The position numbers and the translations under genes were made by a program. The notes under the pieces were generated by a model. That model searched no databases, was not told the DNA's origin, and saw only the letters and a list, made by a program, of their open reading frames with translations. DNA of 64,000 nucleotides from positions 1-64,000 of the forward strand of contig JAFXWC010000015.1 in assembly GCA_017534445.1 (NCBI GenBank), in the 5' to 3' direction. Positions 1 through 64,000 of this stretch are shown here, one piece after another. Source of the stretch: Treponema sp. Its GTDB lineage: Bacteria; Spirochaetota; Spirochaetia; Treponematales; Treponemataceae. Each line of letters begins with the position of its first letter. Positions within the stretch are counted from its first letter, which is position 1.

Positions 1-1812
1 CAGGCTCAGATAGACAAAGACGGCAATGGAATTTTATTTAACGGAAGCGCAAAAGTTGAGCGCATAGAAAATGTGGCGGGGCAAAGGGACGTATTTCTTT
101 TGCAGGCGGTTTATGAATTTGAACGGTCAAGTCAGATTTGCCCAAGGCCCGGTCAGTTCTACATGATACGCACAAAGACCAGCAATGGTTATTTTAAAAG
201 ACCAATCAGCGTTTACCATTCAGAAGAATTTGCGGATGCTGCTTCCGGTAAGAGGATGCTGCGGCTACAGTTTCTTATTCTGCAAAAGGGCGAAGGTACA
301 AAAGAGCTTTGCAGCCTAAAAGTTAATGACGACTTTTTGGTTCAGGGGCCTCTTGGAAATGAATTTGCCCTTACAGCTGAATTAAAGGATGCAACCTCTT
401 CTGCCAAGCGGGAGATTTGTATTGTTGGCGGAGGAATTGGAGTTGCTCCTGTTGCAAATTTTGCCTCATCCCTGCCTGCCACAAGCTACGACTTTTACGC
501 CTGCTTTAAGAGCGGAACTTACGGTTTGGAATACGTAAAGGGCATTACCATAATCACTACGGACGACGGAAGCGCAGGAATTAAGGGTATGTTGCCAACT
601 GCCCTGACTGCCCAAAAGATAAAGGAATGTGGCTACAAGGCAATTTATGCCTGTGGGCCAACACCAATGCTTGTCTACGTTCAGAAGGTTGCAAGGGAAT
701 GCGGAATAAAGGCCTTTCTTAGCATGGAACACAGAATGCTTTGCGGAGCGGGTGCCTGCCTTGGCTGTACAATAAGCACGACTCAGGGAAGCCTGCGTGT
801 TTGCAAAGACGGACCTGTTTTTGATTCGGATATAATTCAGTTTGAAAAGCCTTGTCCAAGAAGAGACCCACTTGCAGACGGTCAAGAACCAGATTTGAGC
901 GTGGAAATGTGCGGCATTCATTTTGAAAATCCACTTTTTGCCGCTGCCGGAACATTCGGCTTTGGACAGAATTTCCGTGGCTTTGCAGACGTAAACGACT
1001 GGGGCGCAATCTGTTCAAAAGGAACAACTCTGGAGGAACGCCAGGGTAACGAAGGTGAGCGCTGCATAGAAGTTCCTTCCGGCGACATTAATTCCATCGG
1101 TTTACAGAATCCAGGAATCCGCTTTGTTACAAAAGAAATTATTCCCCAGATGCTAAAGCTTAAGCCTGTTGCCATCTTAAACCTCGCAGGCGGAAGCATA
1201 GAGTCTTATGTGGAAGCCGCAAAGATTGCAGAAGAAAGTGCTGTTCCAATGATAGAGCTTAACATAAGCTGCCCCAACGTAAAGGCTGGCGGTATGGCAT
1301 GGGGAACAGATCCAAAGGCCGCATTTGAATGTGTTAGCGCAGTCCGTGCGGTTGTAAAAAAGCCCCTTATGGTAAAGCTTTCTCCAAATGCCCCGGACTT
1401 GCGGGCAGTTGCAATGGCTTGTGTGGAAGCGGGTGCAGATGCCCTTAGCCTTATAAATACCATTCAGTCAATGGCAATAGACGTGGACAAGGGCAGGCCT
1501 TTCTTTAACAACGTGCGTGCAGGTTTGTGCGGTCCGGCAGTAAGACCCATTGCCTTGCGCATGGTTTACGATGTTGTGCAGGAGATGAACAAGCTGCCTG
1601 TAGAAAAAAGAATTCCAGTTGTTGGCATTGGCGGAATTGCAACTTGGCATGATGCGGTTGAATTCATTATGGCTGGTGCGCATGCGGTTCAAATTGGAAG
1701 TGCCATCTTTGCAAACCCCAACGTAGCCAAGGAAATTCTTTGCGGACTAAAAGCCTTTATGAAGAGCCACGGTTATGCAAACCTGGAAGAAATGCGCGGT
1801 ATTGCCCAGTAG
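1..1812 (+). CDS. pyrKD: PyrK-PyrD fusion: dihydroorotate dehydrogenase (class 1B) with its electron-transfer domain, 5' partial
   Basis: Oxidises dihydroorotate to orotate in pyrimidine synthesis and passes electrons through FAD and a [2Fe-2S] cluster to NAD. The frame is open to the window edge, so the true start lies upstream; a GTG at 73 is an internal candidate. Counting from that GTG, residues 1-260 are PyrK-like: a ferredoxin-reductase FAD/NAD fold, then Cys224, 229, 232 and 244 in the C-x4-C-x2-C-x11-C arrangement of PyrK. Residues ~275-579 are PyrD-like, with NISCPNV placing the class 1 catalytic base at Cys400, and GGIATWHDAVEF plus AVQIGSA as the FMN phosphate site. These two subunits are usually separate polypeptides in class 1B enzymes; here one frame encodes both with no stop between them. 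It converges on the araC-type gene. Confidence 0.92.
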   Translation, partial: QAQIDKDGNGILFNGSAKVERIENVAGQRDVFLLQAVYEFERSSQICPRPGQFYMIRTKTSNGYFKRPISVYHSEEFADAASGKRMLRLQFLILQKGEGTKELCSLKVNDDFLVQGPLGNEFALTAELKDATSSAKREICIVGGGIGVAPVANFASSLPATSYDFYACFKSGTYGLEYVKGITIITTDDGSAGIKGMLPTALTAQKIKECGYKAIYACGPTPMLVYVQKVARECGIKAFLSMEHRMLCGAGACLGCTISTTQGSLRVCKDGPVFDSDIIQFEKPCPRRDPLADGQEPDLSVEMCGIHFENPLFAAAGTFGFGQNFRGFADVNDWGAICSKGTTLEERQGNEGERCIEVPSGDINSIGLQNPGIRFVTKEIIPQMLKLKPVAILNLAGGSIESYVEAAKIAEESAVPMIELNISCPNVKAGGMAWGTDPKAAFECVSAVRAVVKKPLMVKLSPNAPDLRAVAMACVEAGADALSLINTIQSMAIDVDKGRPFFNNVRAGLCGPAVRPIALRMVYDVVQEMNKLPVEKRIPVVGIGGIATWHDAVEFIMAGAHAVQIGSAIFANPNVAKEILCGLKAFMKSHGYANLEEMRGIAQ

Positions 1813-1830
1813 GTTTACAGGGAGGTAAGT

Positions 1831-2673
1831 TTACAGGGAACTTTTTCTTCTTTCCTCACGAACCTGTTCCGGGGTCTTGCCGAAGGTCTTTTTAAATTCG
1901 CGGATAAAGACCTTGTAGTTTGTAAGCCCACATTCATCCATAATTACGGAAATCTTCTGGTCGCTATTTTGCAACATCTGGTAAAAGGCGGAAATGCGGA
2001 GGGACATAAGATATTCGTTAAAAGTCATGTCCGTATATTTCTTAAAGAGGCGGCACATGTGTTCTGGCGTTACGTTAAGAATGTCTGCCGCATCGCCAAG
2101 GCTTATCTTGTTACGGAATTCTTTTTCAACATAAGCCATTACCGGCGAAATGCGGTTGATTCCATAATAGGATGTTGCCCCGGATTTTTTTTGTTCAACT
2201 TTATAAAGGGTTAAAAGCTGGTAGAAAAAATCATAGAGGAGAGAAACAAATTTTATCCTGTTTTCCTGCCGCTTGTCGTCCACGGATTTTAGCATCTTGG
2301 AAAGGTAGGCAAAAAGCTTTTCTGTCTCCGGGGAAGTTGGTCTTTCCTTTAGCACCACGTTTTCTATTTCCTCATAAACTCCCTCAAAAGCGCTAAGAGG
2401 AACTTGAAGAAGAATATACCTTGCATGGCCGCACAACTTTGACGAATGGATTACTTCCGAATTGATGATTATCATGTCTCCGTCGCCCAAGACATACTTT
2501 CTCTGTTCAATTTTAAAATCAATTTTTCCTTCAAGCACGTAAAGGATTTCTATGTGGTTGTGCCAGTGGAAGGGGGAATAAAAATTAACGTCATCAACCA
2601 CTTCAAAGCGGATTGAAAACTGTAGGTCAAAGTGCCTCTTGTGGAGGATGTTTTCGTGCTTGAATTCTTTCAT
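1831..2673 (-). CDS. AraC family transcriptional regulator with cupin sensor domain
   Basis: A 280-residue DNA-binding regulator. Residues ~15-100 form an AraC-type cupin arm (FHWHNHIEILYVLEG, then GDGDMIIINSEVIHSS), usually a small-ligand pocket. Residues ~175-275 hold two helix-turn-helix units typical of the family (LGDAADILNVTPEHMCRLFK, and the later ISVIMDECGLTNYKVFIREFKK ending in TFGKTPEQVRE). The ligand cannot be told from sequence. It is divergent from the FGE-like lipoprotein gene at 2865, a possible target. No Shine-Dalgarno sequence precedes the ATG; a promoter stops 6 nt before it, so the mRNA is probably leaderless. Confidence 0.9.
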   Translation of the reverse strand: MKEFKHENILHKRHFDLQFSIRFEVVDDVNFYSPFHWHNHIEILYVLEGKIDFKIEQRKYVLGDGDMIIINSEVIHSSKLCGHARYILLQVPLSAFEGVYEEIENVVLKERPTSPETEKLFAYLSKMLKSVDDKRQENRIKFVSLLYDFFYQLLTLYKVEQKKSGATSYYGINRISPVMAYVEKEFRNKISLGDAADILNVTPEHMCRLFKKYTDMTFNEYLMSLRISAFYQMLQNSDQKISVIMDECGLTNYKVFIREFKKTFGKTPEQVREERRKSSL

Positions 2674-2679
2674 ATCAAT

Positions 2680-2708
2680 ATTCTATGTTAAAAGTGGCAT
2701 AATTGCAA
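2680..2708 (-). promoter_or_regulatory. Leaderless promoter of the AraC-type gene
   Basis: Read on the minus strand: -35 TTGCAA (2703-2708), 17 bp spacer, -10 TAGAAT (2680-2685), then 6 nt to the ATG at 2673. Transcription would start at or next to the start codon. Confidence 0.65.
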
Positions 2709-2864
2709 ATATTTTTGACTAAAATATCAATATCGCCATAATCAATGTCATTTTTGTCCGTTGCGCATTTTTTTAATCGTGGTAAAGTTAAGATAGAAAA
2801 AGCGGGGGCTAGCTTTGGCGGCTCCATGTAAAACAAGAGGCACATAATCAATAAGGAGGATTTT

Positions 2865-3623
2865 ATGAAAATCAAAGCAATGGTAAAGACAGCAGTTTTC
2901 TTTTTGGTAGCGGCAGTCGCATTTTCTTCTTGCGGAAAATCTTCGCCAAAAATCACTTTGGACAACGGAGTTTCTCTTGGCGTAGTTTCCATTCCAGACA
3001 ACAACTTCTGCATTGCAAAAACCGAAGTGACCCAGGAATTCTACGAAGCAGTTATGGGCGAAAATCCGTCACAGACAAAGGGAGCAAACTTTCCTGTTGA
3101 ATCCGTAAGCTGGTACGATGCACTTTTCTTCTGCAACAAGCTTAGCGAATTAAAGGGAAAGACCCCCTGCTACAAGGTTAACGGCAGCAGCAATACGGCT
3201 GACTGGGACTACACTCCCCATCAGAACAAAATCATTGAGGGCGAAATTGAATTCAACCAAGATGCAGACGGTTTTAGGATTCCTACAATGGAAGAGTGGG
3301 ATGTTGCCATAAAGGGCGGAGAGAATTTTACATATTCGGGCAGCAACGATTTGGACAGCGTGGCATGGACGGACTGCAACAGCGGCGGACAGTTGCACGA
3401 AGTTGCCCAGTTGCAGCCAAACGGTTTTGGAATCTACGACATGTCCGGCAACGTATTTGAATGGGTCTGGAGTGTTCGCGATGACACAAGCAGGTACTTG
3501 CGCGGAGGAAGCTACTTTGATGCAGCCAGGGCTGGAAAATGCACCAACAAGGAACTGAACTTTGCATCCCGCCAGTTCAAGACGGCTGGATTCAGAATCA
3601 CTTGGAACAAACAGGCTTCTTAA
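2865..3623 (+). CDS. Lipoprotein with formylglycine-generating-enzyme-like (SUMF1/FGE-sulfatase) domain
   Basis: 252 residues. The signal peptide ends in a lipobox (AVAFSSC, Cys24), so the mature protein should be lipid-anchored. The rest is an FGE-sulfatase fold: KTEVTQEFYEAVMGENPS, FPVESVSWYDALFFCNKLS, a FRIPTMEEWDVA segment, YDMSGNVFEWVW, and the closing YLRGGSYF...SRQFKTAGFRI. These are the standard SUMF1 landmarks. Many bacterial members of this family are not true formylglycine generators, and exported lipoprotein versions are common in Treponema with no known substrate. No sulfatase gene is nearby, so enzymatic activity is not claimed. Start chosen by a strong AAGGAGG ribosome site 5-6 nt upstream. 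Confidence 0.88.
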   Translation: MKIKAMVKTAVFFLVAAVAFSSCGKSSPKITLDNGVSLGVVSIPDNNFCIAKTEVTQEFYEAVMGENPSQTKGANFPVESVSWYDALFFCNKLSELKGKTPCYKVNGSSNTADWDYTPHQNKIIEGEIEFNQDADGFRIPTMEEWDVAIKGGENFTYSGSNDLDSVAWTDCNSGGQLHEVAQLQPNGFGIYDMSGNVFEWVWSVRDDTSRYLRGGSYFDAARAGKCTNKELNFASRQFKTAGFRITWNKQAS

Positions 3624-3636
3624 CCTTAGCTGAACA

Positions 3637-3685
3637 TTGACCCCGTTGTTTCCCGCTGGTATAATTTAGAAAAAATACTAGCGGG
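3637..3685 (+). promoter_or_regulatory. Strong promoter overlapped by an 11-bp inverted repeat (probable operator)
   Basis: -35 TTGACC (3637-3642), 17 bp, -10 TATAAT (3660-3665). An inverted repeat with arms CCCGCTGGTAT (3652-3662) and ATACTAGCGGG (3675-3685), 10 of 11 positions matching, spans the -10 box and the expected transcription start. In RNA its right arm includes part of the ribosome site (GCGGGGA). Either a repressor operator or a structure that hides the ribosome site would fit. Confidence 0.6.
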
Positions 3686-3693
3686 GAATTTTT

Positions 3694-5364
3694 ATGTTTA
3701 CAAAAATTGCAAATAAGACAATCCGTATTGCGGCAACACTTGCTATGCTTCTGGTAATGACAGGTGTCTGTGCTACAGCAGACACAATCGGAAAAAAGAA
3801 AGTTGATCCAGCTTTGAACGGAGAATGGCTGTGGAACGACCAGGCTGTCGTCTCCTTTGACAACGGAAAAATCATCATACTTGACATTTCTACCGACAGC
3901 ATGATGCGCGGAACTTACAGAACCACTTCCGATTCTACCTATGACGAAGTTCATTCCATCTTTTACGAAGAATACAATTTTGAAACCGGCAAATGGGAAA
4001 CAATGGACAAAACAGAATCCGGCACAGATGCCTATACCCTTCCCGACGACAATACCCTGCTTTTAAGAGAAGAAGGAGAGTTCCTTACTTTTAAGCGCGG
4101 AAGCTACCTAAAGGAATACATGGCAAAAATATCCGCCGAAGTAAAACAGAATATTGAAAAAAATAGCAAAACACTTCTCGTATTGTCATTTACAGACGAA
4201 TTGGAAGGCATGATTAATGATGAGAACTTCGGTTACAAAAGAAGCCACCCCAACATGGCGGTTGAATACTCTCTTACACCAACAGACATGTTTTCCGCCA
4301 AGCTGGACTCAGCTTTTTCTTCTGGCCGTGAATGCCCGGATGTTTTTGCCTTGGAAAGCTCATTCGTGCGCAAGTATATCGAAGAAGGCTCTAAGTTCTT
4401 GCTCCCCCTTGATGATGTTTATGCAGAAATCAAGGACAAGATGGCCGAATACCCCATGCAGGTTGGTACATACAAGGGTCACGTCTACGGTATGGCATGG
4501 CAGATATGTCCCGGTGCAGTATTCTACCGTAGAAGCATTGCCAAGCAGATTCTTGGCACAGACGATCCTGTAGAAGTTCAAAAATACATGTCCGACTTTA
4601 CAAAGTTCCGCCAGCTTACAGAATTAATAGACAAAAAATCCAACGGAAGCGTAAAGACTGTATCCTCAACGGCAGACTTGTTTCTTGCCTACAAGGCTTC
4701 CCGCAAGAATCCCTGGGTTGCAAACGGAAAGCTCGTCATTGACCCCGCCATGGAAGACTACATGGAAATGTGCAAGGTTATGCACGACAAGGGGTATGAC
4801 GGAAAGGTAGGCCAGTGGTCAGAAGGCTGGTTTGCCGGAATGAAGGATTGTCTTAGGGATGAACGAGGAGAAAACATAAAGGTATTCTGCTACTTTCTCC
4901 CAACATGGGGGCTCCACTATGTTCTTAAGACAAACACTTGGGAAACTTCTGGTGACTGGGCAATGTGCCAGGGTCCCGCAAAATACTACTGGGGAGGCAC
5001 ATGGCTTGCAGCTTACAAGGGAACAAAGAATCCAAAGGCCGCTAAGGAAATGATAAAATACCTCGTTTCTGATGACAAGTTCTGTAAGGGCTATGCACAA
5101 AAAACAGGCGATACTCTTTGCAACTTGCACACACAGGATGCCATAAAAGACGAATATTCCGAAAGCTTCCTTAATGGCCAAAACCACTACAAAGAATTCT
5201 GCAAAATAGCAAAGGGAATAAACGGAAGTCTAACCCAAAGCACAGACCAGGCCATAGAAGAACTTTGGCACGAAGCTGTCTATGACTATGTTAGTGGAGA
5301 AAAGTCCAAACAAGATGCCCTTAGCCAATTCAAGTCCAAAGTTAAGACAAAGCTAGGATTCTAG
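3694..5364 (+). CDS. Extracellular solute-binding protein (family 1-like, probable sugar ABC transporter component)
   Basis: 556 residues with an N-terminal signal peptide (about residues 1-29, ending VCATADT; no convincing lipobox). Residues ~30-150 form an extra N-terminal region (NGEWLWNDQAVVSFDNG and following beta-rich segments) not usual in the family. From about 155 on it resembles sugar-binding ABC components: LLVLSFTDELEGMI, CPDVFALESSFV, QVGTYKGHVYGMAWQICPGAVFYRR, and a C-terminal lobe with YWGGTWLAAYKGTKNPKAA. No permease or ATPase is adjacent, so its partners must be encoded elsewhere or it works as a stand-alone sensor. Its promoter carries a clear dyad, which suggests control by a sugar-responsive repressor. 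The specific ligand is unknown. Confidence 0.82.
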   Translation: MFTKIANKTIRIAATLAMLLVMTGVCATADTIGKKKVDPALNGEWLWNDQAVVSFDNGKIIILDISTDSMMRGTYRTTSDSTYDEVHSIFYEEYNFETGKWETMDKTESGTDAYTLPDDNTLLLREEGEFLTFKRGSYLKEYMAKISAEVKQNIEKNSKTLLVLSFTDELEGMINDENFGYKRSHPNMAVEYSLTPTDMFSAKLDSAFSSGRECPDVFALESSFVRKYIEEGSKFLLPLDDVYAEIKDKMAEYPMQVGTYKGHVYGMAWQICPGAVFYRRSIAKQILGTDDPVEVQKYMSDFTKFRQLTELIDKKSNGSVKTVSSTADLFLAYKASRKNPWVANGKLVIDPAMEDYMEMCKVMHDKGYDGKVGQWSEGWFAGMKDCLRDERGENIKVFCYFLPTWGLHYVLKTNTWETSGDWAMCQGPAKYYWGGTWLAAYKGTKNPKAAKEMIKYLVSDDKFCKGYAQKTGDTLCNLHTQDAIKDEYSESFLNGQNHYKEFCKIAKGINGSLTQSTDQAIEELWHEAVYDYVSGEKSKQDALSQFKSKVKTKLGF

Positions 5365-5388
5365 GAAAAACAAAAGTAGCAAATAAAA

Positions 5389-5491
5389 GCACGGCAGGCA
5401 CTGGAGCGCGTTAGCGCGGAACCACGCAAGCGCCACCCACAAGGCATAAGAGGCAGCAGAAAGCCCAAATTGACCCAAGTGCAAGTGCCGC
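5389..5491 (+). repeat. Dispersed intergenic element, copy 1 (short form)
   Basis: Begins GCACGGCAGGCACTGGAG and ends AAGTGCCGC, with AAGCGCCACcCACAAGGCA and GGCAGCAGAA inside. It matches the copy at 49109-49253 along its length but lacks that copy's central CTCCATTGC module, replaced by a short GCGCGTTAGCGC palindrome. The element ends are imperfect inverted repeats of each other. Confidence 0.75.
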
Positions 5492-5523
5492 AGAATTCAA
5501 TTAAAAACTGGAATCCCCAACCC

Positions 5524-5552
5524 TTGCCCATTGTGACAAAATATGCTAAAAT
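5524..5552 (+). promoter_or_regulatory. Leaderless promoter of the RNA methyltransferase gene
   Basis: -35 TTGCCC (5524-5529), 17 bp spacer, -10 TAAAAT (5547-5552), then 6 nt to the ATG at 5559. No ribosome site lies between them. Confidence 0.65.
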
Positions 5553-5558
5553 GTCAAC

Positions 5559-6725
5559 ATGAACACTTATGCTTCACTTTGCGCTGTGGGCGCGGAACAC
5601 ATTCTTGGAAATGAACTCAAGCACCTGGGCTTTAAGCTTGAATCAAATGCCCCAGGCCGTGTTTTCTTTACCGACGGCTCAAGCGGTTTTGATGCCGTAT
5701 ACAAGGCAAATTTCTGCTTGCGTACCGCAGACCGCGTTTACATTCAGATGGCAAAGTACAAGGCAGACAATTTTGACTCCTTGTTTGCAGGATGCTACCA
5801 GGCTCCATGGCAGGATTTTTTGCGTAAGGATTCCCGCGTAGTAGTGGACAAGGTCCGTGCCTACAAAAGCCGCATAGAAAGCGAGCACACCGTTCAGTCC
5901 ATGATTCAAAAGGCAATCTACAAAAAGCTTGGCGAAGTCTGGGGAATCACAACCATGCCCGAAAGCGGCGAAAAATGCGACGTACGCGTTTACATAGACG
6001 AAGACATAGTCCGCATAATGCTAGACACAAGCGGAGACCCCCTGCACAAAAGAGGCTACCGCACAGACGGTGGAACAGCCCCCTTGCGCGAAACAACAGC
6101 CGCAGTTCTTTTGCAGGAACTTATGTGGCGAAGGAAAACCCCGCTCCACGACCCATTCTGCGGAAGCGGAACAATTGCCATAGAAGCAGCCCTCTACGCC
6201 CACAACGTTGCACCAGGACTTGGCAGGCACTTTGCATACGAACACCTTTCCTTTTACGACCCAAACCGCGTGCTTGAACTAAAAAAAGCAGAAGCCGCAA
6301 AAATCCGCACGGATGTTGAATGCAGAATAACAGGCAGCGACATAGACGGTGATGCAGTCCAACGTTCCGCACTGAATGCAGAACACGCATGCGTTACGGC
6401 TGGAAGGGCCTTGCAGCTTATCGGAAGCGACGCCCGCATACCAAGACCGGAATTCATCAGAAGCTCCTTTGCAGACTTAAAAGCCCCATTTGAAACAGGC
6501 CTTATCCTCTGCAACCCACCTTACGGCGAAAGACTCGGAGACCAGGCACAGGCAGAAACCCTTTACCAAGACATGGCATCCCTCTTTACAGACTTCCCCG
6601 GCTGGCAGATAGGCGTAATCACAAGCCAGAAAAGCTTCCAGAAATGCATAGGCCGCTATGCAGACCACCAGAAAAATTTAAAGGCTGGAAACCTGGACAC
6701 AACGCTTTACGTCTACAAAGCATAA
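5559..6725 (+). CDS. RlmL/YpsC-type RNA N2-guanine methyltransferase (THUMP plus UPF0020 domains)
   Basis: 388 residues. The N-terminal part (~1-160) contains a THUMP RNA-binding domain (KADNFDSLFAG through DVRVYIDEDIVRIMLDTSG). The C-terminal part is a class I SAM methyltransferase of the UPF0020 type, with TAAVLLQELMWRRKTPLHDP, then DPFCGSGTIAIEAALYA as the SAM-binding loop and NPPYGERLGD as the base-flipping catalytic motif. This matches the N-terminal half of E. coli RlmL and B. subtilis YpsC in length and order, so 23S rRNA guanine methylation is the likely job; homologues are often annotated as putative DNA N6-adenine methylases. Followed 9 nt later by a TetR gene, probably in one transcript. 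Confidence 0.9.
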   Translation: MNTYASLCAVGAEHILGNELKHLGFKLESNAPGRVFFTDGSSGFDAVYKANFCLRTADRVYIQMAKYKADNFDSLFAGCYQAPWQDFLRKDSRVVVDKVRAYKSRIESEHTVQSMIQKAIYKKLGEVWGITTMPESGEKCDVRVYIDEDIVRIMLDTSGDPLHKRGYRTDGGTAPLRETTAAVLLQELMWRRKTPLHDPFCGSGTIAIEAALYAHNVAPGLGRHFAYEHLSFYDPNRVLELKKAEAAKIRTDVECRITGSDIDGDAVQRSALNAEHACVTAGRALQLIGSDARIPRPEFIRSSFADLKAPFETGLILCNPPYGERLGDQAQAETLYQDMASLFTDFPGWQIGVITSQKSFQKCIGRYADHQKNLKAGNLDTTLYVYKA

Positions 6726-6734
6726 GGAAAAAAA

Positions 6735-7337
6735 ATGGCTGTCCTTGTTGAACACGAAAAACGAAAAAAAGAAATACTCGAAAAGTCGCTGGAACTTTTT
6801 ATAGAAGAAGGCTACGAAGACGTAACCTTCCAAAAAATAGCTGACCGTTGCGCAATCACAAGAACCACGCTTTACATCTACTTTAAGAACAAGCGCGAAA
6901 TCTTCCTGTGGAGCATAAAGCAGCTTACCGGCGGCATAGAAAAAAGCATACTAAAGATAATGGCGGACGAAAGCCTTAACGAAATAGACTGCCTAAAAAA
7001 AATCTTTACCCTAATTTGTGCCGAATGCGAAAAAAACGCCCGCCTTTTCCACGTACTCCTGGACTACCTCTTGCAGCTAAAAAAAAGCGAGGGCAACCCC
7101 AGGGAAAGGGTTAAGCGCAGGGTAATACGCCTTGAACACTTGCTTACAACGGTAATACTCCGCGGACAAAAAAAAGGCCTCATAAGAAACCTTCCGGTAA
7201 AAGAAATAGATGCCCTATTGTTCAGCCTTATAGAAAGCGCCCTCTTTAAGATTTCCGTATACGGAGAGCAAAGCCTGGAAGACAGCCGCCTGTTAATTGA
7301 ATTTACAATCGACAGCCTAAAAACTTCGCAGGAATAA
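6735..7337 (+). CDS. TetR/AcrR family transcriptional regulator
   Basis: 200 residues. The N-terminal helix-turn-helix is canonical (KSLELFIEEGYEDVTFQKIA, then CAITRTTLYIYFKNKREIFL). The rest is the helical ligand-binding and dimer domain, with no recognisable subfamily. It follows the RNA methyltransferase gene by 9 nt with an AAGGAA ribosome site, so co-transcription is likely. No efflux pump or enzyme gene is adjacent in the same direction except the PrsW-like gene downstream. Confidence 0.9.
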   Translation: MAVLVEHEKRKKEILEKSLELFIEEGYEDVTFQKIADRCAITRTTLYIYFKNKREIFLWSIKQLTGGIEKSILKIMADESLNEIDCLKKIFTLICAECEKNARLFHVLLDYLLQLKKSEGNPRERVKRRVIRLEHLLTTVILRGQKKGLIRNLPVKEIDALLFSLIESALFKISVYGEQSLEDSRLLIEFTIDSLKTSQE

Positions 7338-7484
7338 TCTTCTCTTTTTCTTTCTTGCGGCACTTTTTCCTGCAGAACACTCACGTCCCCAAAGAACACC
7401 TTAGGCATCTTGGAAGGGCTTTCTGACAGATTTTTCTGGAAGTGGAACACAAGATTGATTTCCATACAACGAAAGAAATATCGC

Positions 7485-7513
7485 TTGCAAAATCTACAAA
7501 ATTGGATTATCCT
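7485..7513 (+). promoter_or_regulatory. Leaderless promoter of the PrsW-like gene
   Basis: -35 TTGCAA (7485-7490), 17 bp, -10 TATCCT (7508-7513), then 6 nt to ATG 7520. This supports 7520 as the start instead of a GTG at 7442, which lies upstream of the promoter. Confidence 0.6.
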
Positions 7514-7519
7514 ATAAAT

Positions 7520-9001
7520 ATGAATATTTATGCTTCAATAGCAATGACTTTTATACCCCTCGTTACGGTGTATATTTGTTTTTTGCTGCTGGGGAAAGAT
7601 TTCAACAAGTTTCATGGAGCTGCGGCATGTCTTTGCGGACTGTTGGCACTTCTTCCTATTGAACTTGTTTTGATAATGATTCATGCGTGGAATCCATTCG
7701 CCTCTGCAAATTTACCGGGGCGGCTCATAAAGGGATTGCTCGTAAACGGCATCATAGAAGAGTCTGCAAAGATGGCTTTTCTTTTTTTACTGCCCGCCAA
7801 AAAGTCTAAGCTTTCTGCCTTTTTTTCTTATGCAGTGCTTTGCGGGCTTACGCTTGGCTGCCTTGAAACTTTAATCTATTTGATAAACGGAAATAGAAGT
7901 ATAACACTCCGGCTCTTTACCGCTGTGGTAATGCACACATTCTGCTCAGGACTGAGCGGACTTTTTGTGTTCAGCATAAAGCGTCGGAAGGAATTAAAGG
8001 ACAAATCCTTCTTGTGGCTTCCTTTTGTACTTGCGGTTTTGTTCCATGGGTTATACAATTATTATGCCGGTATTTATGGATTTGCGCATTACTTCGCTTA
8101 CGCGGTTATTGCGGCAACCATATTGGAATGTAAATTGCGCTATCAAAGCGTAAAGATAAAATTTGAAAGGAAAGTTTCGGAATCACCGGAACTTAAGAAT
8201 CAAGGAGACGCAAAAAAAATGGCTTTTGGTTTTTTAAAGAAAATTTTAGGCTCATCAGACGAAGAGAAGGCAACTGAAAAAACACAGGTTCAGGAAAGCT
8301 CCCAGACAGTAGCAGAAGACGATGCAACAATTGCAGAAGACGCAACTATGGCAGACGCAAACGCTACGGTTGTAGACGAAGATGATTCATCTGATTCCAC
8401 TTTTGTGCAGCCAGACATGCAGTTTGCACAGCACACATCAGCTGAATTGTATTCAAGCGAACCAACTAGCGACAACAAATTTGTCGAAGACCTTAAGCTC
8501 GTTGACGTATTTGACGAAAGCAAGGAACCTCAGCCAGACATCATAAGCACAGACGAAGCTATGGAGTCTATGGCAAAAGTAGAAAAGAAAGCTGCCTCAA
8601 AGCCAGGAAGAAAGAAGGGCACAACAAGCAAAAAGACTGCCGAAAAGAAAACTACTGCTAAAAAGGCAACGGCAACCAAAAAGACAGCAGAAAAGAAAGC
8701 CACCACAGCAAAGAAAACTGCTGCCAAGAAAGTAACTGCCGCTAAAAAGACAGCAGAAAAGAAGGTAAGCACAGCAAAGAAAGCAGCGGTAAAGACAGCC
8801 AAGACAGCAAAAGCCACAGCAGAAAAGAAGGTAAGCGCCGCAAAGAAAACTGCAGTAAAAACCACAAAATCAGCAGCCAAGGCAACAAAAGCAACAGCCG
8901 CAAAGAAAACAGCAACTGCAAAGGCAACAGTAGCCAAAGCAAAAGCTACTACTGCAAAGAAAACCGCAGCAAAAAAGCCGGCCGCTAAAAAAACAAAATA
9001 A
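7520..9001 (+). CDS. PrsW-like intramembrane protease with long histone-H1-like Lys/Ala tail
   Basis: 493 residues from ATG 7520. The first ~220 form a multi-pass membrane domain with PrsW-type glutamates and histidines: GIIEESAKMAFLFLLPAK (the EExxK site), CGLTLGCLETLIYL, VMHTFCSGLSGLF and VLFHGLYNYYAG. PrsW proteases cut membrane-bound regulators. The last ~260 residues are cytosolic: an acidic region, then ~140 residues of near-repeating KKTA/AKK/TAK units resembling histone H1 or HU tails. At ATG 8219, in frame, a strong AAGGAG ribosome site sits 8 nt upstream and the protein restarts as MAFGFLKKILGSSDEE, a normal-looking N-terminus. The tail may therefore also be made as a separate 260-residue protein, or two genes fused. 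Alternative start considered: GTG 7442. Confidence 0.78.
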   Translation: MNIYASIAMTFIPLVTVYICFLLLGKDFNKFHGAAACLCGLLALLPIELVLIMIHAWNPFASANLPGRLIKGLLVNGIIEESAKMAFLFLLPAKKSKLSAFFSYAVLCGLTLGCLETLIYLINGNRSITLRLFTAVVMHTFCSGLSGLFVFSIKRRKELKDKSFLWLPFVLAVLFHGLYNYYAGIYGFAHYFAYAVIAATILECKLRYQSVKIKFERKVSESPELKNQGDAKKMAFGFLKKILGSSDEEKATEKTQVQESSQTVAEDDATIAEDATMADANATVVDEDDSSDSTFVQPDMQFAQHTSAELYSSEPTSDNKFVEDLKLVDVFDESKEPQPDIISTDEAMESMAKVEKKAASKPGRKKGTTSKKTAEKKTTAKKATATKKTAEKKATTAKKTAAKKVTAAKKTAEKKVSTAKKAAVKTAKTAKATAEKKVSAAKKTAVKTTKSAAKATKATAAKKTATAKATVAKAKATTAKKTAAKKPAAKKTK

Positions 9002-9025
9002 GCTTTTCTAAGCAAGAATAGCCCA

Positions 9026-9070
9026 ACCCCGGACAATGGTAAAAACCAGCTGCTCCGGGGTATTTTTTAT
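9026..9070 (+). terminator. Rho-independent terminator after the PrsW-like gene
   Basis: Stem ACCCCGGA (9026-9033) with TCCGGGGT (9054-9061), followed by a T-rich run to 9070. Confidence 0.85.
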
Positions 9071-9085
9071 TTAAAAATCATTTGC

Positions 9086-9114
9086 TTGCGGTAACAGTTA
9101 TTTTTCTGTTAATA
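9086..9114 (+). promoter_or_regulatory. Leaderless promoter of the outer-membrane barrel gene
   Basis: -35 TTGCGG (9086-9091), 17 bp, -10 TTAATA (9109-9114), 7 nt to ATG 9122. A GTG at 9116 lies between the -10 box and that ATG and is unlikely to be used. Confidence 0.55.
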
Positions 9115-9121
9115 TGTGGAC

Positions 9122-10261
9122 ATGAAAAAACCAAACCTATCCGCAAAACTATTAGTCCTTTGTGCTGCATTCCTCTTGCAGAATCACCTTTTTTCCGCAC
9201 CTTCTGGAAAAACAATAATAACTGTAGGAACAACCCCGTTGCAAAAAGAAGCACAGGAAGACGCCAAGAAAGAATTTGGGGGCGCATACCTTTTGTTCAA
9301 CGGTGAACTTTCCAACGACGTAATGACAGCCGGTGGAAAGCTATACTACCGCCTTCACTCCGCAGCCGAACAGGACGAAAACGCACAAAAACTGGACGTA
9401 AAAAGGGCCTACATAAAAATCCGACCCTTCAAAACAGAAGACCTGGAACTTGGCATGGGAAAGCTCTATTCCTACTATCTTAGCGGCGGCTACTTTGACC
9501 TTAACGAATTCTACACAGGCTCCACACGCTGGGGAAAAACAGGCGTTGGCATAAAGGCTAAAAAGTCAGGCTTTAACGCAGGCGTCGCAATCCCGGTGGA
9601 AGAATCCTACAAAAAATTTGAAGACAATTTTGCCATCAACGGATTTGCAGGCTACGACTTTGCCCCCCTCTTTGACATTCCGCTCAACTTTGGCGCAACC
9701 CTCTTCTACCAGTCAGCCGCAGACGAAGACCCCAAGGAATTTTCCAAAAAAGACCTGAGTTCCGCAGTTTCACTTTTCTACTCCAAAAAAAACGGAGACT
9801 CCCCGCTAAAAAAAATCTCCGCATTCGCATCATATTCATGGAATTCAGAACCCTACGCCGCAAATTCAACATATAAAAACATAGAAAACTACAAGCAAAT
9901 CGGCAAGGCAAAATTTGCCTCATTAAACTTTAAGGTAAACTTTGACTTTGCATCATTCACGCTGGAAGGAGAAGCAGGCCATTCAATGGAAGGTGATTAC
10001 GTCCCCCTCTACGCAGGAACCCAGCTTTTAATCCCGGTAACGCCCTACATAAGCTTGCGCCCACAATTCTTCTACTACGCAGGAGTCAACACAAAAGACT
10101 CCGACCTTTCGCGCACAACATACGTATTCTACCCCCGCCTCATGTTCTACTTTGGCAAAAACACAATCAGCGCCGGTGCCCAATTTGAACGCAGGCAAAC
10201 CACAGCCGAAGACTGGAACCTTGGCTGGAGCATTCCACTTTACTGGGAGTACAAATTCTAA
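9122..10261 (+). CDS. Putative outer-membrane beta-barrel protein
   Basis: 379 residues with a signal peptide (about 1-26, LLVLCAAFLLQNHLFSA). The mature part is made of alternating polar/aromatic strands (GKLYYRLHS, LELGMGKLYSYYLSGGYFDL, LNFGATLFYQSA, YISLRPQFFYYAGV) and ends in Phe (YWEYKF), the usual terminal residue for BAM-inserted barrels. No family name recognised with certainty; it could be a porin or an adhesin-like barrel. The next gene starts on the base after its stop codon, so the two are probably translationally coupled. Start chosen at ATG 9122 because an upstream GTG overlaps the promoter. Confidence 0.75.
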   Translation: MKKPNLSAKLLVLCAAFLLQNHLFSAPSGKTIITVGTTPLQKEAQEDAKKEFGGAYLLFNGELSNDVMTAGGKLYYRLHSAAEQDENAQKLDVKRAYIKIRPFKTEDLELGMGKLYSYYLSGGYFDLNEFYTGSTRWGKTGVGIKAKKSGFNAGVAIPVEESYKKFEDNFAINGFAGYDFAPLFDIPLNFGATLFYQSAADEDPKEFSKKDLSSAVSLFYSKKNGDSPLKKISAFASYSWNSEPYAANSTYKNIENYKQIGKAKFASLNFKVNFDFASFTLEGEAGHSMEGDYVPLYAGTQLLIPVTPYISLRPQFFYYAGVNTKDSDLSRTTYVFYPRLMFYFGKNTISAGAQFERRQTTAEDWNLGWSIPLYWEYKF

Positions 10262-10996
10262 ATGACATTCGACGGAACAGAAAAAATAATTGGCTGCGGT
10301 GCCCAGGCAAAGGTTTTTCTTTACCAGAACTTTGCATACAAGGTTTACAATTCCTCTTACCCCGCTGAATGGATTTTGTTCGAAAAACATCAGCAGCAAG
10401 AAGTAAACAAGGCTGGCCTTTGCCCAATAAAGTACTATGACACAGACGACAGCCACATCATAAAAATGGACTTGGTTAAAGGCGACACTCTGGAAGCAAA
10501 AATAAATGAATGCATTAAGCAAAATTCCCCAGAAAAAGAATCAGAAATTATAAACTATTATAAAATTCTTGCAGAAGCGAATAAATTTGTTCATTCAGCA
10601 AATAAAGACGGCCTAAAAATTCCCCGCCTTTACGACTTTGCGGCACAGGTTTTGATCGGCCAAGACAAGGAGAAAGTTCTTTCCATAATAGAAGAACTGT
10701 CCGGCAGGATGAAGGAATGCATCTGCCACCTGGACCTGCACTTTCTTAACATAATGCTTCTCCACGACGGATCCGGCTACAGAATCATTGACTGGATGAA
10801 CGCACGCATTGCCCCTGCCGTCTTTGACTATGCCCGGACATTCGTTATTTTGGACGAGTTTTCAAAAGAAGCCCTAGAAGTGTACAAACAAGTTGTCCTG
10901 CCAGACCTTTGGTCATCTGGAGTTAGCAAGGAAGATTTTTCGTCTGCAATTCAAGCATGTACAATTCTAAGGCAGCGGGAAAAAACTTTGGGGTAA
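10262..10996 (+). CDS. Aminoglycoside-phosphotransferase/choline-kinase-like protein
   Basis: 244 residues of protein-kinase fold. The N-lobe has a nucleotide loop (GCGAQAKVF) and candidate lysine (AYKVYN). The C-lobe has the phosphotransferase catalytic motif CHLDLHFLNIM (HxDxxxxN) and the metal-binding segment YRIIDWMNA in place of DFG. This combination is typical of the APH/choline kinase superfamily, which phosphorylates small hydroxyl compounds; the substrate cannot be inferred. Its ATG directly follows the stop of the barrel gene with no ribosome site, so translation must be coupled. A link between an outer-membrane barrel and a small-molecule kinase is odd and may be only co-transcription. 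Confidence 0.75.
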   Translation: MTFDGTEKIIGCGAQAKVFLYQNFAYKVYNSSYPAEWILFEKHQQQEVNKAGLCPIKYYDTDDSHIIKMDLVKGDTLEAKINECIKQNSPEKESEIINYYKILAEANKFVHSANKDGLKIPRLYDFAAQVLIGQDKEKVLSIIEELSGRMKECICHLDLHFLNIMLLHDGSGYRIIDWMNARIAPAVFDYARTFVILDEFSKEALEVYKQVVLPDLWSSGVSKEDFSSAIQACTILRQREKTLG

Positions 10997-11007
10997 TGCT
11001 TCCTAGG

Positions 11008-11415
11008 CTAGAATTCTTTGCCCAGAGGACTTTCTCCGTCAAGAAGCGTAATTTCTATTATGTCAAACAAAGGGTAGTCCTTGTAAGACACAACGTAAGA
11101 GACAGGGCCAACTTCATCAGGAACAAGAATTCCTATGTGCTCCCCCTGAGTTATTAGCTTGATATTGGTGCAAGTGTCTCTGCTTCCGGTTTTATCCAGA
11201 TGGAAAGCTCCAAGCGGTTCACGAGCAATATATTTTTCATCGTCTTTGTCCAAAAAATATGCAATGCAGTCAAAGTTGGAAGCCTTTGTCTGGTTTATAA
11301 CCTTTATCTGGTTGTAGCGGCCTTCCGAACCACCAACTGTGAAGCGTATTTTTTCCGCATACAATCCGCCAATACAAAATAAAGCACAAAGCATAGATAC
11401 AATTATCTTTTTCAT
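11008..11415 (-). CDS. Small exported protein of unknown function
   Basis: 135 residues with a clear signal peptide (MKKIIVSMLCALFCIGGLYA). The mature ~115 residues look like a small beta-rich domain (IRFTVGGSEGRYNQIKVIN, then IKLITQGEHIGILVPDEVG) and carry two cysteines that could form a disulfide. No family recognised. An AGAGG ribosome site precedes the ATG. It converges on the kinase-like gene with an 11-nt gap. Confidence 0.7.
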   Translation of the reverse strand: MKKIIVSMLCALFCIGGLYAEKIRFTVGGSEGRYNQIKVINQTKASNFDCIAYFLDKDDEKYIAREPLGAFHLDKTGSRDTCTNIKLITQGEHIGILVPDEVGPVSYVVSYKDYPLFDIIEITLLDGESPLGKEF

Positions 11416-11659
11416 AAGAACCTCTTATTAATAAAACACCTGTAAAAAACAAATGTGTCACTTTTAAATTTGAGCGCAGTAAAACACGTACAGCAGGCGT
11501 TGCGGGCGGCGTTTGAGCCCGCAGAGGGGGTAGGCGGAAATGAGCGAAGCGAATTGGAGCCGAGGGGGAGACTTCCCCTTCCTTGGGTATGAATTATCCT
11601 TCACTATGCAAAAGAATCGCTTTGTTGCATAAAGACCAAAATTCTTCTATAATACACCC
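11416..11659. other. Intergenic region with GC-rich stretch and purL promoter
   Basis: Divergent spacer between the small exported protein and purL. Bases ~11480-11580 are GC-rich with AGGCGTTGCGGGCGGCG and a GAGCGAAGCGAATTGGAGC stretch; they do not match the dispersed element family found elsewhere here. The last 35 bases are the purL promoter. No reading frame is convincing. Confidence 0.5.
11625..11653 (+). promoter_or_regulatory. Leaderless promoter of purL
   Basis: -35 TTGCAT (11625-11630), 17 bp, perfect -10 TATAAT (11648-11653), then ACACCC and ATG 11660. This is the clearest leaderless arrangement in the window. Confidence 0.75.
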
Positions 11660-14600
11660 ATGGTTCGTATCTACGTAGAAAGAAAGGCCGGCTTTGCAAA
11701 CGAAGCGGCGCGGATTTATTCCGAAATAAGCGGTTTTTTGGGAATTGGCGGTGTTACCGGTGTTCGTTACCTGAACCGGTACGATATAGAAAATGTTTCT
11801 GACGCTGTTGCAAAATTGGCAGCCACACGCATTTTCTCAGAACCCCAGTCGGACAATGTTTTCTTTGAAGATTTTGAAGTGCCCGCAGGTTCAACTCAGA
11901 TTATCTGGGAATACCTGCCTGGACAGTACGACCAGCGTGCGGATTCTGCAGAGCAGTGCCTTAGCCTTTTGCGTGAAGGTCTAAAAGGTTCCGTTACGGT
12001 TGGCACAGAACCTCCCCGCGTAAAATGCGCAAAAATCGTTTTGCTTAGCGGAAACGTTGCCGCTAGCGACGTAGAAAAAATTCAGCACTACCTTATAAAC
12101 CCGGTAGACAGCCGTTTGGCAGATTCAGCAAAGCCAAAGACTCTGCAAATGCAAACCCATGTTCCCGGAGACATAGAAATTGTAACAGGCTTTATCTCTT
12201 TGAACGAAAAGGACCTTGAAGCCTACCGCAACCAGCTTGGCCTTGCAATGGACTTTGCAGACATCAAGTGGATGCAGGATTACTTTAAGAAGATTAACCG
12301 CGACCCAACCATTACGGAGATCCGCGTTCTTGACACTTACTGGAGCGACCACTGCCGCCACACAACATTCAACACGATTCTTAAGGACATTCAGATAGAA
12401 GACGGTCCTTATGCAGACCTTTTCCGTTCAAGCTACCAGCACTACACGGACATGAGGGCAGACCTCTACGCAAACCGTCCGGACAAGAAAGTAACCCTTA
12501 TGGACATGGCCTGCATTGGTGCAAAATACCTTCGTGCCCACGGCGGCCTAAAAGAACTGGAAGTTAGCGAAGAAAACAACGCCTGTTCCATTTACATTGA
12601 CGTTCATTATACAACAGATGCTTCCGGCAAGCCCTTGGCAAAAGAAGAAACTGAACGCTGGCTTCTTGAATTCAAGAACGAAACCCACAACCACCCAACG
12701 GAAATTGAACCCTTTGGTGGAGCTGCAACATGTATTGGAGGAGCAATCCGTGACCCGCTTAGCGCACGCTCTTGGGTTTACCAGGCACTCCGCGTAACAG
12801 GAGCGGCAGACCCAACAGTTCCTCTTAACCAGACCCTGCCCGGAAAGCTCCCGCAGATGAAGCTTACCCGCGAGGCTGCCCAAGGCTTCTCTTCTTACGG
12901 AAACCAGATTGGCCTAACCACTGGCCAGGTTGCAGAAGTTTACCACCCAGGTTACCTTGCAAAGCGCATGGAACTTGGTGCGGTTATTGCCGCTGCCCCA
13001 GTTGACCTTGTTCTCCGCGAAACCCCGGAAGCCGGAGACATTATCATTTTGCTTGGCGGAGGAACAGGACGCGACGGTATTGGTGGAGCTACAGGTTCTT
13101 CCAAAGTTCACACACAAAAGTCCGTTACTACAGCCGCCGCAGAAGTTCAAAAGGGAAATGCCGTAGAAGAGAGAAAGATTCAGCGCCTCTTCCGCAACAA
13201 AGAAGCATGCCTTATGATCCGCCGCTGCAACGACTTTGGTGCTGGTGGCGTAAGCGTAGCCGTTGGAGAACTAGCACCTGGTCTTGACATTAACTTGGAT
13301 GCAGTTCCCAAGAAGTATGAAGGCCTTGACGGAACCGAACTTGCAATAAGCGAAAGCCAGGAACGCATGGCAGTTGTTGTCCGCAAAGAAAACGTACAGA
13401 AGTTCATCGAAGCCGCAAACGCAGAAAACCTTAACGCAGTTGTTGTTGCAACCGTTACGGACACAAACCGCATGGTAATGAAGTGGCGCGGAAAAACAAT
13501 CGTAGACATTGACCGCTCATTCATAGACACGGCAGGTGCCCCACACGAAGCAGAAGCCCTTTTGGAAAGCCCTGCAGAACCAAAAGAATCGCCTCTCGTA
13601 AATCCGCTTGAAAGCGTTGCAAAAGTCTTGGGCAATAACCCGGATTCAGCCGCAGTAGAAAAAGCCTGGATTGCAAACATGCAGGACCTTGCCTGCTGCT
13701 CACAGCGTGGCTTGGGAGAAGGCTTTGACGGTTCAATCGGTGCGTCATCAGTTCTTATGCCTTATGGCGGAAAGTACCAGTGCACACCGGAAGCCGGTAT
13801 GGCCGCAAAGATTCCGGTTCTTTCTCCCCGCGAAACTTCCACCGTCAGCCTTATGAGCTACGGCTTTGACCCCCGCGTTGCCCAGTGGTCTGCATGGCAC
13901 GGCGGACAGACAGCTGTATTGTCAAGCCTTGCAAAGATTACATGTCTTGGAGGACGCGCATCTACTTGCTACCTCTCTTTCCAGGAATTCTTTGGACGCG
14001 CTGTAGACAAAAAGACCTGGGGCTACCCCGCAGCAGCCCTGCTTGGAGCCTTGGACGCACAGAATTCCATGGGCACAGGTTCAATCGGCGGCAAGGACAG
14101 CATGAGCGGAACCTTTGAAAAACTCAACGTTCCACACACACTCGTAAGCTTTGCCGTAACAACCGACACCGCAAAGAACATCAGAAGCGGTTCATTCCAG
14201 AAAGCCGGAAACGGAATTTACCTTGTAAGCGTTCCATATTCACAAGCCCTTGCACCAGACTTTGAAACCTTCAAGCAGAACTCCGAAGTTCTCTACAAGC
14301 TTAATGCCAGCGGAAAAATCAGCGCAATGTACCCGGTAACTGCCGGCGGTATTGCAGAAGCCGTAAGCAAAATGGCAATGGGCAACAGAATCGGTGCTGC
14401 AATTAGGATGATTCCAGAAAGCGCAACCGCTGCCGAGCTTGGCCTTGAAGTAAGCGCACGCGACCTCTTTACCCCGCTCTACGGTTCAATCATCGTGGAA
14501 AGCGCAGAAGACCTGGAAGCTGTTGCAGACTTTGCAGAAGGAACAGTTGTAAAGCTTGGAGAAACAACAGCAGAAAAATCAATCAACGTCTTTGGCACAA

Positions 14601-15622
14601 CAATCGCCCTGGACAAGATAGAAAAAGCCTGGGAAGAAAAACTTTCTGTCGTATTCCCTCCGGTAAGCGGCAAAAAGGAACAGGACGCACTTGAAGACTG
14701 GGCAAAGAAAGAGCACGAATCCCTTGCAAAAGCACGCGCAAGCTTCAACATTAAGAATCTTCCTGCATCAAAGCCACGCGTAATCATCCCCGTATTCCCA
14801 GGAACAAACTGCGAGTACGACATGGCACGCGCATTCAACCTGAACGGAGCGGAAACAAAGATTATGGTATTCCGCAACCGCACGCCGGAAGAACTTTCTC
14901 AAAGCCTCAAGGACTTTGCAAAAGAAATTCAGGAGGCACAGATTCTTGCATTCTCGGGCGGATTCAGCAGCGGAGACGAACCCGACGGTTCCGGCAAATA
15001 CATTGCAAACGTAATCCGCGAGCACCAGGTAGCAGACGCAATCATGGACTTGCTCAAAAAGCGCAACGGCCTTGTACTTGGCATCTGCAACGGATTCCAG
15101 GCCCTTATCAAGACAGGCCTTGTCCCCTACGGAGAAATCCGCGACATGACGGACAAAACGCCAACCCTTACCTTTAACAATGTTGGCCGCCTCGTAAGCC
15201 GCGTGGTCCGCACAAGAATCGTAAGCGCAAACAGCCCCTGGGCACTGGACAAAAGCGTCCTTGAACCAAAGATGCACCTAATCCCCGTAAGCCACGGAGA
15301 AGGCCGCATTGTAATGGAAAAGGACCTTGCCAAACAGCTCTTCCAGGCAGGACAAGTCTTTACCCAGTACGTAGACGAAAACGGCATGCCAAGCATCAGC
15401 GAACCGGATAACCCCAACGGCAGCCTCTTTGCAATCGAAGGCCTCACAAGCCCCGACGGACACGTCCTCGGCAAAATGGGACACAACGAGCGCACCGTAG
15501 GCCTTGACGCAAACGGTTCATCCGCAGACCTAATCAAAAACATTGCCGTGGAGGGCATTGCAAGCAAAAACGAAAACTCCTGCCAGAACATTTTCCGCGC
15601 AGGCGTTTCCTATTTTGCATAA
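11660..15622 (+). CDS. purL: Phosphoribosylformylglycinamidine synthase, long single-chain form
   Basis: Converts FGAR, glutamine and ATP to FGAM in purine synthesis. 1320 residues, the length of the large PurL that carries its own glutaminase. Order: N-terminal PurS-like domain; linker with DTYWSDHCRHTTFN; two AIRS-type synthetase halves (FKNETHNHPTEIEPFGGAAT as the ATP/substrate loop, GGGTGRDGIGGATGSS, and GSIGGKDSMSGTF); C-terminal class I amidotransferase with nucleophile Cys1143 in LGICNGFQAL and a catalytic histidine in PVSHGEGR. Complete, with no frameshift. It stands alone with no other pur gene nearby. No ribosome site; translated from a predicted leaderless mRNA. Confidence 0.97.
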   Translation: MVRIYVERKAGFANEAARIYSEISGFLGIGGVTGVRYLNRYDIENVSDAVAKLAATRIFSEPQSDNVFFEDFEVPAGSTQIIWEYLPGQYDQRADSAEQCLSLLREGLKGSVTVGTEPPRVKCAKIVLLSGNVAASDVEKIQHYLINPVDSRLADSAKPKTLQMQTHVPGDIEIVTGFISLNEKDLEAYRNQLGLAMDFADIKWMQDYFKKINRDPTITEIRVLDTYWSDHCRHTTFNTILKDIQIEDGPYADLFRSSYQHYTDMRADLYANRPDKKVTLMDMACIGAKYLRAHGGLKELEVSEENNACSIYIDVHYTTDASGKPLAKEETERWLLEFKNETHNHPTEIEPFGGAATCIGGAIRDPLSARSWVYQALRVTGAADPTVPLNQTLPGKLPQMKLTREAAQGFSSYGNQIGLTTGQVAEVYHPGYLAKRMELGAVIAAAPVDLVLRETPEAGDIIILLGGGTGRDGIGGATGSSKVHTQKSVTTAAAEVQKGNAVEERKIQRLFRNKEACLMIRRCNDFGAGGVSVAVGELAPGLDINLDAVPKKYEGLDGTELAISESQERMAVVVRKENVQKFIEAANAENLNAVVVATVTDTNRMVMKWRGKTIVDIDRSFIDTAGAPHEAEALLESPAEPKESPLVNPLESVAKVLGNNPDSAAVEKAWIANMQDLACCSQRGLGEGFDGSIGASSVLMPYGGKYQCTPEAGMAAKIPVLSPRETSTVSLMSYGFDPRVAQWSAWHGGQTAVLSSLAKITCLGGRASTCYLSFQEFFGRAVDKKTWGYPAAALLGALDAQNSMGTGSIGGKDSMSGTFEKLNVPHTLVSFAVTTDTAKNIRSGSFQKAGNGIYLVSVPYSQALAPDFETFKQNSEVLYKLNASGKISAMYPVTAGGIAEAVSKMAMGNRIGAAIRMIPESATAAELGLEVSARDLFTPLYGSIIVESAEDLEAVADFAEGTVVKLGETTAEKSINVFGTTIALDKIEKAWEEKLSVVFPPVSGKKEQDALEDWAKKEHESLAKARASFNIKNLPASKPRVIIPVFPGTNCEYDMARAFNLNGAETKIMVFRNRTPEELSQSLKDFAKEIQEAQILAFSGGFSSGDEPDGSGKYIANVIREHQVADAIMDLLKKRNGLVLGICNGFQALIKTGLVPYGEIRDMTDKTPTLTFNNVGRLVSRVVRTRIVSANSPWALDKSVLEPKMHLIPVSHGEGRIVMEKDLAKQLFQAGQVFTQYVDENGMPSISEPDNPNGSLFAIEGLTSPDGHVLGKMGHNERTVGLDANGSSADLIKNIAVEGIASKNENSCQNIFRAGVSYFA

Positions 15623-15730
15623 AGCAAACAAATAAAAACCCTGGGACAGTTTTTCTGGAAGATTTTTTTTCTTATCTGGAGCCGCTTTTTCCTGTAAAAC
15701 TGCCCCTTCGGGGAGGCCTTTTGGAACGGG

Positions 15731-15811
15731 CTTTCCGGGGTTCCGCGGGCCCCTTCCCGCTCCATTGCTTCGCAACGGCTGCGCCGCCCCTCCAATCCCG
15801 GCTAGGCTTAA
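15731..15811 (+). repeat. Dispersed intergenic element, core copy
   Basis: Contains GGGGTTCCGCGGG, CCCTTCCCGCTCCATTGC, CGCAACG and GCCCCTCCA, then TAGGCTTA. The same string, with small changes, is at 50671-50752, and its right half is in inverted orientation at 19927-20019. It is open in several frames and adds a false N-terminus to the downstream gene. Confidence 0.75.
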
Positions 15812-15846
15812 TGGCAAGTAAGCCAACCGCACAAGAAGGAGCAAAT

Positions 15847-16554
15847 ATGAAAAAACTTGCACTGGTATTTTTATTCATCCTATCAGGAATGTCGCTTATG
15901 TTTCCAGAAAAAGCCAAGACAAATTCCCAGACGGACGCCTATGAATATGAAGAAGACGGCGATGATTACGATGCTGAACTTAAAAAACTTTCCAGGCTAA
16001 GCCCCAAAGAATTGTGCGAGCTTTTATCCACGGAAGAAAACGAAAACTTCATTACGCTTTACGCCCTAACCTTGATAAAAGAAGGTTTTGATGCCGACAA
16101 AAATATTCCTCAGGTAACAGAAAAGCGCTTCAAAGAAATCCTAAAAGAAATTGTAAATCTGGAAAGCAAAATCCAAAAGAAAATAAAAAAATCAGGCTAC
16201 GAAAAAAAAGACGGCTATGCTTACCAAAAAGCCTTCGGCAACACATTCCTGGTAAACCTAAAGGCAGACACTCCCTATGCCTACCATAAAATCCACAACC
16301 CGGAGCCAGCCAACGGTCTGAACAACTTTATCAGCGTTTTCTATACGCGCCCCAGCAGAAAAGGCTACATAATCTTTACAGGCCTCAGACTTAATCTGGA
16401 CAGCTCAGTTAGTGAGGAACTAGACCTTGACGAAGAAACTTTTGCCGAAATATACAAAGAATGCGAAGAAAGCTCAACATTTACAACTTCATTAAAAATA
16501 GCAGGCAAAGAATACACGGTCTTTTTCCAGGATATAGAAGACGACTTAGAATGA
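15847..16554 (+). CDS. Exported protein of unknown function
   Basis: 235 residues. Signal peptide MKKLALVFLFILSGMSLMF, then an acidic linker (YEYEEDGDDYD) and an alpha/beta domain with charged helices (ELKKLSRLSPKELCELLST; KEILKEIVNLESKIQKKIKK). A C-terminal stretch VFYTRPSRKGYIIFTGLRL looks beta-rich. No family recognised. Start chosen at 15847 for its AAGGAG ribosome site and signal peptide; the open frame runs upstream only because the preceding repeat element lacks stops. It begins a run of four or five same-strand genes of unknown function. Confidence 0.75.
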   Translation: MKKLALVFLFILSGMSLMFPEKAKTNSQTDAYEYEEDGDDYDAELKKLSRLSPKELCELLSTEENENFITLYALTLIKEGFDADKNIPQVTEKRFKEILKEIVNLESKIQKKIKKSGYEKKDGYAYQKAFGNTFLVNLKADTPYAYHKIHNPEPANGLNNFISVFYTRPSRKGYIIFTGLRLNLDSSVSEELDLDEETFAEIYKECEESSTFTTSLKIAGKEYTVFFQDIEDDLE

Positions 16555-16581
16555 ACAAATTCGACTTTAAACGATCCTGTC

Positions 16582-16610
16582 ATTATCGGGCTTGACCCGG
16601 TAATCTTTTT
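16582..16610 (+). terminator. Hairpin terminator between two unknown genes
   Basis: Stem ATTATCGGG (16582-16590) with CCCGGTAAT (16596-16604), one G-U pair, loop CTTGA, followed by C and five T. Confidence 0.7.
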
Positions 16611-16647
16611 AAGCAGAAGTGATATTCAAGCATATAAAGAGAGAATC

Positions 16648-17802
16648 ATGAATATATTTGTAGAATTTAATTTTCCTGGACTTGAATCCTTTATAGCAAT
16701 TGCAATGATAATACTTTTTTTCTCCCTTTTTGTATTAAGCCCTGTAGTAATCACAGTACTAAACATTAGGAATGTATTTGCCAAGAAAAAGATTATTCCG
16801 CGGGCCCTGCTTTTCCTGACTGTTATTATGGGACTCTGCTTTTATGTCTTTTGCCTAGACGTTTGTCGTGTAACTCCTTATGAATGGAACACAGCTACTG
16901 TTATAGGAGAATACCACACTCCGATTGCAAGAGAATACCGCTTTTCCTTTCTAGCTTTGCTTGGTCTTGGTGCTGCATCGCTTTTTACGATAGCCCTTGT
17001 TCCCGCAAAAAAACTTCCGCCGCTTGCCGCAAGCTTTGCTCTTGCAGGACTTCTTATTGGAAACCTGTTAAATCTTTTTTATGCAATCCACCTTGCGCCC
17101 TTTTTCTTTACAAAAGAATTTCCATATTTTGAAGATCCAATTAAATGCGAACCGCTTATTTTTCACTTTAACATTCTGCTGCTTTCTCTTTATTATGGAA
17201 AAAAACAAATCCTTGAACAGATTCTGCTAATGGACCAAAAAATTGCAAAGACAAATTCACCCCGCTTAAAAAAACTCTATGCCTTTCTAAAAAAAGTTTC
17301 CAACTGGCCCATAGCCGCTTTTCTTGCCCTAATTCCCCTGGCACTCTTAATAGAAATTATCCTGATTCTTTTTGGACAGGGAGCAGCCGGCCCTGTAAAA
17401 ATGTTTAGCATGACGGCAGACTGGACTTTTTCCCAGCAGATACCGCCACCTCCCCTTGACCACAGCGGGCATTATCTTTGCACGGTTGCAGCAGGCGGCC
17501 ACAAAAAGCTAGTAAAGCCTCTCCGCTTTGGAAACAGAAGGGGAAGAAAAATCATTGTGAACAGGCAGCTTATGGTGGCAAATGCCTTTGAAGAACTGAT
17601 TGCAGAAAAAGCACCAGCCCTTCACAAAAAAATCCGCCGTTTCTACGACAGTCACGGCTATCCTCTTTCCAAGATTATAACAAGTCCGCTCAGAGCAGAC
17701 ATCGTATATCTTTTAATGAAGCCCCTCGAATGGAGTTTTGCCTTTACACTGTATTTGTTCAGCACAAACCCCGAAGAGCGCATTTCAAGGCAGTACGCTT
17801 AA
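16648..17802 (+). CDS. Multi-pass membrane protein of unknown function (possibly DUF6688-like)
   Basis: 384 residues. Five or so membrane segments in the first 260 residues (about 14-36, 52-70, 99-118, 125-150, 225-250), then a cytosolic C-terminal domain that is strongly patterned: DHSGHYLCTVAAGGHKKLVK, LRFGNRRGRKIIVNRQLMVA, NAFEELI, RRFYDSHGYPLSKII, YLLMKPLEWSFAFTLYL and a closing NPEERISRQY. This C-terminal signature recalls a Bacteroidota/spirochaete family I remember as DUF6688, from memory only. No function is known to me. The HGYPLSK and MKPLEW motifs would be the best search handles. Confidence 0.75.
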   Translation: MNIFVEFNFPGLESFIAIAMIILFFSLFVLSPVVITVLNIRNVFAKKKIIPRALLFLTVIMGLCFYVFCLDVCRVTPYEWNTATVIGEYHTPIAREYRFSFLALLGLGAASLFTIALVPAKKLPPLAASFALAGLLIGNLLNLFYAIHLAPFFFTKEFPYFEDPIKCEPLIFHFNILLLSLYYGKKQILEQILLMDQKIAKTNSPRLKKLYAFLKKVSNWPIAAFLALIPLALLIEIILILFGQGAAGPVKMFSMTADWTFSQQIPPPPLDHSGHYLCTVAAGGHKKLVKPLRFGNRRGRKIIVNRQLMVANAFEELIAEKAPALHKKIRRFYDSHGYPLSKIITSPLRADIVYLLMKPLEWSFAFTLYLFSTNPEERISRQYA

Positions 17803-17830
17803 TTTCTGCAAAGCAAGGAAGAGATAAAAA

Positions 17831-18439
17831 ATGACAGAAAAAGAAGCCTGCAAAAAACTTCCAGACCTAAGGAATTTTTTATTTTCGCGGGATTTGTTTA
17901 TAAAACTATCGGAATGGGGAAAATGGTATTTTGATTCCAAGCCATATCTTAAGGAATTATTTTCACCGGACAACTATTCCTTTGAGGCAGGTTCTTTTGT
18001 TAATGGAAACATAATGCTTCAACTGGGATATTTTAATGCGCCGATGGGAGCAGGCATTTTTAACCGCGAACTTGAAAATTACATCTGCAAAAATACAAAA
18101 GCAGAGCATGGGAATTGTGAACCTGGCGGCGGTTTTTCTTTTTCGGACAAGTACGAGGCCTATGACTGCCTTCACTATCTTACTGAAAAAATTGGAAAGC
18201 ATAATTTTACATTTAAACTTTATGTTCCTAAAAAAAAGACCGGTGATTTTTTGGAACGCTTTTTGTCCATTGAAAATTTACCAATAGAACTTGCAGACTA
18301 TATTAATTGCAATCCATTTTTGTTTGATGATACAATTCCGCTATGGAAGAATCAGGTTTTTAAAATAAGAAAAGCCCAGGATGAAGATTCTTGTGGCAAT
18401 ATCACTTTTGACTGCCCGTGGCATGACTTGGAGGAATAA
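17831..18439 (+). CDS. Cytosolic protein of unknown function
   Basis: 202 residues, no signal peptide or membrane segment. A glycine-rich centre (NCEPGGGFSFSDKYEAYD) and six cysteines, including one pair near the C-terminus, are the only notable features. An AAGGAAGAG ribosome site precedes the ATG, and the stop codon abuts the next gene's ATG at 18440, so it is co-translated with the glycan-binding-type protein downstream. The pairing of a cytosolic and an exported protein in this way suggests an immunity/effector or chaperone/cargo idea, which is speculative. Confidence 0.65.
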   Translation: MTEKEACKKLPDLRNFLFSRDLFIKLSEWGKWYFDSKPYLKELFSPDNYSFEAGSFVNGNIMLQLGYFNAPMGAGIFNRELENYICKNTKAEHGNCEPGGGFSFSDKYEAYDCLHYLTEKIGKHNFTFKLYVPKKKTGDFLERFLSIENLPIELADYINCNPFLFDDTIPLWKNQVFKIRKAQDEDSCGNITFDCPWHDLEE

Positions 18440-19567
18440 ATGAAAAAAGTTTTTGTATATGCAGTACTAATGCTTGTGGCCTTTCCGATTTTTGCGGAGA
18501 GTGCTAACATAAGGTCGGCGGAAGCAAGCAGCAGTTTTTCTGAAAAGCTTTCTGGAAAAGAAGTTGTGTATGATGCTCTTAACGCTTTTGACGGAAAGGC
18601 CGATACAGTCTGGTGTGAAGCAAAATATGATTCTGGAATTGGTGAAACGCTAACGGTTAGTTTTTATGAGCCCATTAAGATTGACGAAATAAGAATCATA
18701 AACGGTTTTGCCCACAAAGACTTATACAAAAAAAATAACCGCATAAAAAAGCTGAACATTGGCTGTGTTAATGAAGATTGTGGACCTGCCGCAGATTATA
18801 CGCTAAAAGACGACTGTGAGGATTTTCAGTCTATTTATCTTGAGGAATCTGCTACTGCTACAGCCGTTGTTTTTACAATTAAAGATGTTTACAGTGGAAC
18901 AAAATACAACGACACCTGCATTGATGAAATCCGCTTTTATTACAAAGGTTCTTTGATTCCAAATAAAAATGTTGAAAAACTAAAGCAGGCAAAAAAGGAT
19001 TCTAAGGCAAGAGCTCAAAAGGATGATTCAAGTCTTTTCAAAAAACTTTCAGAAAGGGCAGAGCGCAAATATCAGACCAAAGACGGAAAATATGACGGAA
19101 TGATATTTCTTGTTCCGCTTAATGGCAATGGTAAAAAAGGTTACGTCATTCAATGGGACTCCTTAGGCAGAATTGGATTTTTTGACTGCTGGTTTGCAGA
19201 AGTTGATGACTATAAAAATGAAAATAAAAAAGACGACTGGCAGTGGCTTGAAAATCCATCAATAGACATAAGCAGATTTTATTACATTGTTACGCATATT
19301 GGATACAGGTACAATGACCACAGGCACTTCAGTTTTGATTCAAGTACAAACAGCATTGTAACTGAACACGGAACGGTCTGCTATACCCAAAACTCTTTTC
19401 CAGGCAGCTACGAAACCAGGGATTATCTTTTGGACGTTGACCCAAATAACACTTACGAGCCCTTTAGTTCTGTCACAGAACCAAATTACCAAATCGATGT
19501 AAACGGCGAGTCTTACCTGCTCCTTGACCCCGAATGTCTTTTTGTTAATATTTATGACGGAATTTAA
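18440..19567 (+). CDS. Exported protein with NADase-type glycan-binding (discoidin-like) domain
   Basis: 375 residues. Signal peptide MKKVFVYAVLMLVAFPIFA. Residues ~20-175 look like the discoidin-like module often named NADase-type glycan-binding: YDALNAFDGKADTVWCEA, IKIDEIRIINGFAHKDLYKK, NNRIKKLNI, and CIDEIRFYYKG. This fold binds sugars or surfaces. The C-terminal ~190 residues (FLVPLNGNGKKGYVIQWDSLG; FYYIVTHIGYRYNDHRHF) are of unknown fold. The gene starts immediately after the stop codon of the preceding one. Confidence 0.75.
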   Translation: MKKVFVYAVLMLVAFPIFAESANIRSAEASSSFSEKLSGKEVVYDALNAFDGKADTVWCEAKYDSGIGETLTVSFYEPIKIDEIRIINGFAHKDLYKKNNRIKKLNIGCVNEDCGPAADYTLKDDCEDFQSIYLEESATATAVVFTIKDVYSGTKYNDTCIDEIRFYYKGSLIPNKNVEKLKQAKKDSKARAQKDDSSLFKKLSERAERKYQTKDGKYDGMIFLVPLNGNGKKGYVIQWDSLGRIGFFDCWFAEVDDYKNENKKDDWQWLENPSIDISRFYYIVTHIGYRYNDHRHFSFDSSTNSIVTEHGTVCYTQNSFPGSYETRDYLLDVDPNNTYEPFSSVTEPNYQIDVNGESYLLLDPECLFVNIYDGI

Positions 19568-19584
19568 TCGCAAAGGATTTATGT

Positions 19585-19926
19585 ATGAAAAAGATTTTTT
19601 TAATTTTTGCAATGTTTCTTTTGACTTTCGCAGTGTTTGCAGACGGAAAGAAAAAGTTTGCGGAAGTCTCTGCAAAACACAAGGAAGAGGCATTCAAAAC
19701 TCTTGACCAGACTTTTTTGGATGTTAAAAGCCTTATTGCAGACAATGCCGACAGGGAAAAACTTTCTGCGACTGTGGCAAAAATTCAAAGTCTTTACAAA
19801 AACAAAGAAAGTCCGTACAGGCGATTTTTACTGGGAGTAGCCAAAATCTGCGTGAATTTGACGCGCTTTAATACAGCCCTTCCAAAAGAAATGTATCGTT
19901 TTGACCCACTTATAGCGGTGGCATGA
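19585..19926 (+). CDS. Small exported protein, probably 3'-truncated
   Basis: 113 residues with signal peptide MKKIFLIFAMFLLTFAVFA and a single helical region (DGKKKFAEVSAKHKEEAFKT). The reading frame ends one base before a dispersed repeat element, in a short unrelated-looking tail (FDPLIAVA), so the original 3' end may have been replaced when the element arrived. An AAAGGA ribosome site precedes it. It follows the glycan-binding protein by 17 nt and probably shares its transcript. Confidence 0.65.
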   Translation: MKKIFLIFAMFLLTFAVFADGKKKFAEVSAKHKEEAFKTLDQTFLDVKSLIADNADREKLSATVAKIQSLYKNKESPYRRFLLGVAKICVNLTRFNTALPKEMYRFDPLIAVA

Positions 19927-20019
19927 GGCCGGATTGGAGGGGCGGCGCAGCCGTTGCTGTGGGTGAGGTCCCTGAGCTAGTCGAAGGGCCGAACCCCGGC
20001 AATGAAACCCCGCAAAGCC
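19927..20019 (-). repeat. Dispersed intergenic element, inverted copy
   Basis: Read on the minus strand it has GGGGTTTCATTGCCGGGGTT, then CAGCAACGGCTGCGCCGC and CCCCTCCAATCCGGC, the latter almost identical to 15771-15801. The left half is diverged. It abuts the stop codon of the preceding gene. Confidence 0.7.
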
Positions 20020-20163
20020 GTTCTACGATGAATACCTAGCTTGCATTTTTTATATTTCTTCAAAATAGAAACTGCCGTCCAGAATAAAAAAAACTTGGCA
20101 CGGAATATGCTATATAGTAAGTGTAAATCTAAAATATTTTGCCAAAAGGCATGGAGGTATATT

Positions 20164-20649
20164 ATGAACGGACTTTCACTTATTGATTCAATTTTGGATG
20201 GTGTTTACGGAGCTGCAAACTGTGGCGGACGCAAGGGTGACTACAATTTTGTTCCAGCAGTTGATATTGAAAAAAATGGCAACGCTTATGTCCTCTACAT
20301 GGACTTGCCCGGAAAAACAGAAGCAGACATAGAGCTTAGTGTTAAGGAAAACATTCTGACGATTGCATCTGCAAAGGCTGACGGCGCGAATAGCGGTGCA
20401 AATGGCGAAGCAAATGCTAGTGCAAACAATGCGGACAATGCCACAAATGATTCTGCAAAGAAGGAAGAGGAAAGCCACTACTTGATTTGCGAACGCATCC
20501 CTGCCGGTAATTTTAAGCGCACCTTTACCCTTGCAAACGACTGCGATGCGGCAAAAATATCAGCCCAGCTTAAAAACGGCGTGCTTACGGTAACAATTCC
20601 AGTAAAGGCAGAAGCCGAAGCCCAGAAGATCCGTATTCAGGCAGCATAA
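20164..20649 (+). CDS. Small heat shock protein (Hsp20/alpha-crystallin family)
   Basis: 161 residues; ATP-independent holdase for unfolding proteins. The alpha-crystallin domain begins at FVPAVDIEKNGNAYVLYMDL and PGKTEADIELSVKENILTI, and ends with the family signature LKNGVLTVTIP. A low-complexity Ala/Asn/Gly insert of about 30 residues (GANSGANGEANASANNADN) sits in the middle loop, where a beta-strand-6 dimer loop is expected, which is unusual. Start set by a GGAGG ribosome site. Followed by a strong terminator. Confidence 0.92.
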   Translation: MNGLSLIDSILDGVYGAANCGGRKGDYNFVPAVDIEKNGNAYVLYMDLPGKTEADIELSVKENILTIASAKADGANSGANGEANASANNADNATNDSAKKEEESHYLICERIPAGNFKRTFTLANDCDAAKISAQLKNGVLTVTIPVKAEAEAQKIRIQAA

Positions 20650-20664
20650 CAAAATCCTAAGAAA

Positions 20665-20720
20665 AACCGGTTTGAGCTTTTAAAGTGCATCTTTGCCGCT
20701 CAGACCGGTTCTTTTTTTTT
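20665..20720 (+). terminator. Strong rho-independent terminator after hsp20
   Basis: 13-bp stem AACCGGTTTGAGC (20665-20677) with GCTCAGACCGGTT (20698-20710), one G-U pair, followed by nine T. The T run overlaps the -35 box of the next promoter. Confidence 0.92.
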
Positions 20721-20746
20721 GCACTTTGCAAAACTTGTGCTATAAT
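20719..20746 (+). promoter_or_regulatory. Promoter of the cytidylate-kinase-like gene
   Basis: -35 TTGCAC (20719-20724), 16 bp, -10 TATAAT (20741-20746), giving a ~25-nt leader with an AAGGAG ribosome site: an ordinary leadered gene for contrast with the leaderless set. Confidence 0.7.
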
Positions 20747-20776
20747 AGGAGGTGACTAGGATAAGGAGAAATTTGT

Positions 20777-21421
20777 ATGAAAAAGATAATAACTTTTGGA
20801 CGCGAATATGGCAGCGGAGGCCGCACTATTGCCCGCCTGGTTGCCGAAAAACTTGGCATTCCTTTTTACGACAACGAAATTATAGACAAGGCTGCGGAAG
20901 ATTCCGGGCTTTCTCCCGACTTTATCAAAAAGACCGAGCAGAATCTTTCTTCAGGCTTGCTTTATTCACTTTTGCTTGGTGCAAGCTATGCGGCTCCTGG
21001 TACGGCAGGAATTTCTGCAGGAGCTTCCGTACCATCCCTTCCCTTGGCAGATCAGGTTTTTAATGCCCAGAGAAAGGTTATCATTGACTTTGCAAAGAAA
21101 GGACCCTGTGTAATTGTTGGCCGCTGCTCTGATTACGTTTTGCGCCATTGCGATGAAGTGGACAAGCAGGATATTCTTAACGTGTTTGTTTACGCCCCGC
21201 TTGCCTTTAAGGTAAAGCGCGCAATAGAAACAAAGGGCCTGGACCCAAAGACTGCGGAACGAGAAGTAAAGCGGATAGACAAATGCCGCGCAAACCACTA
21301 CAACACTTTTACGGAAAGAACCTGGGGCAAAAGAGACCACTACGACATTCTTCTGAACAGCTCACTCATGGGTATGGAAAAGTCTGCCGACCTAATCGTG
21401 GAAATTGCAAAGAATTCCTAG
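20777..21421 (+). CDS. Cytidylate-kinase-like family protein
   Basis: 214 residues. The P-loop reads ITFGREYGSGGRTIARLVAE, with the unusual GREYGSGG form typical of the AAA_26/cytidylate-kinase-like family, followed by LGIPFYDNEIID. A conserved VIVGRCSDYVLR and a lid-like arginine-rich helix (REVKRIDKCRANHYNTFTER) follow. True CMP kinases (Cmk) differ in the loop, and members of this group are of uncertain nucleotide specificity. Monocistronic between a strong terminator and a converging operon. Confidence 0.87.
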   Translation: MKKIITFGREYGSGGRTIARLVAEKLGIPFYDNEIIDKAAEDSGLSPDFIKKTEQNLSSGLLYSLLLGASYAAPGTAGISAGASVPSLPLADQVFNAQRKVIIDFAKKGPCVIVGRCSDYVLRHCDEVDKQDILNVFVYAPLAFKVKRAIETKGLDPKTAEREVKRIDKCRANHYNTFTERTWGKRDHYDILLNSSLMGMEKSADLIVEIAKNS

Positions 21422-21482
21422 AATGGATGGTGGAACAGCCCCTGAGCAAGTTCAGGGTGACAGTTAATTGTTATTTGCCATA

Positions 21483-22754
21483 CTAGTTGAGTTTTATTCG
21501 GACGCTTTGAATGCGGCGGGAACTCTGGTCTTCTATTATAAAGATGGAATTTTTGTTTTTGTAGACCGTGCCTGTTGGCGGGAGTTCCCCAAGCTTTTCC
21601 AAGAGCCATCCACCAAGTGTCTCTGAAACTTCGCTGTCCAGATTTAGGCTTAGCACATCGTTAACGTCTTCCAGCTTCATGTCTCCGGGAACAAGGAATT
21701 CGTTTACATTCAAAACCCTTACCTTTTGTTCTGCCGGTATGTCCGACATTCCGTATTCATCTGTTACGCGGCCAAAGACTTCCCGCAAGATGTCGTCCAT
21801 TGTGACTATGCCTGCCGTGCTGCCGTATTCATTCACCGCAACCGCAAACTGGGATTTTTCAAATTTGAATTTTCCAAGCAACTCTACCGCGCTCAATGAT
21901 TCTGGCACAAACATTACCGGAACCATGCAAATTCTTACAAAGTCCTTGCTGCTTGTTATCTCTGGCCCCGCAAAAAGAACCGCCTTGTAATGCAGTACGC
22001 CTGTTACGGTTTCCGGGCTGTCTTTGTATACGGGCAGGCGGGAATATCCAGACTTAGCAAAGGCTTCTATAACTTCATCCAAAGATGCACTTTCGCTTAT
22101 GTAGCTTACGAGTGAACGGTGACGCATTATGTCGTGTACGCGGAGGTCGGAGAATTCAAATATGCGCTCAAGCATTTTGCGTTCGTCCTGTTCAAGGGTT
22201 CCTTCGTGTTCACCAACATCAAGAAGTGTGCGCAATTCTTCCTGGGTTACAAGGGGCTGCCTTTTTTTAAAGAATATGTGCTCTATAAGATTGATGAATT
22301 TCCCAAACTGATTGAAGAACCAAACCGCCGGAAATAAAACCTTTTGCAGTATGGAAAGTGCCGTCGCGGAATTTTGTGATGATTCCTTGGGTTTTACAGC
22401 CGCATAGGTCTTGGGGACAATTTCGCTAAAAATTATTACGAGGAAAGTTACGATGAAGGTTGCAGCACTTACGCTTTGCGGCCCAAAGACTGCCATTGCA
22501 AAAGCTGTTGCCAAAGAAGACATAAGTGTTGTTACAAAATTTGTTCCAATCAGCGTGGTGGAAATAAGGGAATCCAGGTTGTTCTTTAGCGCGGAAACTT
22601 TTTTTGCATTGCGTTCCCTGTTCTTTAGCATCTGGTGGATTGTAATTTTAGAAAGAGACGTGTAGGCTGTTTCCGACGAGGCAAAGAATGCCCCGCAGAA
22701 CAAGAGACAGAGAAAAGCGGCAACCGGGCATACAATGTTAAGCAAGACCATCAT
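21483..22754 (-). CDS. CNNM/CorC-type hemolysin-family membrane protein (second of two)
   Basis: 423 residues. Architecture in order: CNNM transmembrane domain (residues ~1-190, beginning with LLCGAFFASSETAYTSLSK), a CBS pair (VHDIMRHRSLVSYI through VNEYGSTAGIVTMDDILREV) and a CorC/HlyC C-terminal domain (LGGWLLEKLGELPPTGT). Such proteins are linked to Mg2+ or Na+ homeostasis; the hemolysin name is historical. Its ATG overlaps the stop of the paralogue at 22751 by four bases, so the two are translated together and may form a heteromer. Confidence 0.9.
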   Translation of the reverse strand: MMVLLNIVCPVAAFLCLLFCGAFFASSETAYTSLSKITIHQMLKNRERNAKKVSALKNNLDSLISTTLIGTNFVTTLMSSLATAFAMAVFGPQSVSAATFIVTFLVIIFSEIVPKTYAAVKPKESSQNSATALSILQKVLFPAVWFFNQFGKFINLIEHIFFKKRQPLVTQEELRTLLDVGEHEGTLEQDERKMLERIFEFSDLRVHDIMRHRSLVSYISESASLDEVIEAFAKSGYSRLPVYKDSPETVTGVLHYKAVLFAGPEITSSKDFVRICMVPVMFVPESLSAVELLGKFKFEKSQFAVAVNEYGSTAGIVTMDDILREVFGRVTDEYGMSDIPAEQKVRVLNVNEFLVPGDMKLEDVNDVLSLNLDSEVSETLGGWLLEKLGELPPTGTVYKNKNSIFIIEDQSSRRIQSVRIKLN

Positions 22755-24016
22755 TCTTCACCCTCCACCTTTAGCTGCCTTATGTGAACCCTTGCAATGC
22801 GCTTGTCTTCCATTTTAGAAACCGCAAAGGCAAAGCCGTCTTTTGTAATGCTTTCCCCCTCTTGCGGAATGTGGCCCAGGGCTTCCATAATGTAGCCGCC
22901 TATTGTTTCGCAGTTTTCGGAAAACAGTTTTGTATGCAGCTGATCGTTCAAATCTGAAAGGCGGGAAAGGCCGTCCACCTCTGAATTTGAAGGATTCTTT
23001 ATCTGGTCTTGGATTCTATGGGCGTAGCTTTTGTATTCATCAGAAATGGGGCCAAAGATTTCGCGGGCAATGTCTTCTGTAGTAAGAACTCCATAGGTTC
23101 CAGAATATTCATCTATAACAACAGCCATGCTCTGTTTGTTTTCGCGAAGCATCTGCTGTATGGAAGACATCTTTTTTGTTTCCAGAATAAAGAGCGGTGG
23201 CCTCATCACTTTTTGAACGCTAAAAGAAGAAATGTTGTCCTTGTAAAAGAGCAAATCCTTTATGTACAAAATTCCAACAATGTCGTCTATGTCGTCCTTG
23301 TAAACTGGGAAGCGGGAAATTCCATAGCGCTCGGAAAGCTCTATGATTGAATTGTATGATTCGCCAAGTTTTAGTGCCTTTATTTTTTTGCGGGGAATCA
23401 TAATGTCTTTTGCCGCAAGGTCTGTAAACTTAAAGACGCGGTGCATCATGTTCTTTTCGTTTTTTTCAAGAATGCCCTGTTCCGAGCTAACGTCTATAAA
23501 AGTCTTTATTTCTTCTTCCGTAAAAGAAACCTTCGAGTTTTTTGTGCTCACTTTGAAAGGCTTTAGCACGAGCCTTGAAATTTTTGTAAAGACAAAAACC
23601 AGTGGGGCAAGCAGAATTTCCATTACGGAAATAAAACCGCTAAAGAAAAATGCTATCGGTTCGGGATGGTGGGTTGCTATTGTCTTGGGGGTAATCTCGC
23701 CAAAAATCAAAAGCAGCATCGTCGTAACAAAGGTTGCTATTCCAACGCCCGCGTTTCCAAAAAGGCGGATTGCTATGTAGGACAAAATTGCCGAAAGGGA
23801 AATGTTTACTATATTGTTGCCAATCAGCAGGGTGTTTATTAGCCGCTCCTTGTTGCTAAGAAGCCGCCAGATCCGCATTGCAGTCTTGTTCTTTTTGTTG
23901 CGCAGAAAGCGTATTCTTAGCTTGTTTATAGAAAGAAAGGCGCTTTCCGTTGCCGAAAATATCATGGAAAACAGAATAAGGACACTTGCGGCAATTATAA
24001 GCAGCGGAACGTTCAT
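22751..24016 (-). CDS. CNNM/CorC-type hemolysin-family membrane protein (first of two)
   Basis: 421 residues, same architecture as its downstream paralogue: CNNM membrane domain (FSATESAFLSINKLRIRFLR), CBS pair (AKDIMIPRKKIKALK; VIDEYSGTYGVLTTEDIA) and CorC domain (IGGYIMEALGHIPQEGE). The two are diverged enough to be old duplicates. The C-terminal pocket binds nucleotides in known relatives. Its stop overlaps the next start as ATGA, and its start lies right after the stop of the thioredoxin-like lipoprotein gene, so the three form one operon. Confidence 0.9.
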   Translation of the reverse strand: MNVPLLIIAASVLILFSMIFSATESAFLSINKLRIRFLRNKKNKTAMRIWRLLSNKERLINTLLIGNNIVNISLSAILSYIAIRLFGNAGVGIATFVTTMLLLIFGEITPKTIATHHPEPIAFFFSGFISVMEILLAPLVFVFTKISRLVLKPFKVSTKNSKVSFTEEEIKTFIDVSSEQGILEKNEKNMMHRVFKFTDLAAKDIMIPRKKIKALKLGESYNSIIELSERYGISRFPVYKDDIDDIVGILYIKDLLFYKDNISSFSVQKVMRPPLFILETKKMSSIQQMLRENKQSMAVVIDEYSGTYGVLTTEDIAREIFGPISDEYKSYAHRIQDQIKNPSNSEVDGLSRLSDLNDQLHTKLFSENCETIGGYIMEALGHIPQEGESITKDGFAFAVSKMEDKRIARVHIRQLKVEGEE

Positions 24017-25096
24017 CTAGTTTTCCTGAGTAGGCTGACCGTCTGTTTCGCTTTCATTTTCATCTTCACTTTCGTCTGTACCTTCACCCTCTTCGGAAGA
24101 ATATTCATCCATTATTCTGATAAGGTTTTCCGTATAGCCCTTTGCACTCTGAACGTCCTTGGCATGGATTCCGTTTGGAGAGGCATCATAGGCTTTCTGC
24201 AGAAGGTCAAGAACCTTGTTAAAGTCATGGCTTCCCGAAAGAGACAAAATGTATGCGCCGGTGTAATAGGCCATCTGCTTCTGGTCTTTGTCCAGATGAA
24301 GGGCGGGATTGTCTGCCACGGAAGTGATTACAGATACTGCTCCATCCACGTTTCCTTCGTTGGCAATTTCAAAGGACTGAATGTATGCCTGGGCAAGCTC
24401 GTACTTGCCAAGAAGCCCAGTTTCATTTTCTTCATCAAGTGAGGGCACTTCCTTAAACATAGGCACAAGAAGCGGCTGGTAGTCAACGGGCGTGCTTTCA
24501 TAAAAGGCATCAATTGCAAGGACCTTGTCTTTTCCCTTTGCCTTTTTTATAGCCTGCATAAATCCATTTGCTTTGTCTATAAGTCCCTGATGGTCCTTGA
24601 ACTTTTCGTAGAACTTTGGAAAGTCCGTAAAACTTGCATCATAATTGATTGAATCAATATAGTAGCCTTCTGGCGTTGTTATAAAAACCGCCGGGTACTG
24701 CTGGACATGGTATTCAAGCACCAGCTTTTCTTTTTCCTGATAACGAGTGGCTATTTCCTGGGCAGCAGTCTTCTCTTCTTCGGTGGCATTTTCCTCCACT
24801 TCGGTCTTTGCGTATTCATCCTGGGAAAAGTCCAGGTTCAGCAGAACGTATTTTTTGCCTATTTCCTTTGCAAATTCATCAGTCTGCAGAACATCAGCCT
24901 TAAAGCCTGCGCTCGTATTGTCCCAGTCATCACCGCTAAAAAGCAGGAATATGTTCTTTCCAGATTTTTTTGCTTTTGCGGAAGCTTCGTCAAAGTTTGT
25001 GTACCATTTTTTTCCATTGCTGCAGGAGAAGAATGTCAGGACAAAAAGTACGCCAAATACTGTCTTAAAAAATGCGGCCTTTGAATTGATAGTCAT
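24017..25096 (-). CDS. Thioredoxin-fold lipoprotein without CxxC
   Basis: 359 residues. Signal peptide with lipobox (LTFFSC). Residues ~30-170 resemble a thioredoxin-like fold: ASAKAKKSGKNIFLLFSGDDW, KYVLLNLDF and YPAVFITTPEGYYID (the cis-Pro loop), but the CxxC position holds no cysteine, so it cannot act as a disulfide reductase. The C-terminal half is helical and TPR-like, with a very acidic Glu/Asp/Ser tail. First gene of an operon with two CNNM proteins. No ribosome site; a leaderless promoter precedes the ATG. Confidence 0.8.
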   Translation of the reverse strand: MTINSKAAFFKTVFGVLFVLTFFSCSNGKKWYTNFDEASAKAKKSGKNIFLLFSGDDWDNTSAGFKADVLQTDEFAKEIGKKYVLLNLDFSQDEYAKTEVEENATEEEKTAAQEIATRYQEKEKLVLEYHVQQYPAVFITTPEGYYIDSINYDASFTDFPKFYEKFKDHQGLIDKANGFMQAIKKAKGKDKVLAIDAFYESTPVDYQPLLVPMFKEVPSLDEENETGLLGKYELAQAYIQSFEIANEGNVDGAVSVITSVADNPALHLDKDQKQMAYYTGAYILSLSGSHDFNKVLDLLQKAYDASPNGIHAKDVQSAKGYTENLIRIMDEYSSEEGEGTDESEDENESETDGQPTQEN

Positions 25097-25103
25097 AACT
25101 AGA

Positions 25104-25132
25104 ATAATATATTTTTATTAGACCTTTTTCAA
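25104..25132 (-). promoter_or_regulatory. Leaderless promoter of the thioredoxin-like/CNNM operon
   Basis: Minus strand: -35 TTGAAA (25127-25132), 17 bp, -10 TATTAT (25104-25109), 7 nt to the ATG at 25096. It overlaps the upstream control region of the divergent flavin reductase gene (-10 TATACT at 25142-25147). Confidence 0.7.
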
Positions 25133-25174
25133 GGTTTATGCTATACTTTCAAAAACACCGCGCAAGGGGTACCT

Positions 25175-25711
25175 ATGTTTAAGACAATCCGTCCGGAAGC
25201 AATTACGGACAACTCATTCAAAATGATTGGCAAAGACTGGATGCTGGTAACGGCATGCACGACTACGGAAGACGAAGACGGCAACATAAAAACTGGCCGC
25301 GTAAACACAATGACCGCAAGCTGGGGAGGGGTTGGAATCCTCTGGAACAAGCCAGTCGCAACGATTTACCTGCGTCCTTCGCGCTACACAAAAGAAATCG
25401 TTGACTCATCAGAATACTTTTCGCTCAGCGTGCTTGGTGAAAAATACAAGACTGCGCTAAACTACTGTGGCAGTCACAGCGGAAGAAACGGAGACAAATT
25501 TGGCCCCGCAAAGCTGGACGTAGACTACATGAATGACATTCCGTGGATAAAACAGGCTCGCCTCGTGCTCTTTTGCAGGAAACTCTATGCCCAGCCCTTT
25601 GACGCATACTGTTTTACCGACGAAAAAATCATGAATCAGAACTACAAAAAGGACGACTTCCACACAATGTACATTGGCGAAATCGTAAAAGTCATTGAAG
25701 ACAAGCGCTAA
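25175..25711 (+). CDS. Flavin reductase family protein (FMN-binding split barrel)
   Basis: 178 residues. The split-barrel FMN fold is recognisable from MIGKDWMLVTACTTT, VNTMTASWGGVGILWNKPVA and TIYLRPSRYTKEIVDSSEYF. Members bind FMN and act as flavin or ferric reductases, or as flavoproteins of unknown partner. An AAGGGG ribosome site and a TATACT box lie upstream. Its stop overlaps the stop region of the converging DJ-1 gene by four bases. Substrate unassigned. Confidence 0.9.
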   Translation: MFKTIRPEAITDNSFKMIGKDWMLVTACTTTEDEDGNIKTGRVNTMTASWGGVGILWNKPVATIYLRPSRYTKEIVDSSEYFSLSVLGEKYKTALNYCGSHSGRNGDKFGPAKLDVDYMNDIPWIKQARLVLFCRKLYAQPFDAYCFTDEKIMNQNYKKDDFHTMYIGEIVKVIEDKR

Positions 25712-26274
25712 CGCTGAACGGAACCTTCCTTTATCTTGCTGTAGATTGCGTCCCCGGTAAGAGTGCGGACTATTTCCATGGAAAATTCCTCCGCAGCACC
25801 GGGGCCTCTTCCTGTAATAAGGTTTCCATCATGAATAAAGGCTTCGTCCCTGTAGGTGGCAATAAATTCTGCCGCCTCTTCCCTCATTCCAGGGTAGCAA
25901 GTCCAGGCTTTTCCTTTTAGCGCACCAGTCTTGGGAAGCACAACCTTAGGAGCCGCACATATTGCGCATACAAGCTTGCCCGCATCATTCATCTGTCTTA
26001 TAAAATCAACCGCCGCACGGCAATCTGCAATATTCGTAGTTCCAGGCATTCCACCGGGCACAACAACGGCATCCGGCAGCTCTTCCCCGGCAGAAAGGTA
26101 GGATTCAAGGGTCATGTCTGCGTTTATGCTAACACCATGAGCAGCCGTAACCGTACGTGACTGACCAATGGCAACAAAATGCACCTGAACAGCAGCCCTG
26201 CGCAAATAGTCAACAGGGGTAATCACCTCTATTTCCTCAGTTCCATCCGCAATAAAAACAACAGCTTTTTTCAT
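25708..26274 (-). CDS. DJ-1/PfpI family protein
   Basis: 188 residues. The family landmarks are present: KKAVVFIADGTEEIEVITPV with the conserved Glu, DAVVVPGGMPGT, and the nucleophile elbow KLVCAICAAPKVV, whose first cysteine after VCAI is the reactive one. YajL/DJ-1 members act in oxidative-stress protection or as glyoxalase/deglycase enzymes. Start at 26274 is chosen for its GGAGG site; a longer frame up to 26340 begins inside the divergent promoter region. Confidence 0.92.
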   Translation of the reverse strand: MKKAVVFIADGTEEIEVITPVDYLRRAAVQVHFVAIGQSRTVTAAHGVSINADMTLESYLSAGEELPDAVVVPGGMPGTTNIADCRAAVDFIRQMNDAGKLVCAICAAPKVVLPKTGALKGKAWTCYPGMREEAAEFIATYRDEAFIHDGNLITGRGPGAAEEFSMEIVRTLTGDAIYSKIKEGSVQR

Positions 26275-26326
26275 AACTTCCTCCAAAAGCGATTTCCTTT
26301 TTACTATACATACCTTGAAATATACC

Positions 26327-26355
26327 TTGAAATTATACACTTAATAAAGTAAAAT
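26327..26355 (+). promoter_or_regulatory. Leaderless promoter of the response regulator gene
   Basis: -35 TTGAAA (26327-26332), 17 bp, -10 TAAAAT (26350-26355), 7 nt to ATG 26363. An upstream in-frame ATG at 26354 lies within the -10 box and cannot be the start of a transcript made here. Confidence 0.7.
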
Positions 26356-26362
26356 GGATAGT

Positions 26363-27607
26363 ATGAAGAAGGTATTGGTAATAGATGCATCTCCCATGTT
26401 CCGCGAATTTCTTAAGGAAAAACTCGTTGCAGAGCAGGTGAATGTTGAATATGCGGTGGGAAACCGCGATGCATATACAAAAATGATAACAACTCTTCCC
26501 GATTTGATTATCATTGATGTAGAAAGCGACATAAGCTCACTTCAGGATTTCTTGCTAAAGAAATATGACGACCCTAACGCTAAAAAAATACCTATTATCA
26601 TAAGCGGCCCGGACATTCCGCGCAACCATGTTGCAACACTGGCCCAGTTTGCCGTAGTCAAATATTTTACCAAGCCTATAAAATTCGACATCTTCTTTGA
26701 GTCAATCGGAAAAATCCTCAAGATGAGCTTCTCGCTTGACTCTACCCCCAGCATCATGGAAATGCATGTTAACGGCCTTATTGTCTTTACGGAAATTGCG
26801 CTAGGCCTTAACAGGGAAAAGCTTTACCTCCTAAAATACCGCCTTCAGGAACTTTTGGACAAAAACAAGATTAACGAGCCAAAAATCATCATCATGATGA
26901 CGAACATAAAGCTCACCTTTATAGACGGCTCAAACTTGGAAGTCCTAATAGACAACATTCTGGAAGACAAACGCATAAAGCCAAAGAACGTAAAGATTCT
27001 TTCTTTCGACACCTTTACAAAGGAATTGGTCAAGGGCCACCCCCTCTACAAGGACATAGAAGTTTCCGACAACATGAACGACATTATCAACTCCATGGTT
27101 GATGCAAGCCAGGGCGAAAGCGTTAATGAAATCGTTTCGGAAAGAATTCTTTCTGTAGATGACCACAGCACCCAGGAATCTTCCATAGAAATGCGCTTTA
27201 TGAATGACAATGCCGAAGGTGTCATTTCTGAGCAGGATTCCGGCAACGTTCTAAAAGTGGCAATTGTAGACGACGACGTTGTTATCCGCCGCCTCTTGGA
27301 AAAAGCCTTTGCTGGAGTAAGTGCAAAATCGGTTCTTTTTTCAAACGGCGTAGACTTTATGCACGCAATAGAAGACCAGGAATTTGACCTTGTTATACTG
27401 GACATTTATATCCCGGACATCAACGGTTTTGACATTCTCCGTACCCTTCAGCGTGAAAATTTCAAGGCCCCGATTCTTATTTATTCTCAGGCAACAATGC
27501 GCGATGCCGTAGTAAAGTCGCTAAGTCTTGGCGCAAAAGGCTATCTGATAAAGCCTCAGAAAGCTGACGTTATCGTGCAAAAGGCAATGGAAGTCCTTCA
27601 CTCATAA
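26363..27607 (+). CDS. Two-receiver response regulator without DNA-binding output
   Basis: 414 residues. Residues ~1-115 form a degenerate receiver (KKVLVIDASPMFREFLKE, phospho-Asp candidate in LIIIDVES, and a switch lysine in YFTKPIKF). The middle ~120-240 resembles a STAS-like or PatA-like module (IIIMMTNIKLTFIDGSNLEV). Residues ~290-414 form a full receiver (VAIVDDDVVIRRLLEKA, VILDIYIPDINGFD, YLIKPQK). No DNA-binding or enzymatic output is visible, so it probably relays phosphate or docks on partners. It lies 33 nt before the hybrid kinase at 27641, its likely partner. Confidence 0.85.
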   Translation: MKKVLVIDASPMFREFLKEKLVAEQVNVEYAVGNRDAYTKMITTLPDLIIIDVESDISSLQDFLLKKYDDPNAKKIPIIISGPDIPRNHVATLAQFAVVKYFTKPIKFDIFFESIGKILKMSFSLDSTPSIMEMHVNGLIVFTEIALGLNREKLYLLKYRLQELLDKNKINEPKIIIMMTNIKLTFIDGSNLEVLIDNILEDKRIKPKNVKILSFDTFTKELVKGHPLYKDIEVSDNMNDIINSMVDASQGESVNEIVSERILSVDDHSTQESSIEMRFMNDNAEGVISEQDSGNVLKVAIVDDDVVIRRLLEKAFAGVSAKSVLFSNGVDFMHAIEDQEFDLVILDIYIPDINGFDILRTLQRENFKAPILIYSQATMRDAVVKSLSLGAKGYLIKPQKADVIVQKAMEVLHS

Positions 27608-27640
27608 GGCTGCCATATTTGCCCTCGCAGGGGGATTCTT

Positions 27641-29638
27641 GTGGAAGTTAATTCAATAGACGCAGGCTCTAGGTTTTTGGCAAGCACCCTTCATGAAGTG
27701 CGCACCCCAATCCAGACAATAATCAGTACGGTAGAATTGCTTGGTGAAACTTCGCTGGACAAAGAGCAGAATGAATATGTCCATCAGATTGAATTCAGCG
27801 CAAACGTACTGCTTCAGCTTGCAAACGACATCCTTGACTATACAAAAATCCACTCCGGCGACTTTAAGCTTGAATACATCCCCTTTGACGTTGTTGAGCT
27901 TACGGAACACGTCGTTGACTTGGTCAGCATAGAAGCCATCAACAAGGGCCTTGAAATTGTTACGGACATAGACCACACCTTCCCCAAAATCATCATGGGC
28001 GACCCTACCCGCCTTCAGCAAGTAATACTGAATCTTGTAAAAAATGCCGTTAAGTTTACGGAAAAAGGCTACGTGGTTGTCCGCGTATATTGCCGCGACG
28101 AAAAGCTTTACTTTGAAATAATAGACAGCGGTATTGGCATTCCAAAAGAAAAACAGGAGCTTGTATTTAACAATTTCTACCAGGTGGACGCAAGCACAAC
28201 CCGAAAGTACGGCGGCTCTGGAATGGGCCTTGCAATTTGTAAAAACCTTGTAGACATAATGAAAGGCCAAATTGGCGTAAAGGACAATCCGGCAGGAGGC
28301 TCTATCTTCTGGTTCAGCATACCCATGCAGGTTTCCCAGATAGACGCCCAGCTGGAAGAATTCACACCGCACCTTACCATCCCTGAACACACGAAAATCC
28401 TTCTTGTAGACGACAATGAACTTGCACTTGCAGCCCTTGCCACCAAGATAAAAAACCTTGGCATAAGCCAAATAGACACTGCCCTTTCCGGCGAACAGGC
28501 CTTGGAAAAAATCTCCGCAGCCGCAAAGGAAAAGCACCCCTACACAGTGGTCTTTGTTGACATGATTATGCCCAAGATGGACGGCTGGCGCTTTGCATCA
28601 GAGGTAACGAGCAGCCTTATCACCAACAAGCTAAAAATGTACCTTGTTGTTCCAGAAGGACAGATGGGCAAAGATGCCAAGATGAAAATCCTTGACTGGT
28701 TCAACGGCTACCTTTACAAACCGGTAAAAAGAAAGCAGCTCTTTACCCTTTTGAACGAAGCCTTTACCAGCCTGCCAAACATCTATCCGGTAGAAATGGA
28801 AGCAATCAAAAACATAAACCTTGCCCCAACCAACCTGGTGCCGCTCATAGAAGAAAACGAAATTGCCAGAAACTGCAAGGTTCTTGTTGCAGAAGACCAT
28901 CCGGTAAACCGCAAGCTCATAGAAACCTTCCTAAGAAAATTCGGTGCTACAGTTTATTCTGCAGAAGACGGTGCCGCCGCAGTAAAAATGATAGAAAAGC
29001 ATCCCGAAACCGACCTGATTTTCATGGACATACTAATGCCGGTAAAGAGCGGAATAGATGCCACAGTTGAACTACGCGCAAAGAACTACAACGGAATAAT
29101 CATTGCCTGCACCGCAAACAACGACCCCAACGACTTTAAGACTTACCGGGAACTTGGCATAAACGACATCCTCGTAAAACCCTTCAAAAAAGACGGAGTG
29201 CGCGGAATGTTGGAAAAATGGACGGCAGTTCTTACAATCCCGGAAGCAAAGGAAATAGTTTCCCTTACAGAAGTAAACAATCTTGCCAGCGACAAATGGG
29301 ACATAAGCGACTTTATGGACACCGTAGGCGGAGACGAAGAGCTTGCCGTTAGCCTTATGAATGACTTCATCAAGCAGACGGAAGAAATCCTTGCCGAACT
29401 AAGGCCGGAGCTTAAGAATCCAGAGAAGGACTTTAAAAAGCTGGACGAACTTTCCCACAAGCTAAAGGGCAGCTGCGGAACACTCAGCATAAGCAGCCTT
29501 TATGCCCCCGCAAAAAAAATGAACGAAGCCGCAAGAAAAGACGATTTTGTCACCGTTGAAGCTTCGGAAGTCGAATTTGAACTTGCATTTATTGAATTTA
29601 AAAATCTTGAAAAAAAATGGTCGGATTCACTAAAATGA
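27641..29638 (+). CDS. Hybrid sensor histidine kinase with two receivers and Hpt
   Basis: 665 residues, no sensor or membrane segment. Order: HisKA with phospho-His18 ([12 protein letters not shown]), HATPase (N-box [34 protein letters not shown]), receiver 1 (~245-370, [26 protein letters not shown]), receiver 2 (~410-530, [31 protein letters not shown]) and a C-terminal Hpt domain (~550-660, [13 protein letters not shown]). A complete internal phosphorelay in one soluble protein, so its input must be an intracellular signal or another protein. Starts at GTG with an AGGGGG site. Its stop overlaps the ATG of the PHP phosphatase gene. Confidence 0.92.
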
Positions 29639-30483
29639 AAAAAACAAACTATCACACCCATTCAACCTTTTGCGACGGAAAAAACACCCCTGAGCAGATA
29701 GTTCAGATTGCCCTGCAAAAAGGTTTTGATGCGCTGGGATTCAGCTCCCATTCCATGTACCCCTTTTCATCAGACTGGCACCTCCAGTCGCGGGAACATT
29801 CAGCATACGCAAAAGAAATACACCGCCTAGGCAAAGAATACAGTGACCGCATTCAAGTAAAGCTTGGCTTTGAAGCTGATTTCATAGAAGGCGTTTGCGC
29901 ACCCAAGATGGACCGCTTTGCAGAATTTGACCCCGACTATCTTATAGGCGCGGTTCATTATGTTCCTGGCAAGAAGGGATTCATAGAAGCAGACGGAAGA
30001 GAAGCAGATGTCCTAGGGGGAATAAAAAACTACTTTGACGGAGACGCAAAAAAAGCCGTGCAGGAGTACTTTTACCTTGAGCGGCAAATGCTAAAAACCT
30101 GCGACTTTACGATAATTGCCCATTGCGACTTAATCAAAAAACAGAACGGTCCAAAGGTAGCAGCCCCCCTTTTTGACGAAAAAAGTGAGTGGTACAAAAA
30201 AGAGATAGCCCTTTTGGCTGATGAAATTGCAAGCGCAGGCGTAGTTGCAGAAGTAAACGTAGGCGGAATGGCACGCGGCTACATGGCCACCTCCTTCCCC
30301 CACGGAGAACTCCTTTCGCTTTTGATACAAAAAAATGTACCCCTAACCCTAAGCTCCGACTCCCATTCAGCAGAAACCTTGGATTTTGCCTTTGACGAAA
30401 CAATTCAAATGCTAAAAAATGCTGGCTGCAAAGAACTTGCTTTTATAGAAGGAAAAAACTCGTTCAAAATGCAGCCCCTCTGA
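29635..30483 (+). CDS. PHP-domain histidinol-phosphatase family protein
   Basis: 282 residues. The PHP metal site opens with NYHTHSTFCDGKNTPEQIV, with further ligands in LGFSSHSMYPF, LGFEADFIEG, YLIGAVHYV, TIIAHCDLIKK and SSDSHSAE. This is the layout of HisK-type histidinol-phosphatases (histidine synthesis). No other his gene is in the window, and it overlaps the hybrid kinase by four bases (ATGA), so a role in signalling rather than histidine synthesis is possible. Starts at 29635; an upstream in-frame start lies inside the kinase gene. Confidence 0.85.
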   Translation: MKKTNYHTHSTFCDGKNTPEQIVQIALQKGFDALGFSSHSMYPFSSDWHLQSREHSAYAKEIHRLGKEYSDRIQVKLGFEADFIEGVCAPKMDRFAEFDPDYLIGAVHYVPGKKGFIEADGREADVLGGIKNYFDGDAKKAVQEYFYLERQMLKTCDFTIIAHCDLIKKQNGPKVAAPLFDEKSEWYKKEIALLADEIASAGVVAEVNVGGMARGYMATSFPHGELLSLLIQKNVPLTLSSDSHSAETLDFAFDETIQMLKNAGCKELAFIEGKNSFKMQPL

Positions 30484-30491
30484 TGTAATTT

Positions 30492-30848
30492 CTACCTGTT
30501 GCGTCTTTCTTCCGCGGCCTGGCAGTCAAGACAGAGCATTGCATAAGGCATAGCTTCAAGACGGCCTTCGTTAATGTCCTCTCCGCAGTTCTGACAAACA
30601 CCGTAAGTACCCTTTGTAATGCGCTCAAGAGCCGAATTAATCTGCTCCAGACGGCGCATGTCCTCATCGCCAAGCTTAAGTGCCAAATTACCGTCTATTC
30701 TGTCGGATGCAAGGTCTGCCTCGTCACCCGGTTCTGCTGCTTCTACAAGGTTGGAAAGCTGTTCATTGCGTCCTTTTAAAGTGTCCATTATTTCCTGGCG
30801 CTTTGCAAGGAGCATTTTTTTCTGACTTTCTATAAAGCTTTTCTTCAT
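30492..30848 (-). CDS. DksA/TraR-type C4 zinc-finger transcription factor
   Basis: 118 residues. A coiled-coil half (SFIESQKKMLLAKRQEIMDT, with the acidic tip around EPGDEADLASDRIDGN) is followed by a C4 zinc finger: GVCQNCGEDINEGRLEAMPY then MLCLDCQ. DksA-type proteins insert into the RNA polymerase secondary channel and act with ppGpp. The frame is open 150 nt further upstream but the ATG at 30848 has an AAGGTG ribosome site and gives the usual length. Divergent from infA. Confidence 0.9.
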   Translation of the reverse strand: MKKSFIESQKKMLLAKRQEIMDTLKGRNEQLSNLVEAAEPGDEADLASDRIDGNLALKLGDEDMRRLEQINSALERITKGTYGVCQNCGEDINEGRLEAMPYAMLCLDCQAAEERRNR

Positions 30849-30939
30849 ACTATTCACCTTTATTGACAATTTATGGTTTTTTGTACATACTAGTATACAA
30901 ACAAATTCAGCAAAAGGCAAATAAATTCTGGAGGAATTT

Positions 30940-31161
30940 GTGGCTAATAAAGATGACGCTATAGAAGTTGAAGGTATTGTAAAAGAAGCCCTTCCTAACA
31001 CAATGTTCCGTGTTGAACTGCAGAATCAGCACGTTATTCTTGCACATTTGAGCGGCAAGATGCGCAAACACTACATCCGCATTGTTCCGGGTGACAGCGT
31101 AAAAGTAGAACTTTCCCCCTACGACCTGAACCGTGGCCGCATTATTTTCCGCGAACGCTAA
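30940..31161 (+). CDS. infA: Translation initiation factor IF-1
   Basis: 73 residues with GTG start and a strong GGAGG site. One OB-fold: [55 protein letters not shown], nearly the textbook IF-1 sequence and length. It is a single gene here, not in the usual ribosomal-protein cluster, as is common in spirochaetes (from memory). Confidence 0.97.
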
Positions 31162-31178
31162 TAAATAACAAGATTAAC

Positions 31179-31814
31179 TTACTTTTTTTCAGGTTGGAAA
31201 ATATATTTTAACGACTTGAAAACATCTTTAATCCCCTGAACAAGAAAAACTACCGCAAGAATGTTCAGCGGGAAGAAAAGAACTATAATCCTTAGCACAA
31301 AAAACGCCACGACAGCCTGCAAAGCACCCTTAAAAAGCATGGCAAAACCATCTTTGCGCGACAAGTCCTGCTTATTATATCCAGACGACCACTTGAACGA
31401 ATTTGGATTTTGCTTTGAACTGCCGCTTCTTGTTGCCCTAAAAAACTCCTCAAAGGGGTCAAAGCCGTTGCTATAGAAATTCTCCTCTCCGTAACCATCC
31501 GGGCCATGATTGTAGCCGCCGTAAGAATTCCCGGTTCCATAAAAGCCCCAGTTTCCATAAGCCCTACCGCTTCCCTGGCTATAACCGGAAGAAGAACTCT
31601 GAGAAGATGAACCATACATGTCGTACTGCCTGCGCTTGTCCTCGTCCCCAAGAACGGAATAAGCCGCGTTCACCTGCTTAAATTTTTCCTCCGCGACTTT
31701 ATCCCCGGCATTTCTGTCCGGATGATACTTGAATGCGAGTGTCCTATATGCCTTTTTAATCTCATCCGCAGAGGCGCTCTTTGAAACGCCCAACACCGAA
31801 TATAAATCGTCCAT
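31179..31814 (-). CDS. DnaJ-domain membrane protein
   Basis: 211 residues. The N-terminal J-domain ([40 protein letters not shown] with the HPD tripeptide) can stimulate a DnaK ATPase. A Gly/Ser/Tyr-rich linker (~70-125) follows, then a hydrophobic C-terminal region ([20 protein letters not shown] and following) predicting one or two membrane segments. It lacks the zinc-finger and client-binding domains of full DnaJ, so it probably recruits DnaK to the membrane. Leaderless promoter upstream. Confidence 0.88.
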
Positions 31815-31821
31815 CTCTTAA

Positions 31822-31850
31822 AAAATAATCAAAAATCAACAAAATTACAA
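31822..31850 (-). promoter_or_regulatory. Leaderless promoter of the DnaJ-like gene
   Basis: Minus strand: -35 TTGTAA (31845-31850), 17 bp, -10 TATTTT (31822-31827), 7 nt to ATG at 31814. The -10 is AT-run-like, so this is the weakest of the set. Confidence 0.5.
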
Positions 31851-31874
31851 GGTTTTTCTTTGGATTTTTCTTTT

Positions 31875-32017
31875 GCGGCACTTTTAAATTTTAAGCGCAT
31901 ATTCGTTCCGCTAACCGAATATGCCCATTATGTGGCGCTTGCGGGGTTCCAGCCCTCCGGCCTCCATTGCTATCGCAACGAGTTGCAAGCAACTCGCCCC
32001 TCCAGTGCCTGCCGTGC
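31875..32017 (-). repeat. Dispersed intergenic element, full-length copy beside the cas9 break
   Basis: Read on the minus strand: GCACGGCAGGCACTGGAG, a perfect GAGTTGC-AA-GCAACTC palindrome, CGTTGCGATAGCAATGGAGG, GGAACCCCGCAAGCGCCAC and the closing AAAGTGCCGC. Nearly identical over its first ~50 bases to 49109-49253. It lies about 50 bases beyond the point where Cas9 similarity stops. Confidence 0.8.
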
Positions 32018-32069
32018 TCTCTTTTGCAAACAGTTCCTTTCACAAAAACTACCCCTGCAAAACAATGTA

Positions 32070-32105
32070 GTGGTTTGATTTCTTTTTTTGATGTATAATA
32101 ATAAG
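32070..32105 (+). repeat. Putative single degenerate CRISPR repeat
   Basis: 36 bases starting GTGGTTTGATTTCTT (32070-32084). These 15 bases are complementary to the tracrRNA anti-repeat at 32263-32277 with a single G-U pair. Its distal part ATGTATAATAATAAG (32091-32105) also resembles, with indels, the complement of 32234-32248. No second copy or spacer array is seen, so this would be one repeat left behind after deletion. Confidence 0.55.
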
Positions 32106-32194
32106 ATACCGCACTTTTCAATTTTTTGTGCGCTTTCATCAACAATTCCCCAACCAATTGAATTAGTACCAATATCAAGTCCCAAAGTTTTCAT
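32105..32194 (-). pseudogene. cas9: 5' remnant of cas9 (RuvC-I motif only)
   Basis: ATG at 32194 with a GAGG ribosome site 8 nt upstream starts a 30-residue Cas9 N-terminus: MKTLGLDIGTNSIGWGIVDE, including the RuvC-I catalytic Asp in GLDIGTNSIGW, followed by SAQKIEKCGI. Similarity to Cas9 ends at about 32105; after that the frame runs through the repeat-like segment and a dispersed element and encodes nothing recognisable. More than 95% of a normal cas9 (1000-1400 residues) is missing, with no cas1, cas2 or csn2 in the window. The intact start region suggests a recent deletion. Confidence 0.85.
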
Positions 32195-32233
32195 AAAAAG
32201 CCCTCGATGAAAAAAACTAAAACTATATTGCAA

Positions 32234-32340
32234 TTACTATTATAACATGATATTCTGAATTTAAGAAATCAAATCACAATAAGGCCTTGTGCCGAAGTCA
32301 TTTGACTACAGCCCTGCGTACTCCGTGGGGCTATTTTTAT
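32234..32340 (+). ncRNA. tracrRNA-like RNA (anti-repeat, nexus, terminator hairpin)
   Basis: Divergent from the cas9 remnant. Anti-repeat lower part AAGAAATCAAATCAC (32263-32277) with an upper part at 32234-32248; then the nexus AAGGCCTTGTGCCG (32281-32294), very like the AAGGC...GCCG nexus of S. thermophilus CRISPR1 and T. denticola tracrRNAs; a small GTCATTTGAC hairpin (32297-32306); and a terminator with a 9-bp stem AGCCCTGCG/CGTGGGGCT (32310-32332, two G-U pairs) followed by a T run. All parts are intact and in the right order. Whether it is still transcribed is unknown; its promoter would overlap the cas9 promoter region and is not clear. Exact 5' end uncertain. Confidence 0.82.
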
Positions 32341-32361
32341 ATTTAATATACTTCTATAAAT

Positions 32362-32841
32362 ATGCAGCACCCCATCCCGCCAGTGTACGACAGCAATTCA
32401 AAAATTCTCATCTTAGGGTCATTTCCTTCGGTTAAGTCCAGGGAGGTTGGATTTTTCTATGGGCATCCGCAGAACCGTTTTTGGAAAGTTTTGGCTACTT
32501 TGCTCAAAGACAGAGTTCCCCTTACCGTAGAAGAAAAACGCGCATTTCTTCTTTTGCACGGCATTGCAGTCTGGGACGTGATTGCTTCTTGCAGCATAAC
32601 AGGTTCAAGCGACGCAAGCATAAAAGACGTTGTGCCAAACGACATTTCGCACATTCTTTCTGCCGCACAAGTTGCCCAAGTTTTCACCAACGGAAAAACA
32701 GCGGACTCTCTCTACAAAAAATACCTGCTGCCACAAACAAAGCGGGAATCAATTTGCCTTCCTTCAACAAGTCCCGCAAACGCCGCATGGACTTTTGAAA
32801 AACTTTGCGCAGAATGGAAAAGCATTATGAGTTTTATTTAA
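32362..32841 (+). CDS. DNA-deoxyinosine (hypoxanthine-DNA) glycosylase, UDG superfamily
   Basis: 159 residues. Removes hypoxanthine and possibly other deaminated bases from DNA. The UDG-superfamily family-6 signature is clear: KILILGSFPSVKSREVGFFY, GHPQNRFWKVLATLL, AVWDVIASCSITGSSDASI with the catalytic-site Asn further on (VPNDISHIL), and the C-terminal LPSTSPANAAW. Follows the tracrRNA terminator by 20 nt. No ribosome site is evident. Overlaps the converging regulator gene by 4 nt. Confidence 0.87.
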   Translation: MQHPIPPVYDSNSKILILGSFPSVKSREVGFFYGHPQNRFWKVLATLLKDRVPLTVEEKRAFLLLHGIAVWDVIASCSITGSSDASIKDVVPNDISHILSAAQVAQVFTNGKTADSLYKKYLLPQTKRESICLPSTSPANAAWTFEKLCAEWKSIMSFI

Positions 32842-33485
32842 TTGCAAAGAGAGTCTGTACTTTTGTTCTCTTTTTCCACTACTTTTTTCTGCCAAGTACG
32901 CTTTCCACATTTAGGACACTTCATCCATCTGGTGCGGCTCATGTGAGGGGCAAAAAGAACTGCAGCATAAGTGGGTTTGTAGCGGTGGGAGCAAGAGGCA
33001 CATTCGTAGTAGCCGGCAGTCTGTTCTATCCACACGCCAACAAGAGCGGCACAAAGCACAAGCAAAACTCCGCCACCAATCAGCAGGTACGAAAGCAATT
33101 TTGCGTTATAGTGTTTTGCAACAAATTCACCTGCCAGGCACAAGATTAAAAAGCCCGCAAGCGAAATTCCTACCAAAAACCATTCCAGCTTAAGAAGTTT
33201 TTTGGTCTGCAGCTCGTTTTCTTTTTTGAGGGCAATGATGTTGGCTTCTGATTCTTTGCTAAGATTTTCCATGGCAATACGTTCTCCTTTTAAAAGTTCA
33301 TTTACATTTATAGAAAGAAGTGTGCATAGCTCCAGCATTATAGAAGCATCCGGCAAGGAATTTCCCGTCTCCCACTTGGAAACAGCCCTGTCCGTAATTC
33401 CAAATTTTTCTGCAAGCTGTGCCTGGGTCAAATTCTTTTCTTTGCGGCACTGCGCAATGAATTTTCCAATTTTTACCATATCCAT
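32838..33485 (-). CDS. XRE-type regulator with membrane helices and zinc ribbon
   Basis: 215 residues. The N-terminal HTH_3 domain (KIGKFIAQCRKEKNLTQAQL, FGITDRAVSKWETGNSLPD) is followed by a coiled linker, two membrane segments (WFLVGISLAGFLILCLAG; LLSYLLIGGGVLLVLCAALV) and a CxxC...CxxC zinc ribbon (YECASCSHRY, MKCPKCGKR). A membrane-tethered one-component regulator. Start at 33485 is set by an AAAGGAG site; a longer frame to 33536 starts in non-coding sequence. Confidence 0.85.
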   Translation of the reverse strand: MDMVKIGKFIAQCRKEKNLTQAQLAEKFGITDRAVSKWETGNSLPDASIMLELCTLLSINVNELLKGERIAMENLSKESEANIIALKKENELQTKKLLKLEWFLVGISLAGFLILCLAGEFVAKHYNAKLLSYLLIGGGVLLVLCAALVGVWIEQTAGYYECASCSHRYKPTYAAVLFAPHMSRTRWMKCPKCGKRTWQKKVVEKENKSTDSLCN

Positions 33486-33593
33486 AAGGAACTCCTTTCT
33501 GGTCAAATAATAGTGCCGTATAAGAAAAATGTACACGAACCATTGGTTGAGTTTAGCAAATTTATATTTTTACAAGTTCCAAAGGAAATCATA

Positions 33594-33953
33594 TTAATTC
33601 CACTTTGCCCACACGTCAGGTGCGTAGCCAACAGCGGCATCCGTTTTTCCGTTGCGGCAAATTGGCTGGGCTAAAAGCATGGGGTTTTCCAAAAGCTTGT
33701 CTTCTTTTTCGCTGTCGTCAAGATAAGCAAACGAGGCGTAGTCTTTGCCCTTTTTGTCTGCCAGCAATTCTACAGCCAAAGCCCTGCTGCCTTCACGCTT
33801 TGCAAGGGATAAAATTATGCTTTCTAGTTCACCCTTGGAAATACCCTTTTCCTTAATGTCTACTTTCTGGAAGGGAATGCGCCTTTCGCTAAAATAACGC
33901 TCCGCCTTTTTTGTGTCAAAAGATTTTGAAGTGCCGAATATTTGGATTGCCAT
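33594..33953 (-). CDS. ArsC/Spx-fold protein lacking catalytic cysteines
   Basis: 119 residues of the ArsC/Spx thioredoxin-like fold (MAIQIFGTSKSFDTKKAERY, ERRIPFQKVDIKEKGISKGE, LLAQPICRNGKTDAAVGYAP). The CxxxxCxK site of arsenate reductases is replaced by GTSKSFDTKK, so no redox-active cysteine remains there. YffB-type function is unknown. Starts 10 nt after the stop of the PNPOx-like gene, in one operon. Confidence 0.82.
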   Translation of the reverse strand: MAIQIFGTSKSFDTKKAERYFSERRIPFQKVDIKEKGISKGELESIILSLAKREGSRALAVELLADKKGKDYASFAYLDDSEKEDKLLENPMLLAQPICRNGKTDAAVGYAPDVWAKWN

Positions 33954-33962
33954 TTTGCTTAC

Positions 33963-34355
33963 CTAAAATTTTACAACCCTTGGGGCTTCCGTAAAGCTAG
34001 AAAAAGTTGCGGTCGCATCTTTAAAATAGAGGACTTCCGTGTTGTCGTCTTCTGCAGAGTACATTGCCTTTAGCGAAGGGTATTTTTCCAGCATGTCTTT
34101 TTTTGGCTCAATCCTGTCATCGCGGACAAGGGTGCCAGAAAGCCTAAGCCAAGTCTTTCCGTTAAAGCAGCAAAGCTCCACCTTTGGGTTTGCCTGAATC
34201 TGCTTGGAAACATCCTTTGACTTTCCGGTCTGAATGTAAAGCTTTCCTTCAAAAATATTGATTGTTCCAAAGGGCCTAACGCGGGGCTGGCCGTCTTCTA
34301 CTGTGGCAAGATAATAAGTTTCACAGGCTTTTATAAAATCGTAAACTGTTTGCAT
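33963..34355 (-). CDS. Pyridoxamine-5'-phosphate-oxidase-like flavin-binding protein
   Basis: 130 residues, split-barrel FMN fold of the PNPOx-like group: YDFIKACETYYLATVEDGQP, RVRPFGTINIFEGKLYIQTG, SKDVSKQIQANPKVELCCFN. These small versions are not the vitamin B6 oxidase but F420- or FMN-binding proteins of loosely known function. An AAGGAG site supports the ATG at 34355. First gene of a two-gene operon with the ArsC-fold protein. Confidence 0.87.
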   Translation of the reverse strand: MQTVYDFIKACETYYLATVEDGQPRVRPFGTINIFEGKLYIQTGKSKDVSKQIQANPKVELCCFNGKTWLRLSGTLVRDDRIEPKKDMLEKYPSLKAMYSAEDDNTEVLYFKDATATFSSFTEAPRVVKF

Positions 34356-34467
34356 ATAATACTCCTTATTTTTTATTCTACCAGACAGACTCAAATTTTT
34401 CAAATATTTTGCTTCTTCTTTTGAACACTATGCAATGTGTTAGCCTCTACAATCGGGCATAAGCTGG

Positions 34468-34496
34468 TTGAAAAATCCAATAGCAACTGTTATGCT
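34468..34496 (+). promoter_or_regulatory. Leaderless promoter of the esterase gene
   Basis: -35 TTGAAA (34468-34473), 17 bp, -10 TATGCT (34491-34496), 7 nt to ATG 34504. An in-frame TTG at 34468 is itself the -35 box. Confidence 0.65.
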
Positions 34497-34503
34497 TTAT
34501 TGT

Positions 34504-35316
34504 ATGAAAGTAAAACTAAAGTGGAAGATTTGCGGAATTTTCGTGATGGTCATTCTCTGTTTGGCAGCCACAGCAATATGGCTTTATACACCAAAAAAAT
34601 TAAAGCTAAACTTTGACGCGGCCTATTACTGGAGCACAAAAAAATTTGATGACAGCACCTGGTCTTACAGGGAATATGCAACCGGCCACAAATATTTTTT
34701 ATATCTGCCGGAAAAATATAAAAATGACAAAGACAACGCAAAGGCCAAGCTCCCACTGATTGTAACTTTTCACGGCTCCATGGAACAGGCAAAAGCCGTA
34801 AGCTATGCGCGTACCTTTATAACCCCAGAATTCCAGAAAGAGGTTTATCCCGAAGGATGCGCAGTTTTAGCAGTTGTTGCCCGCATAGGTTACTTTACAG
34901 ACCCTCACAGCATGAGCCTTTTGATTCAAAATGTTCTGCTTCAGAATTTGTGCATAGACCCTACAAACATAGTCGCATGGGGCTTTTCGCAGGGAGCAAA
35001 ATATGCAGTTGAACTTGCCTGCCATGAACCCCATCTTTTTAGAGGAGTAATTTCTGGCAGTGGCTTTTACCAGATGTCCTTAAAGGAACTGCTTACGGTT
35101 CTGCCAGTAAGCTTTTACTTTGCAACTTCGGAAAACGACAAGGGCATCTTTGAGCAGGGCAGTCCCACCGGAAAGATGTGCGGTTTTTGGTGCAGGAATT
35201 CGCGCTATGTCCAGTACAAATCCCGCTACCACTTCTGGGTTGAACTAAAAGATAAAACCGGCCACGGAGAAGAGACAGCCCAGGACTGGATAAAAGCGGT
35301 AGTTAACAGAAAATAA
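34504..35316 (+). CDS. Membrane-anchored alpha/beta hydrolase (PHB-depolymerase/esterase-like)
   Basis: 270 residues. One N-terminal membrane segment (ICGIFVMVILCLAATAIWLY), then an alpha/beta hydrolase: HKYFLYLPEKYKNDKDN, LPLIVTFHGSMEQAKAV (oxyanion strand), and the nucleophile elbow AWGFSQGAKYAVELA with Ser in GFSQG. A late HFWVELKDKTGHGEE supplies the catalytic histidine. The overall form resembles feruloyl-esterase/polyhydroxybutyrate-depolymerase families. An extracytoplasmic esterase is likely; the substrate is not known. Confidence 0.8.
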   Translation: MKVKLKWKICGIFVMVILCLAATAIWLYTPKKLKLNFDAAYYWSTKKFDDSTWSYREYATGHKYFLYLPEKYKNDKDNAKAKLPLIVTFHGSMEQAKAVSYARTFITPEFQKEVYPEGCAVLAVVARIGYFTDPHSMSLLIQNVLLQNLCIDPTNIVAWGFSQGAKYAVELACHEPHLFRGVISGSGFYQMSLKELLTVLPVSFYFATSENDKGIFEQGSPTGKMCGFWCRNSRYVQYKSRYHFWVELKDKTGHGEETAQDWIKAVVNRK

Positions 35317-35333
35317 TCATTTTTATTCTCTGG

Positions 35334-36146
35334 CTACTCCAATGCTTTTCTTGCCTCACGAATTCTTGGTTGCACTTGCCTTTCAAAGCGTATTTTTTGT
35401 ATCACAAGGCAGATAATGGCATATACTGCAAGAAGTGACACAATACAATATACAAGAATTATCAGCTTTGAAAACAAAGAAGAGGATTCTCTAAGCTTAA
35501 AATTTTTTCCGTCCTCGCTGTAAAGCTGCAAGGTCTTCTTGTCGCCAACACTGCTAAAACAAAAGTCTTTCTCGTGCGTAACAAGTACATGCTTCTCGCC
35601 TTGAATTTCGTATTCCCATTTAAGGTTATAGGTTGTCTTTTTCTCTTTCTTTTTATATTTGTTCTTTGTCTCCGGCTTGCCGCTGTATTTTTCCCATTCA
35701 GCTTTATCAAAAACTTCGTATTCTTTAACATCTTTTGTTATTTCAACAATAGTAGCTTCTGGACTGCTTTTGTATTTAGCATTAATTTCTTTCCTGTAGC
35801 CTGAGATGCCAAGCCATGCCAAAAATCCAACCACAAGAAGAATTAAAGACAAAATAACTAGCCCAATCACAAAGGAAGAAGTTGTATCATCCACAAAGAA
35901 ATCCACAACAATCTTTTTTATAAAAAAGCCTTTACTCGTAAGCTTGTCTTTTTCTTCTTCAACTATTTGATTCACAACCTTACATTCCCTTTGCCATTTT
36001 TCCTGGCTTAAACGGCTTTCTTCTATTATTGCCTTTCGCTTTTCGGCTTCAATTTTGGCTTCGTTTTCCTCTTCTCTCTTCTGCGACTTCCAGTAGTTGT
36101 CGTCTTTGCCGTCGCCTTTTCTTTGCTTTGTCTTTCTTTTGCCCAT
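35334..36146 (-). CDS. Membrane protein of unknown function with charged N-terminus
   Basis: 270 residues. A lysine/glutamate-rich N-terminal coil (about 1-75: KRKTKQRKGDGKDDNYWKSQ and following), one membrane segment at ~93-115 (FVIGLVILSLILLVVGFLAW), a beta-rich domain that recalls DUF3592 (ATIVEITKDVKEYEVFD, LKWEYEIQGEKHVLVTHEK) and a second membrane segment near 225-248. A GGAGG ribosome site sets the start. It converges on the esterase gene. No function proposed. Confidence 0.7.
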   Translation of the reverse strand: MGKRKTKQRKGDGKDDNYWKSQKREEENEAKIEAEKRKAIIEESRLSQEKWQRECKVVNQIVEEEKDKLTSKGFFIKKIVVDFFVDDTTSSFVIGLVILSLILLVVGFLAWLGISGYRKEINAKYKSSPEATIVEITKDVKEYEVFDKAEWEKYSGKPETKNKYKKKEKKTTYNLKWEYEIQGEKHVLVTHEKDFCFSSVGDKKTLQLYSEDGKNFKLRESSSLFSKLIILVYCIVSLLAVYAIICLVIQKIRFERQVQPRIREARKALE

Positions 36147-36346
36147 ATATGTCCTCCAAGGATGTACTAAATTATATCACATATTCCCTAATAAGATGAG
36201 CCCCGCAGTTCAAGAAAAAAATATTAAATTTGCCTTAAAAACTTTTTCCCTTAAATTTTGCTTGCTCTTTTCCGATTATATGATATACTTATCTATTATA
36301 ATGTCAAAAAGTTAACTAAAAAACTGTCGTTGCAACCGAGGTAAAA

Positions 36347-38410
36347 ATGAAGTTAACGGCCATAAAAATTTGTGCTGCTGCTGTAGGATGCTTTGCCGCC
36401 CTATGCATTATCAATGTTTCTTCCCGCGCATTGTTCAGAAAAAAAGCAAAAGCAGATTTGGAAACAATCGCATACTTAAAGCTTACGGAAATAGAAAAAT
36501 CCCTTCTGCCTGAACGAAAACTGGCTCTTCAGCTTGCAAAATCACCGGCTGTTATTGACTATATGGAGCACCCCGACGACCCAGACATTGTAACATCGGC
36601 ACGGCGCGAATTTGCATCCTTCCAGGACTCTTTCGCCTCCCACCGCACCTTCTGGATTTCAGACAAAGACCTTATGTACTACTCCAACATGGAGTTCATC
36701 TATAAGCTTGACAAAAAGGATCCTGCCAACGACTGGTTTCAGGCAACCATAGACGCAAACCTTCCCTTCCAGTTCTACGTAGACTATGACATCGGTTTAA
36801 AGAAGACCTTCATGTGGGTAAACGTCCTTGTTTACAATAGCTCTAGAAAAGTTACTGGTATTACTGGAACCGGTATTGAGATTACAGACTTTGTTGCGGA
36901 CATGTACAAGACTATCACCAAAGGCTGCACTATGTACATGTACAACGGCGACCGCGAGGTTTCCGCTTCTCCAGACGTAACCGACCTGGAAAAAACAGCA
37001 TTGATTACGTCCGTACTGCCAGAACTTAGCGGAGACATTAACCTCTTTCCAACAGAGAACACACTTTTTTCAACTGCACGCGGCGAGTACCTTATTGTAC
37101 CGGTTGATTCCCTGCGCTGGCACATGGTCTTGTACAAGCCCTTTACATTCAGCGACTTTGTGTCAAACGCAATGTTCCCGCTTTCCATAATACTGCTCCT
37201 TGTAATTGCCCTGATCATCATATTCACCATGCGCAACCTCTTCCAGCCTATTATGGAAATCCGCTCAACCTTGCGCGATATTGCAAGCGGTGAGGCAGAC
37301 CTTACCAGCCACCTTAACACCAACATACGCACGCCTTTCAAGTCCATCCACGAAATTGTCAACGGCTTTAATGCCTTTATGGATAAGTTGAATTCAATCA
37401 TCAGCGGGCTAAAACTTTCCGGCCAACGACTAACGGAAGTTCAGGACAACATGAAGCAGAGCGTTCAGCAGACATCCGACTCTATGACTAACATCCGTCT
37501 TAGCATAGACAATGTCCAGAACCAGATTTCAAGCCAGGCCACAGGCTTTACGGAAGCAGCGTCCGTTGTACAGGAAGTTACTTCCAACATCACCACGCTG
37601 AACAAGATGATTGACTCTCAAAGCCAGAGCATACAAAAATCTTCTTCCGCAATCGGGACTCAGATACAGCGCATAGGCAACATCAGCAAGTCGATGAAAG
37701 ACCTTACCGAATCATTCAACCAGCTAGACAGCGCAACCCAGAACGGTATGGAAAAACAGAAGCACGTTAACGAACGCATTGCTCAAATTGACGAACAGTC
37801 CCAGATGCTTCAGACGGCCAACAAGGCAATTGCTTCCATTGCAAGACAGACAAACCTTCTTGCCATGAACGCGGCAATTGAAGCTGCACACGCAGGAAAA
37901 GCGGGTATGGGTTTTGCGGTAGTTGCAGACGAAATCAGAAGCCTTTCCGTAACTTCTTCTGCACAGTCAAAGACAATCGGTACCCAGTTGCACAACATTC
38001 AGGAAAGTATTAAGGAAATTGTTACCGCATCCCAGGCATCAAGCGATGCATTCTTGGGAGTATCGCAGCGCATACAGTCAACGGATGAAATTGTCCACAC
38101 AATGCAGACATCCCTTGCAGAGCAGCAAGAAGATTCTAAGGAAGTAATTTCTTCCCTCTCGCTCATGGACAGCAACACTAAGGAAGTACGCAATGCATCC
38201 GTTCAAATGGCAGAAGGAAGCGCACAGGTACTTGAGGAAATGAACCACCTGCGCAACAGCGTAGAAGCAGTCCGCACCAGCATGTCTGAAATGTCTGACA
38301 ACGCCCAGAGCATTGTAAAAAGCGGTGCCGCACTTGACGAAAGCGTTGCCCGCATGAACGAAAGCGTTAACAAGATTGGCAGCGAAATAAACAGTTTTAA
38401 GACGGAATGA
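36347..38410 (+). CDS. Methyl-accepting chemotaxis protein with dCache-type sensor
   Basis: 687 residues. TM1 at about 5-22 ([19 protein letters not shown]), extracytoplasmic Cache sensor ~30-280 ([38 protein letters not shown]), TM2 ~285-305 ([19 protein letters not shown]), HAMP, and a long signalling coil with the conserved hairpin tip [20 protein letters not shown]. The ligand is likely a small organic molecule or amino acid. Its stop overlaps the start of a GH5 glycosidase gene by four bases, an unusual neighbour for a chemoreceptor. Confidence 0.95.
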
Positions 38411-39441
38411 GTATGAAGAAATTTGTTGGTTACGAAAAAGGTGTAGATTTAGGCGGTTGGCTTTCCCAGTGTTCAGAATACACAACGGAGCATTACAAGA
38501 CCTATATCAGTGAAAAAGATTTTGCCGTAATTGCTGGCTGGGGCTGTGACCACGTACGCCTTCCTGTTGACTGGCAGGTTTTTCAAAAGCAAGACGGCTC
38601 TTTAATAGAAGAAGGATTTGGCTACGTAGAAAATGCAATTCAATGGGCAAAGAAGAACAAGCTGAATCTTATTCTTGACTTGCACAAAACACTTGGTTAT
38701 TCCTTTGACGCAGAAATTGCCAAAAACAATTTTTTTGATCAGCCAAAACTTCACGAGCACTTCTACACTCTCTGGACTGAATTTTCCAAACGCTTTGCAA
38801 AAAAGGAAAGCATGCTTTCCTTTGAACTTTTGAACGAAGTAACTCTTCCCTCCTACAGCGACGCTTGGAACAAAATTGCAGCCCACGCAATAGAAATAAT
38901 AAGAAGCTTTTCTTCTACAATAAAAATCTTGGTCGGCGGTTACTGGAACAATTCAATTGATGCCCTTAAAGATTTGGACAAGCCTGCAGATGAAAACATC
39001 GTATACAACTTTCACTGCTACGACCCCCTGCTCTTTACCCATCAGGCAGCCCCGTGGGTTGCCAACATGCCGCATGACTTCCACTTGGAATATCCAACAA
39101 CATTCAAAAAACACAACGATGCGGCACGCTCTTTTGGCATGACAGATTTTATCAATCACGTTCCAGATGAAAGCAAACGCTACGACAAAGATTTTTTTAT
39201 TCAGAAATGGCAGGCAGGACTTAATGTTTGCAAGGAACGCGACATTCCAATCTACTGCGGAGAATACGGAGTAATAGACCGCGCAAGTCCAGAAGACACA
39301 CTGGCTTGGTACAAGGACATCCACGCAGCATTTGTTGAATGCGGAATCGGAAGATCCGCCTGGTCCTACAAACTAATGGACTTTGGCCTTAGCGACGACC
39401 GCATGAAGGGTGTAATTGGCGAGATAATCAAACTTCTGTAG
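38407..39441 (+). CDS. Glycoside hydrolase family 5 protein (cellulase-like)
   Basis: 344 residues, TIM-barrel GH5. Landmarks: [34 protein letters not shown] (conserved Arg), [14 protein letters not shown], acid/base Glu in [11 protein letters not shown], and nucleophile Glu in [12 protein letters not shown]. No signal peptide, so it should act inside the cell on imported oligosaccharides. It overlaps the upstream chemoreceptor gene (ATGA), so both are translated together; a second ATG at 38413 is an alternative start. Its exact substrate (beta-glucan, mannan or other) cannot be told. Confidence 0.88.
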
Positions 39442-39483
39442 TAAAGCACAAAACTGATTTCCATGCATGCTCAAGTTTTTGCA

Positions 39484-39511
39484 TTGAAAAAAAAGTCTGA
39501 GTGTGTATAAT
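39484..39511 (+). promoter_or_regulatory. Leaderless promoter of the rsmI-like/aroK operon
   Basis: -35 TTGAAA (39484-39489), 16 bp, -10 TATAAT (39506-39511), 7 nt to ATG 39519. An apparent longer frame beginning at 39501 starts inside this promoter. Confidence 0.7.
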
Positions 39512-39518
39512 ATTAAAA

Positions 39519-40274
39519 ATGAACGAAGACTCAAATTCCAACAATGCAAATATAAGTCCGGCACTGTATTTAATTCCGGTAACGCTAGGCAGTGCCAACG
39601 AACAAGTGCTCCCTTCCTACAACTTGGGCATCATCAAAGAAATAAAATATTTCATCGTGGAAAACAAAAAATCAGCAATACGCTTTTTGGTTAGCCTGAG
39701 CAAAGAAATAGACATTGATTCCCTAACCTTTTACGAACTGAATGAACACACAGACCTTAAAAGCATAGGAAACTATCTGGAACCCCTGCAAAAACACAAG
39801 CAGCCAATGGGTGTTATTTCCGAAGCAGGATGCCCTGCAGTGGCAGACCCGGGAGCAGCTGTTGTTGCAATGGCACACAAAAAGCATCTTAAGGTTGTTC
39901 CGCTAACAGGACCTTCTTCCATAATTCTTTCAGTAATGGCAAGCGGATTCAACGGACAGAGCTTTGCCTTTAACGGCTACCTTCCTGTAAAAAATGATGA
40001 GCGTGCAAAAAAACTTAGGCAGCTGGAAAGCCGCGCATGGAATGAAGACCAAACCCAGCTTTTTATAGAAGCCCCCTACCGCAACGCAAAAATGCTGGAA
40101 ACAATTATTAGGGTTTGCAAAAAGAACACCATGCTCTGCATTGCAAGCGGCCTTACCTGCGAAAATGAATTCATCAAAACCCAGTCTGTAGAAGAATGGA
40201 AAAATTTTAATGCGGAAACAATTCAAAAAGTTCCAGCAATATTTTTACTTTTTAAGGAAATGATTAAATGCTAA
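39519..40274 (+). CDS. RsmI-like SAM-dependent methyltransferase (tetrapyrrole methylase fold)
   Basis: 251 residues. The tetrapyrrole-methylase fold is seen in LYLIPVTLGSANEQVLP, MGVISEAGCPAVADPGAAVV (SAM/substrate loop) and VPLTGPSSIILSVMASGFNG, as in RsmI, which 2'-O-methylates C1402 of 16S rRNA. It diverges from the usual N-terminus (no GNLG motif), so it may be the spirochaete-type RsmI paralogue rather than the canonical enzyme. It overlaps the shikimate kinase gene by 7 nt. Confidence 0.87.
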   Translation: MNEDSNSNNANISPALYLIPVTLGSANEQVLPSYNLGIIKEIKYFIVENKKSAIRFLVSLSKEIDIDSLTFYELNEHTDLKSIGNYLEPLQKHKQPMGVISEAGCPAVADPGAAVVAMAHKKHLKVVPLTGPSSIILSVMASGFNGQSFAFNGYLPVKNDERAKKLRQLESRAWNEDQTQLFIEAPYRNAKMLETIIRVCKKNTMLCIASGLTCENEFIKTQSVEEWKNFNAETIQKVPAIFLLFKEMIKC

Positions 40275-40861
40275 ATAAAACAATCGCACTTATGGGAATA
40301 AAGCACTGCGGAAAATCCACCCAGGGAAAAATCATTGCAAAAAAAATGGGGGTCAACTTCTACGATACAGACGACGTAATTGCTGAACAGACGGGAAAAA
40401 GTCCGCGCCAAATTTATACAGAGTCTGGCGAAGAAGGATTCAAGACCGCAGAAAAAAATGCCTGCCAGTTTGTAGCAGAAAAAATCTCTTCTTCACAGGC
40501 ACCGGCTGTAATTGCAACCGGCGGTGGAATATGCAACAATTCATTTGCCCTGCTTGAACTTAAAAAAGTGAGCACATTTGTATTCCTTAATTCGCAAGAA
40601 AAAATAGCGGCAAAAAGAATTCTTTCGGAAGTAAAAATAGAAGAAGACGGAAGCCTTAGCAACATGCCTGCATACATAGCAAAAAAAAATCCGCACTCCC
40701 TGCAAGAAGTGCGGTCTATCTTTCATGAATTTTTTGAAGAACGTGTGCGTATGTACAAGGGCATTGCAGATTTTTCTGTTAGCATGAAAAACGCAACTAA
40801 AAGCGTTAACACAGAACAGATTCTTGCAGTGCTAAAGAACAAGGGCATCATTCAAGACTAA
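40268..40861 (+). CDS. aroK: Shikimate kinase
   Basis: 197 residues. Phosphorylates shikimate in chorismate synthesis. Walker A in LMGIKHCGKSTQGKIIAKKM, then VNFYDTDDVIAEQTG with the shikimate/Mg aspartates, the ATGGGIC loop, and a lid region near AKKNPHSLQEVRSIF. Slightly longer than E. coli AroK (~173). No other aro gene is adjacent. It is co-translated with the RsmI-like gene through a 7-nt overlap. Confidence 0.9.
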   Translation: MLNKTIALMGIKHCGKSTQGKIIAKKMGVNFYDTDDVIAEQTGKSPRQIYTESGEEGFKTAEKNACQFVAEKISSSQAPAVIATGGGICNNSFALLELKKVSTFVFLNSQEKIAAKRILSEVKIEEDGSLSNMPAYIAKKNPHSLQEVRSIFHEFFEERVRMYKGIADFSVSMKNATKSVNTEQILAVLKNKGIIQD

Positions 40862-40874
40862 GGCTTAAGATTTA

Positions 40875-41444
40875 TCAGCCGCAAGAACAGCCACATCCTC
40901 CACAGCCACCTTCACTGTCGTCTCCGCAACCACAGCCTCCGTCGCCGCAAGAGCCACCGCATCCTCCGCCGCAGCCGCCACAACCGCCTCCACAGCTAAA
41001 GTTAAGCTCTTCTTCCGTTGCATCGCGTACAGAAACAACTTCAATCTCAAACTGAAGCTTTTTTCCTGCCAACTGATGGTTTGCGTCTACGGTAACAGAA
41101 TCAGGGCCAACACTCTTTACGGTAACAATCCTAGAGCCAGCCAAGTCTCCTGCGTGGAACTGCATTCCTTCTTTTATTTCTGCATCAGTTGCAAAATTTG
41201 AGCGGGGAATGTCCATTACAAGGGAAGCATCCCATTCACCGTAGCCGTCCTTTGGTTCAACAAGGATAGAAACTTTATCACCGGAAGACTTGCCTTCCAA
41301 TGCGCTTTCTATCTTTGGCAAAAGGAAGCCCTTGCCATGAATGTATTCCAAAGGCTCCATCCCTTCTGTTGAATCAATGAGGGCACCGTCTATGTCTTTT
41401 AAAACATAATGAATGTTAACAACTTTATTACTTTGAATAACCAT
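40875..41444 (-). CDS. slyD: SlyD-type FKBP peptidyl-prolyl isomerase with cysteine-rich tail
   Basis: 189 residues. FKBP domain split by an insert-in-flap domain as in SlyD: NKVVNIHYVLKDIDGALIDS, EYIHGKGFLLPKIESALEGK, EPKDGYGEWDASLVMDIPRS, VDANHQLAGKKLQFEIEVVS. The last ~40 residues are Gly/Cys-rich with 11 cysteines (CGGGCGGCGGGCGGSCGDGG and on) and no histidine, unlike the His-rich nickel tail of E. coli SlyD. It should bind soft metals such as Cu, Zn or Fe-S precursors. Start at 41444 follows the stop of the Nfu gene by one base. Confidence 0.93.
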   Translation of the reverse strand: MVIQSNKVVNIHYVLKDIDGALIDSTEGMEPLEYIHGKGFLLPKIESALEGKSSGDKVSILVEPKDGYGEWDASLVMDIPRSNFATDAEIKEGMQFHAGDLAGSRIVTVKSVGPDSVTVDANHQLAGKKLQFEIEVVSVRDATEEELNFSCGGGCGGCGGGCGGSCGDGGCGCGDDSEGGCGGCGCSCG

Positions 41445-41445
41445 A

Positions 41446-41685
41446 TTATATTTCCTGCACCACTTCTGAAACTTCGGGAACCGTTTCCTTAAGATAGCGT
41501 TCAATTCCCATCTTTAAAGTCATTACGGCCATTGGGCAGTTTCCGCATGCCCCGGTAAGCCTAATGTGAACTTTATTTTCTTCATCTATGCTTATGAATT
41601 CCAAGTCACCACCATCCGCATTAAGTTGGGGACGAAAAGCTTCCAATGTTTCTTTTACTTTTTCTTCAAAATTCTGATCTGCCAT
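41446..41685 (-). CDS. NifU C-terminal-like (Nfu) iron-sulfur carrier
   Basis: 79 residues: a single Nfu domain, LEAFRPQLNADGGDLEFISI then TGACGNCPMAVMTLKMGIER, with the CxxC cluster-binding motif (CGNC). Delivers [4Fe-4S] or [2Fe-2S] clusters to target proteins. Directly upstream of the cysteine-tailed SlyD in one operon, an interesting link in metal handling. Confidence 0.94.
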   Translation of the reverse strand: MADQNFEEKVKETLEAFRPQLNADGGDLEFISIDEENKVHIRLTGACGNCPMAVMTLKMGIERYLKETVPEVSEVVQEI

Positions 41686-41762
41686 AGCGGACTCCTAAAT
41701 GATTTTTCTTGCTGGTAAACAGAGGGTTAATAACTTAATAAAAGATAGTGAAAAACAGAGGA

Positions 41763-43817
41763 TTATTCAAGTATTTTTTTTGCAACCTGAACCGGTGAAT
41801 CCTTGTAGTACAAACCGGCATACACTGCGGCATATCCAAGAACATAGCGGCCATACTGCCTTGTCTCGGAGAAAGGCAAGGTCTCCAAAAACAAATCATT
41901 GGGCAAATCATCCATACCAAAATTCAAGTCGGCACTTTTTTGCCAGGAACGAACGTGTCCAATTCCACCGTTGTAGGCAAAGAGTGAAAGTATTTGGGAG
42001 CCATTTAAGCGGCCAATAAGTTCCGAAAGATAATACGCCCCAAAGCGTATGTTTACATCAGGATCGTTCAAATCATAAACTTGGATTTTAAGCTTTTTTG
42101 CAATGTCCCCAGCCGTAGCTTCCATAAGCTGAGTAAGTCCATTAGCACCTGCATTGCTCTGTATGGTGGGATCAAAGAAACTTTCCGCACGGATAAGTCC
42201 CAAAAGCAAATACTCATCAACGCCATAGTTTTGACAATGCTTTTTTACGCAGTCGTAGAAAGCACGTGGATAGGCAAGCTGCCAAAGCTCAACTGGAGGG
42301 ATGCTTTCGCTTCTGTTAAGTTTTTTTGCCGCAACCCTAAGGCTCTTTGTGTAATAAGAATTGTCCGTTGTGCCGTAATCGTAAAGTGCTTGGGCAATTT
42401 TTAGCACGCAGTCAATGCCTATTTCCTTGTAATGATTTTCCCATTCAGCGCAGATGTGTTCAACAAGTCCAAAATCCGCATAGCCGTTAAGCAATATTTC
42501 TTCGTCCTTGTTTGCTACGAAAGAATCGTCCTTGCGCAAGAGGGAAAAGCGGTCCTTAACTTCTTCATCACTAAGATTCAACCTGTATGCCGCAAGAATT
42601 CTGTAATAGATGCTTGTGTCGGAATCCAAGGCCTTTTCAAAGAATTTCTTGGCAGCCTCATCGCTTTTTACGCCGTTTACTTTTAAAAGCCCTGTCTGGA
42701 AAAGCCTTGCTGTTACATAGCTGTACTTGGCCACCACTTCCTTGCTTGCAAAAGTTTCAATTGATGTTGCCGTTTGATAGTACGCAAACCAAACATGGCG
42801 CGAAAGCATGCGCAAAGAAAGCGTGTCAAAAAAATCATCATAATAATTTGGGTCACGGATAGAAGGACCGTAAGTCTTTACCGCCTCAAGTGCATCCTGA
42901 ATTGAAATCTTTAGCTTTGAATTTAGGAAATACCAAAGGGCACTGTCGTAAGAAGCATCATCTCCAGCGCACTCCATTGCCTTAAGATAGTCGGCACATG
43001 CCTTGTCTGGATATTTTGTATCCTTGTCATAAATGCGGGCCGCATAAAAGTAGGCATTGTAAAGGGCATCTTTTGGAAGAGCCTTGTCTTCTGCCAAGTC
43101 ATGCATGAACTGGGCATTGGTGGTATTGTTGTTTGAACCGTAAAGATAGGATTTTCCAATGTCGTTCACAAGCTGGGGTGTGAGCGTTTCTTTTTTAGAA
43201 GATATTTCTTCTATGTCTGCAATTGAATTTGTGTAGTCGTAAGAAAAAACTTTCTTTCTGAATTTGATGACAGGGAATGCATCTGGTGAAATCTTAAAGT
43301 CCTGCAAAAATTTTGAGTGCTGCTTTGAATAGGGACGGCTAGTGAACCACCGCGTAAATTCATCAGAAAAATTTGAAGAGCCTCGCTTGTAAAGAGCCGC
43401 ACACCTGTAATAGGAAATTTCATTCAGGCACTTTGAAATGTCCGTGTCTTTCGTAAGATCTACAATCAGCTGGAACTCACCCTTTTTAAAAAGCCCGTGC
43501 ACGTAAAGCAAAAGGGAATCATCATCAGGATATAAATTGTAAAGCTCATGCAGGTAAAGCAAGTTTTCATCTATGGAACCTATGGAAGACAAAAGCTCCA
43601 GAGACCGCCTCTTGATTAAGGGCGAAGCATTCTTCCTGTTTTTGCGCAAGAGCTTCTTTGCCTTTGGATAATCGTTTTCGTCCACCTGTTTTAGCGCTTT
43701 AAAATAAAAAGCGTCATTCCCATATTCAGAAGAAAGAGAATCGCTTGCCCTGCAAGAACAGAAGCAAGCTGCGGCAGAGAAAAGTAAAACAACCGATAGA
43801 ACTTTACGGTTCATCAA
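41763..43817 (-). CDS. Lipoprotein lytic transglycosylase with TPR-like N-terminus
   Basis: 684 residues. Lipoprotein signal (LLFSAACFC, Cys18 or 20). About 500 residues of helical TPR-like repeats are followed by a C-terminal SLT domain: LLLGLIRAESFFDPTIQSN with catalytic Glu in RAESFF, AGANGLTQLMEATAGDIAKK, FGAYYLSELIGRL, SLFAYNGGIGHVRSW. This is the Slt70-like arrangement. It cleaves glycan strands of peptidoglycan. The start codon follows the LysM protein gene by 12 nt; MMN or the second Met may be used. Confidence 0.93.
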   Translation of the reverse strand: MMNRKVLSVVLLFSAAACFCSCRASDSLSSEYGNDAFYFKALKQVDENDYPKAKKLLRKNRKNASPLIKRRSLELLSSIGSIDENLLYLHELYNLYPDDDSLLLYVHGLFKKGEFQLIVDLTKDTDISKCLNEISYYRCAALYKRGSSNFSDEFTRWFTSRPYSKQHSKFLQDFKISPDAFPVIKFRKKVFSYDYTNSIADIEEISSKKETLTPQLVNDIGKSYLYGSNNNTTNAQFMHDLAEDKALPKDALYNAYFYAARIYDKDTKYPDKACADYLKAMECAGDDASYDSALWYFLNSKLKISIQDALEAVKTYGPSIRDPNYYDDFFDTLSLRMLSRHVWFAYYQTATSIETFASKEVVAKYSYVTARLFQTGLLKVNGVKSDEAAKKFFEKALDSDTSIYYRILAAYRLNLSDEEVKDRFSLLRKDDSFVANKDEEILLNGYADFGLVEHICAEWENHYKEIGIDCVLKIAQALYDYGTTDNSYYTKSLRVAAKKLNRSESIPPVELWQLAYPRAFYDCVKKHCQNYGVDEYLLLGLIRAESFFDPTIQSNAGANGLTQLMEATAGDIAKKLKIQVYDLNDPDVNIRFGAYYLSELIGRLNGSQILSLFAYNGGIGHVRSWQKSADLNFGMDDLPNDLFLETLPFSETRQYGRYVLGYAAVYAGLYYKDSPVQVAKKILE

Positions 43818-43829
43818 TAGCTATCCAGC

Positions 43830-46409
43830 CTAGTCAGACGGAATCAGGATTGTGCTTCCGGCCTGAATGTAATCAGGATTCTTGATGTGGTTGTGATCTG
43901 CAATGTGCTGGTAACGCCAAGGCGTTTTATAGTATGCATTTGAAATGTCCCAAAGCGTGTCACCCCAGACAATCTTGTAGCGGATGTCAGGAGCCTTTTT
44001 GGAAGGACGAGCCGGAGCTTCGGGAACAACCTGCTGCGGTGTCGTTGCAATAACAATTTCATTTTCTTTGGCAGGAACAACTTCTTCCTTTGCCTTTGAA
44101 GAAGAAGTCTTGTCAGAGCCGTCTTTTTTCTGTGGAGGAGGCAAGGCTTCCCCAGCATTGTGTGTCTGATCCGAAATGCCAGATTCAACAGAAGAAGTAG
44201 CTTCTGAAGAAGAGCCTGTTTGGGCAGAAGAAACATTTCCGTCGGAAGAATCAGCCTGCAAGCTTCCAGCCCCACCTTCCTTGTTTTCTGATGAAAGAGA
44301 CTTTGTTCCTGGCTCGGCATCTGTTTTTGCTATGTGGGTTTCCGTCTTCTTGTTAAAGATATTGATTTTTGACGGAATCACAAAGAGTACGAGCAGTGCG
44401 CCAAGTATACAAATAATTGAACAGACTACGCAGACAATAACAGGCAGCGCAGAACCGCCCTCTTTGTCGTCCTCATCATACGAATTACTTCCGCTTAGAG
44501 TTTCCTTGTCGTACAAACCTTCAAACATGTTGCTCTGTGGGGAATAAGAATTCGCGGAAGGATTGTCTTCTGCTTCATCAAACAAATCGTAGTCGCTCAC
44601 TTGATTGTCTCCGGAATCTTCATAAGAATTTTGTCTTGTGGCTGGAGAATCATTGGCAAATTCTGGAACGGTAAATTCTGTTCCTTCATTCGCATCGGAT
44701 TCTGTTCCAAAGTCTGTATCTTCAAAATCGGGAAGTGCCATCACGCTGTCTGTTGAATCAGGGATAGTCTTTACCGCTTCGTCAAAGTCAGAAACTTCCG
44801 GCTCAGGGAAATCTTCTTGCTGAACAAGAGTGTCTTCTGTCTGTTTTGTGCTTGTAAGTGCGGATGTAATGTCAACATCCTCAATACCGGTTGGCTCAAG
44901 GCCGTCAAAGTTTGGAAGGTCGTATGCGTCTTTTGTTCCCGCAGCAAGAACTGCAGAACTGTCCAAATCGGTAAATGAAGTAGTGCGCTCATCTACGGAA
45001 GGCTCGCTCTCTTCCTGAACAAATGTTTCCTGGGAAGGCTCTGCAACGCTTTCTGTATAAGTGTCTTCTTCAAGAACCGTGTCTTCACTTGCGTCTACAG
45101 CAGAAGCAACTGCCTCTTCTGCAGAAGGATATTCATCTGCATCATCAAAATTAGGAAGCCCAAAGTCTTCTGTTGCAAGTCCCGATGTATCTCCAAAATC
45201 CGACAAGTCCAAATCTGGGAGTCTTGTCTTTGCAAGGCTTTCCTGGGGGTTCTTGGGAGTAAGTTCCGGTGATGTTTCTGGTGGCGTAAAATCTGGAAGG
45301 TTCAAATCTACGCTTACGGAACGTTCCTCAGAAGCATCTTCATTTTCTGCAACGGAAACTTCATCCTGCACAGCTTCTGAACCGTCCTGCACAAGAGTTT
45401 CTTCCGTCTCTTCCTGAATGGCTGTGTCGTCTGCAGCAGGTTTTGGTTCCATAATACTTGGCCGCGTAGACTGGACTATTATTCTGTCCGCATTCTCTGC
45501 ATCGCCTTTTGTATTTAGTATTGATTCCAAATTTGGAAGTTCAAAGTCAAAGTCCTCGTCGGAGAAAGTATCGCTGCCCTCTTCGGCAGATTCACCGTCA
45601 GATGTTTTCTGCTCCTCAAGTACAGTTCCCGATTCTTCCATAACAGAAGGTGCCTCAAAAAAGTTGTCCTTGTTGTTGGCCTCTCCGGCATCGGTATAAG
45701 TTGTATCATCCAGAGGCATGGAATTAAGCTCGTCTTCCGTCGCAAAAATCTCTGTCTCGGGTTTTTCCTCGGTAAGGGTAAAGGTGGAAGTGTCTAAGAT
45801 TGAATTTCCTTCGCTGTCCTTTAAAATCGTGTCAGATTCGGCTTCTGGCGCAAAACTCTTAAGGTCTTCCGCACTGGCAAAAATCTCATTCTCGGGCTTT
45901 TCCTCGGTAAGGGTAAAGGTGGAAGTGTCCAAGATTGAATTTCCTTCGCTGTCCTTTAAAATTGAATCTGAATCGGTCATTCCGTTCTTTAAAACTGAAT
46001 CAACGGCATCTATGTCAGACAGGGCATCTGCCGTTGTAGTGTCTATGTTAAAGTTTACAGGCTCGTTTCTTTCGGATTCCGTCCTGCTAACAAGGGTTAC
46101 GTTTGTAGAAGTGGCCTTTCCGGTCTCTGGATCGCGAATCTCCGCTTGAAGATGGTTGTTTTCGTCTACGCTAAGGTTCAAATGCAGGCTTGGGATTCCG
46201 TTGGGGTGCGGTTTTAAATTTGTAATTTCCAAAGTATCCACATACTCTGCGTCATCCATGGAATCTGTCTCGGAGCGGTATAGGTCAATCTGAACTTTTG
46301 TCTGATTATCCTGAACCGTAGTAACGTCCAGCGCTTTTTTCTCCACGCTTCCGTCTTTCATAATCGGATAAAATGAGCCATCAGCAAGCTTGATTCCAAT
46401 AGATTTCAT
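43830..46409 (-). CDS. LysM-domain membrane protein with long acidic disordered region
   Basis: 859 residues. N-terminal ~100 residues form a small beta-domain (GIKLADGSFYPIMKDGSVEK, HPNGIPSLHLNLSVDENNHL). Residues ~130-620 are acidic, Ser/Thr/Glu-rich and disordered, including a 45-residue unit repeated in tandem (DSILKDSEGNSILDTSTF start). A membrane segment (ALPVIVCVVCSIICILGALL) is followed by a Ser-rich linker and a C-terminal LysM (YKIVWGDTLWDISNAYYKTP, IKNPDYIQAGSTILIPSD). The long region would be cytoplasmic and the LysM periplasmic. Likely a cell-envelope organiser; co-transcribed with the lytic transglycosylase. Confidence 0.88.
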   Translation of the reverse strand: MKSIGIKLADGSFYPIMKDGSVEKKALDVTTVQDNQTKVQIDLYRSETDSMDDAEYVDTLEITNLKPHPNGIPSLHLNLSVDENNHLQAEIRDPETGKATSTNVTLVSRTESERNEPVNFNIDTTTADALSDIDAVDSVLKNGMTDSDSILKDSEGNSILDTSTFTLTEEKPENEIFASAEDLKSFAPEAESDTILKDSEGNSILDTSTFTLTEEKPETEIFATEDELNSMPLDDTTYTDAGEANNKDNFFEAPSVMEESGTVLEEQKTSDGESAEEGSDTFSDEDFDFELPNLESILNTKGDAENADRIIVQSTRPSIMEPKPAADDTAIQEETEETLVQDGSEAVQDEVSVAENEDASEERSVSVDLNLPDFTPPETSPELTPKNPQESLAKTRLPDLDLSDFGDTSGLATEDFGLPNFDDADEYPSAEEAVASAVDASEDTVLEEDTYTESVAEPSQETFVQEESEPSVDERTTSFTDLDSSAVLAAGTKDAYDLPNFDGLEPTGIEDVDITSALTSTKQTEDTLVQQEDFPEPEVSDFDEAVKTIPDSTDSVMALPDFEDTDFGTESDANEGTEFTVPEFANDSPATRQNSYEDSGDNQVSDYDLFDEAEDNPSANSYSPQSNMFEGLYDKETLSGSNSYDEDDKEGGSALPVIVCVVCSIICILGALLVLFVIPSKINIFNKKTETHIAKTDAEPGTKSLSSENKEGGAGSLQADSSDGNVSSAQTGSSSEATSSVESGISDQTHNAGEALPPPQKKDGSDKTSSSKAKEEVVPAKENEIVIATTPQQVVPEAPARPSKKAPDIRYKIVWGDTLWDISNAYYKTPWRYQHIADHNHIKNPDYIQAGSTILIPSD

Positions 46410-46554
46410 TATTAATTCCTTAGCTTTAGAAATTCTTCATTAAAATATCGGTAATTTTAAGAAAGTTCTTAATGGAGCGCTGATTATTGGACCTGCCAGT
46501 AACCAACGCTTCAAACCGCTATTTGCCAAAATTTTGTTGCTTAGTTGCTAAAAC

Positions 46555-47412
46555 TTAGTTGCTAAAACTAAAGTCAGCAGTATATTTAAGCTCATTCACA
46601 ACTTCGCCAAATTTACGCGAAACTGAATACTTGTAAATCTTCTGGGGATTACCCTTTGCGTCGTTGTTGTAAATTACGCGCTCAAAAAGATTTCCCTGTC
46701 CGTCAAAAGACTGTATTTCCTTGACCGCACCGGTTGTCCTTTCGTAAACATAGCATGTTTTTGAAGTTGGATGACCTGCGCCTTCCCAAACTTCAACCTG
46801 GGAAATTTTTCCGTCGTCCGTGTAGCGTGTAAGCGAAAGGCGGTCAAGGTTTCCGTCTGCATAATAGAGGAATTCCTCCACAGGACGGCCTGTTGCGGCA
46901 TCCAGCTTTGTAATCGTACGCTCAAGAAGTGCACCTGCTCCGTTGTAATATGATTCGGTTATTTTTCCTGCCTCGTACTTGTAGATTGTTTTTCCGGCAA
47001 GAACGTTTTCTGCATTGTACTCTGATTCAGAAGCAAGGGTTCCGTCAGCGGCATATTCCTTTACGCTCTTCCAGATAAGCTTTTCGTTTGAGTCGTAATA
47101 GCTTGCACTTTCCAGCTTTCCGGCGGCATTGTAGGCAAACTGGGTCTTGTCCACAAGCATTTCTTTGCTTTCCGCAGAAGCAGACGCTTTTTTTACGGTG
47201 TAGCTTGCAACTTCCACTTCCTTTCCGTTCTTGTATGAATGGATATGCTTTACGGTTGGGGTGCGGAAATACTCCCCAAACTTTGAAATTACGGCATAAT
47301 CCGTTTTTGTATAAGAATTCACGCGGGATGCAGGCACTATACTTTCTGTGTCAAATGCAAAGGCTGCACAAGCGGCAAAAGCTGCTAAAGCCAACATTAT
47401 AACTTTCTTCAT
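46555..47412 (-). CDS. Exported YD-like repeat protein
   Basis: 285 residues. Signal peptide MKKVIMLALAAFAACAAFA, then a run of short beta-hairpin units with a YD/YwqK-like pattern: YNAAGKLESASYYDSNEKLI, YAADGTLASESEYNAENVLA, YYADGNLDRLSLTRYTDDGK, FDGQGNLFERVIYNNDAKGN. Such units make open beta sheets that bind other proteins or sugars, but no function is known. Start set by GGAGG; the longer frame begins inside the 5' region. Confidence 0.82.
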   Translation of the reverse strand: MKKVIMLALAAFAACAAFAFDTESIVPASRVNSYTKTDYAVISKFGEYFRTPTVKHIHSYKNGKEVEVASYTVKKASASAESKEMLVDKTQFAYNAAGKLESASYYDSNEKLIWKSVKEYAADGTLASESEYNAENVLAGKTIYKYEAGKITESYYNGAGALLERTITKLDAATGRPVEEFLYYADGNLDRLSLTRYTDDGKISQVEVWEGAGHPTSKTCYVYERTTGAVKEIQSFDGQGNLFERVIYNNDAKGNPQKIYKYSVSRKFGEVVNELKYTADFSFSN

Positions 47413-47501
47413 TAAAATTCCTCCGTTTTGCCTAAAAACAATTATACTATACAATCGGTATTTTGTCTTTATAGATTAAGCAAAGAAGGGGGAAAACAAT
47501 T

Positions 47502-48407
47502 TTATACTGAATTCCAGTCTGTATTGTGAAGGATGTCCGTTGCGGCAAGACGTATTTTTTTGACCGATTCGCTGCCACTTATCTGGGTTTTCTGAATAAA
47601 GCCTATGTCGTACCAACCAAGGGCATTTCCTGCACTGTGGCAGATAAAACCTTCGCGATAGGGGCCGTTTTCAAGAACAATCTGAGGAACAAGGCCTATG
47701 CCAAGACCAAGGGCTGCAAGAGCCATAACCGCTTCGTTACCCTCTGCCTCTGCCGCAACAATGGGCTTAACATTACGGCTCTTTATCCAAGAGTCAAAGC
47801 GGGAACGGGCAAGACCAGCCTTTGGAAGAATAAGGGGAACAGATTCAACTATGTCCTGTGGACTGCCAGAAACCTTTACATAAGGCCCGGAAGAACCAGC
47901 CGCAAAGACAAGCGGACTTTTCCTTACCGGTATGCAGTCAAAAGCGTCTATACGCGCATCAGAAATGGCTGCAACAGCAAGCTCCGCCCTACCCTGCCTT
48001 ATAGCATCAGGGGCAAGGGCAGGATCTCCTGTTTCCACGCTAAGCCTTACCTCGGGGTACTTGGCATTCAGCCTCTTTACAAAGGGGGGCATTATTGTGT
48101 AGCAGGCAGTAACGCTGGCAAAGACGTGCAGGGTTCCCCTAACAAGATTGTCCTTGTGCCTAAAGCCTTCAATAAGCTCATTCTGTTCTGCAAGGCATTT
48201 TTTTGCAAAAGCAGCAAATTTCTTTCCGTCTTCTGTTAAAGAAACATCGTGTCCTTCGCGGTCGCAAAGGGTAACGCCGGTTTCCGTTTCCAAGCGGTTC
48301 ACAAGACGGCTAAAAGCGGAAGGGCTTAAGTTTACCTTTTGGGCAGACTTTGTAAAATGAAGGGTAGAAGAAAGTTCCAAAAAAGCGTTCAGTTCAAAAA
48401 AATCCAT
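47502..48407 (-). CDS. LysR family transcriptional regulator
   Basis: 301 residues. N-terminal winged HTH (FFELNAFLELSSTLHFTKSA, LSPSAFSRLVNRLETETGVT) and a C-terminal periplasmic-binding-like effector domain (GTLHVFASVTACYTIMPPFV, DIVESVPLILPKAG, ALAALGLGIGLVPQIV). This resembles the IlvY group of LysR proteins (FNEL start and the overall pattern), which controls ilvC, but no ilv gene is near. It is encoded just downstream of nth, sharing its transcript. Confidence 0.9.
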   Translation of the reverse strand: MDFFELNAFLELSSTLHFTKSAQKVNLSPSAFSRLVNRLETETGVTLCDREGHDVSLTEDGKKFAAFAKKCLAEQNELIEGFRHKDNLVRGTLHVFASVTACYTIMPPFVKRLNAKYPEVRLSVETGDPALAPDAIRQGRAELAVAAISDARIDAFDCIPVRKSPLVFAAGSSGPYVKVSGSPQDIVESVPLILPKAGLARSRFDSWIKSRNVKPIVAAEAEGNEAVMALAALGLGIGLVPQIVLENGPYREGFICHSAGNALGWYDIGFIQKTQISGSESVKKIRLAATDILHNTDWNSV

Positions 48408-48409
48408 TT

Positions 48410-49078
48410 TTAGTCCTTCTTTCCTTTGTACAGGCTTCTGTTAAAAAGGCATAAGTCGCTAATTATGCAGCCACCGCATTTGGGTGAACGGGCAGTGCAT
48501 GTATAGCGTCCGTGCAGCAAAAGCCAGTGGTGGGCGTTCAAGAGGTATTTCTTTGGCACCCGCTCCAAAAGAGAAAGCTCCACTTGCTCTGGGGTAGAAC
48601 CAGAAGCAATGCCTGTTTTGGGACAGACGCGCAAAAGATGGGTGTCTACGGGCATTGTGGGCTGGCCAAAAACTGCGTTAAGTACAACATTGGCGGTTTT
48701 TCTGCCAACTCCGGGGAGAGACATAAGTTCTTCCCTTGATTGCGGTATTTCTGAATTGAATTCTTCTATTAATTTTTTGCTTAGGGCAAGAATATGGTCT
48801 GCCTTTGAATTGTAAAGCCCTATTGATTTTATGTAGCCAATTAAGCCGTCGCGCCCCAAGGCAAGCATCTGCTTTGGGGTCTTTACCTTTTTGTAAAGAG
48901 GAGCCGTGGCAGCATTTACGCTTTTGTCCGTAGCCTGGGCCGAAAGCACCACGCTTACCAAAAAACAGTAAGGGTTTGGCGCAAGAAGCTCAGGCTTTGG
49001 GGAAGGATTTTGCTGCTCCAGCCTGGAAAAGACAAGTTCCATTTCTCCAGCTGTCAAAAGTTCTTTTTGATTCTTCAA
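48410..49078 (-). CDS. nth: Endonuclease III
   Basis: 222 residues. DNA glycosylase/AP lyase for oxidised pyrimidines. HhH-GPD core: CFLVSVVLSAQATDKSVNAA, LPGVGRKTANVVLNAVFG with the catalytic Lys in GRKTAN and Asp in PVDTHLLRV, and the C-terminal [4Fe-4S] cluster CTARSPKCGGCIISDLC. Start is uncertain: TTG 49078 has an AGAGG site 5 nt upstream; ATG 49042 gives 210 residues, like E. coli. A longer frame reaches 49246 only by reading through the repeat element. Confidence 0.93.
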   Translation of the reverse strand: MKNQKELLTAGEMELVFSRLEQQNPSPKPELLAPNPYCFLVSVVLSAQATDKSVNAATAPLYKKVKTPKQMLALGRDGLIGYIKSIGLYNSKADHILALSKKLIEEFNSEIPQSREELMSLPGVGRKTANVVLNAVFGQPTMPVDTHLLRVCPKTGIASGSTPEQVELSLLERVPKKYLLNAHHWLLLHGRYTCTARSPKCGGCIISDLCLFNRSLYKGKKD

Positions 49079-49108
49079 GTTGGCCTCTAATTCCGTATGC
49101 AGAAAAAA

Positions 49109-49253
49109 GCGCGGCAGGCACTGGAGGGGCGAGTTGCTTGCAACTCGTTGCGCTAGCAATGGAGGGGTAGGGCCCCCGGAACCCCGCAAGCGCCACACAC
49201 AAGGCACAAAGGGCAGCAGAAGAAATGCCCAGAAATGCAAATTCAAGTGCCGC
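49109..49253 (+). repeat. Dispersed intergenic element, full-length copy
   Basis: GCGCGGCAGGCACTGGAG at the left end, the GAGTTGC-TT-GCAACTC palindrome variant, CGTTGCGCTAGCAATGGAGG, a GGGCCCCC stretch, GGAACCCCGCAAGCGCCAC, then AAGTGCCGC at the right end. Compare 5389-5491 and 31875-32017. It lies between nth and metK. Confidence 0.8.
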
Positions 49254-49277
49254 CCAAAAAACTAAAATTCCCTAAAA

Positions 49278-50459
49278 CTACTTTATTTCCGCAAGAAGTT
49301 CCTTAACCTTGTCCGTCTTTTCCCAAGGGAATTCACTGCGGCCAAAGTGTCCGTAACTTGCGGTTGCGCTGTAAATTGGGCGCTTTAGGTCCAAAGTCTT
49401 TACGATTCCGGCAGGAGTGCAGTCAAAGACCTTCTTTACAGCCTCTACAATCTTTGCTTCGGGAACCTTGCCAGTGCCGAATGTTTCCGCCATTATGCTA
49501 ACCGGGAAAGGAACGCCGATTGCATAGGAAAGCTGAATCTCGCAACGCTCTGCAAGGTCTGCCGCAACGATGTTCTTTGCAATGTAGCGGGCCATGTATG
49601 CAGCCGAGCGGTCAACCTTGGAAGGGTCCTTACCGCTAAAGCATCCGCCGCCGTGCCTACCCATACCACCATAAGTGTCTACGATAATCTTGCGTCCCGT
49701 AAGACCAGAATCTCCTACCGGGCCTCCAATGCAGAACTGGCCGGTTGGATTTACAAAGAACTTTGTCTTTTCATCCAAAAGCCCTGTAGGTTCAAGAACC
49801 GGCTTAATCAGCTTGGATATTATAGTAGACTTTATCTCGTCATAAGAAATGCCGGGGTCATGCTGCTGGGACAAAACAACAGTGTCAATGTGGACAGGCC
49901 TGTGTCCCTCGTATTCAAGAGTAACCTGAGCCTTTGAGTCTGGGCGGAACCAATGAACAGAACCGTTCTTCCTAAGCTCCGCAGACTTGAGCATAAGCTT
50001 GTGGGCGTAAGTAATAGGTGCTGGCATAAGCTCTTCCGTTTCCTTACAAGCAAAACCGAACATCATGCCCTGGTCACCGGCACCCTGCTGTCCTGAATAT
50101 TCAGCCAAGCCCTTTCCAACAACACCCTGGTTTATGTCCGCAGACTGGTTGTGAATCATGTTAAGAACAGCCATTGACTTATAGTCCAGACCGTAATCAG
50201 GATTTGAATAACCTATTTTCTTTGCAACATTGCGCGCAACTTCCTGAATGTCTACATAAGCCTGTGTGCTTATCTCGCCGCCAACAAGAATCAATGCCTG
50301 GCAAGCAAAAGTTTCTGCCGCAACATGGCTTTCCGGATCCTGGCGCAAACATTCATCAAGAACGCCGTCGCTAATCTGGTCGCAAAGTTTGTCCGGGTGG
50401 CCTTCACCAACGGATTCTGAGGTAAATAGATAATGTGTGGGATTTAAATTGTTGTCCAT
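49278..50459 (-). CDS. metK: S-adenosylmethionine synthetase
   Basis: 393 residues, the standard length. Makes SAM from methionine and ATP. Hallmarks: [20 protein letters not shown], the [20 protein letters not shown] hexapeptide loop, [20 protein letters not shown] and [21 protein letters not shown] strong AGGAGG site sets the ATG at 50459. Its ~65-nt leader shows no SAM-riboswitch-like structure that I can recognise. Confidence 0.98.
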
Positions 50460-50534
50460 TTTGGACCTCCTCTTTAGCAAATTTTTTCCTCGCCTGCAAT
50501 TTGGATAAATCAGCGAATAGAAATGTCTAAGTAA

Positions 50535-50563
50535 AGTATAGGCAACTGTCACTTTTTATTCAA
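50535..50563 (-). promoter_or_regulatory. metK promoter
   Basis: Minus strand: -35 TTGAAT (50558-50563), 17 bp, -10 TATACT (50535-50540), predicting a start near 50528 and a leader of about 70 nt that includes the ribosome site. Confidence 0.75.
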
Positions 50564-50944
50564 GTAGTTTGTAAACAGATTTTTTATGATACTTCTCTTT
50601 AGGACGGTAACCTTTTCCGCTCTGCCATCCACGCTTTTTCTAAAATCGGCCTTCATGCCTTTCGTCACCGCCCTTCCGGGGTTCCGCGGGTCCCTTCCCG
50701 CTCCATTGCTCCGCAACGCACTATCGTGCGCCCCTCCACGGCGGCGTAGGCTTATTGCCTTCATTGCTTGGTGGTAACCACCCCACCACGGCAACCACCA
50801 CACGGCCCTCCCCGATAATCTGCTTAACCCCAAAATTGAACCTATTACATTCCATTTTTTTTCCAAAACCTAGAAATTTAGCTTTTCCCGTGTTATACTT
50901 TAAAGCACTTACAACAATCTTGCTGGGAAAACAGGGAGACTGAA
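50564..50944. other. Gene-free region between metK and the ThrC-like gene
   Basis: About 380 bases. It contains the core repeat copy (50671-50752), a run of CCACC/GGTGG pieces around 50770-50810 (TGGTGGTAACCACCCCACCA), and a TATACT box near 50899 upstream of the ThrC-like gene's GGGAG ribosome site. Open frames through it are not convincing. Confidence 0.6.
50671..50752 (+). repeat. Dispersed intergenic element, core copy
   Basis: CCTTCCGGGGTTCCGCGGG, CCCTTCCCGCTCCATTGC, CGCAACG, CGCCCCTCCA and GTAGGCTTA, in the same order as at 15731-15811, with a CGCACTATCGTGCG palindrome in the variable part. Confidence 0.75.
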
Positions 50945-52276
50945 ATGCGTTTTGAAAGTACACGCAACGAAAATAACAAGGCCGGATTTGAAGAAGCTCT
51001 TTTAAAATGTATGCCGGAAGACGGCGGGCTTTACGTTCCTTACGAAAACGAAGATTTGCGCAACTGGATTTTATATGCAGACGAAAACACCTCTTTTGCA
51101 AACTTGGCGGGAACCCTTACATCTGCCATAATCAACAAGGAATTCAGCCCTATTATTTGTGAAGCAATCGCCACAAAGGCCTTTCCATTTGAACCCGTAA
51201 TCAAGCAGCTTGACGACCATCTTTTTTCCATGGAACTTTACCACGGGCCAACCGGTTCTTTTAGGGACTTTGGCATTTCATACCTTGCCTCTGCAATGGA
51301 AACAATCCTAAGGATAAATGGAGCAACTTCCATTCTTTTGGATGCAAGTTCCGGGCCTCTCGGTTCCTGCATGGCCAGTGCCCTGCGCGGGAAGAAGCAT
51401 TTAAAATCCGTTCTCATTTTCCCCAGGGGTAAAATCTGCGGAATGGACGAAAGCGATTTTGTCTGGAACGGCGGAAACATCTATCCAATAGAAGTGGACG
51501 GTACAGAAGCTGACTGCCACAACCTTGTAAGGGGAATTTTTGCAGCCAAGGACCTTGTAAAAAAATACCATCTTACGGTTGCAAATTCTGCAAACATAGG
51601 CCGCCTTTTGCCACAGTCATTCTTCTACACATTCGCATTTACCCGCATAAAAAAACACGTTACGGGTGACATTTTCTACGCAATGGAAGCCGGCAACTAC
51701 GGAAACCTTGTGTCCGGCCTTTACAGCTGGCGGTTGGCGCTTCCGGTAAAGGGATTCATCCTTCCTTCCACCGCAAACCTATGCACAGACGCAAACGGAA
51801 AGGTAACAATCTCCGACAGCAGTGTTGCTTTTGAAAAGCGTGCACCGGCAGACCCTTCCGACCCATCCAACCTTGAGCGCCTTGAACACATCTTTAAGAA
51901 CTATTCGCTTATGCTTAGAAGCTTTGTCTATCCTGCAAAGGTTGACCGCGAGCAAACGGAAAAAGCCTGCAAAGAATTGTACATGAAGTACCATGTATAT
52001 GCAGACGAAGACACAAGTGCAGCCTATGCGGCAAGCATTTTGCGCAAGGACATAACAGAAGACTATGACGATTCCGTTGTTCTTATGATGAGGAATGCCC
52101 CTTCGCTTTCCGCAGATTTTATCAAGCACTGCATTGGCGAAGAGCTTACTGTTCCAGAAGAAATCCAGAAGGCTTACAAGCCCATCCGTTTGGACAAGCC
52201 TGTAATCTCGCCTTCTGACATTGACTATGTTACTTCTGTTCTAAATTCACTGAATCTTCTGAGGATTTTTTACTAG
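50945..52276 (+). CDS. Threonine-synthase-like protein lacking the PLP lysine
   Basis: 443 residues with the ThrC layout: N-terminal FESTRNENNKAGFEEALLKC and MPEDGGLYVPYE, PLP-domain motif YHGPTGSFRDFGISYLASAM, a glycine-loop region LLDASSGPLGSCMASALRGK, and GNYGNLVSGLYSWRLALPV. In threonine synthases the first motif carries the PLP Schiff-base lysine (GPTxxFKDF); here residue 107 is Arg. The phosphate loop SGDTG is also changed, to SGPLG (137-140). The fold is kept but PLP chemistry as in ThrC looks impossible; a pseudoenzyme or new activity is more likely. The 3' end overlaps the converging GH13 gene by 47 bp. Confidence 0.82.
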   Translation: MRFESTRNENNKAGFEEALLKCMPEDGGLYVPYENEDLRNWILYADENTSFANLAGTLTSAIINKEFSPIICEAIATKAFPFEPVIKQLDDHLFSMELYHGPTGSFRDFGISYLASAMETILRINGATSILLDASSGPLGSCMASALRGKKHLKSVLIFPRGKICGMDESDFVWNGGNIYPIEVDGTEADCHNLVRGIFAAKDLVKKYHLTVANSANIGRLLPQSFFYTFAFTRIKKHVTGDIFYAMEAGNYGNLVSGLYSWRLALPVKGFILPSTANLCTDANGKVTISDSSVAFEKRAPADPSDPSNLERLEHIFKNYSLMLRSFVYPAKVDREQTEKACKELYMKYHVYADEDTSAAYAASILRKDITEDYDDSVVLMMRNAPSLSADFIKHCIGEELTVPEEIQKAYKPIRLDKPVISPSDIDYVTSVLNSLNLLRIFY

Positions 52277-55200
52277 CCTTAGAAGTCTTTGCCTTTGCAA
52301 GAACACGCTTCTTTTGCACAGGGCGGACGGCTTCAAGGAATTTCTCGCACTGGTACTGGGCACCTTCCTTGGCAGCAACGAGGGTGCGGTAGAGCCGGTG
52401 TATGTGCTCGCGCAAGATGCGTGGGCTGTACATGGAAACCGCCGCAAATGCATACCAAAGTGAAGACTCCATCTTTTCCTTGTTGAACCATCTTATTCCG
52501 TTAAAGTTGTTTGCACCGGTAAGTTCCCAAGAATATTCACCTTCCGTAAGAAGCCTTGCCGTTTCGTAAGTAGACTTTGCCTGTCCCGAAGCGCCAAAGT
52601 TAAAGTCGCGGATTTTCATCATTAAGAAGAGCTTCCTGAACGTAGACTTCATTTCTTCATTTTCAAAGCCTGCCTTGTTCAAAAGCTCTGTAAGCTTGCG
52701 GTTGTAGCCCCACTTTAAGCAGTTTGCGCTTCCCGCAGAAGAAACCATTGCAAAAGCCGCAAGTATTTCTGCCGCATTTTTGTTGGAATTGATTCCTTCG
52801 TAGAAAAGATTGTCCGCATTGGCCTTAAGCGCAGAATTGGAAATCTTGTACCTTGTAGAAGACGGGGACGATGTTGCGTTGCTTAAGCCCTGGCTTGCAG
52901 CTATTGTTCCTGCAAGATATTCAATCTGCTTGCAGAATGCATTCCACCGCTGCGCCGCTGTTGCCTCCGTTGCCTTTTTCCTAATTCTGGCTTCTTTTTG
53001 CGTTGGAGTCTTGTCTTTGCGGACAGGCTTAACAAGTTCCATTTCTGCCTTCTTTAGGTTAAAGCGTTCCTGTTCCTTGTTAATCTCCGCCTCTTGGGCC
53101 GCAAATTTGGATTCAGCTTCGTAGTATTCAAGGGCCTGCTTCTTTACCGCAGCAAAGATTTCTTCCGTAGTAATTCCGTCTTTTTTCTGGGCTTTAAGAA
53201 CAAGCGCCGGTGTGCAAAGGGTAGAAAGCTGGCCAAAAAGTTCCGGGGTTGCAAATTTTGCAAGGGCAGCATACAAGTCCTTGTAGCGGTATTCCTCCCA
53301 TGCAACTTCAAGGTCGGGACAACCGCCACCGTTCAAAAGCTCGTTCAGCTTGGCGTACTTGCCTTCAACCGTGTCCTCAACTTGCTGCACGTCAAGATAG
53401 ACCTGGTACTCAAAACCGTTAAGCGAGACAAACATGCCCTGGTTGATAAGGTCGTCACTTTTGCGGACGTACCAGAGGCCACTCTTGTGTTCGCGGAAGA
53501 TGCAGAAGTGGTCGCTGCCGTAGCTAAGTCCCACGCCTTCTGCAAGAGACCTGCTTCTCATCTCCTTGTCGTTTTCTCCAGAGCCAACTTTTACCGCATA
53601 TTCGCATGACTGCTTTATCCAGCCGGAAGCCCTTTCGTACTTGTTGTTGTAGAATACAATAGTGCGCTCAGAGCCGCATGAGTTTGAATAGGCAAAGATG
53701 TTTTCGTTTACAACGCCGTTGTTCCACACATCGTAGAACAAAAAGTTGTCCACGCCGGAGAAGAGATACCTCTTGTGCATAAGAGGGAATATGTCGTGCC
53801 AGTGGCGGCCAACAAGACCTTCATCCGGCTGTTCGTCGCGGTAGGCACGGGTATATTCCATTCCGTACTTTTCTTCAAAGCCTTCTATCTGACCGTGACC
53901 AAACATTGGCAGGCCTGGCATTGTTACCATAAGGGTACAAACGCCAAAGTACTTGTCTCCCTTGCCAAACTGGGCCACCGCCGTCTCTTCGTCGGGGTTG
54001 TTCATAAAGTTTACAAAGCGCTTTAGAACCTGGGGGTCAAATTTTATGGTGTTCTTAACCGTATCGCGGTACTTCTGATTCTCTTCCTTCTTGAGCATGT
54101 TCATGAAGGCAGAATTGTAAACGCGGTGCATTCCCAGCGTACGGGTAAAGTAGCCTTCCATCATCCAGAATGCCTCTGCAAGCAAAAGCGTGTCCGGCAT
54201 GTCGCGGGCGCAGCGGTCAACAACTTCCCTCCAGAATTCATTTGGAATTGCGCTCTCAAACTGTTCCGTGGTAAGGGCATACTGGCTTCTTGTGGCAATG
54301 TCTCCACCATGGCCTGGCTCCGGATACCAAAGGCGGCGTATGTGCTTCTTTGCAAGAACCATTGCGGCGTCAAAGCGGATAATCGGAAAGTTGGAGGCAA
54401 CCTTCATAATCTGATGGATAACCTCTTCCCTTGCTTTTTCATTCAGGAAGTCAATCTGGGCAGTGTCGTTCCAAGGCATACCTGTACCGTCGTTTCCGTG
54501 GTAGATATAAGTTACGTCCCCTGTCTGATTGTCCACGCGCTTAAAGCATACGGCGCAGTCGCTCTTTGAATAGTAATGGTCTTCAAGGTAAATGGAAACG
54601 CGTCCGTCCTGGCTTAGGTTTTCCCCGGTAAAGGAATACTGGGGATAAGGGCAGTCCTTTCTTGAAACAAAGAGATCGGGATGCTCAATCACCCACTTGC
54701 CGTCCATACCAGTGTGGTTTGGAACCATGTCGCTTGCAAGACGAATTCCCCTCTGCCAACAACGCTGCCGCAAATTTATAAGTGCATCCCAGCCGCCAAG
54801 GTTCCAGGCAATCTCGTAGTCGTAAAGAGAATATGCAGACGCAGCCGCTTCCGGGTTGCCGTTAATCTGCTTGATCCTTTTTGAAGCATAGCTTCTTTCC
54901 CAAAGACCAATCAGCCAAAGCCCCGTAAAGCCCTGGTCACGCAAAAGGTCAAGTTCCTCATCAGGAATCTGGTCAAGGCGGTTAATCTCGCGCCCATATT
55001 TTTTGCTCAGCTGGAAAAGCCAGACAAGAACCGTCTTTGCCATAAGAACAACCTTTGGCATCCATTCGCGGTCAGGGCTGAACCTTTCGTACTCGCGCAT
55101 AAGGTTTTCGTAGGAATATGGAGCCATCTCCGCATCACCGCCGTTTGTGGGGTGCCAGGCAGCCTTTTCTTCCTCACTCAAAGTGTCAATTCCTTCAAGA

Positions 55201-55958
55201 AGGCGGCGCAACCATTCGCCAAGCAAATCCGCCCAGTAGGTGCGTATGTAGTCCAACTGCCCCTTTAGCGAAGTTGGGGAAGCAACAACCGGTTCCTTTA
55301 GCATATTGATAAGGTCGTTGTTCTTGGGGCCAAATTTGGGAAGAGTCAAGAAATATGCCTTTATCTGGTTCCATGTCTTGATGTAGTTTGCGTTAAGGGC
55401 AAGCTTCCTGTCGTCAAAAAGAATTTGGAATGGATGAAAAGCGGGATTTTCGTTAGCAAGATGAAGAAGTATCAGCTCTTCAAGAACCTGCTCGCGGTTG
55501 CTCCTCTGCTGCCTTGTACCTGTATCGTAGGCAGACTGCATAAGATAGTCCCAGTTGGTAAGCTGCTTCTGATATACGGCTGTAGGGGGAAATTCATCCA
55601 TAAATTGCAGCAAAAGCTTGTCTATCTCGTCCTTGCCAAAAATTCTGTCCAATTCAAAAAGAAGGGTCTTAAAAGCGTTGGGGTCCTTGTCCCTCCTAAA
55701 AAGCATACAGACATAGTGGAAAATCTCGTCTATAAGCCCCATGGCGTTAAGGCTTCCTGCAGAAACCTGCTTTTCCTTTTCCCCACGGCTTACAAAAAGA
55801 TCATTCAGCTTTGTCTGAAACTTCTGTACGGCCTTAAGGTTTGCAAAAATAACGTTGCCGCTAGAAGCAAAAAGTCCCTGGTCAAAGTTGCACAAATCGC
55901 GGACGTTGCGGCTCACGTGAAATTCATTATAAGAAACGGGCCACTTTGTTTTTTCCAT
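52230..55958 (-). CDS. Large GH13 alpha-amylase-family glycosidase
   Basis: 1242 residues. The catalytic barrel carries the GH13 regions: DMVPNHTGMDG (~409), IRFDAAMVLAKKH with the nucleophile Asp (~526), LLAEAFWMMEG with the acid/base Glu (~590) and NFMNNPDEE in place of the NHD region (~650). A ~330-residue helical N-terminal part and a ~400-residue C-terminal part, rich in Lys/Ala/Glu, flank it and match no family I know. No signal peptide, so it acts on cytosolic alpha-glucan. Follows malQ in one operon; the 3' end overlaps the ThrC-like gene tail to tail. Confidence 0.88.
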   Translation of the reverse strand: MEKTKWPVSYNEFHVSRNVRDLCNFDQGLFASSGNVIFANLKAVQKFQTKLNDLFVSRGEKEKQVSAGSLNAMGLIDEIFHYVCMLFRRDKDPNAFKTLLFELDRIFGKDEIDKLLLQFMDEFPPTAVYQKQLTNWDYLMQSAYDTGTRQQRSNREQVLEELILLHLANENPAFHPFQILFDDRKLALNANYIKTWNQIKAYFLTLPKFGPKNNDLINMLKEPVVASPTSLKGQLDYIRTYWADLLGEWLRRLLEGIDTLSEEEKAAWHPTNGGDAEMAPYSYENLMREYERFSPDREWMPKVVLMAKTVLVWLFQLSKKYGREINRLDQIPDEELDLLRDQGFTGLWLIGLWERSYASKRIKQINGNPEAAASAYSLYDYEIAWNLGGWDALINLRQRCWQRGIRLASDMVPNHTGMDGKWVIEHPDLFVSRKDCPYPQYSFTGENLSQDGRVSIYLEDHYYSKSDCAVCFKRVDNQTGDVTYIYHGNDGTGMPWNDTAQIDFLNEKAREEVIHQIMKVASNFPIIRFDAAMVLAKKHIRRLWYPEPGHGGDIATRSQYALTTEQFESAIPNEFWREVVDRCARDMPDTLLLAEAFWMMEGYFTRTLGMHRVYNSAFMNMLKKEENQKYRDTVKNTIKFDPQVLKRFVNFMNNPDEETAVAQFGKGDKYFGVCTLMVTMPGLPMFGHGQIEGFEEKYGMEYTRAYRDEQPDEGLVGRHWHDIFPLMHKRYLFSGVDNFLFYDVWNNGVVNENIFAYSNSCGSERTIVFYNNKYERASGWIKQSCEYAVKVGSGENDKEMRSRSLAEGVGLSYGSDHFCIFREHKSGLWYVRKSDDLINQGMFVSLNGFEYQVYLDVQQVEDTVEGKYAKLNELLNGGGCPDLEVAWEEYRYKDLYAALAKFATPELFGQLSTLCTPALVLKAQKKDGITTEEIFAAVKKQALEYYEAESKFAAQEAEINKEQERFNLKKAEMELVKPVRKDKTPTQKEARIRKKATEATAAQRWNAFCKQIEYLAGTIAASQGLSNATSSPSSTRYKISNSALKANADNLFYEGINSNKNAAEILAAFAMVSSAGSANCLKWGYNRKLTELLNKAGFENEEMKSTFRKLFLMMKIRDFNFGASGQAKSTYETARLLTEGEYSWELTGANNFNGIRWFNKEKMESSLWYAFAAVSMYSPRILREHIHRLYRTLVAAKEGAQYQCEKFLEAVRPVQKKRVLAKAKTSKASKKSSEDSVNLEQK

Positions 55959-56028
55959 TTAGAAATCCTCCTTAAACATGCAAGCAGGCACTTTGTAGTC
56001 TGTACCCAAATTAGAAAAATTAACCAAT

Positions 56029-58116
56029 CTATTTGCCATCGTGGATTTTAACCACTTTCTGAACACGCTGAATAAATTCTTCGTCTTGCAATAAAGCTTC
56101 CACGCTAACTGGCATCCTGTAGGTCCAGTTAAAAGCATTCACGCTGCCGGGAACATTAATTCTCTCTGACTGGGCATCCTCAAGAAAATACTTCTGCTGC
56201 AAATACAAATAGTCCTGAAGCGGATTAATAAAAAGCGCACTGCCGCATTTTGCAGAATTTTCCATAACAAAAGCCGCCACCTTTTCATCAAATGGCATGC
56301 CCGGCTCTACGGCTACAGATTCATCAGCTTCACCTTCACAAGATGCCACCGCTTTTATAAAGGCCTGGACGCTCTGCTTTTCATCCTGCCACCACTGGCG
56401 CACGGTTGAACTGTCATGCACGGAAGTAGTTGCAACGCTAAGCTCCGGGTATTTTTCAAGCGGATAATAAGGCTGCCCATCCTCTTCCCACAAACGGTTC
56501 CAGCGCACAACCTTTAGCGAAAGAATCTCCAGCTGCTTAAGAACCTCAGGCATAACCGCAAGATTCACCCCCAAATCCTCCGCACAAGGAATCATTGAGC
56601 TTGCGTGGACAATAGGCGTAAGAACGGAAAGTGCCTGTTCCTTCCAAAGCGAATTTTCCTTTTCCTTAAGCCCGTCAAAAGCCTGCCTTAGCTTCTGCTG
56701 CTCATCCCAACCCAAACTCTTCCATGCCGTTGAATTTTCATAAGTGTAGACTGGAATAAAAGTGTCGTCCTCAATCTCTATAAGACAGCGGTCATTCCAT
56801 TTGTTTTCAAGGGCACGCTTTACGTTGGCATCCTTTGAAATGTCGTCGCAAAAATGAACCGTATAAATGTCGCCCGAAACACCTATGTCCTTCTTAAAAA
56901 GCCACAGTTCCTCATCCCCAAGCCGGTCTGCAACCAGGGACAAAAAGCGGTGGGCCTCATCGTGGTTCCAGGTAATGTCTTCTATTAAGCCCGTAGGAAT
57001 GTGTGGCTGGGAAAGCCAACGGAGCCTTGAATCGTCAAAGCCAAGTGCATTAAGCTCCTTGCGGGAAAGAGAAGCGTAGGGTTCCGTATGACCAAGATAT
57101 GCCGAACCTTCCCTGTCCTTTACAGCCCAAATCCTAAAGAAGCCCAAGATGTGGTCAATCCTGAATGCGCTGTAATACTGGGAAGCAGTCTTTATGCGGT
57201 TTTTCCACCAGTTAAATTCGTCAGCCTCAAGACGCGCCCAGTTGTAAGTGGGAAAGCCCCAGTTCTGTCCGCTTGGATTTTCACCGTCAGGCGGAGAACC
57301 AGCCCTCAAATCCTGGTTAAAGAATTCAGGCCATGCCCAACAGTCGGTGCTGTCTTCGTTCATCAGAATTGGAATGTCGCCCTTAAGCAAAATGCCCTTG
57401 GACTTAACATAGTCAGCAGCTTCCTTAAACTGCTGGGCGGCACGCATCTGGCACCAAACAAAAAAATTGTGGCTGGACTTAAGAGCCTTGTTCTTAAAGC
57501 GCAGCATAATCTGATCACGGCTAAGCTTCTGCAAATGCTCATCCCAGCTTTTCCAGGAAGCCTGCATTGCAGAATCCTTAAGATTCTTAAAAACCGCGTA
57601 TGGAATCACCCAGCCGTTTTCCTCAACAAAAGCCTCAAGTTCAGCCTTGAATTTTATGGCAGAAGCAGAACCGTCCCCCGCATTCACAACATTAACGCCT
57701 GTCTTGGAAGCAGTCTTTTTTCCCTCGGCCAGCTTTTCCGCATGGGAATAAAGCAAATGCAAAAGCTTGTATTTTTCCTGGGTAAGCTTGTCGTAGTCAA
57801 AGCGGTTCTTGTATTTGTTGGACTTTATATAGGTCTTGTAGGCAGAAGCAAAAGCCTTGTCGTCTTTTAAAGCCCCCTCAAATTCCGGAAGAGACTCAAT
57901 GCGAATGTAAAGAGGATGCAGCGCAAATGCAGAAAGCCCCGAATACGGGGAAGACTGCGTGCCGGTATCGTTAACCGGCAAAAGCTGAATTACACTAAAG
58001 CCGCATGCCTGGCAAAAGTCAGCGAAGGGTTTTAAAGCCATAAAATCACCAACGGCTTCGCAATCTTTTGTGTACAATGCCGCCAGGGGAATAACAACAC
58101 CGGTTCTCTTTTCCAT
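56029..58116 (-). CDS. malQ: 4-alpha-glucanotransferase (amylomaltase)
   Basis: 695 residues, GH77. Transfers glucan chains between maltodextrins, making longer chains and glucose. Landmarks: RTGVVIPLAALYTKDCEAVG, QLLPVNDTGTQSSPYSGLSA, FRIDHILGFFRIWAV (nucleophile Asp region, ~318), CAEDLGVN (~512) and ATTSVHDSSTVRQWW. Longer than many bacterial MalQ (~500). First gene of a two-gene operon with the GH13 enzyme (70-nt gap), probably for glycogen or starch breakdown. The -10 TATAAT box lies only 11 nt from the ATG, so its leader is very short. Confidence 0.95.
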   Translation of the reverse strand: MEKRTGVVIPLAALYTKDCEAVGDFMALKPFADFCQACGFSVIQLLPVNDTGTQSSPYSGLSAFALHPLYIRIESLPEFEGALKDDKAFASAYKTYIKSNKYKNRFDYDKLTQEKYKLLHLLYSHAEKLAEGKKTASKTGVNVVNAGDGSASAIKFKAELEAFVEENGWVIPYAVFKNLKDSAMQASWKSWDEHLQKLSRDQIMLRFKNKALKSSHNFFVWCQMRAAQQFKEAADYVKSKGILLKGDIPILMNEDSTDCWAWPEFFNQDLRAGSPPDGENPSGQNWGFPTYNWARLEADEFNWWKNRIKTASQYYSAFRIDHILGFFRIWAVKDREGSAYLGHTEPYASLSRKELNALGFDDSRLRWLSQPHIPTGLIEDITWNHDEAHRFLSLVADRLGDEELWLFKKDIGVSGDIYTVHFCDDISKDANVKRALENKWNDRCLIEIEDDTFIPVYTYENSTAWKSLGWDEQQKLRQAFDGLKEKENSLWKEQALSVLTPIVHASSMIPCAEDLGVNLAVMPEVLKQLEILSLKVVRWNRLWEEDGQPYYPLEKYPELSVATTSVHDSSTVRQWWQDEKQSVQAFIKAVASCEGEADESVAVEPGMPFDEKVAAFVMENSAKCGSALFINPLQDYLYLQQKYFLEDAQSERINVPGSVNAFNWTYRMPVSVEALLQDEEFIQRVQKVVKIHDGK

Positions 58117-58318
58117 AATTATTTTCTATTATATCATGACAATAATTAACTTGCCACAAGTTTTTCTGTTTTTTGCAAAAAAAATTGTTTTTTTAAGGCT
58201 CCTTTTAATATTAAACCAAAATTAAAATGATTTGAAGTGCTTTTTATGTATCATTATGGACATCAATGCCAAGGTAAATTATACTTTGCCATATATAGCA
58301 AGGAGAAAATCCTGTATT

Positions 58319-58894
58319 ATGGAAGATTTATCTGAATATTTGGAAGAAACCGACTGCATTGATTATAAAAACCCTCTCGTTGCAGAAAAAGCAAATGAAC
58401 TAAAGGCTTCTTCTTCCGATGAGCTTGACTACATAGAAAAAGCATACAAGTTTGTGCGCGACGAAATTCCACACACCTGGGATGCAAAACTCACCGTAGT
58501 TTCAAAAAATGCCAGCGACGTACTCAAAAACAAAACAGGCATCTGTTGGACAAAATCATGCCTGCTTGCGGCCTTACTCCGTGCAAACAAAATCCCGGCA
58601 GGAATCAGCTACCAGTATTTAACACGTGCCGATGATGCAAGCGACGGTTACATCATTCATGCATTGAATACTGTTTACATCGACTCTCTGCAAAAATGGA
58701 TTCGCCTTGACGCACGCGGAAACAAAGCAGGAGTAAACGCACAGTTCAGCCTCGAAAAAGAAATCCTTGCCTTTCCAGCCCGCCCTGAATTTGGCGAAAA
58801 AGATTACCGCGACAACCATTGCGACCTGGACCTTCGCCTCAAAGAAATTCTAAAGACAAGCAGCAACATCCTCGAAGTCCGCACGGATTTTTAA
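58319..58894 (+). CDS. Transglutaminase-like cysteine protease-fold protein
   Basis: 191 residues. Catalytic triad candidates: Cys in NKTGICWTKSCLLAALLRAN, His in GYIIHALNTVYI and Asp in WIRLDARGNKAG, the standard transglutaminase-like order. No signal peptide. Family members are often peptidases or amidases rather than crosslinkers. Start at 58319 has an AAGGAG site 13 nt upstream; the longer frame to 58232 adds an unsupported extension. Begins a run of five small same-strand genes. Confidence 0.85.
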   Translation: MEDLSEYLEETDCIDYKNPLVAEKANELKASSSDELDYIEKAYKFVRDEIPHTWDAKLTVVSKNASDVLKNKTGICWTKSCLLAALLRANKIPAGISYQYLTRADDASDGYIIHALNTVYIDSLQKWIRLDARGNKAGVNAQFSLEKEILAFPARPEFGEKDYRDNHCDLDLRLKEILKTSSNILEVRTDF

Positions 58895-58910
58895 AAGGAG
58901 AACCAAGCAA

Positions 58911-59777
58911 ATGCTAATAAAAAAATGCTCTCTTTTGGACCTCAAAGAATTGGCTCAGTTAAACAAGCAGCTCATCGAAGACGAAAAAAGCGACAACGCC
59001 ATGAATTTGGAGCAATTGCAAAAGCGAATGCAAGACTTTCTTAAAAGCGAATACGATGCATATTTCTTTATGGAAGAAGATTGCGCCATAGGTTATGCCC
59101 TTGTCCGACGCACCGCAAAGCCACTGTATCTTAGGCAGTTTTTTATCGCTAGAAATTTTAGGCGGCAGGGCAAGGGTAAAGCTGCACTCAAACTTTTATT
59201 GGATGAGCTAAAAACAGATAAGATTGACATAGAAGTTCTGTCTTGGAACAAGGCTGCAATTAAATTTTGGGAACGTTGTGGTTTTACAGAACGCAGCCGC
59301 TATATGAGGCTGGAAAATTCAGAATCATCATTCTGCATACGAAAACTTGCGGAAGCTAATATTCCAGAAGCACTTTCTCTTGCATGGAAGGTTTTTACCG
59401 AATACGAGTCGCCGGATTATTCAGCCGAGGGCACAGAAGAATTCAGAAAGACCCTTCACGACCCTGAATATTTAAACGGCTTGGACTATTACGGAACTTT
59501 TAAAGAAAGCAAACTTGTTGCAACCTGCGCCATAAGAGTAGAAAAATGCCACATTTGTTTTATGTTTGTAGATGGAAGCTATCACAGGCGCGGCATTGGA
59601 AGCAAATTGATTCACCATGTTCTAAACGAATACAAAGGAGAGACAGTAACGCTCAATTCTTCACCATACGGCTTGCCCTTTTACAAAGCAGTTGGTTTTG
59701 TTCCGACGGATGAAGAAAAAACAGTCAAGGGAATCCGCTTTACGCCTATGAAATATATTCCTCAATCAAAGGAGTAA
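58911..59777 (+). CDS. Tandem GNAT acetyltransferase
   Basis: 288 residues holding two GNAT domains. First: FIARNFRRQGKGKAALKLLL (acetyl-CoA loop RRQGKGKA) and WNKAAIKFWERCGF. Second: MFVDGSYHRRGIGSKLIHHV (loop RRGIGSK) and SSPYGLPFYKAVGF. Both loops look intact. The substrate is not predictable. It has an AAGGAG site and lies 16 nt after the transglutaminase-like gene. Confidence 0.88.
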   Translation: MLIKKCSLLDLKELAQLNKQLIEDEKSDNAMNLEQLQKRMQDFLKSEYDAYFFMEEDCAIGYALVRRTAKPLYLRQFFIARNFRRQGKGKAALKLLLDELKTDKIDIEVLSWNKAAIKFWERCGFTERSRYMRLENSESSFCIRKLAEANIPEALSLAWKVFTEYESPDYSAEGTEEFRKTLHDPEYLNGLDYYGTFKESKLVATCAIRVEKCHICFMFVDGSYHRRGIGSKLIHHVLNEYKGETVTLNSSPYGLPFYKAVGFVPTDEEKTVKGIRFTPMKYIPQSKE

Positions 59778-59780
59778 CCT

Positions 59781-60137
59781 ATGCCATTAGTAAAAATCAG
59801 TGTTCGTGACAGCTGGACAAGCGACAGAATCAAAGAATTGAACAAGGCCGTACATGAAGGTCTTGTGAGCGCACTCAAAATCGAGGACTGGGATTTCTTT
59901 CATCGGGTTTACAAGTTTTCCAAAGAAGATTTTGTTTTTCCCGATTTTAAAAGCGAAAATTTTATGATAATCGAGCTTTATCTTTTCCCCGGCCGCACAG
60001 ACGAGCAGAAAGAAGCCGTTTACCGCGAGATTTGCCAGAATGTCGGAAAGCTCGGCATTGCTCCCACGGATATTTTCATTCAGATTATCGAGCAGCCCAA
60101 CATAAACTGGGGAATTGGTGGCAAGGCAAGGAAATAA
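59781..60137 (+). CDS. Tautomerase family protein
   Basis: 118 residues. It starts MPLVKISVRDSWTSDRIKEL, with the Pro directly after the initiator Met that serves as the catalytic base in 4-oxalocrotonate tautomerase/MIF-type enzymes, and ends with IIEQPNINWGIGGKARK. Length suggests the fused two-module form. AAGGAG site; begins 3 nt after the GNAT stop. Confidence 0.88.
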   Translation: MPLVKISVRDSWTSDRIKELNKAVHEGLVSALKIEDWDFFHRVYKFSKEDFVFPDFKSENFMIIELYLFPGRTDEQKEAVYREICQNVGKLGIAPTDIFIQIIEQPNINWGIGGKARK

Positions 60138-60141
60138 AAAA

Positions 60142-60258
60142 ATGTTTGAAAGTGATTTTGCAACGCTTTTGCTGGCTGCACTCATTACGCTTCTTTATGG
60201 AAAAGCACGACACCTCATTTACGGAATCCTTGTTCATTTCTGCGCTGTGTTTGATTAA
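60142..60258 (+). CDS. Small hydrophobic ORF (38 residues)
   Basis: ATG 60142 with an AAGGAA sequence about 7 nt upstream, stop at 60258, filling the gap between the tautomerase and hydrolase genes. One hydrophobic stretch (FATLLLAALITLLYG) and a second weaker one. It could be a real small membrane protein or just an open gap. Confidence 0.35.
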   Translation: MFESDFATLLLAALITLLYGKARHLIYGILVHFCAVFD

Positions 60259-60273
60259 AAGGAAAAAACGAAA

Positions 60274-60852
60274 ATGGATTTAGTATTATACATTCACGGA
60301 AAAGGCGGATTCGCAACTGAAAGCGAACATTACAAATCATTGTTCCCGGATTGCAAAGTTTTGGGGCTGGATTACAAGACTTTTACACCGTGGGAAACAG
60401 GAAAAGAAATACACGATGCTGTCTGCGAGCTTAAGAAAAACTATGACAAAATCATTCTGATTGCAAACAGCATTGGTGCGTTTTTCAGTATGAATGCCGG
60501 CATCGAGGATATGATTGAAAATGCGTTTTTTATTTCGCCTATGGCCGATATGGAAAAAAGGATTTTCAATCTGATGCAGTGGAGCGGTGTCACGGAAGAA
60601 GAATTAAAATCTCGTGGCAGAATTCCAACCAGCTTTGGCGAGGATTTGTCATGGGATTATCTGTGCTATGTCCGCGAGCATCCTCTTAGCTGGAACCTTC
60701 CTACAAAAATTCTTTACGGCAGTAACAACAATCTTACGTCGTATGAATCTATGAGCACTTTTGCAAAAAAACATAATGCCAAGCTTACTGTTATGGAAAA
60801 CGGAGAACACTGGTTTCATACCGAAGAGCAGATGAAGTTCCTTGACGAATGA
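60274..60852 (+). CDS. Small alpha/beta hydrolase (RBBP9/YdeN-like)
   Basis: 192 residues. DLVLYIHGKGGFATESEHYK gives the oxyanion strand, IILIANSIGAFFSM the nucleophile elbow with Ser in NSIGA, and a late MENGEHWFHTEEQ the histidine. The substrate is unknown. Starts 15 nt after the small ORF with an AAGGAA site. Part of the same operon as the transglutaminase, GNAT and tautomerase genes. Confidence 0.85.
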   Translation: MDLVLYIHGKGGFATESEHYKSLFPDCKVLGLDYKTFTPWETGKEIHDAVCELKKNYDKIILIANSIGAFFSMNAGIEDMIENAFFISPMADMEKRIFNLMQWSGVTEEELKSRGRIPTSFGEDLSWDYLCYVREHPLSWNLPTKILYGSNNNLTSYESMSTFAKKHNAKLTVMENGEHWFHTEEQMKFLDE

Positions 60853-60890
60853 ATTTTGAATCAGAACTGCCAGTAAAGTCTATTGAAAGT

Positions 60891-61283
60891 TTATTCCTTT
60901 ACGAATGAGCCGATTTCAATCAGGTTGCCTTCTGGGTCGGCGATGTAGCAGGTTCGCTGGCCCCACGGTTCTGTTGTTGGCGGCATAACTGGCACTGCTC
61001 CTTTTGACGTCACTTCCGCAAAGGTTTTGTCAACAGCGGCGTAGTTTTCCACGCCCAGGGCAATTTCAAAGTGCCCGCTGATTTTTTCGGCGTAGTTGAA
61101 TTTTGAATTGGTCATCTTTTCAATGTCATTTCTGCCGTAAAGCAAAAACAAGGTTCCGTCTTTTTCAAGAAAAACGTTGGTCGTATTCTCGTCTTCCTTG
61201 ATTCCAAAGCCAAGAACATCGCGGTAAAATCGCACCATTGTTGCCATATCCTTTACAAAAATTCCAAATCCTTCTAGTTTCAT
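60891..61283 (-). CDS. VOC superfamily (glyoxalase/bleomycin-resistance-like) protein
   Basis: 130 residues, two beta-alpha-beta-beta-beta units: FGIFVKDMATMVRFYRDVLG, then FEIALGVENYAAVDKTFAEV and the closing RTCYIADPEGNLIEIGSF. The last Glu is a metal ligand candidate. Typical of dioxygenase/resistance proteins of unassigned substrate. Downstream of the TfoX-like gene, 26 nt apart. Confidence 0.9.
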   Translation of the reverse strand: MKLEGFGIFVKDMATMVRFYRDVLGFGIKEDENTTNVFLEKDGTLFLLYGRNDIEKMTNSKFNYAEKISGHFEIALGVENYAAVDKTFAEVTSKGAVPVMPPTTEPWGQRTCYIADPEGNLIEIGSFVKE

Positions 61284-61309
61284 ATTTTTCTCCTGTCTTT
61301 CTTTTATTC

Positions 61310-61624
61310 TTATTTGGCTTTCTTTGCTTTCCTTTCGGGCAGTTCTGCATACATGCCCTCCAGTAATTCTGCAATCAAATCCGCATCCTCAAAACTATCG
61401 ACTACATGCATCAGTGTTTTTGATTCTTCATAAGGATAGCGTAGTTCTGAGTCCGCAAGAAGCCTGTCCGATGTTGGCGTTCTTTTTAAAAACAGTTCAT
61501 TACCGCAAATGTCGCCTATCAGCTTGCCGTTAAAGTACACAAGGTACCCGCCCATCATGGCTCTTATGACAACGTCGCCGACTGCGGAAAAACTCTCGCG
61601 TACATATTCGTTAAATTCATTCAT
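61310..61624 (-). CDS. TfoX N-terminal-domain protein
   Basis: 104 residues. The TfoX-N fold reads NEFNEYVRESFSAVGDVVIR, AMMGGYLVYFNGKLIGDICG, ELFLKRTPTSDRLLADS. Full TfoX is a competence regulator, but single-domain versions like this are widespread and of unknown function. The ATG at 61624 is preceded by GGAGG; the apparent earlier ATG overlaps that ribosome site. Confidence 0.87.
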   Translation of the reverse strand: MNEFNEYVRESFSAVGDVVIRAMMGGYLVYFNGKLIGDICGNELFLKRTPTSDRLLADSELRYPYEESKTLMHVVDSFEDADLIAELLEGMYAELPERKAKKAK

Positions 61625-61986
61625 TATGATTACCTCCATGGCTCCGATTCATCTTCCAACGCGCCATGCATTGGCTTTTGCCAGTATATCATTAATTAGA
61701 TCTTCCTTACCTTTCTCCTTAATCATCAAACTTGAATTTGTACGAAAATAACAATTCTATGAGATTATATCAGAGAAGTTCTCTCGCCTTCAAATTATGA
61801 TATTAACCATTTTCTTCTTTTATACAATCACCTTTTAGCTGTAATGAATAAACTTTATTCCGCATTTTCTCAACTTACCCCTTGTTTTTTCTCCAAAATG
61901 TGCATATACTAATATAAAAGCAAAGTTAGAGTTTTCATAAAAAGTCATTGTTATTCAAAAAGTGAAAAAATTTTGGAGGTTTTGAT
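61625..61986. other. Gene-free AT-rich region with one promoter
   Basis: About 360 bases between divergent genes. AT-rich with stops in all frames; no structured RNA recognised. It holds the plus-strand promoter at 61882-61910. Confidence 0.6.
61882..61910 (+). promoter_or_regulatory. Promoter upstream of the small peptide and ABC ATPase genes
   Basis: -35 TTGTTT (61882-61887), 17 bp, -10 TATACT (61905-61910), predicting a start near 61917 and a leader of about 70 nt before the small ORF at 61987. Confidence 0.65.
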
Positions 61987-62076
61987 TTGACAGGACTTTT
62001 TTTTGCTTTGGCTATTAGTGTAACTTTTTACTTGGGAACAAAATTCTTTATAAAATTCATAGATTGGCCAAAGTAA
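61987..62076 (+). CDS. Predicted small membrane protein (29 residues)
   Basis: TTG start with a strong GGAGG site 8 nt upstream; 29 residues that are almost all one membrane helix (FFALAISVTFYLGTKFF) ending in FIDWPK. Located between a good promoter and the ABC ATPase gene, 37 nt away. The size, strong ribosome site and single helix resemble small subunits such as KdpF, without sequence identity. Too short for homology to decide. Confidence 0.5.
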   Translation: MTGLFFALAISVTFYLGTKFFIKFIDWPK

Positions 62077-62113
62077 GAGCCAGATGCAACTCTGATTCTT
62101 GCAGAGAGGAACT

Positions 62114-63772
62114 ATGAATTCTGCATTTTCAAACCTAATTACAATCAAAAACTGCCGTATACATGATTCTGGCCGGGTAAAATTACCAAGACTCGACTGG
62201 GAAATGAGAAGCGGAGAAGCCTGGCTTGTAATAGGACCAAATGGTGGCGGAAAAGCAGAATTCATCAAAGGCCTTGAAGGACAGCTAGAAATCTCCCCAA
62301 ACGAACTCACGGTAGAACAGTTGTCATCCGGGCAAACAGCCCTTTATTCATCTGCATTCAGCCAAAAAGGCTCCATAGCTATTGTCTCTCTGGAAAAAGC
62401 CGCATCTTTAATAGAAGAAGAAAGGCAGCGTGACGAAAGCGAAATCATGGACAAAGAAGATGAAGGGCGAACCGGAAGACAGTACATCTGCGAAGTGCTT
62501 GGCGGTTCAAGCAAAAAGGGTGCCCCCCTGCCGCCAATAGCCTCTCGTCTGGAAACCATGCCTCAGATAAAGCTTTGCGGTGTAGAAAAAATCCTTGACC
62601 GAGGACTGCGCTACATGTCTACAGGCGAAATCCGAAGAACGCTTCTTTGCAGAGCCTTGCTTTCCGGTGCGGGACTTTTAATTCTAAGCGACCCCTTTGC
62701 AGGACTTGATGCAGAATCACGCCGCATACTCCTTGAATTCTTTAATACGATTGCAAAACGCCAGCTTACTTTGGCAGACGGCGGAACCACAGGCACTTCT
62801 TCCACAAACAGTGGATTCCCCAGAATAATTTTGAGCATGGAACGCTGGCACGAAATTCCAGACGCAATAAACCGTGTTGTAGAATTTACAGAAAAGAAAA
62901 TCTCTTTTTGTGGCAGCCGTGACGAATACGAAAAAATCGTAGAGGCAAGCAGGCAAAAACGCCTTGCAGAACGCGAAGAACAAAAGCAAAGCTTCCTTGA
63001 TGAACTAAAAAAAATCCGCGAAAACAACAAGGCCCTTTCCGAAAGCATAAACAACACTCCCCTTCCCCAAAGCCTCATAAAATTTGAAGATGTAAACGTA
63101 GGCTGGGGCGACCACCACGTTCTTGTAAACCTAAACTGGGAAGTAAAACCGGGCGTGCACTGGCTCTTGCGCGGACCAAACGGTTCAGGAAAGACCACAA
63201 TTCTTGAACTCATCACCGGCGACAACATGCAGGTCTTCCGCGAAAAAGTAAGCCTCTTTGGAAAACGCCGTGGAACAGGGGAAACAATCTGGGACATAAA
63301 AAAACAGCTTGGAATTGTAAGCTACAGGCTCCACGTTGAATACAGAATGGTCGGTGGAACAGAACTTCAGGACGTTATCATAAGCGGTTTCCACGACAGC
63401 ATAGGCCTTTACGAACAAGCCACGGACTTTGAAGTTGCAGCCGCACACGAATGGCTCAAACTGGCAGGCTTTCAGGGCCGCGAACACCAGACCTTCTCTT
63501 CCCTAAGCTACGGTGAGCAGCGGGCAGTCCTAATCATAAGGGCCGCAGTAAAAACACCCCGCGTCTTAATCCTGGACGAACCCTGCCACGGCCTTGACGA
63601 AAACTACCGCCAGAAAATCCTAGACCTGCTGGAAACAATCGCAGACACAGGAACCACAACCCTCTTGCACGTAACCCACGACCCTGCCGAAGTCCTGGAA
63701 TGCGAAAAGCACATCCTGGAACTTCACCCGGACCAAGAGCCAATGTATAAAATAATAGAAGAAAACAATTAA
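62114..63772 (+). CDS. Tandem ABC ATPase, ModF-like, with degenerate first domain
   Basis: 552 residues, two ABC domains. Domain 1 (~1-270): Walker A VIGPNGGGKAEFIKGLEG, where the usual Ser/Thr after Lys is Ala; signature MSTGEIRR; Walker B LLILSDPFAGLD, where the catalytic Glu is Asp. Domain 2 (~320-552): intact GPNGSGKTTI, LSYGEQRAVLI, VLILDEPCHGLD. No membrane domain. The order and the YGEQ-type signature recall ModF/YlmA ATPases. An asymmetric pair with one dead site is common in such proteins. No permease nearby except the 29-residue peptide upstream. Confidence 0.87.
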   Translation: MNSAFSNLITIKNCRIHDSGRVKLPRLDWEMRSGEAWLVIGPNGGGKAEFIKGLEGQLEISPNELTVEQLSSGQTALYSSAFSQKGSIAIVSLEKAASLIEEERQRDESEIMDKEDEGRTGRQYICEVLGGSSKKGAPLPPIASRLETMPQIKLCGVEKILDRGLRYMSTGEIRRTLLCRALLSGAGLLILSDPFAGLDAESRRILLEFFNTIAKRQLTLADGGTTGTSSTNSGFPRIILSMERWHEIPDAINRVVEFTEKKISFCGSRDEYEKIVEASRQKRLAEREEQKQSFLDELKKIRENNKALSESINNTPLPQSLIKFEDVNVGWGDHHVLVNLNWEVKPGVHWLLRGPNGSGKTTILELITGDNMQVFREKVSLFGKRRGTGETIWDIKKQLGIVSYRLHVEYRMVGGTELQDVIISGFHDSIGLYEQATDFEVAAAHEWLKLAGFQGREHQTFSSLSYGEQRAVLIIRAAVKTPRVLILDEPCHGLDENYRQKILDLLETIADTGTTTLLHVTHDPAEVLECEKHILELHPDQEPMYKIIEENN

Positions 63773-63793
63773 ATTATTAGTGAGTCTGGACAC

Positions 63794-63818
63794 AAAAAAA
63801 GACGGCAATGCTTGCCGC
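63794..63818 (-). terminator. Terminator of the minus-strand gene at the window end
   Basis: Stem CGGCAA (63803-63808) with TTGCCG (63812-63817), loop TGC, followed on the minus strand by a run of seven T. Confidence 0.7.
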
Positions 63819-63846
63819 CTTTGAATACTGCAGAAATCTTTTTGCC

Positions 63847-64000
63847 TTAGTTTTTCAGCGCACTGTAGCCTGCTCCTCCAATCAACGCTCCTGCTACTCC
63901 TGCACCCATTCCGCCGAACGCAAGGTTTGCAATACCTGCGGCCACGCCCGCTCCTCCAACGGCAGGTGCCGCAAGAGCCATACCAGCGGCGGCTACCAAA
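63847..64000 (-). CDS. C-terminal end of a glycine-zipper protein (partial)
   Basis: The last 51 codons of a minus-strand gene that begins beyond the window. Composition is Gly/Ala/Val with GxxxG spacing (GGAGVAAGIANLAFGGMGAG), ending YSALKN. Glycine-zipper segments pack as membrane helices. Stop codon TAA at 63847-63849, then the terminator. Function cannot be inferred from this piece. Confidence 0.65.
   Translation of the reverse strand, partial: LVAAAGMALAAPAVGGAGVAAGIANLAFGGMGAGVAGALIGGAGYSALKN

Follow-up and report, generated by a model that had tools for sequence, protein, structure and literature searches.

We found that the 0.5-kb interval between a DnaJ-domain gene and a uracil-DNA-glycosylase-superfamily gene, in the 64,000-nucleotide stretch of Treponema sp. 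DNA analysed here (the window), is a CRISPR remnant. We consider it, with a probability of about 0.86, to be what remains of a type II-C-like CRISPR-Cas locus that recently lost its interior by deletion, with a tracrRNA that should now be inert and would be expected to decay. From left to right, the remnant consists of the edge of the CRISPR island with a dispersed repeat, a CRISPR repeat, the bases AAGAT, 29 cas9 codons, an intergenic region, and the tracrRNA (Table 1).

Table 1. Features of the CRISPR remnant and its neighbours (positions in the window).
Feature	Position	Strand	Remark
Left flanking gene, DnaJ-domain protein (PF00226)	31179..31814	-	conserved neighbour
Left CRISPR-island edge	31870..32066	none	in G058 and G087; missing from the empty sites of G117, G172 and G165
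Dispersed repeat element within the left island edge	~31931-32031
CRISPR repeat, complete, 36 nt	32067..32102	+	outermost array copy, from comparison with intact arrays; the only repeat at the site
Part of the repeat pairing with the anti-repeat	32070..32084	+	15 pairs, one G-U
AAGAT, 5 nt, deletion junction	32103..32107	none	spacer residue or filler
cas9 stub, codons 1-29	32108..32194	-	all 29 amino acids as in the intact relative G113
Intergenic region, ribosome-binding site of cas9 and putative divergent promoters	32195..32262		promoters placed by eye
tracrRNA, complete	about 32256-32345	+
Anti-repeat	32263..32280	+	18 pairs with the array repeat of G058
tracrRNA nexus stem-loop GGC-CTTGT-GCC	32283..32293	+
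tracrRNA terminator stem, then T-rich tail	32310..32332	+	9 pairs
Right flanking gene, uracil-DNA-glycosylase superfamily (PF03167)	32362..32841	+	conserved neighbour

A preliminary description of this DNA had reported a cas9 start, MKTLGLDIGTNSIGWGIVDESAQKIEKCG, cut short near codon 30 and preceded by its own ribosome-binding site. Both observations hold. The stub matches positions 2-30 of TIGR01865 (E 3.3e-6), and the ribosome-binding site lies in the intergenic region, which probably holds divergent promoters for cas9 (-) and the tracrRNA (+). The codon after the 29th is valine in all intact relatives examined, and the next codons in the window come from AAGAT and the repeat. The description had also placed a 15-base repeat fragment just past the cas9 break. 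Repeat sequence is present there and pairs as claimed, but it is a complete 36-nt repeat rather than a fragment. It has one mismatch to the array repeat of a sister species, GTTGTGGTTTGATTTCTTTTTTTGATGTATAATAAT, and ends in a -10-like sequence, TATAATAAT, as type II-C repeats do; such repeats carry their own promoters (PMC3656092, PMC4607530). The repeat is on the plus strand and cas9 on the minus strand. No cas1 or cas2 was found at this site and none of this type elsewhere in the assembly, nor did the assembly hold a displaced copy of the missing cas genes. A profile search with PF16595 (Cas9_PI) was uninformative, since the controls gave no match either. The dispersed element of the left island edge, which is about 100 bp long and holds the palindrome GAGTTGCAAGCAACTC, recurs at 49095-49197 of the window and has 34 matches in the genome.

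The tracrRNA had been described as complete and on the opposite strand from cas9, and we reached the same result, finding an anti-repeat, a nexus, a terminator stem and a T-rich tail. The pairing proposed between 32070-32084 and 32263-32277, with one G-U, was also correct, with a computed duplex energy of -19.2 kcal/mol. None of the 9,138 36-nt segments of the 64 kb paired better with the anti-repeat than the remnant repeat did. The array repeat of the sister formed 18 pairs with the anti-repeat (-22.3 kcal/mol), and the remnant's repeat 15. The tracrRNA scored E 1.6e-25 against a covariance model built from relatives only, one of which, the sister, is identical in sequence. An Rfam search of the region returned a single match, at chance level (E 4). 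The sequence features by which type II tracrRNAs are recognized are present: an anti-repeat complementary to the cognate repeat, a nexus hairpin and an intrinsic terminator.

The preliminary description had proposed that a deletion joined an old array repeat to cas9 near codon 30, and had suggested a search for the undeleted form in related strains. A search of 196 Treponema genomes gave its best match in G058 (Treponema sp. UBA6988, contig DJYC01000035.1), which is 98% identical over 32108-32345, and this sister species carries an intact locus at the same chromosomal site. One of its contigs (C62) is colinear with 26051-32102 of the window, first repeat included, and from there to its end consists of array. 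A second (C85) begins in array repeats, is followed by cas2, cas1, an AAA_14/DUF4143 ATPase gene, a full-length cas9 (1,286 aa) and the tracrRNA, and matches 32108-34366 of the window. Both contigs end in the array, and we infer that the locus is continuous across the gap; its gene content and its flanks hardly allow a reading other than an intact locus. Neither csn2 nor cas4 was found among the open reading frames of this locus, which has cas1 and cas2. G087 has the same left flank leading into an array. The sister shares with the window the repeat and an identical tracrRNA with its upstream region, but retains the array, cas2, cas1, the ATPase gene and cas9, whereas the window keeps one repeat and 29 codons.

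These loci bear out the proposed deletion. Judged from the aligned genomes, they show that the lost DNA, removed in one or a few deletions, extended from just past the first repeat as far as codon 29 of cas9. The ancestral order would have been the left island edge, the array (+), cas2, cas1, the ATPase gene (perhaps) and cas9 (all -), the tracrRNA (+) and the glycosylase gene. The ATPase gene lies between cas9 and cas1 in both G058 and G090 (80% identical), and in G025 a 44% identical AAA_14/DUF4143 gene directly follows the cas9 stub (L038:1431-2612, L043:13984-15159 and L049:8810-9979 for the three genes).

In three further relatives (G172, G117 and G165) both flanking genes are present, and the interval that separates them contains no CRISPR DNA. 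In a small tree of the flanks G172 stands beside G058, yet only G058 has the locus. Because presence of the locus disagrees with the flank tree, exchange among relatives is likely. The empty-site alleles of G117 and G172 (L089, L090 and L091, compared with L038/L039) have a short junction in common, despite the grouping of G172 with G058. Another possibility was that a G058-like donor had recently passed on the entire locus; the left island edge, however, has 7-11 differences from G058 per 100 nt, which excludes this for at least that part.

Across 32154-32353 the window and G058 do not differ at all, against a divergence of about 10% in the flanks. The branch leading to the window has 0.073 substitutions per site, so that 200 neutral sites would be expected to collect about 14.5 changes along its full length. 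That none is seen confines neutral drift to roughly the final fifth of the branch at most (95% limit), a rough figure because only 1.4 kb of flank, most of it coding, went into the branch length. The 29-codon stub has no obvious function and yet is undecayed, so the deletion should be recent, which also accounts for the intact state of the tracrRNA. A recent deletion thus appears to be the simplest reading of the undecayed tracrRNA and stub together. The remnant can specify neither a nuclease nor spacer acquisition nor a crRNA. The deletion did not reach the tracrRNA gene, its upstream region or its terminator, which are unchanged. The tracrRNA is probably still transcribable, and both the -10 sequence of the repeat and the tracrRNA promoter may start transcripts. 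Without a Cas9 partner, the RNA would accumulate weakly, be inert and then decay.

A covariance model search of 200 genomes of the genus identified 16 confident tracrRNAs. Thirteen adjoin cas9, although in G114 the gene runs off the contig end and in G028 it is interrupted. The three without an adjacent cas9 are the window, G025 and G001. No cas9 was found in the 85% complete genome of G025 or in the 97% complete genome of G001. These two orphans lie at other chromosomal sites, which indicates separate losses. G025 (UBA4267) has an intact tracrRNA and a 20-codon cas9 stub, in which one codon is changed at an invariant glycine, followed by an ATPase gene. We scaled decay by 38 sites that do not vary among 13 intact relatives, including two outside the genus but within the family. 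All 38 are preserved in the window and G025, and G001 has lost five, compared with 0-3 for the intact relatives in leave-one-out comparisons. Two of the five G001 changes compensate each other within the nexus stem (C-G to U-A), and the T-run of its terminator is broken. We take the G001 tracrRNA to be decaying, as would be expected of the window's own. Another stage of decay is seen in Treponema zioleckii kT3 (G028, L042), where stops split the interrupted cas9 into open frames of 446 and 731 codons, with a 17-repeat array alongside. In G168 (L046), about 11.7 kb separate cas9 from cas1, apparently through an insertion into the locus.

Several alternatives to a relic were weighed. The assembler could have skipped the array and cas genes of a strain whose locus is truly intact. 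The genome is a draft in 77 contigs with a completeness of 89.8%, and arrays do interrupt assemblies, G058 and G087 being examples, so the junction could be misassembled. Against this, a false join requires a shared word and the similarity at the junction covers only a few bases, the contig is continuous over 176 kb, and the missing cas genes and any other array with the orphan's repeat are nowhere in the assembly; we regard such an artefact as very improbable. The preliminary description had suggested instead that the tracrRNA serves a cas9 elsewhere in the genome, and had proposed a search for cas9, cas1, cas2 and arrays. That search did uncover a second, intact type II system on contig C11 (L003:1-6160), with about 20 repeats, cas2, cas1, a 1,110-aa cas9 and its own tracrRNA, but nothing of the orphan's type, and the rest of the genome held no array with the orphan's repeat. 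The C11 repeat, GTTGCAGGTTGACAGGACAAATTAATCAGTTATAAT, contains a promoter-like sequence (TTGACA-16 nt-TATAAT). An intact system with a Cas9 in the same genome makes it conceivable that the orphan is an extra or regulatory tracrRNA for the C11 Cas9. The two Cas9 types are only about 25% identical, however, and the C11 repeat forms a duplex of -41.9 kcal/mol with its own tracrRNA and of -4.0 kcal/mol with the orphan. Since this amounts to no useful pairing, the orphan is not the C11 tracrRNA, and we find a partnership between them scarcely credible. As C11 is the sole other Cas9, with its own tracrRNA and array, the suggestion of service to a cas9 elsewhere fails. A regulatory role like that of tracr-L, also raised in the description, requires a cognate Cas9, and the only Cas9 in the genome is non-cognate. 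A phage-borne RNA anti-CRISPR was considered as well and rejected: the tracrRNA core pattern had 0 matches in viral contigs, and the chromosomal site is common to the sisters.

After the loss of Cas9, selection could also have kept the orphan as a small RNA that acts alone, for example by binding mRNA through its anti-repeat. Its upstream region, anti-repeat, nexus and terminator are all intact, and three of the 16 genomes of the genus with this tracrRNA have orphans. The genome also has two more sites complementary to the anti-repeat core (GTGATTTGATTTC), where about 0.3 would be expected; both lie in coding regions. One of these, on contig C66, is antisense to a likely gene, and the other, on C65 (L086:1501-1513), is a perfect complement in the sense orientation within the coding sequence of an AAA ATPase, which we take to resemble McrB; coincidence is probable for the latter and may explain both. 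The earlier argument that an undecayed tracrRNA must have been kept for a new purpose is weak, because the functionless cas9 stub is equally undecayed and recency covers both. The decaying G001 orphan also speaks against selection, as does the weak expression of tracrRNA and crRNA in Campylobacter jejuni RM1221, which has a premature stop in cas9 (PMC3656092). We therefore view a stand-alone RNA as improbable. A broader version holds that this Treponema tracrRNA family repeatedly outlived Cas9 (in the window, G025 and perhaps G001) because the RNA itself is useful, with losses stopping at the tracrRNA. Some observations do run against a simple relic: two of the three orphans have lost nothing at the 38 invariant sites; the G025 stub is altered at an invariant glycine (NSIGWG to NSIVWG), so that the RNA may outlast the protein there; and both stubs stop by codon 30 of about 1,286, near the tracrRNA but short of it, an outcome that random single deletions would rarely give. 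This last point, with the tracrRNA spared each time, is the best hint of retention, but the pattern is biased by detection, since genomes that also lost the tracrRNA are invisible to a search based on it. We hold repeated survival of a useful RNA to be improbable. Taken together, retention of the tracrRNA for a function seems unlikely from these comparisons, and no result here requires it; we favor a recent relic.

A search of the literature for "orphan tracrRNA" gave no direct precedent under that name, only degraded loci in Campylobacter and mollicutes. In degenerate type II-C loci of C. jejuni such as that of RM1221 (PMC3656092), the tracrRNA likewise outlasts Cas9 and the repeats have their own -10 promoter, but there the locus is kept with a point mutation in cas9, whereas the window's locus is deleted except for its ends. 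The second CRISPR locus of Spiroplasma syrphidicola (PMC6882279) is similar in that an array and a predicted tracrRNA persist without cas genes; it keeps a 9-repeat array, while the window keeps one repeat and a cas9 stub. Autoregulation by tracr-L in type II-A systems (PMC11417352) likewise concerns a tracrRNA and control of the cas9 promoter, but tracr-L acts through Cas9, and the cognate Cas9 is absent from the window's genome. A tracrRNA match by itself is no proof of a functional system. The locus described here forms a before-and-after set, with intact, gutted and empty forms at one site in close relatives and two further orphans of this tracrRNA family at other sites, which makes the fate of a tracrRNA after the loss of Cas9 testable by comparison.
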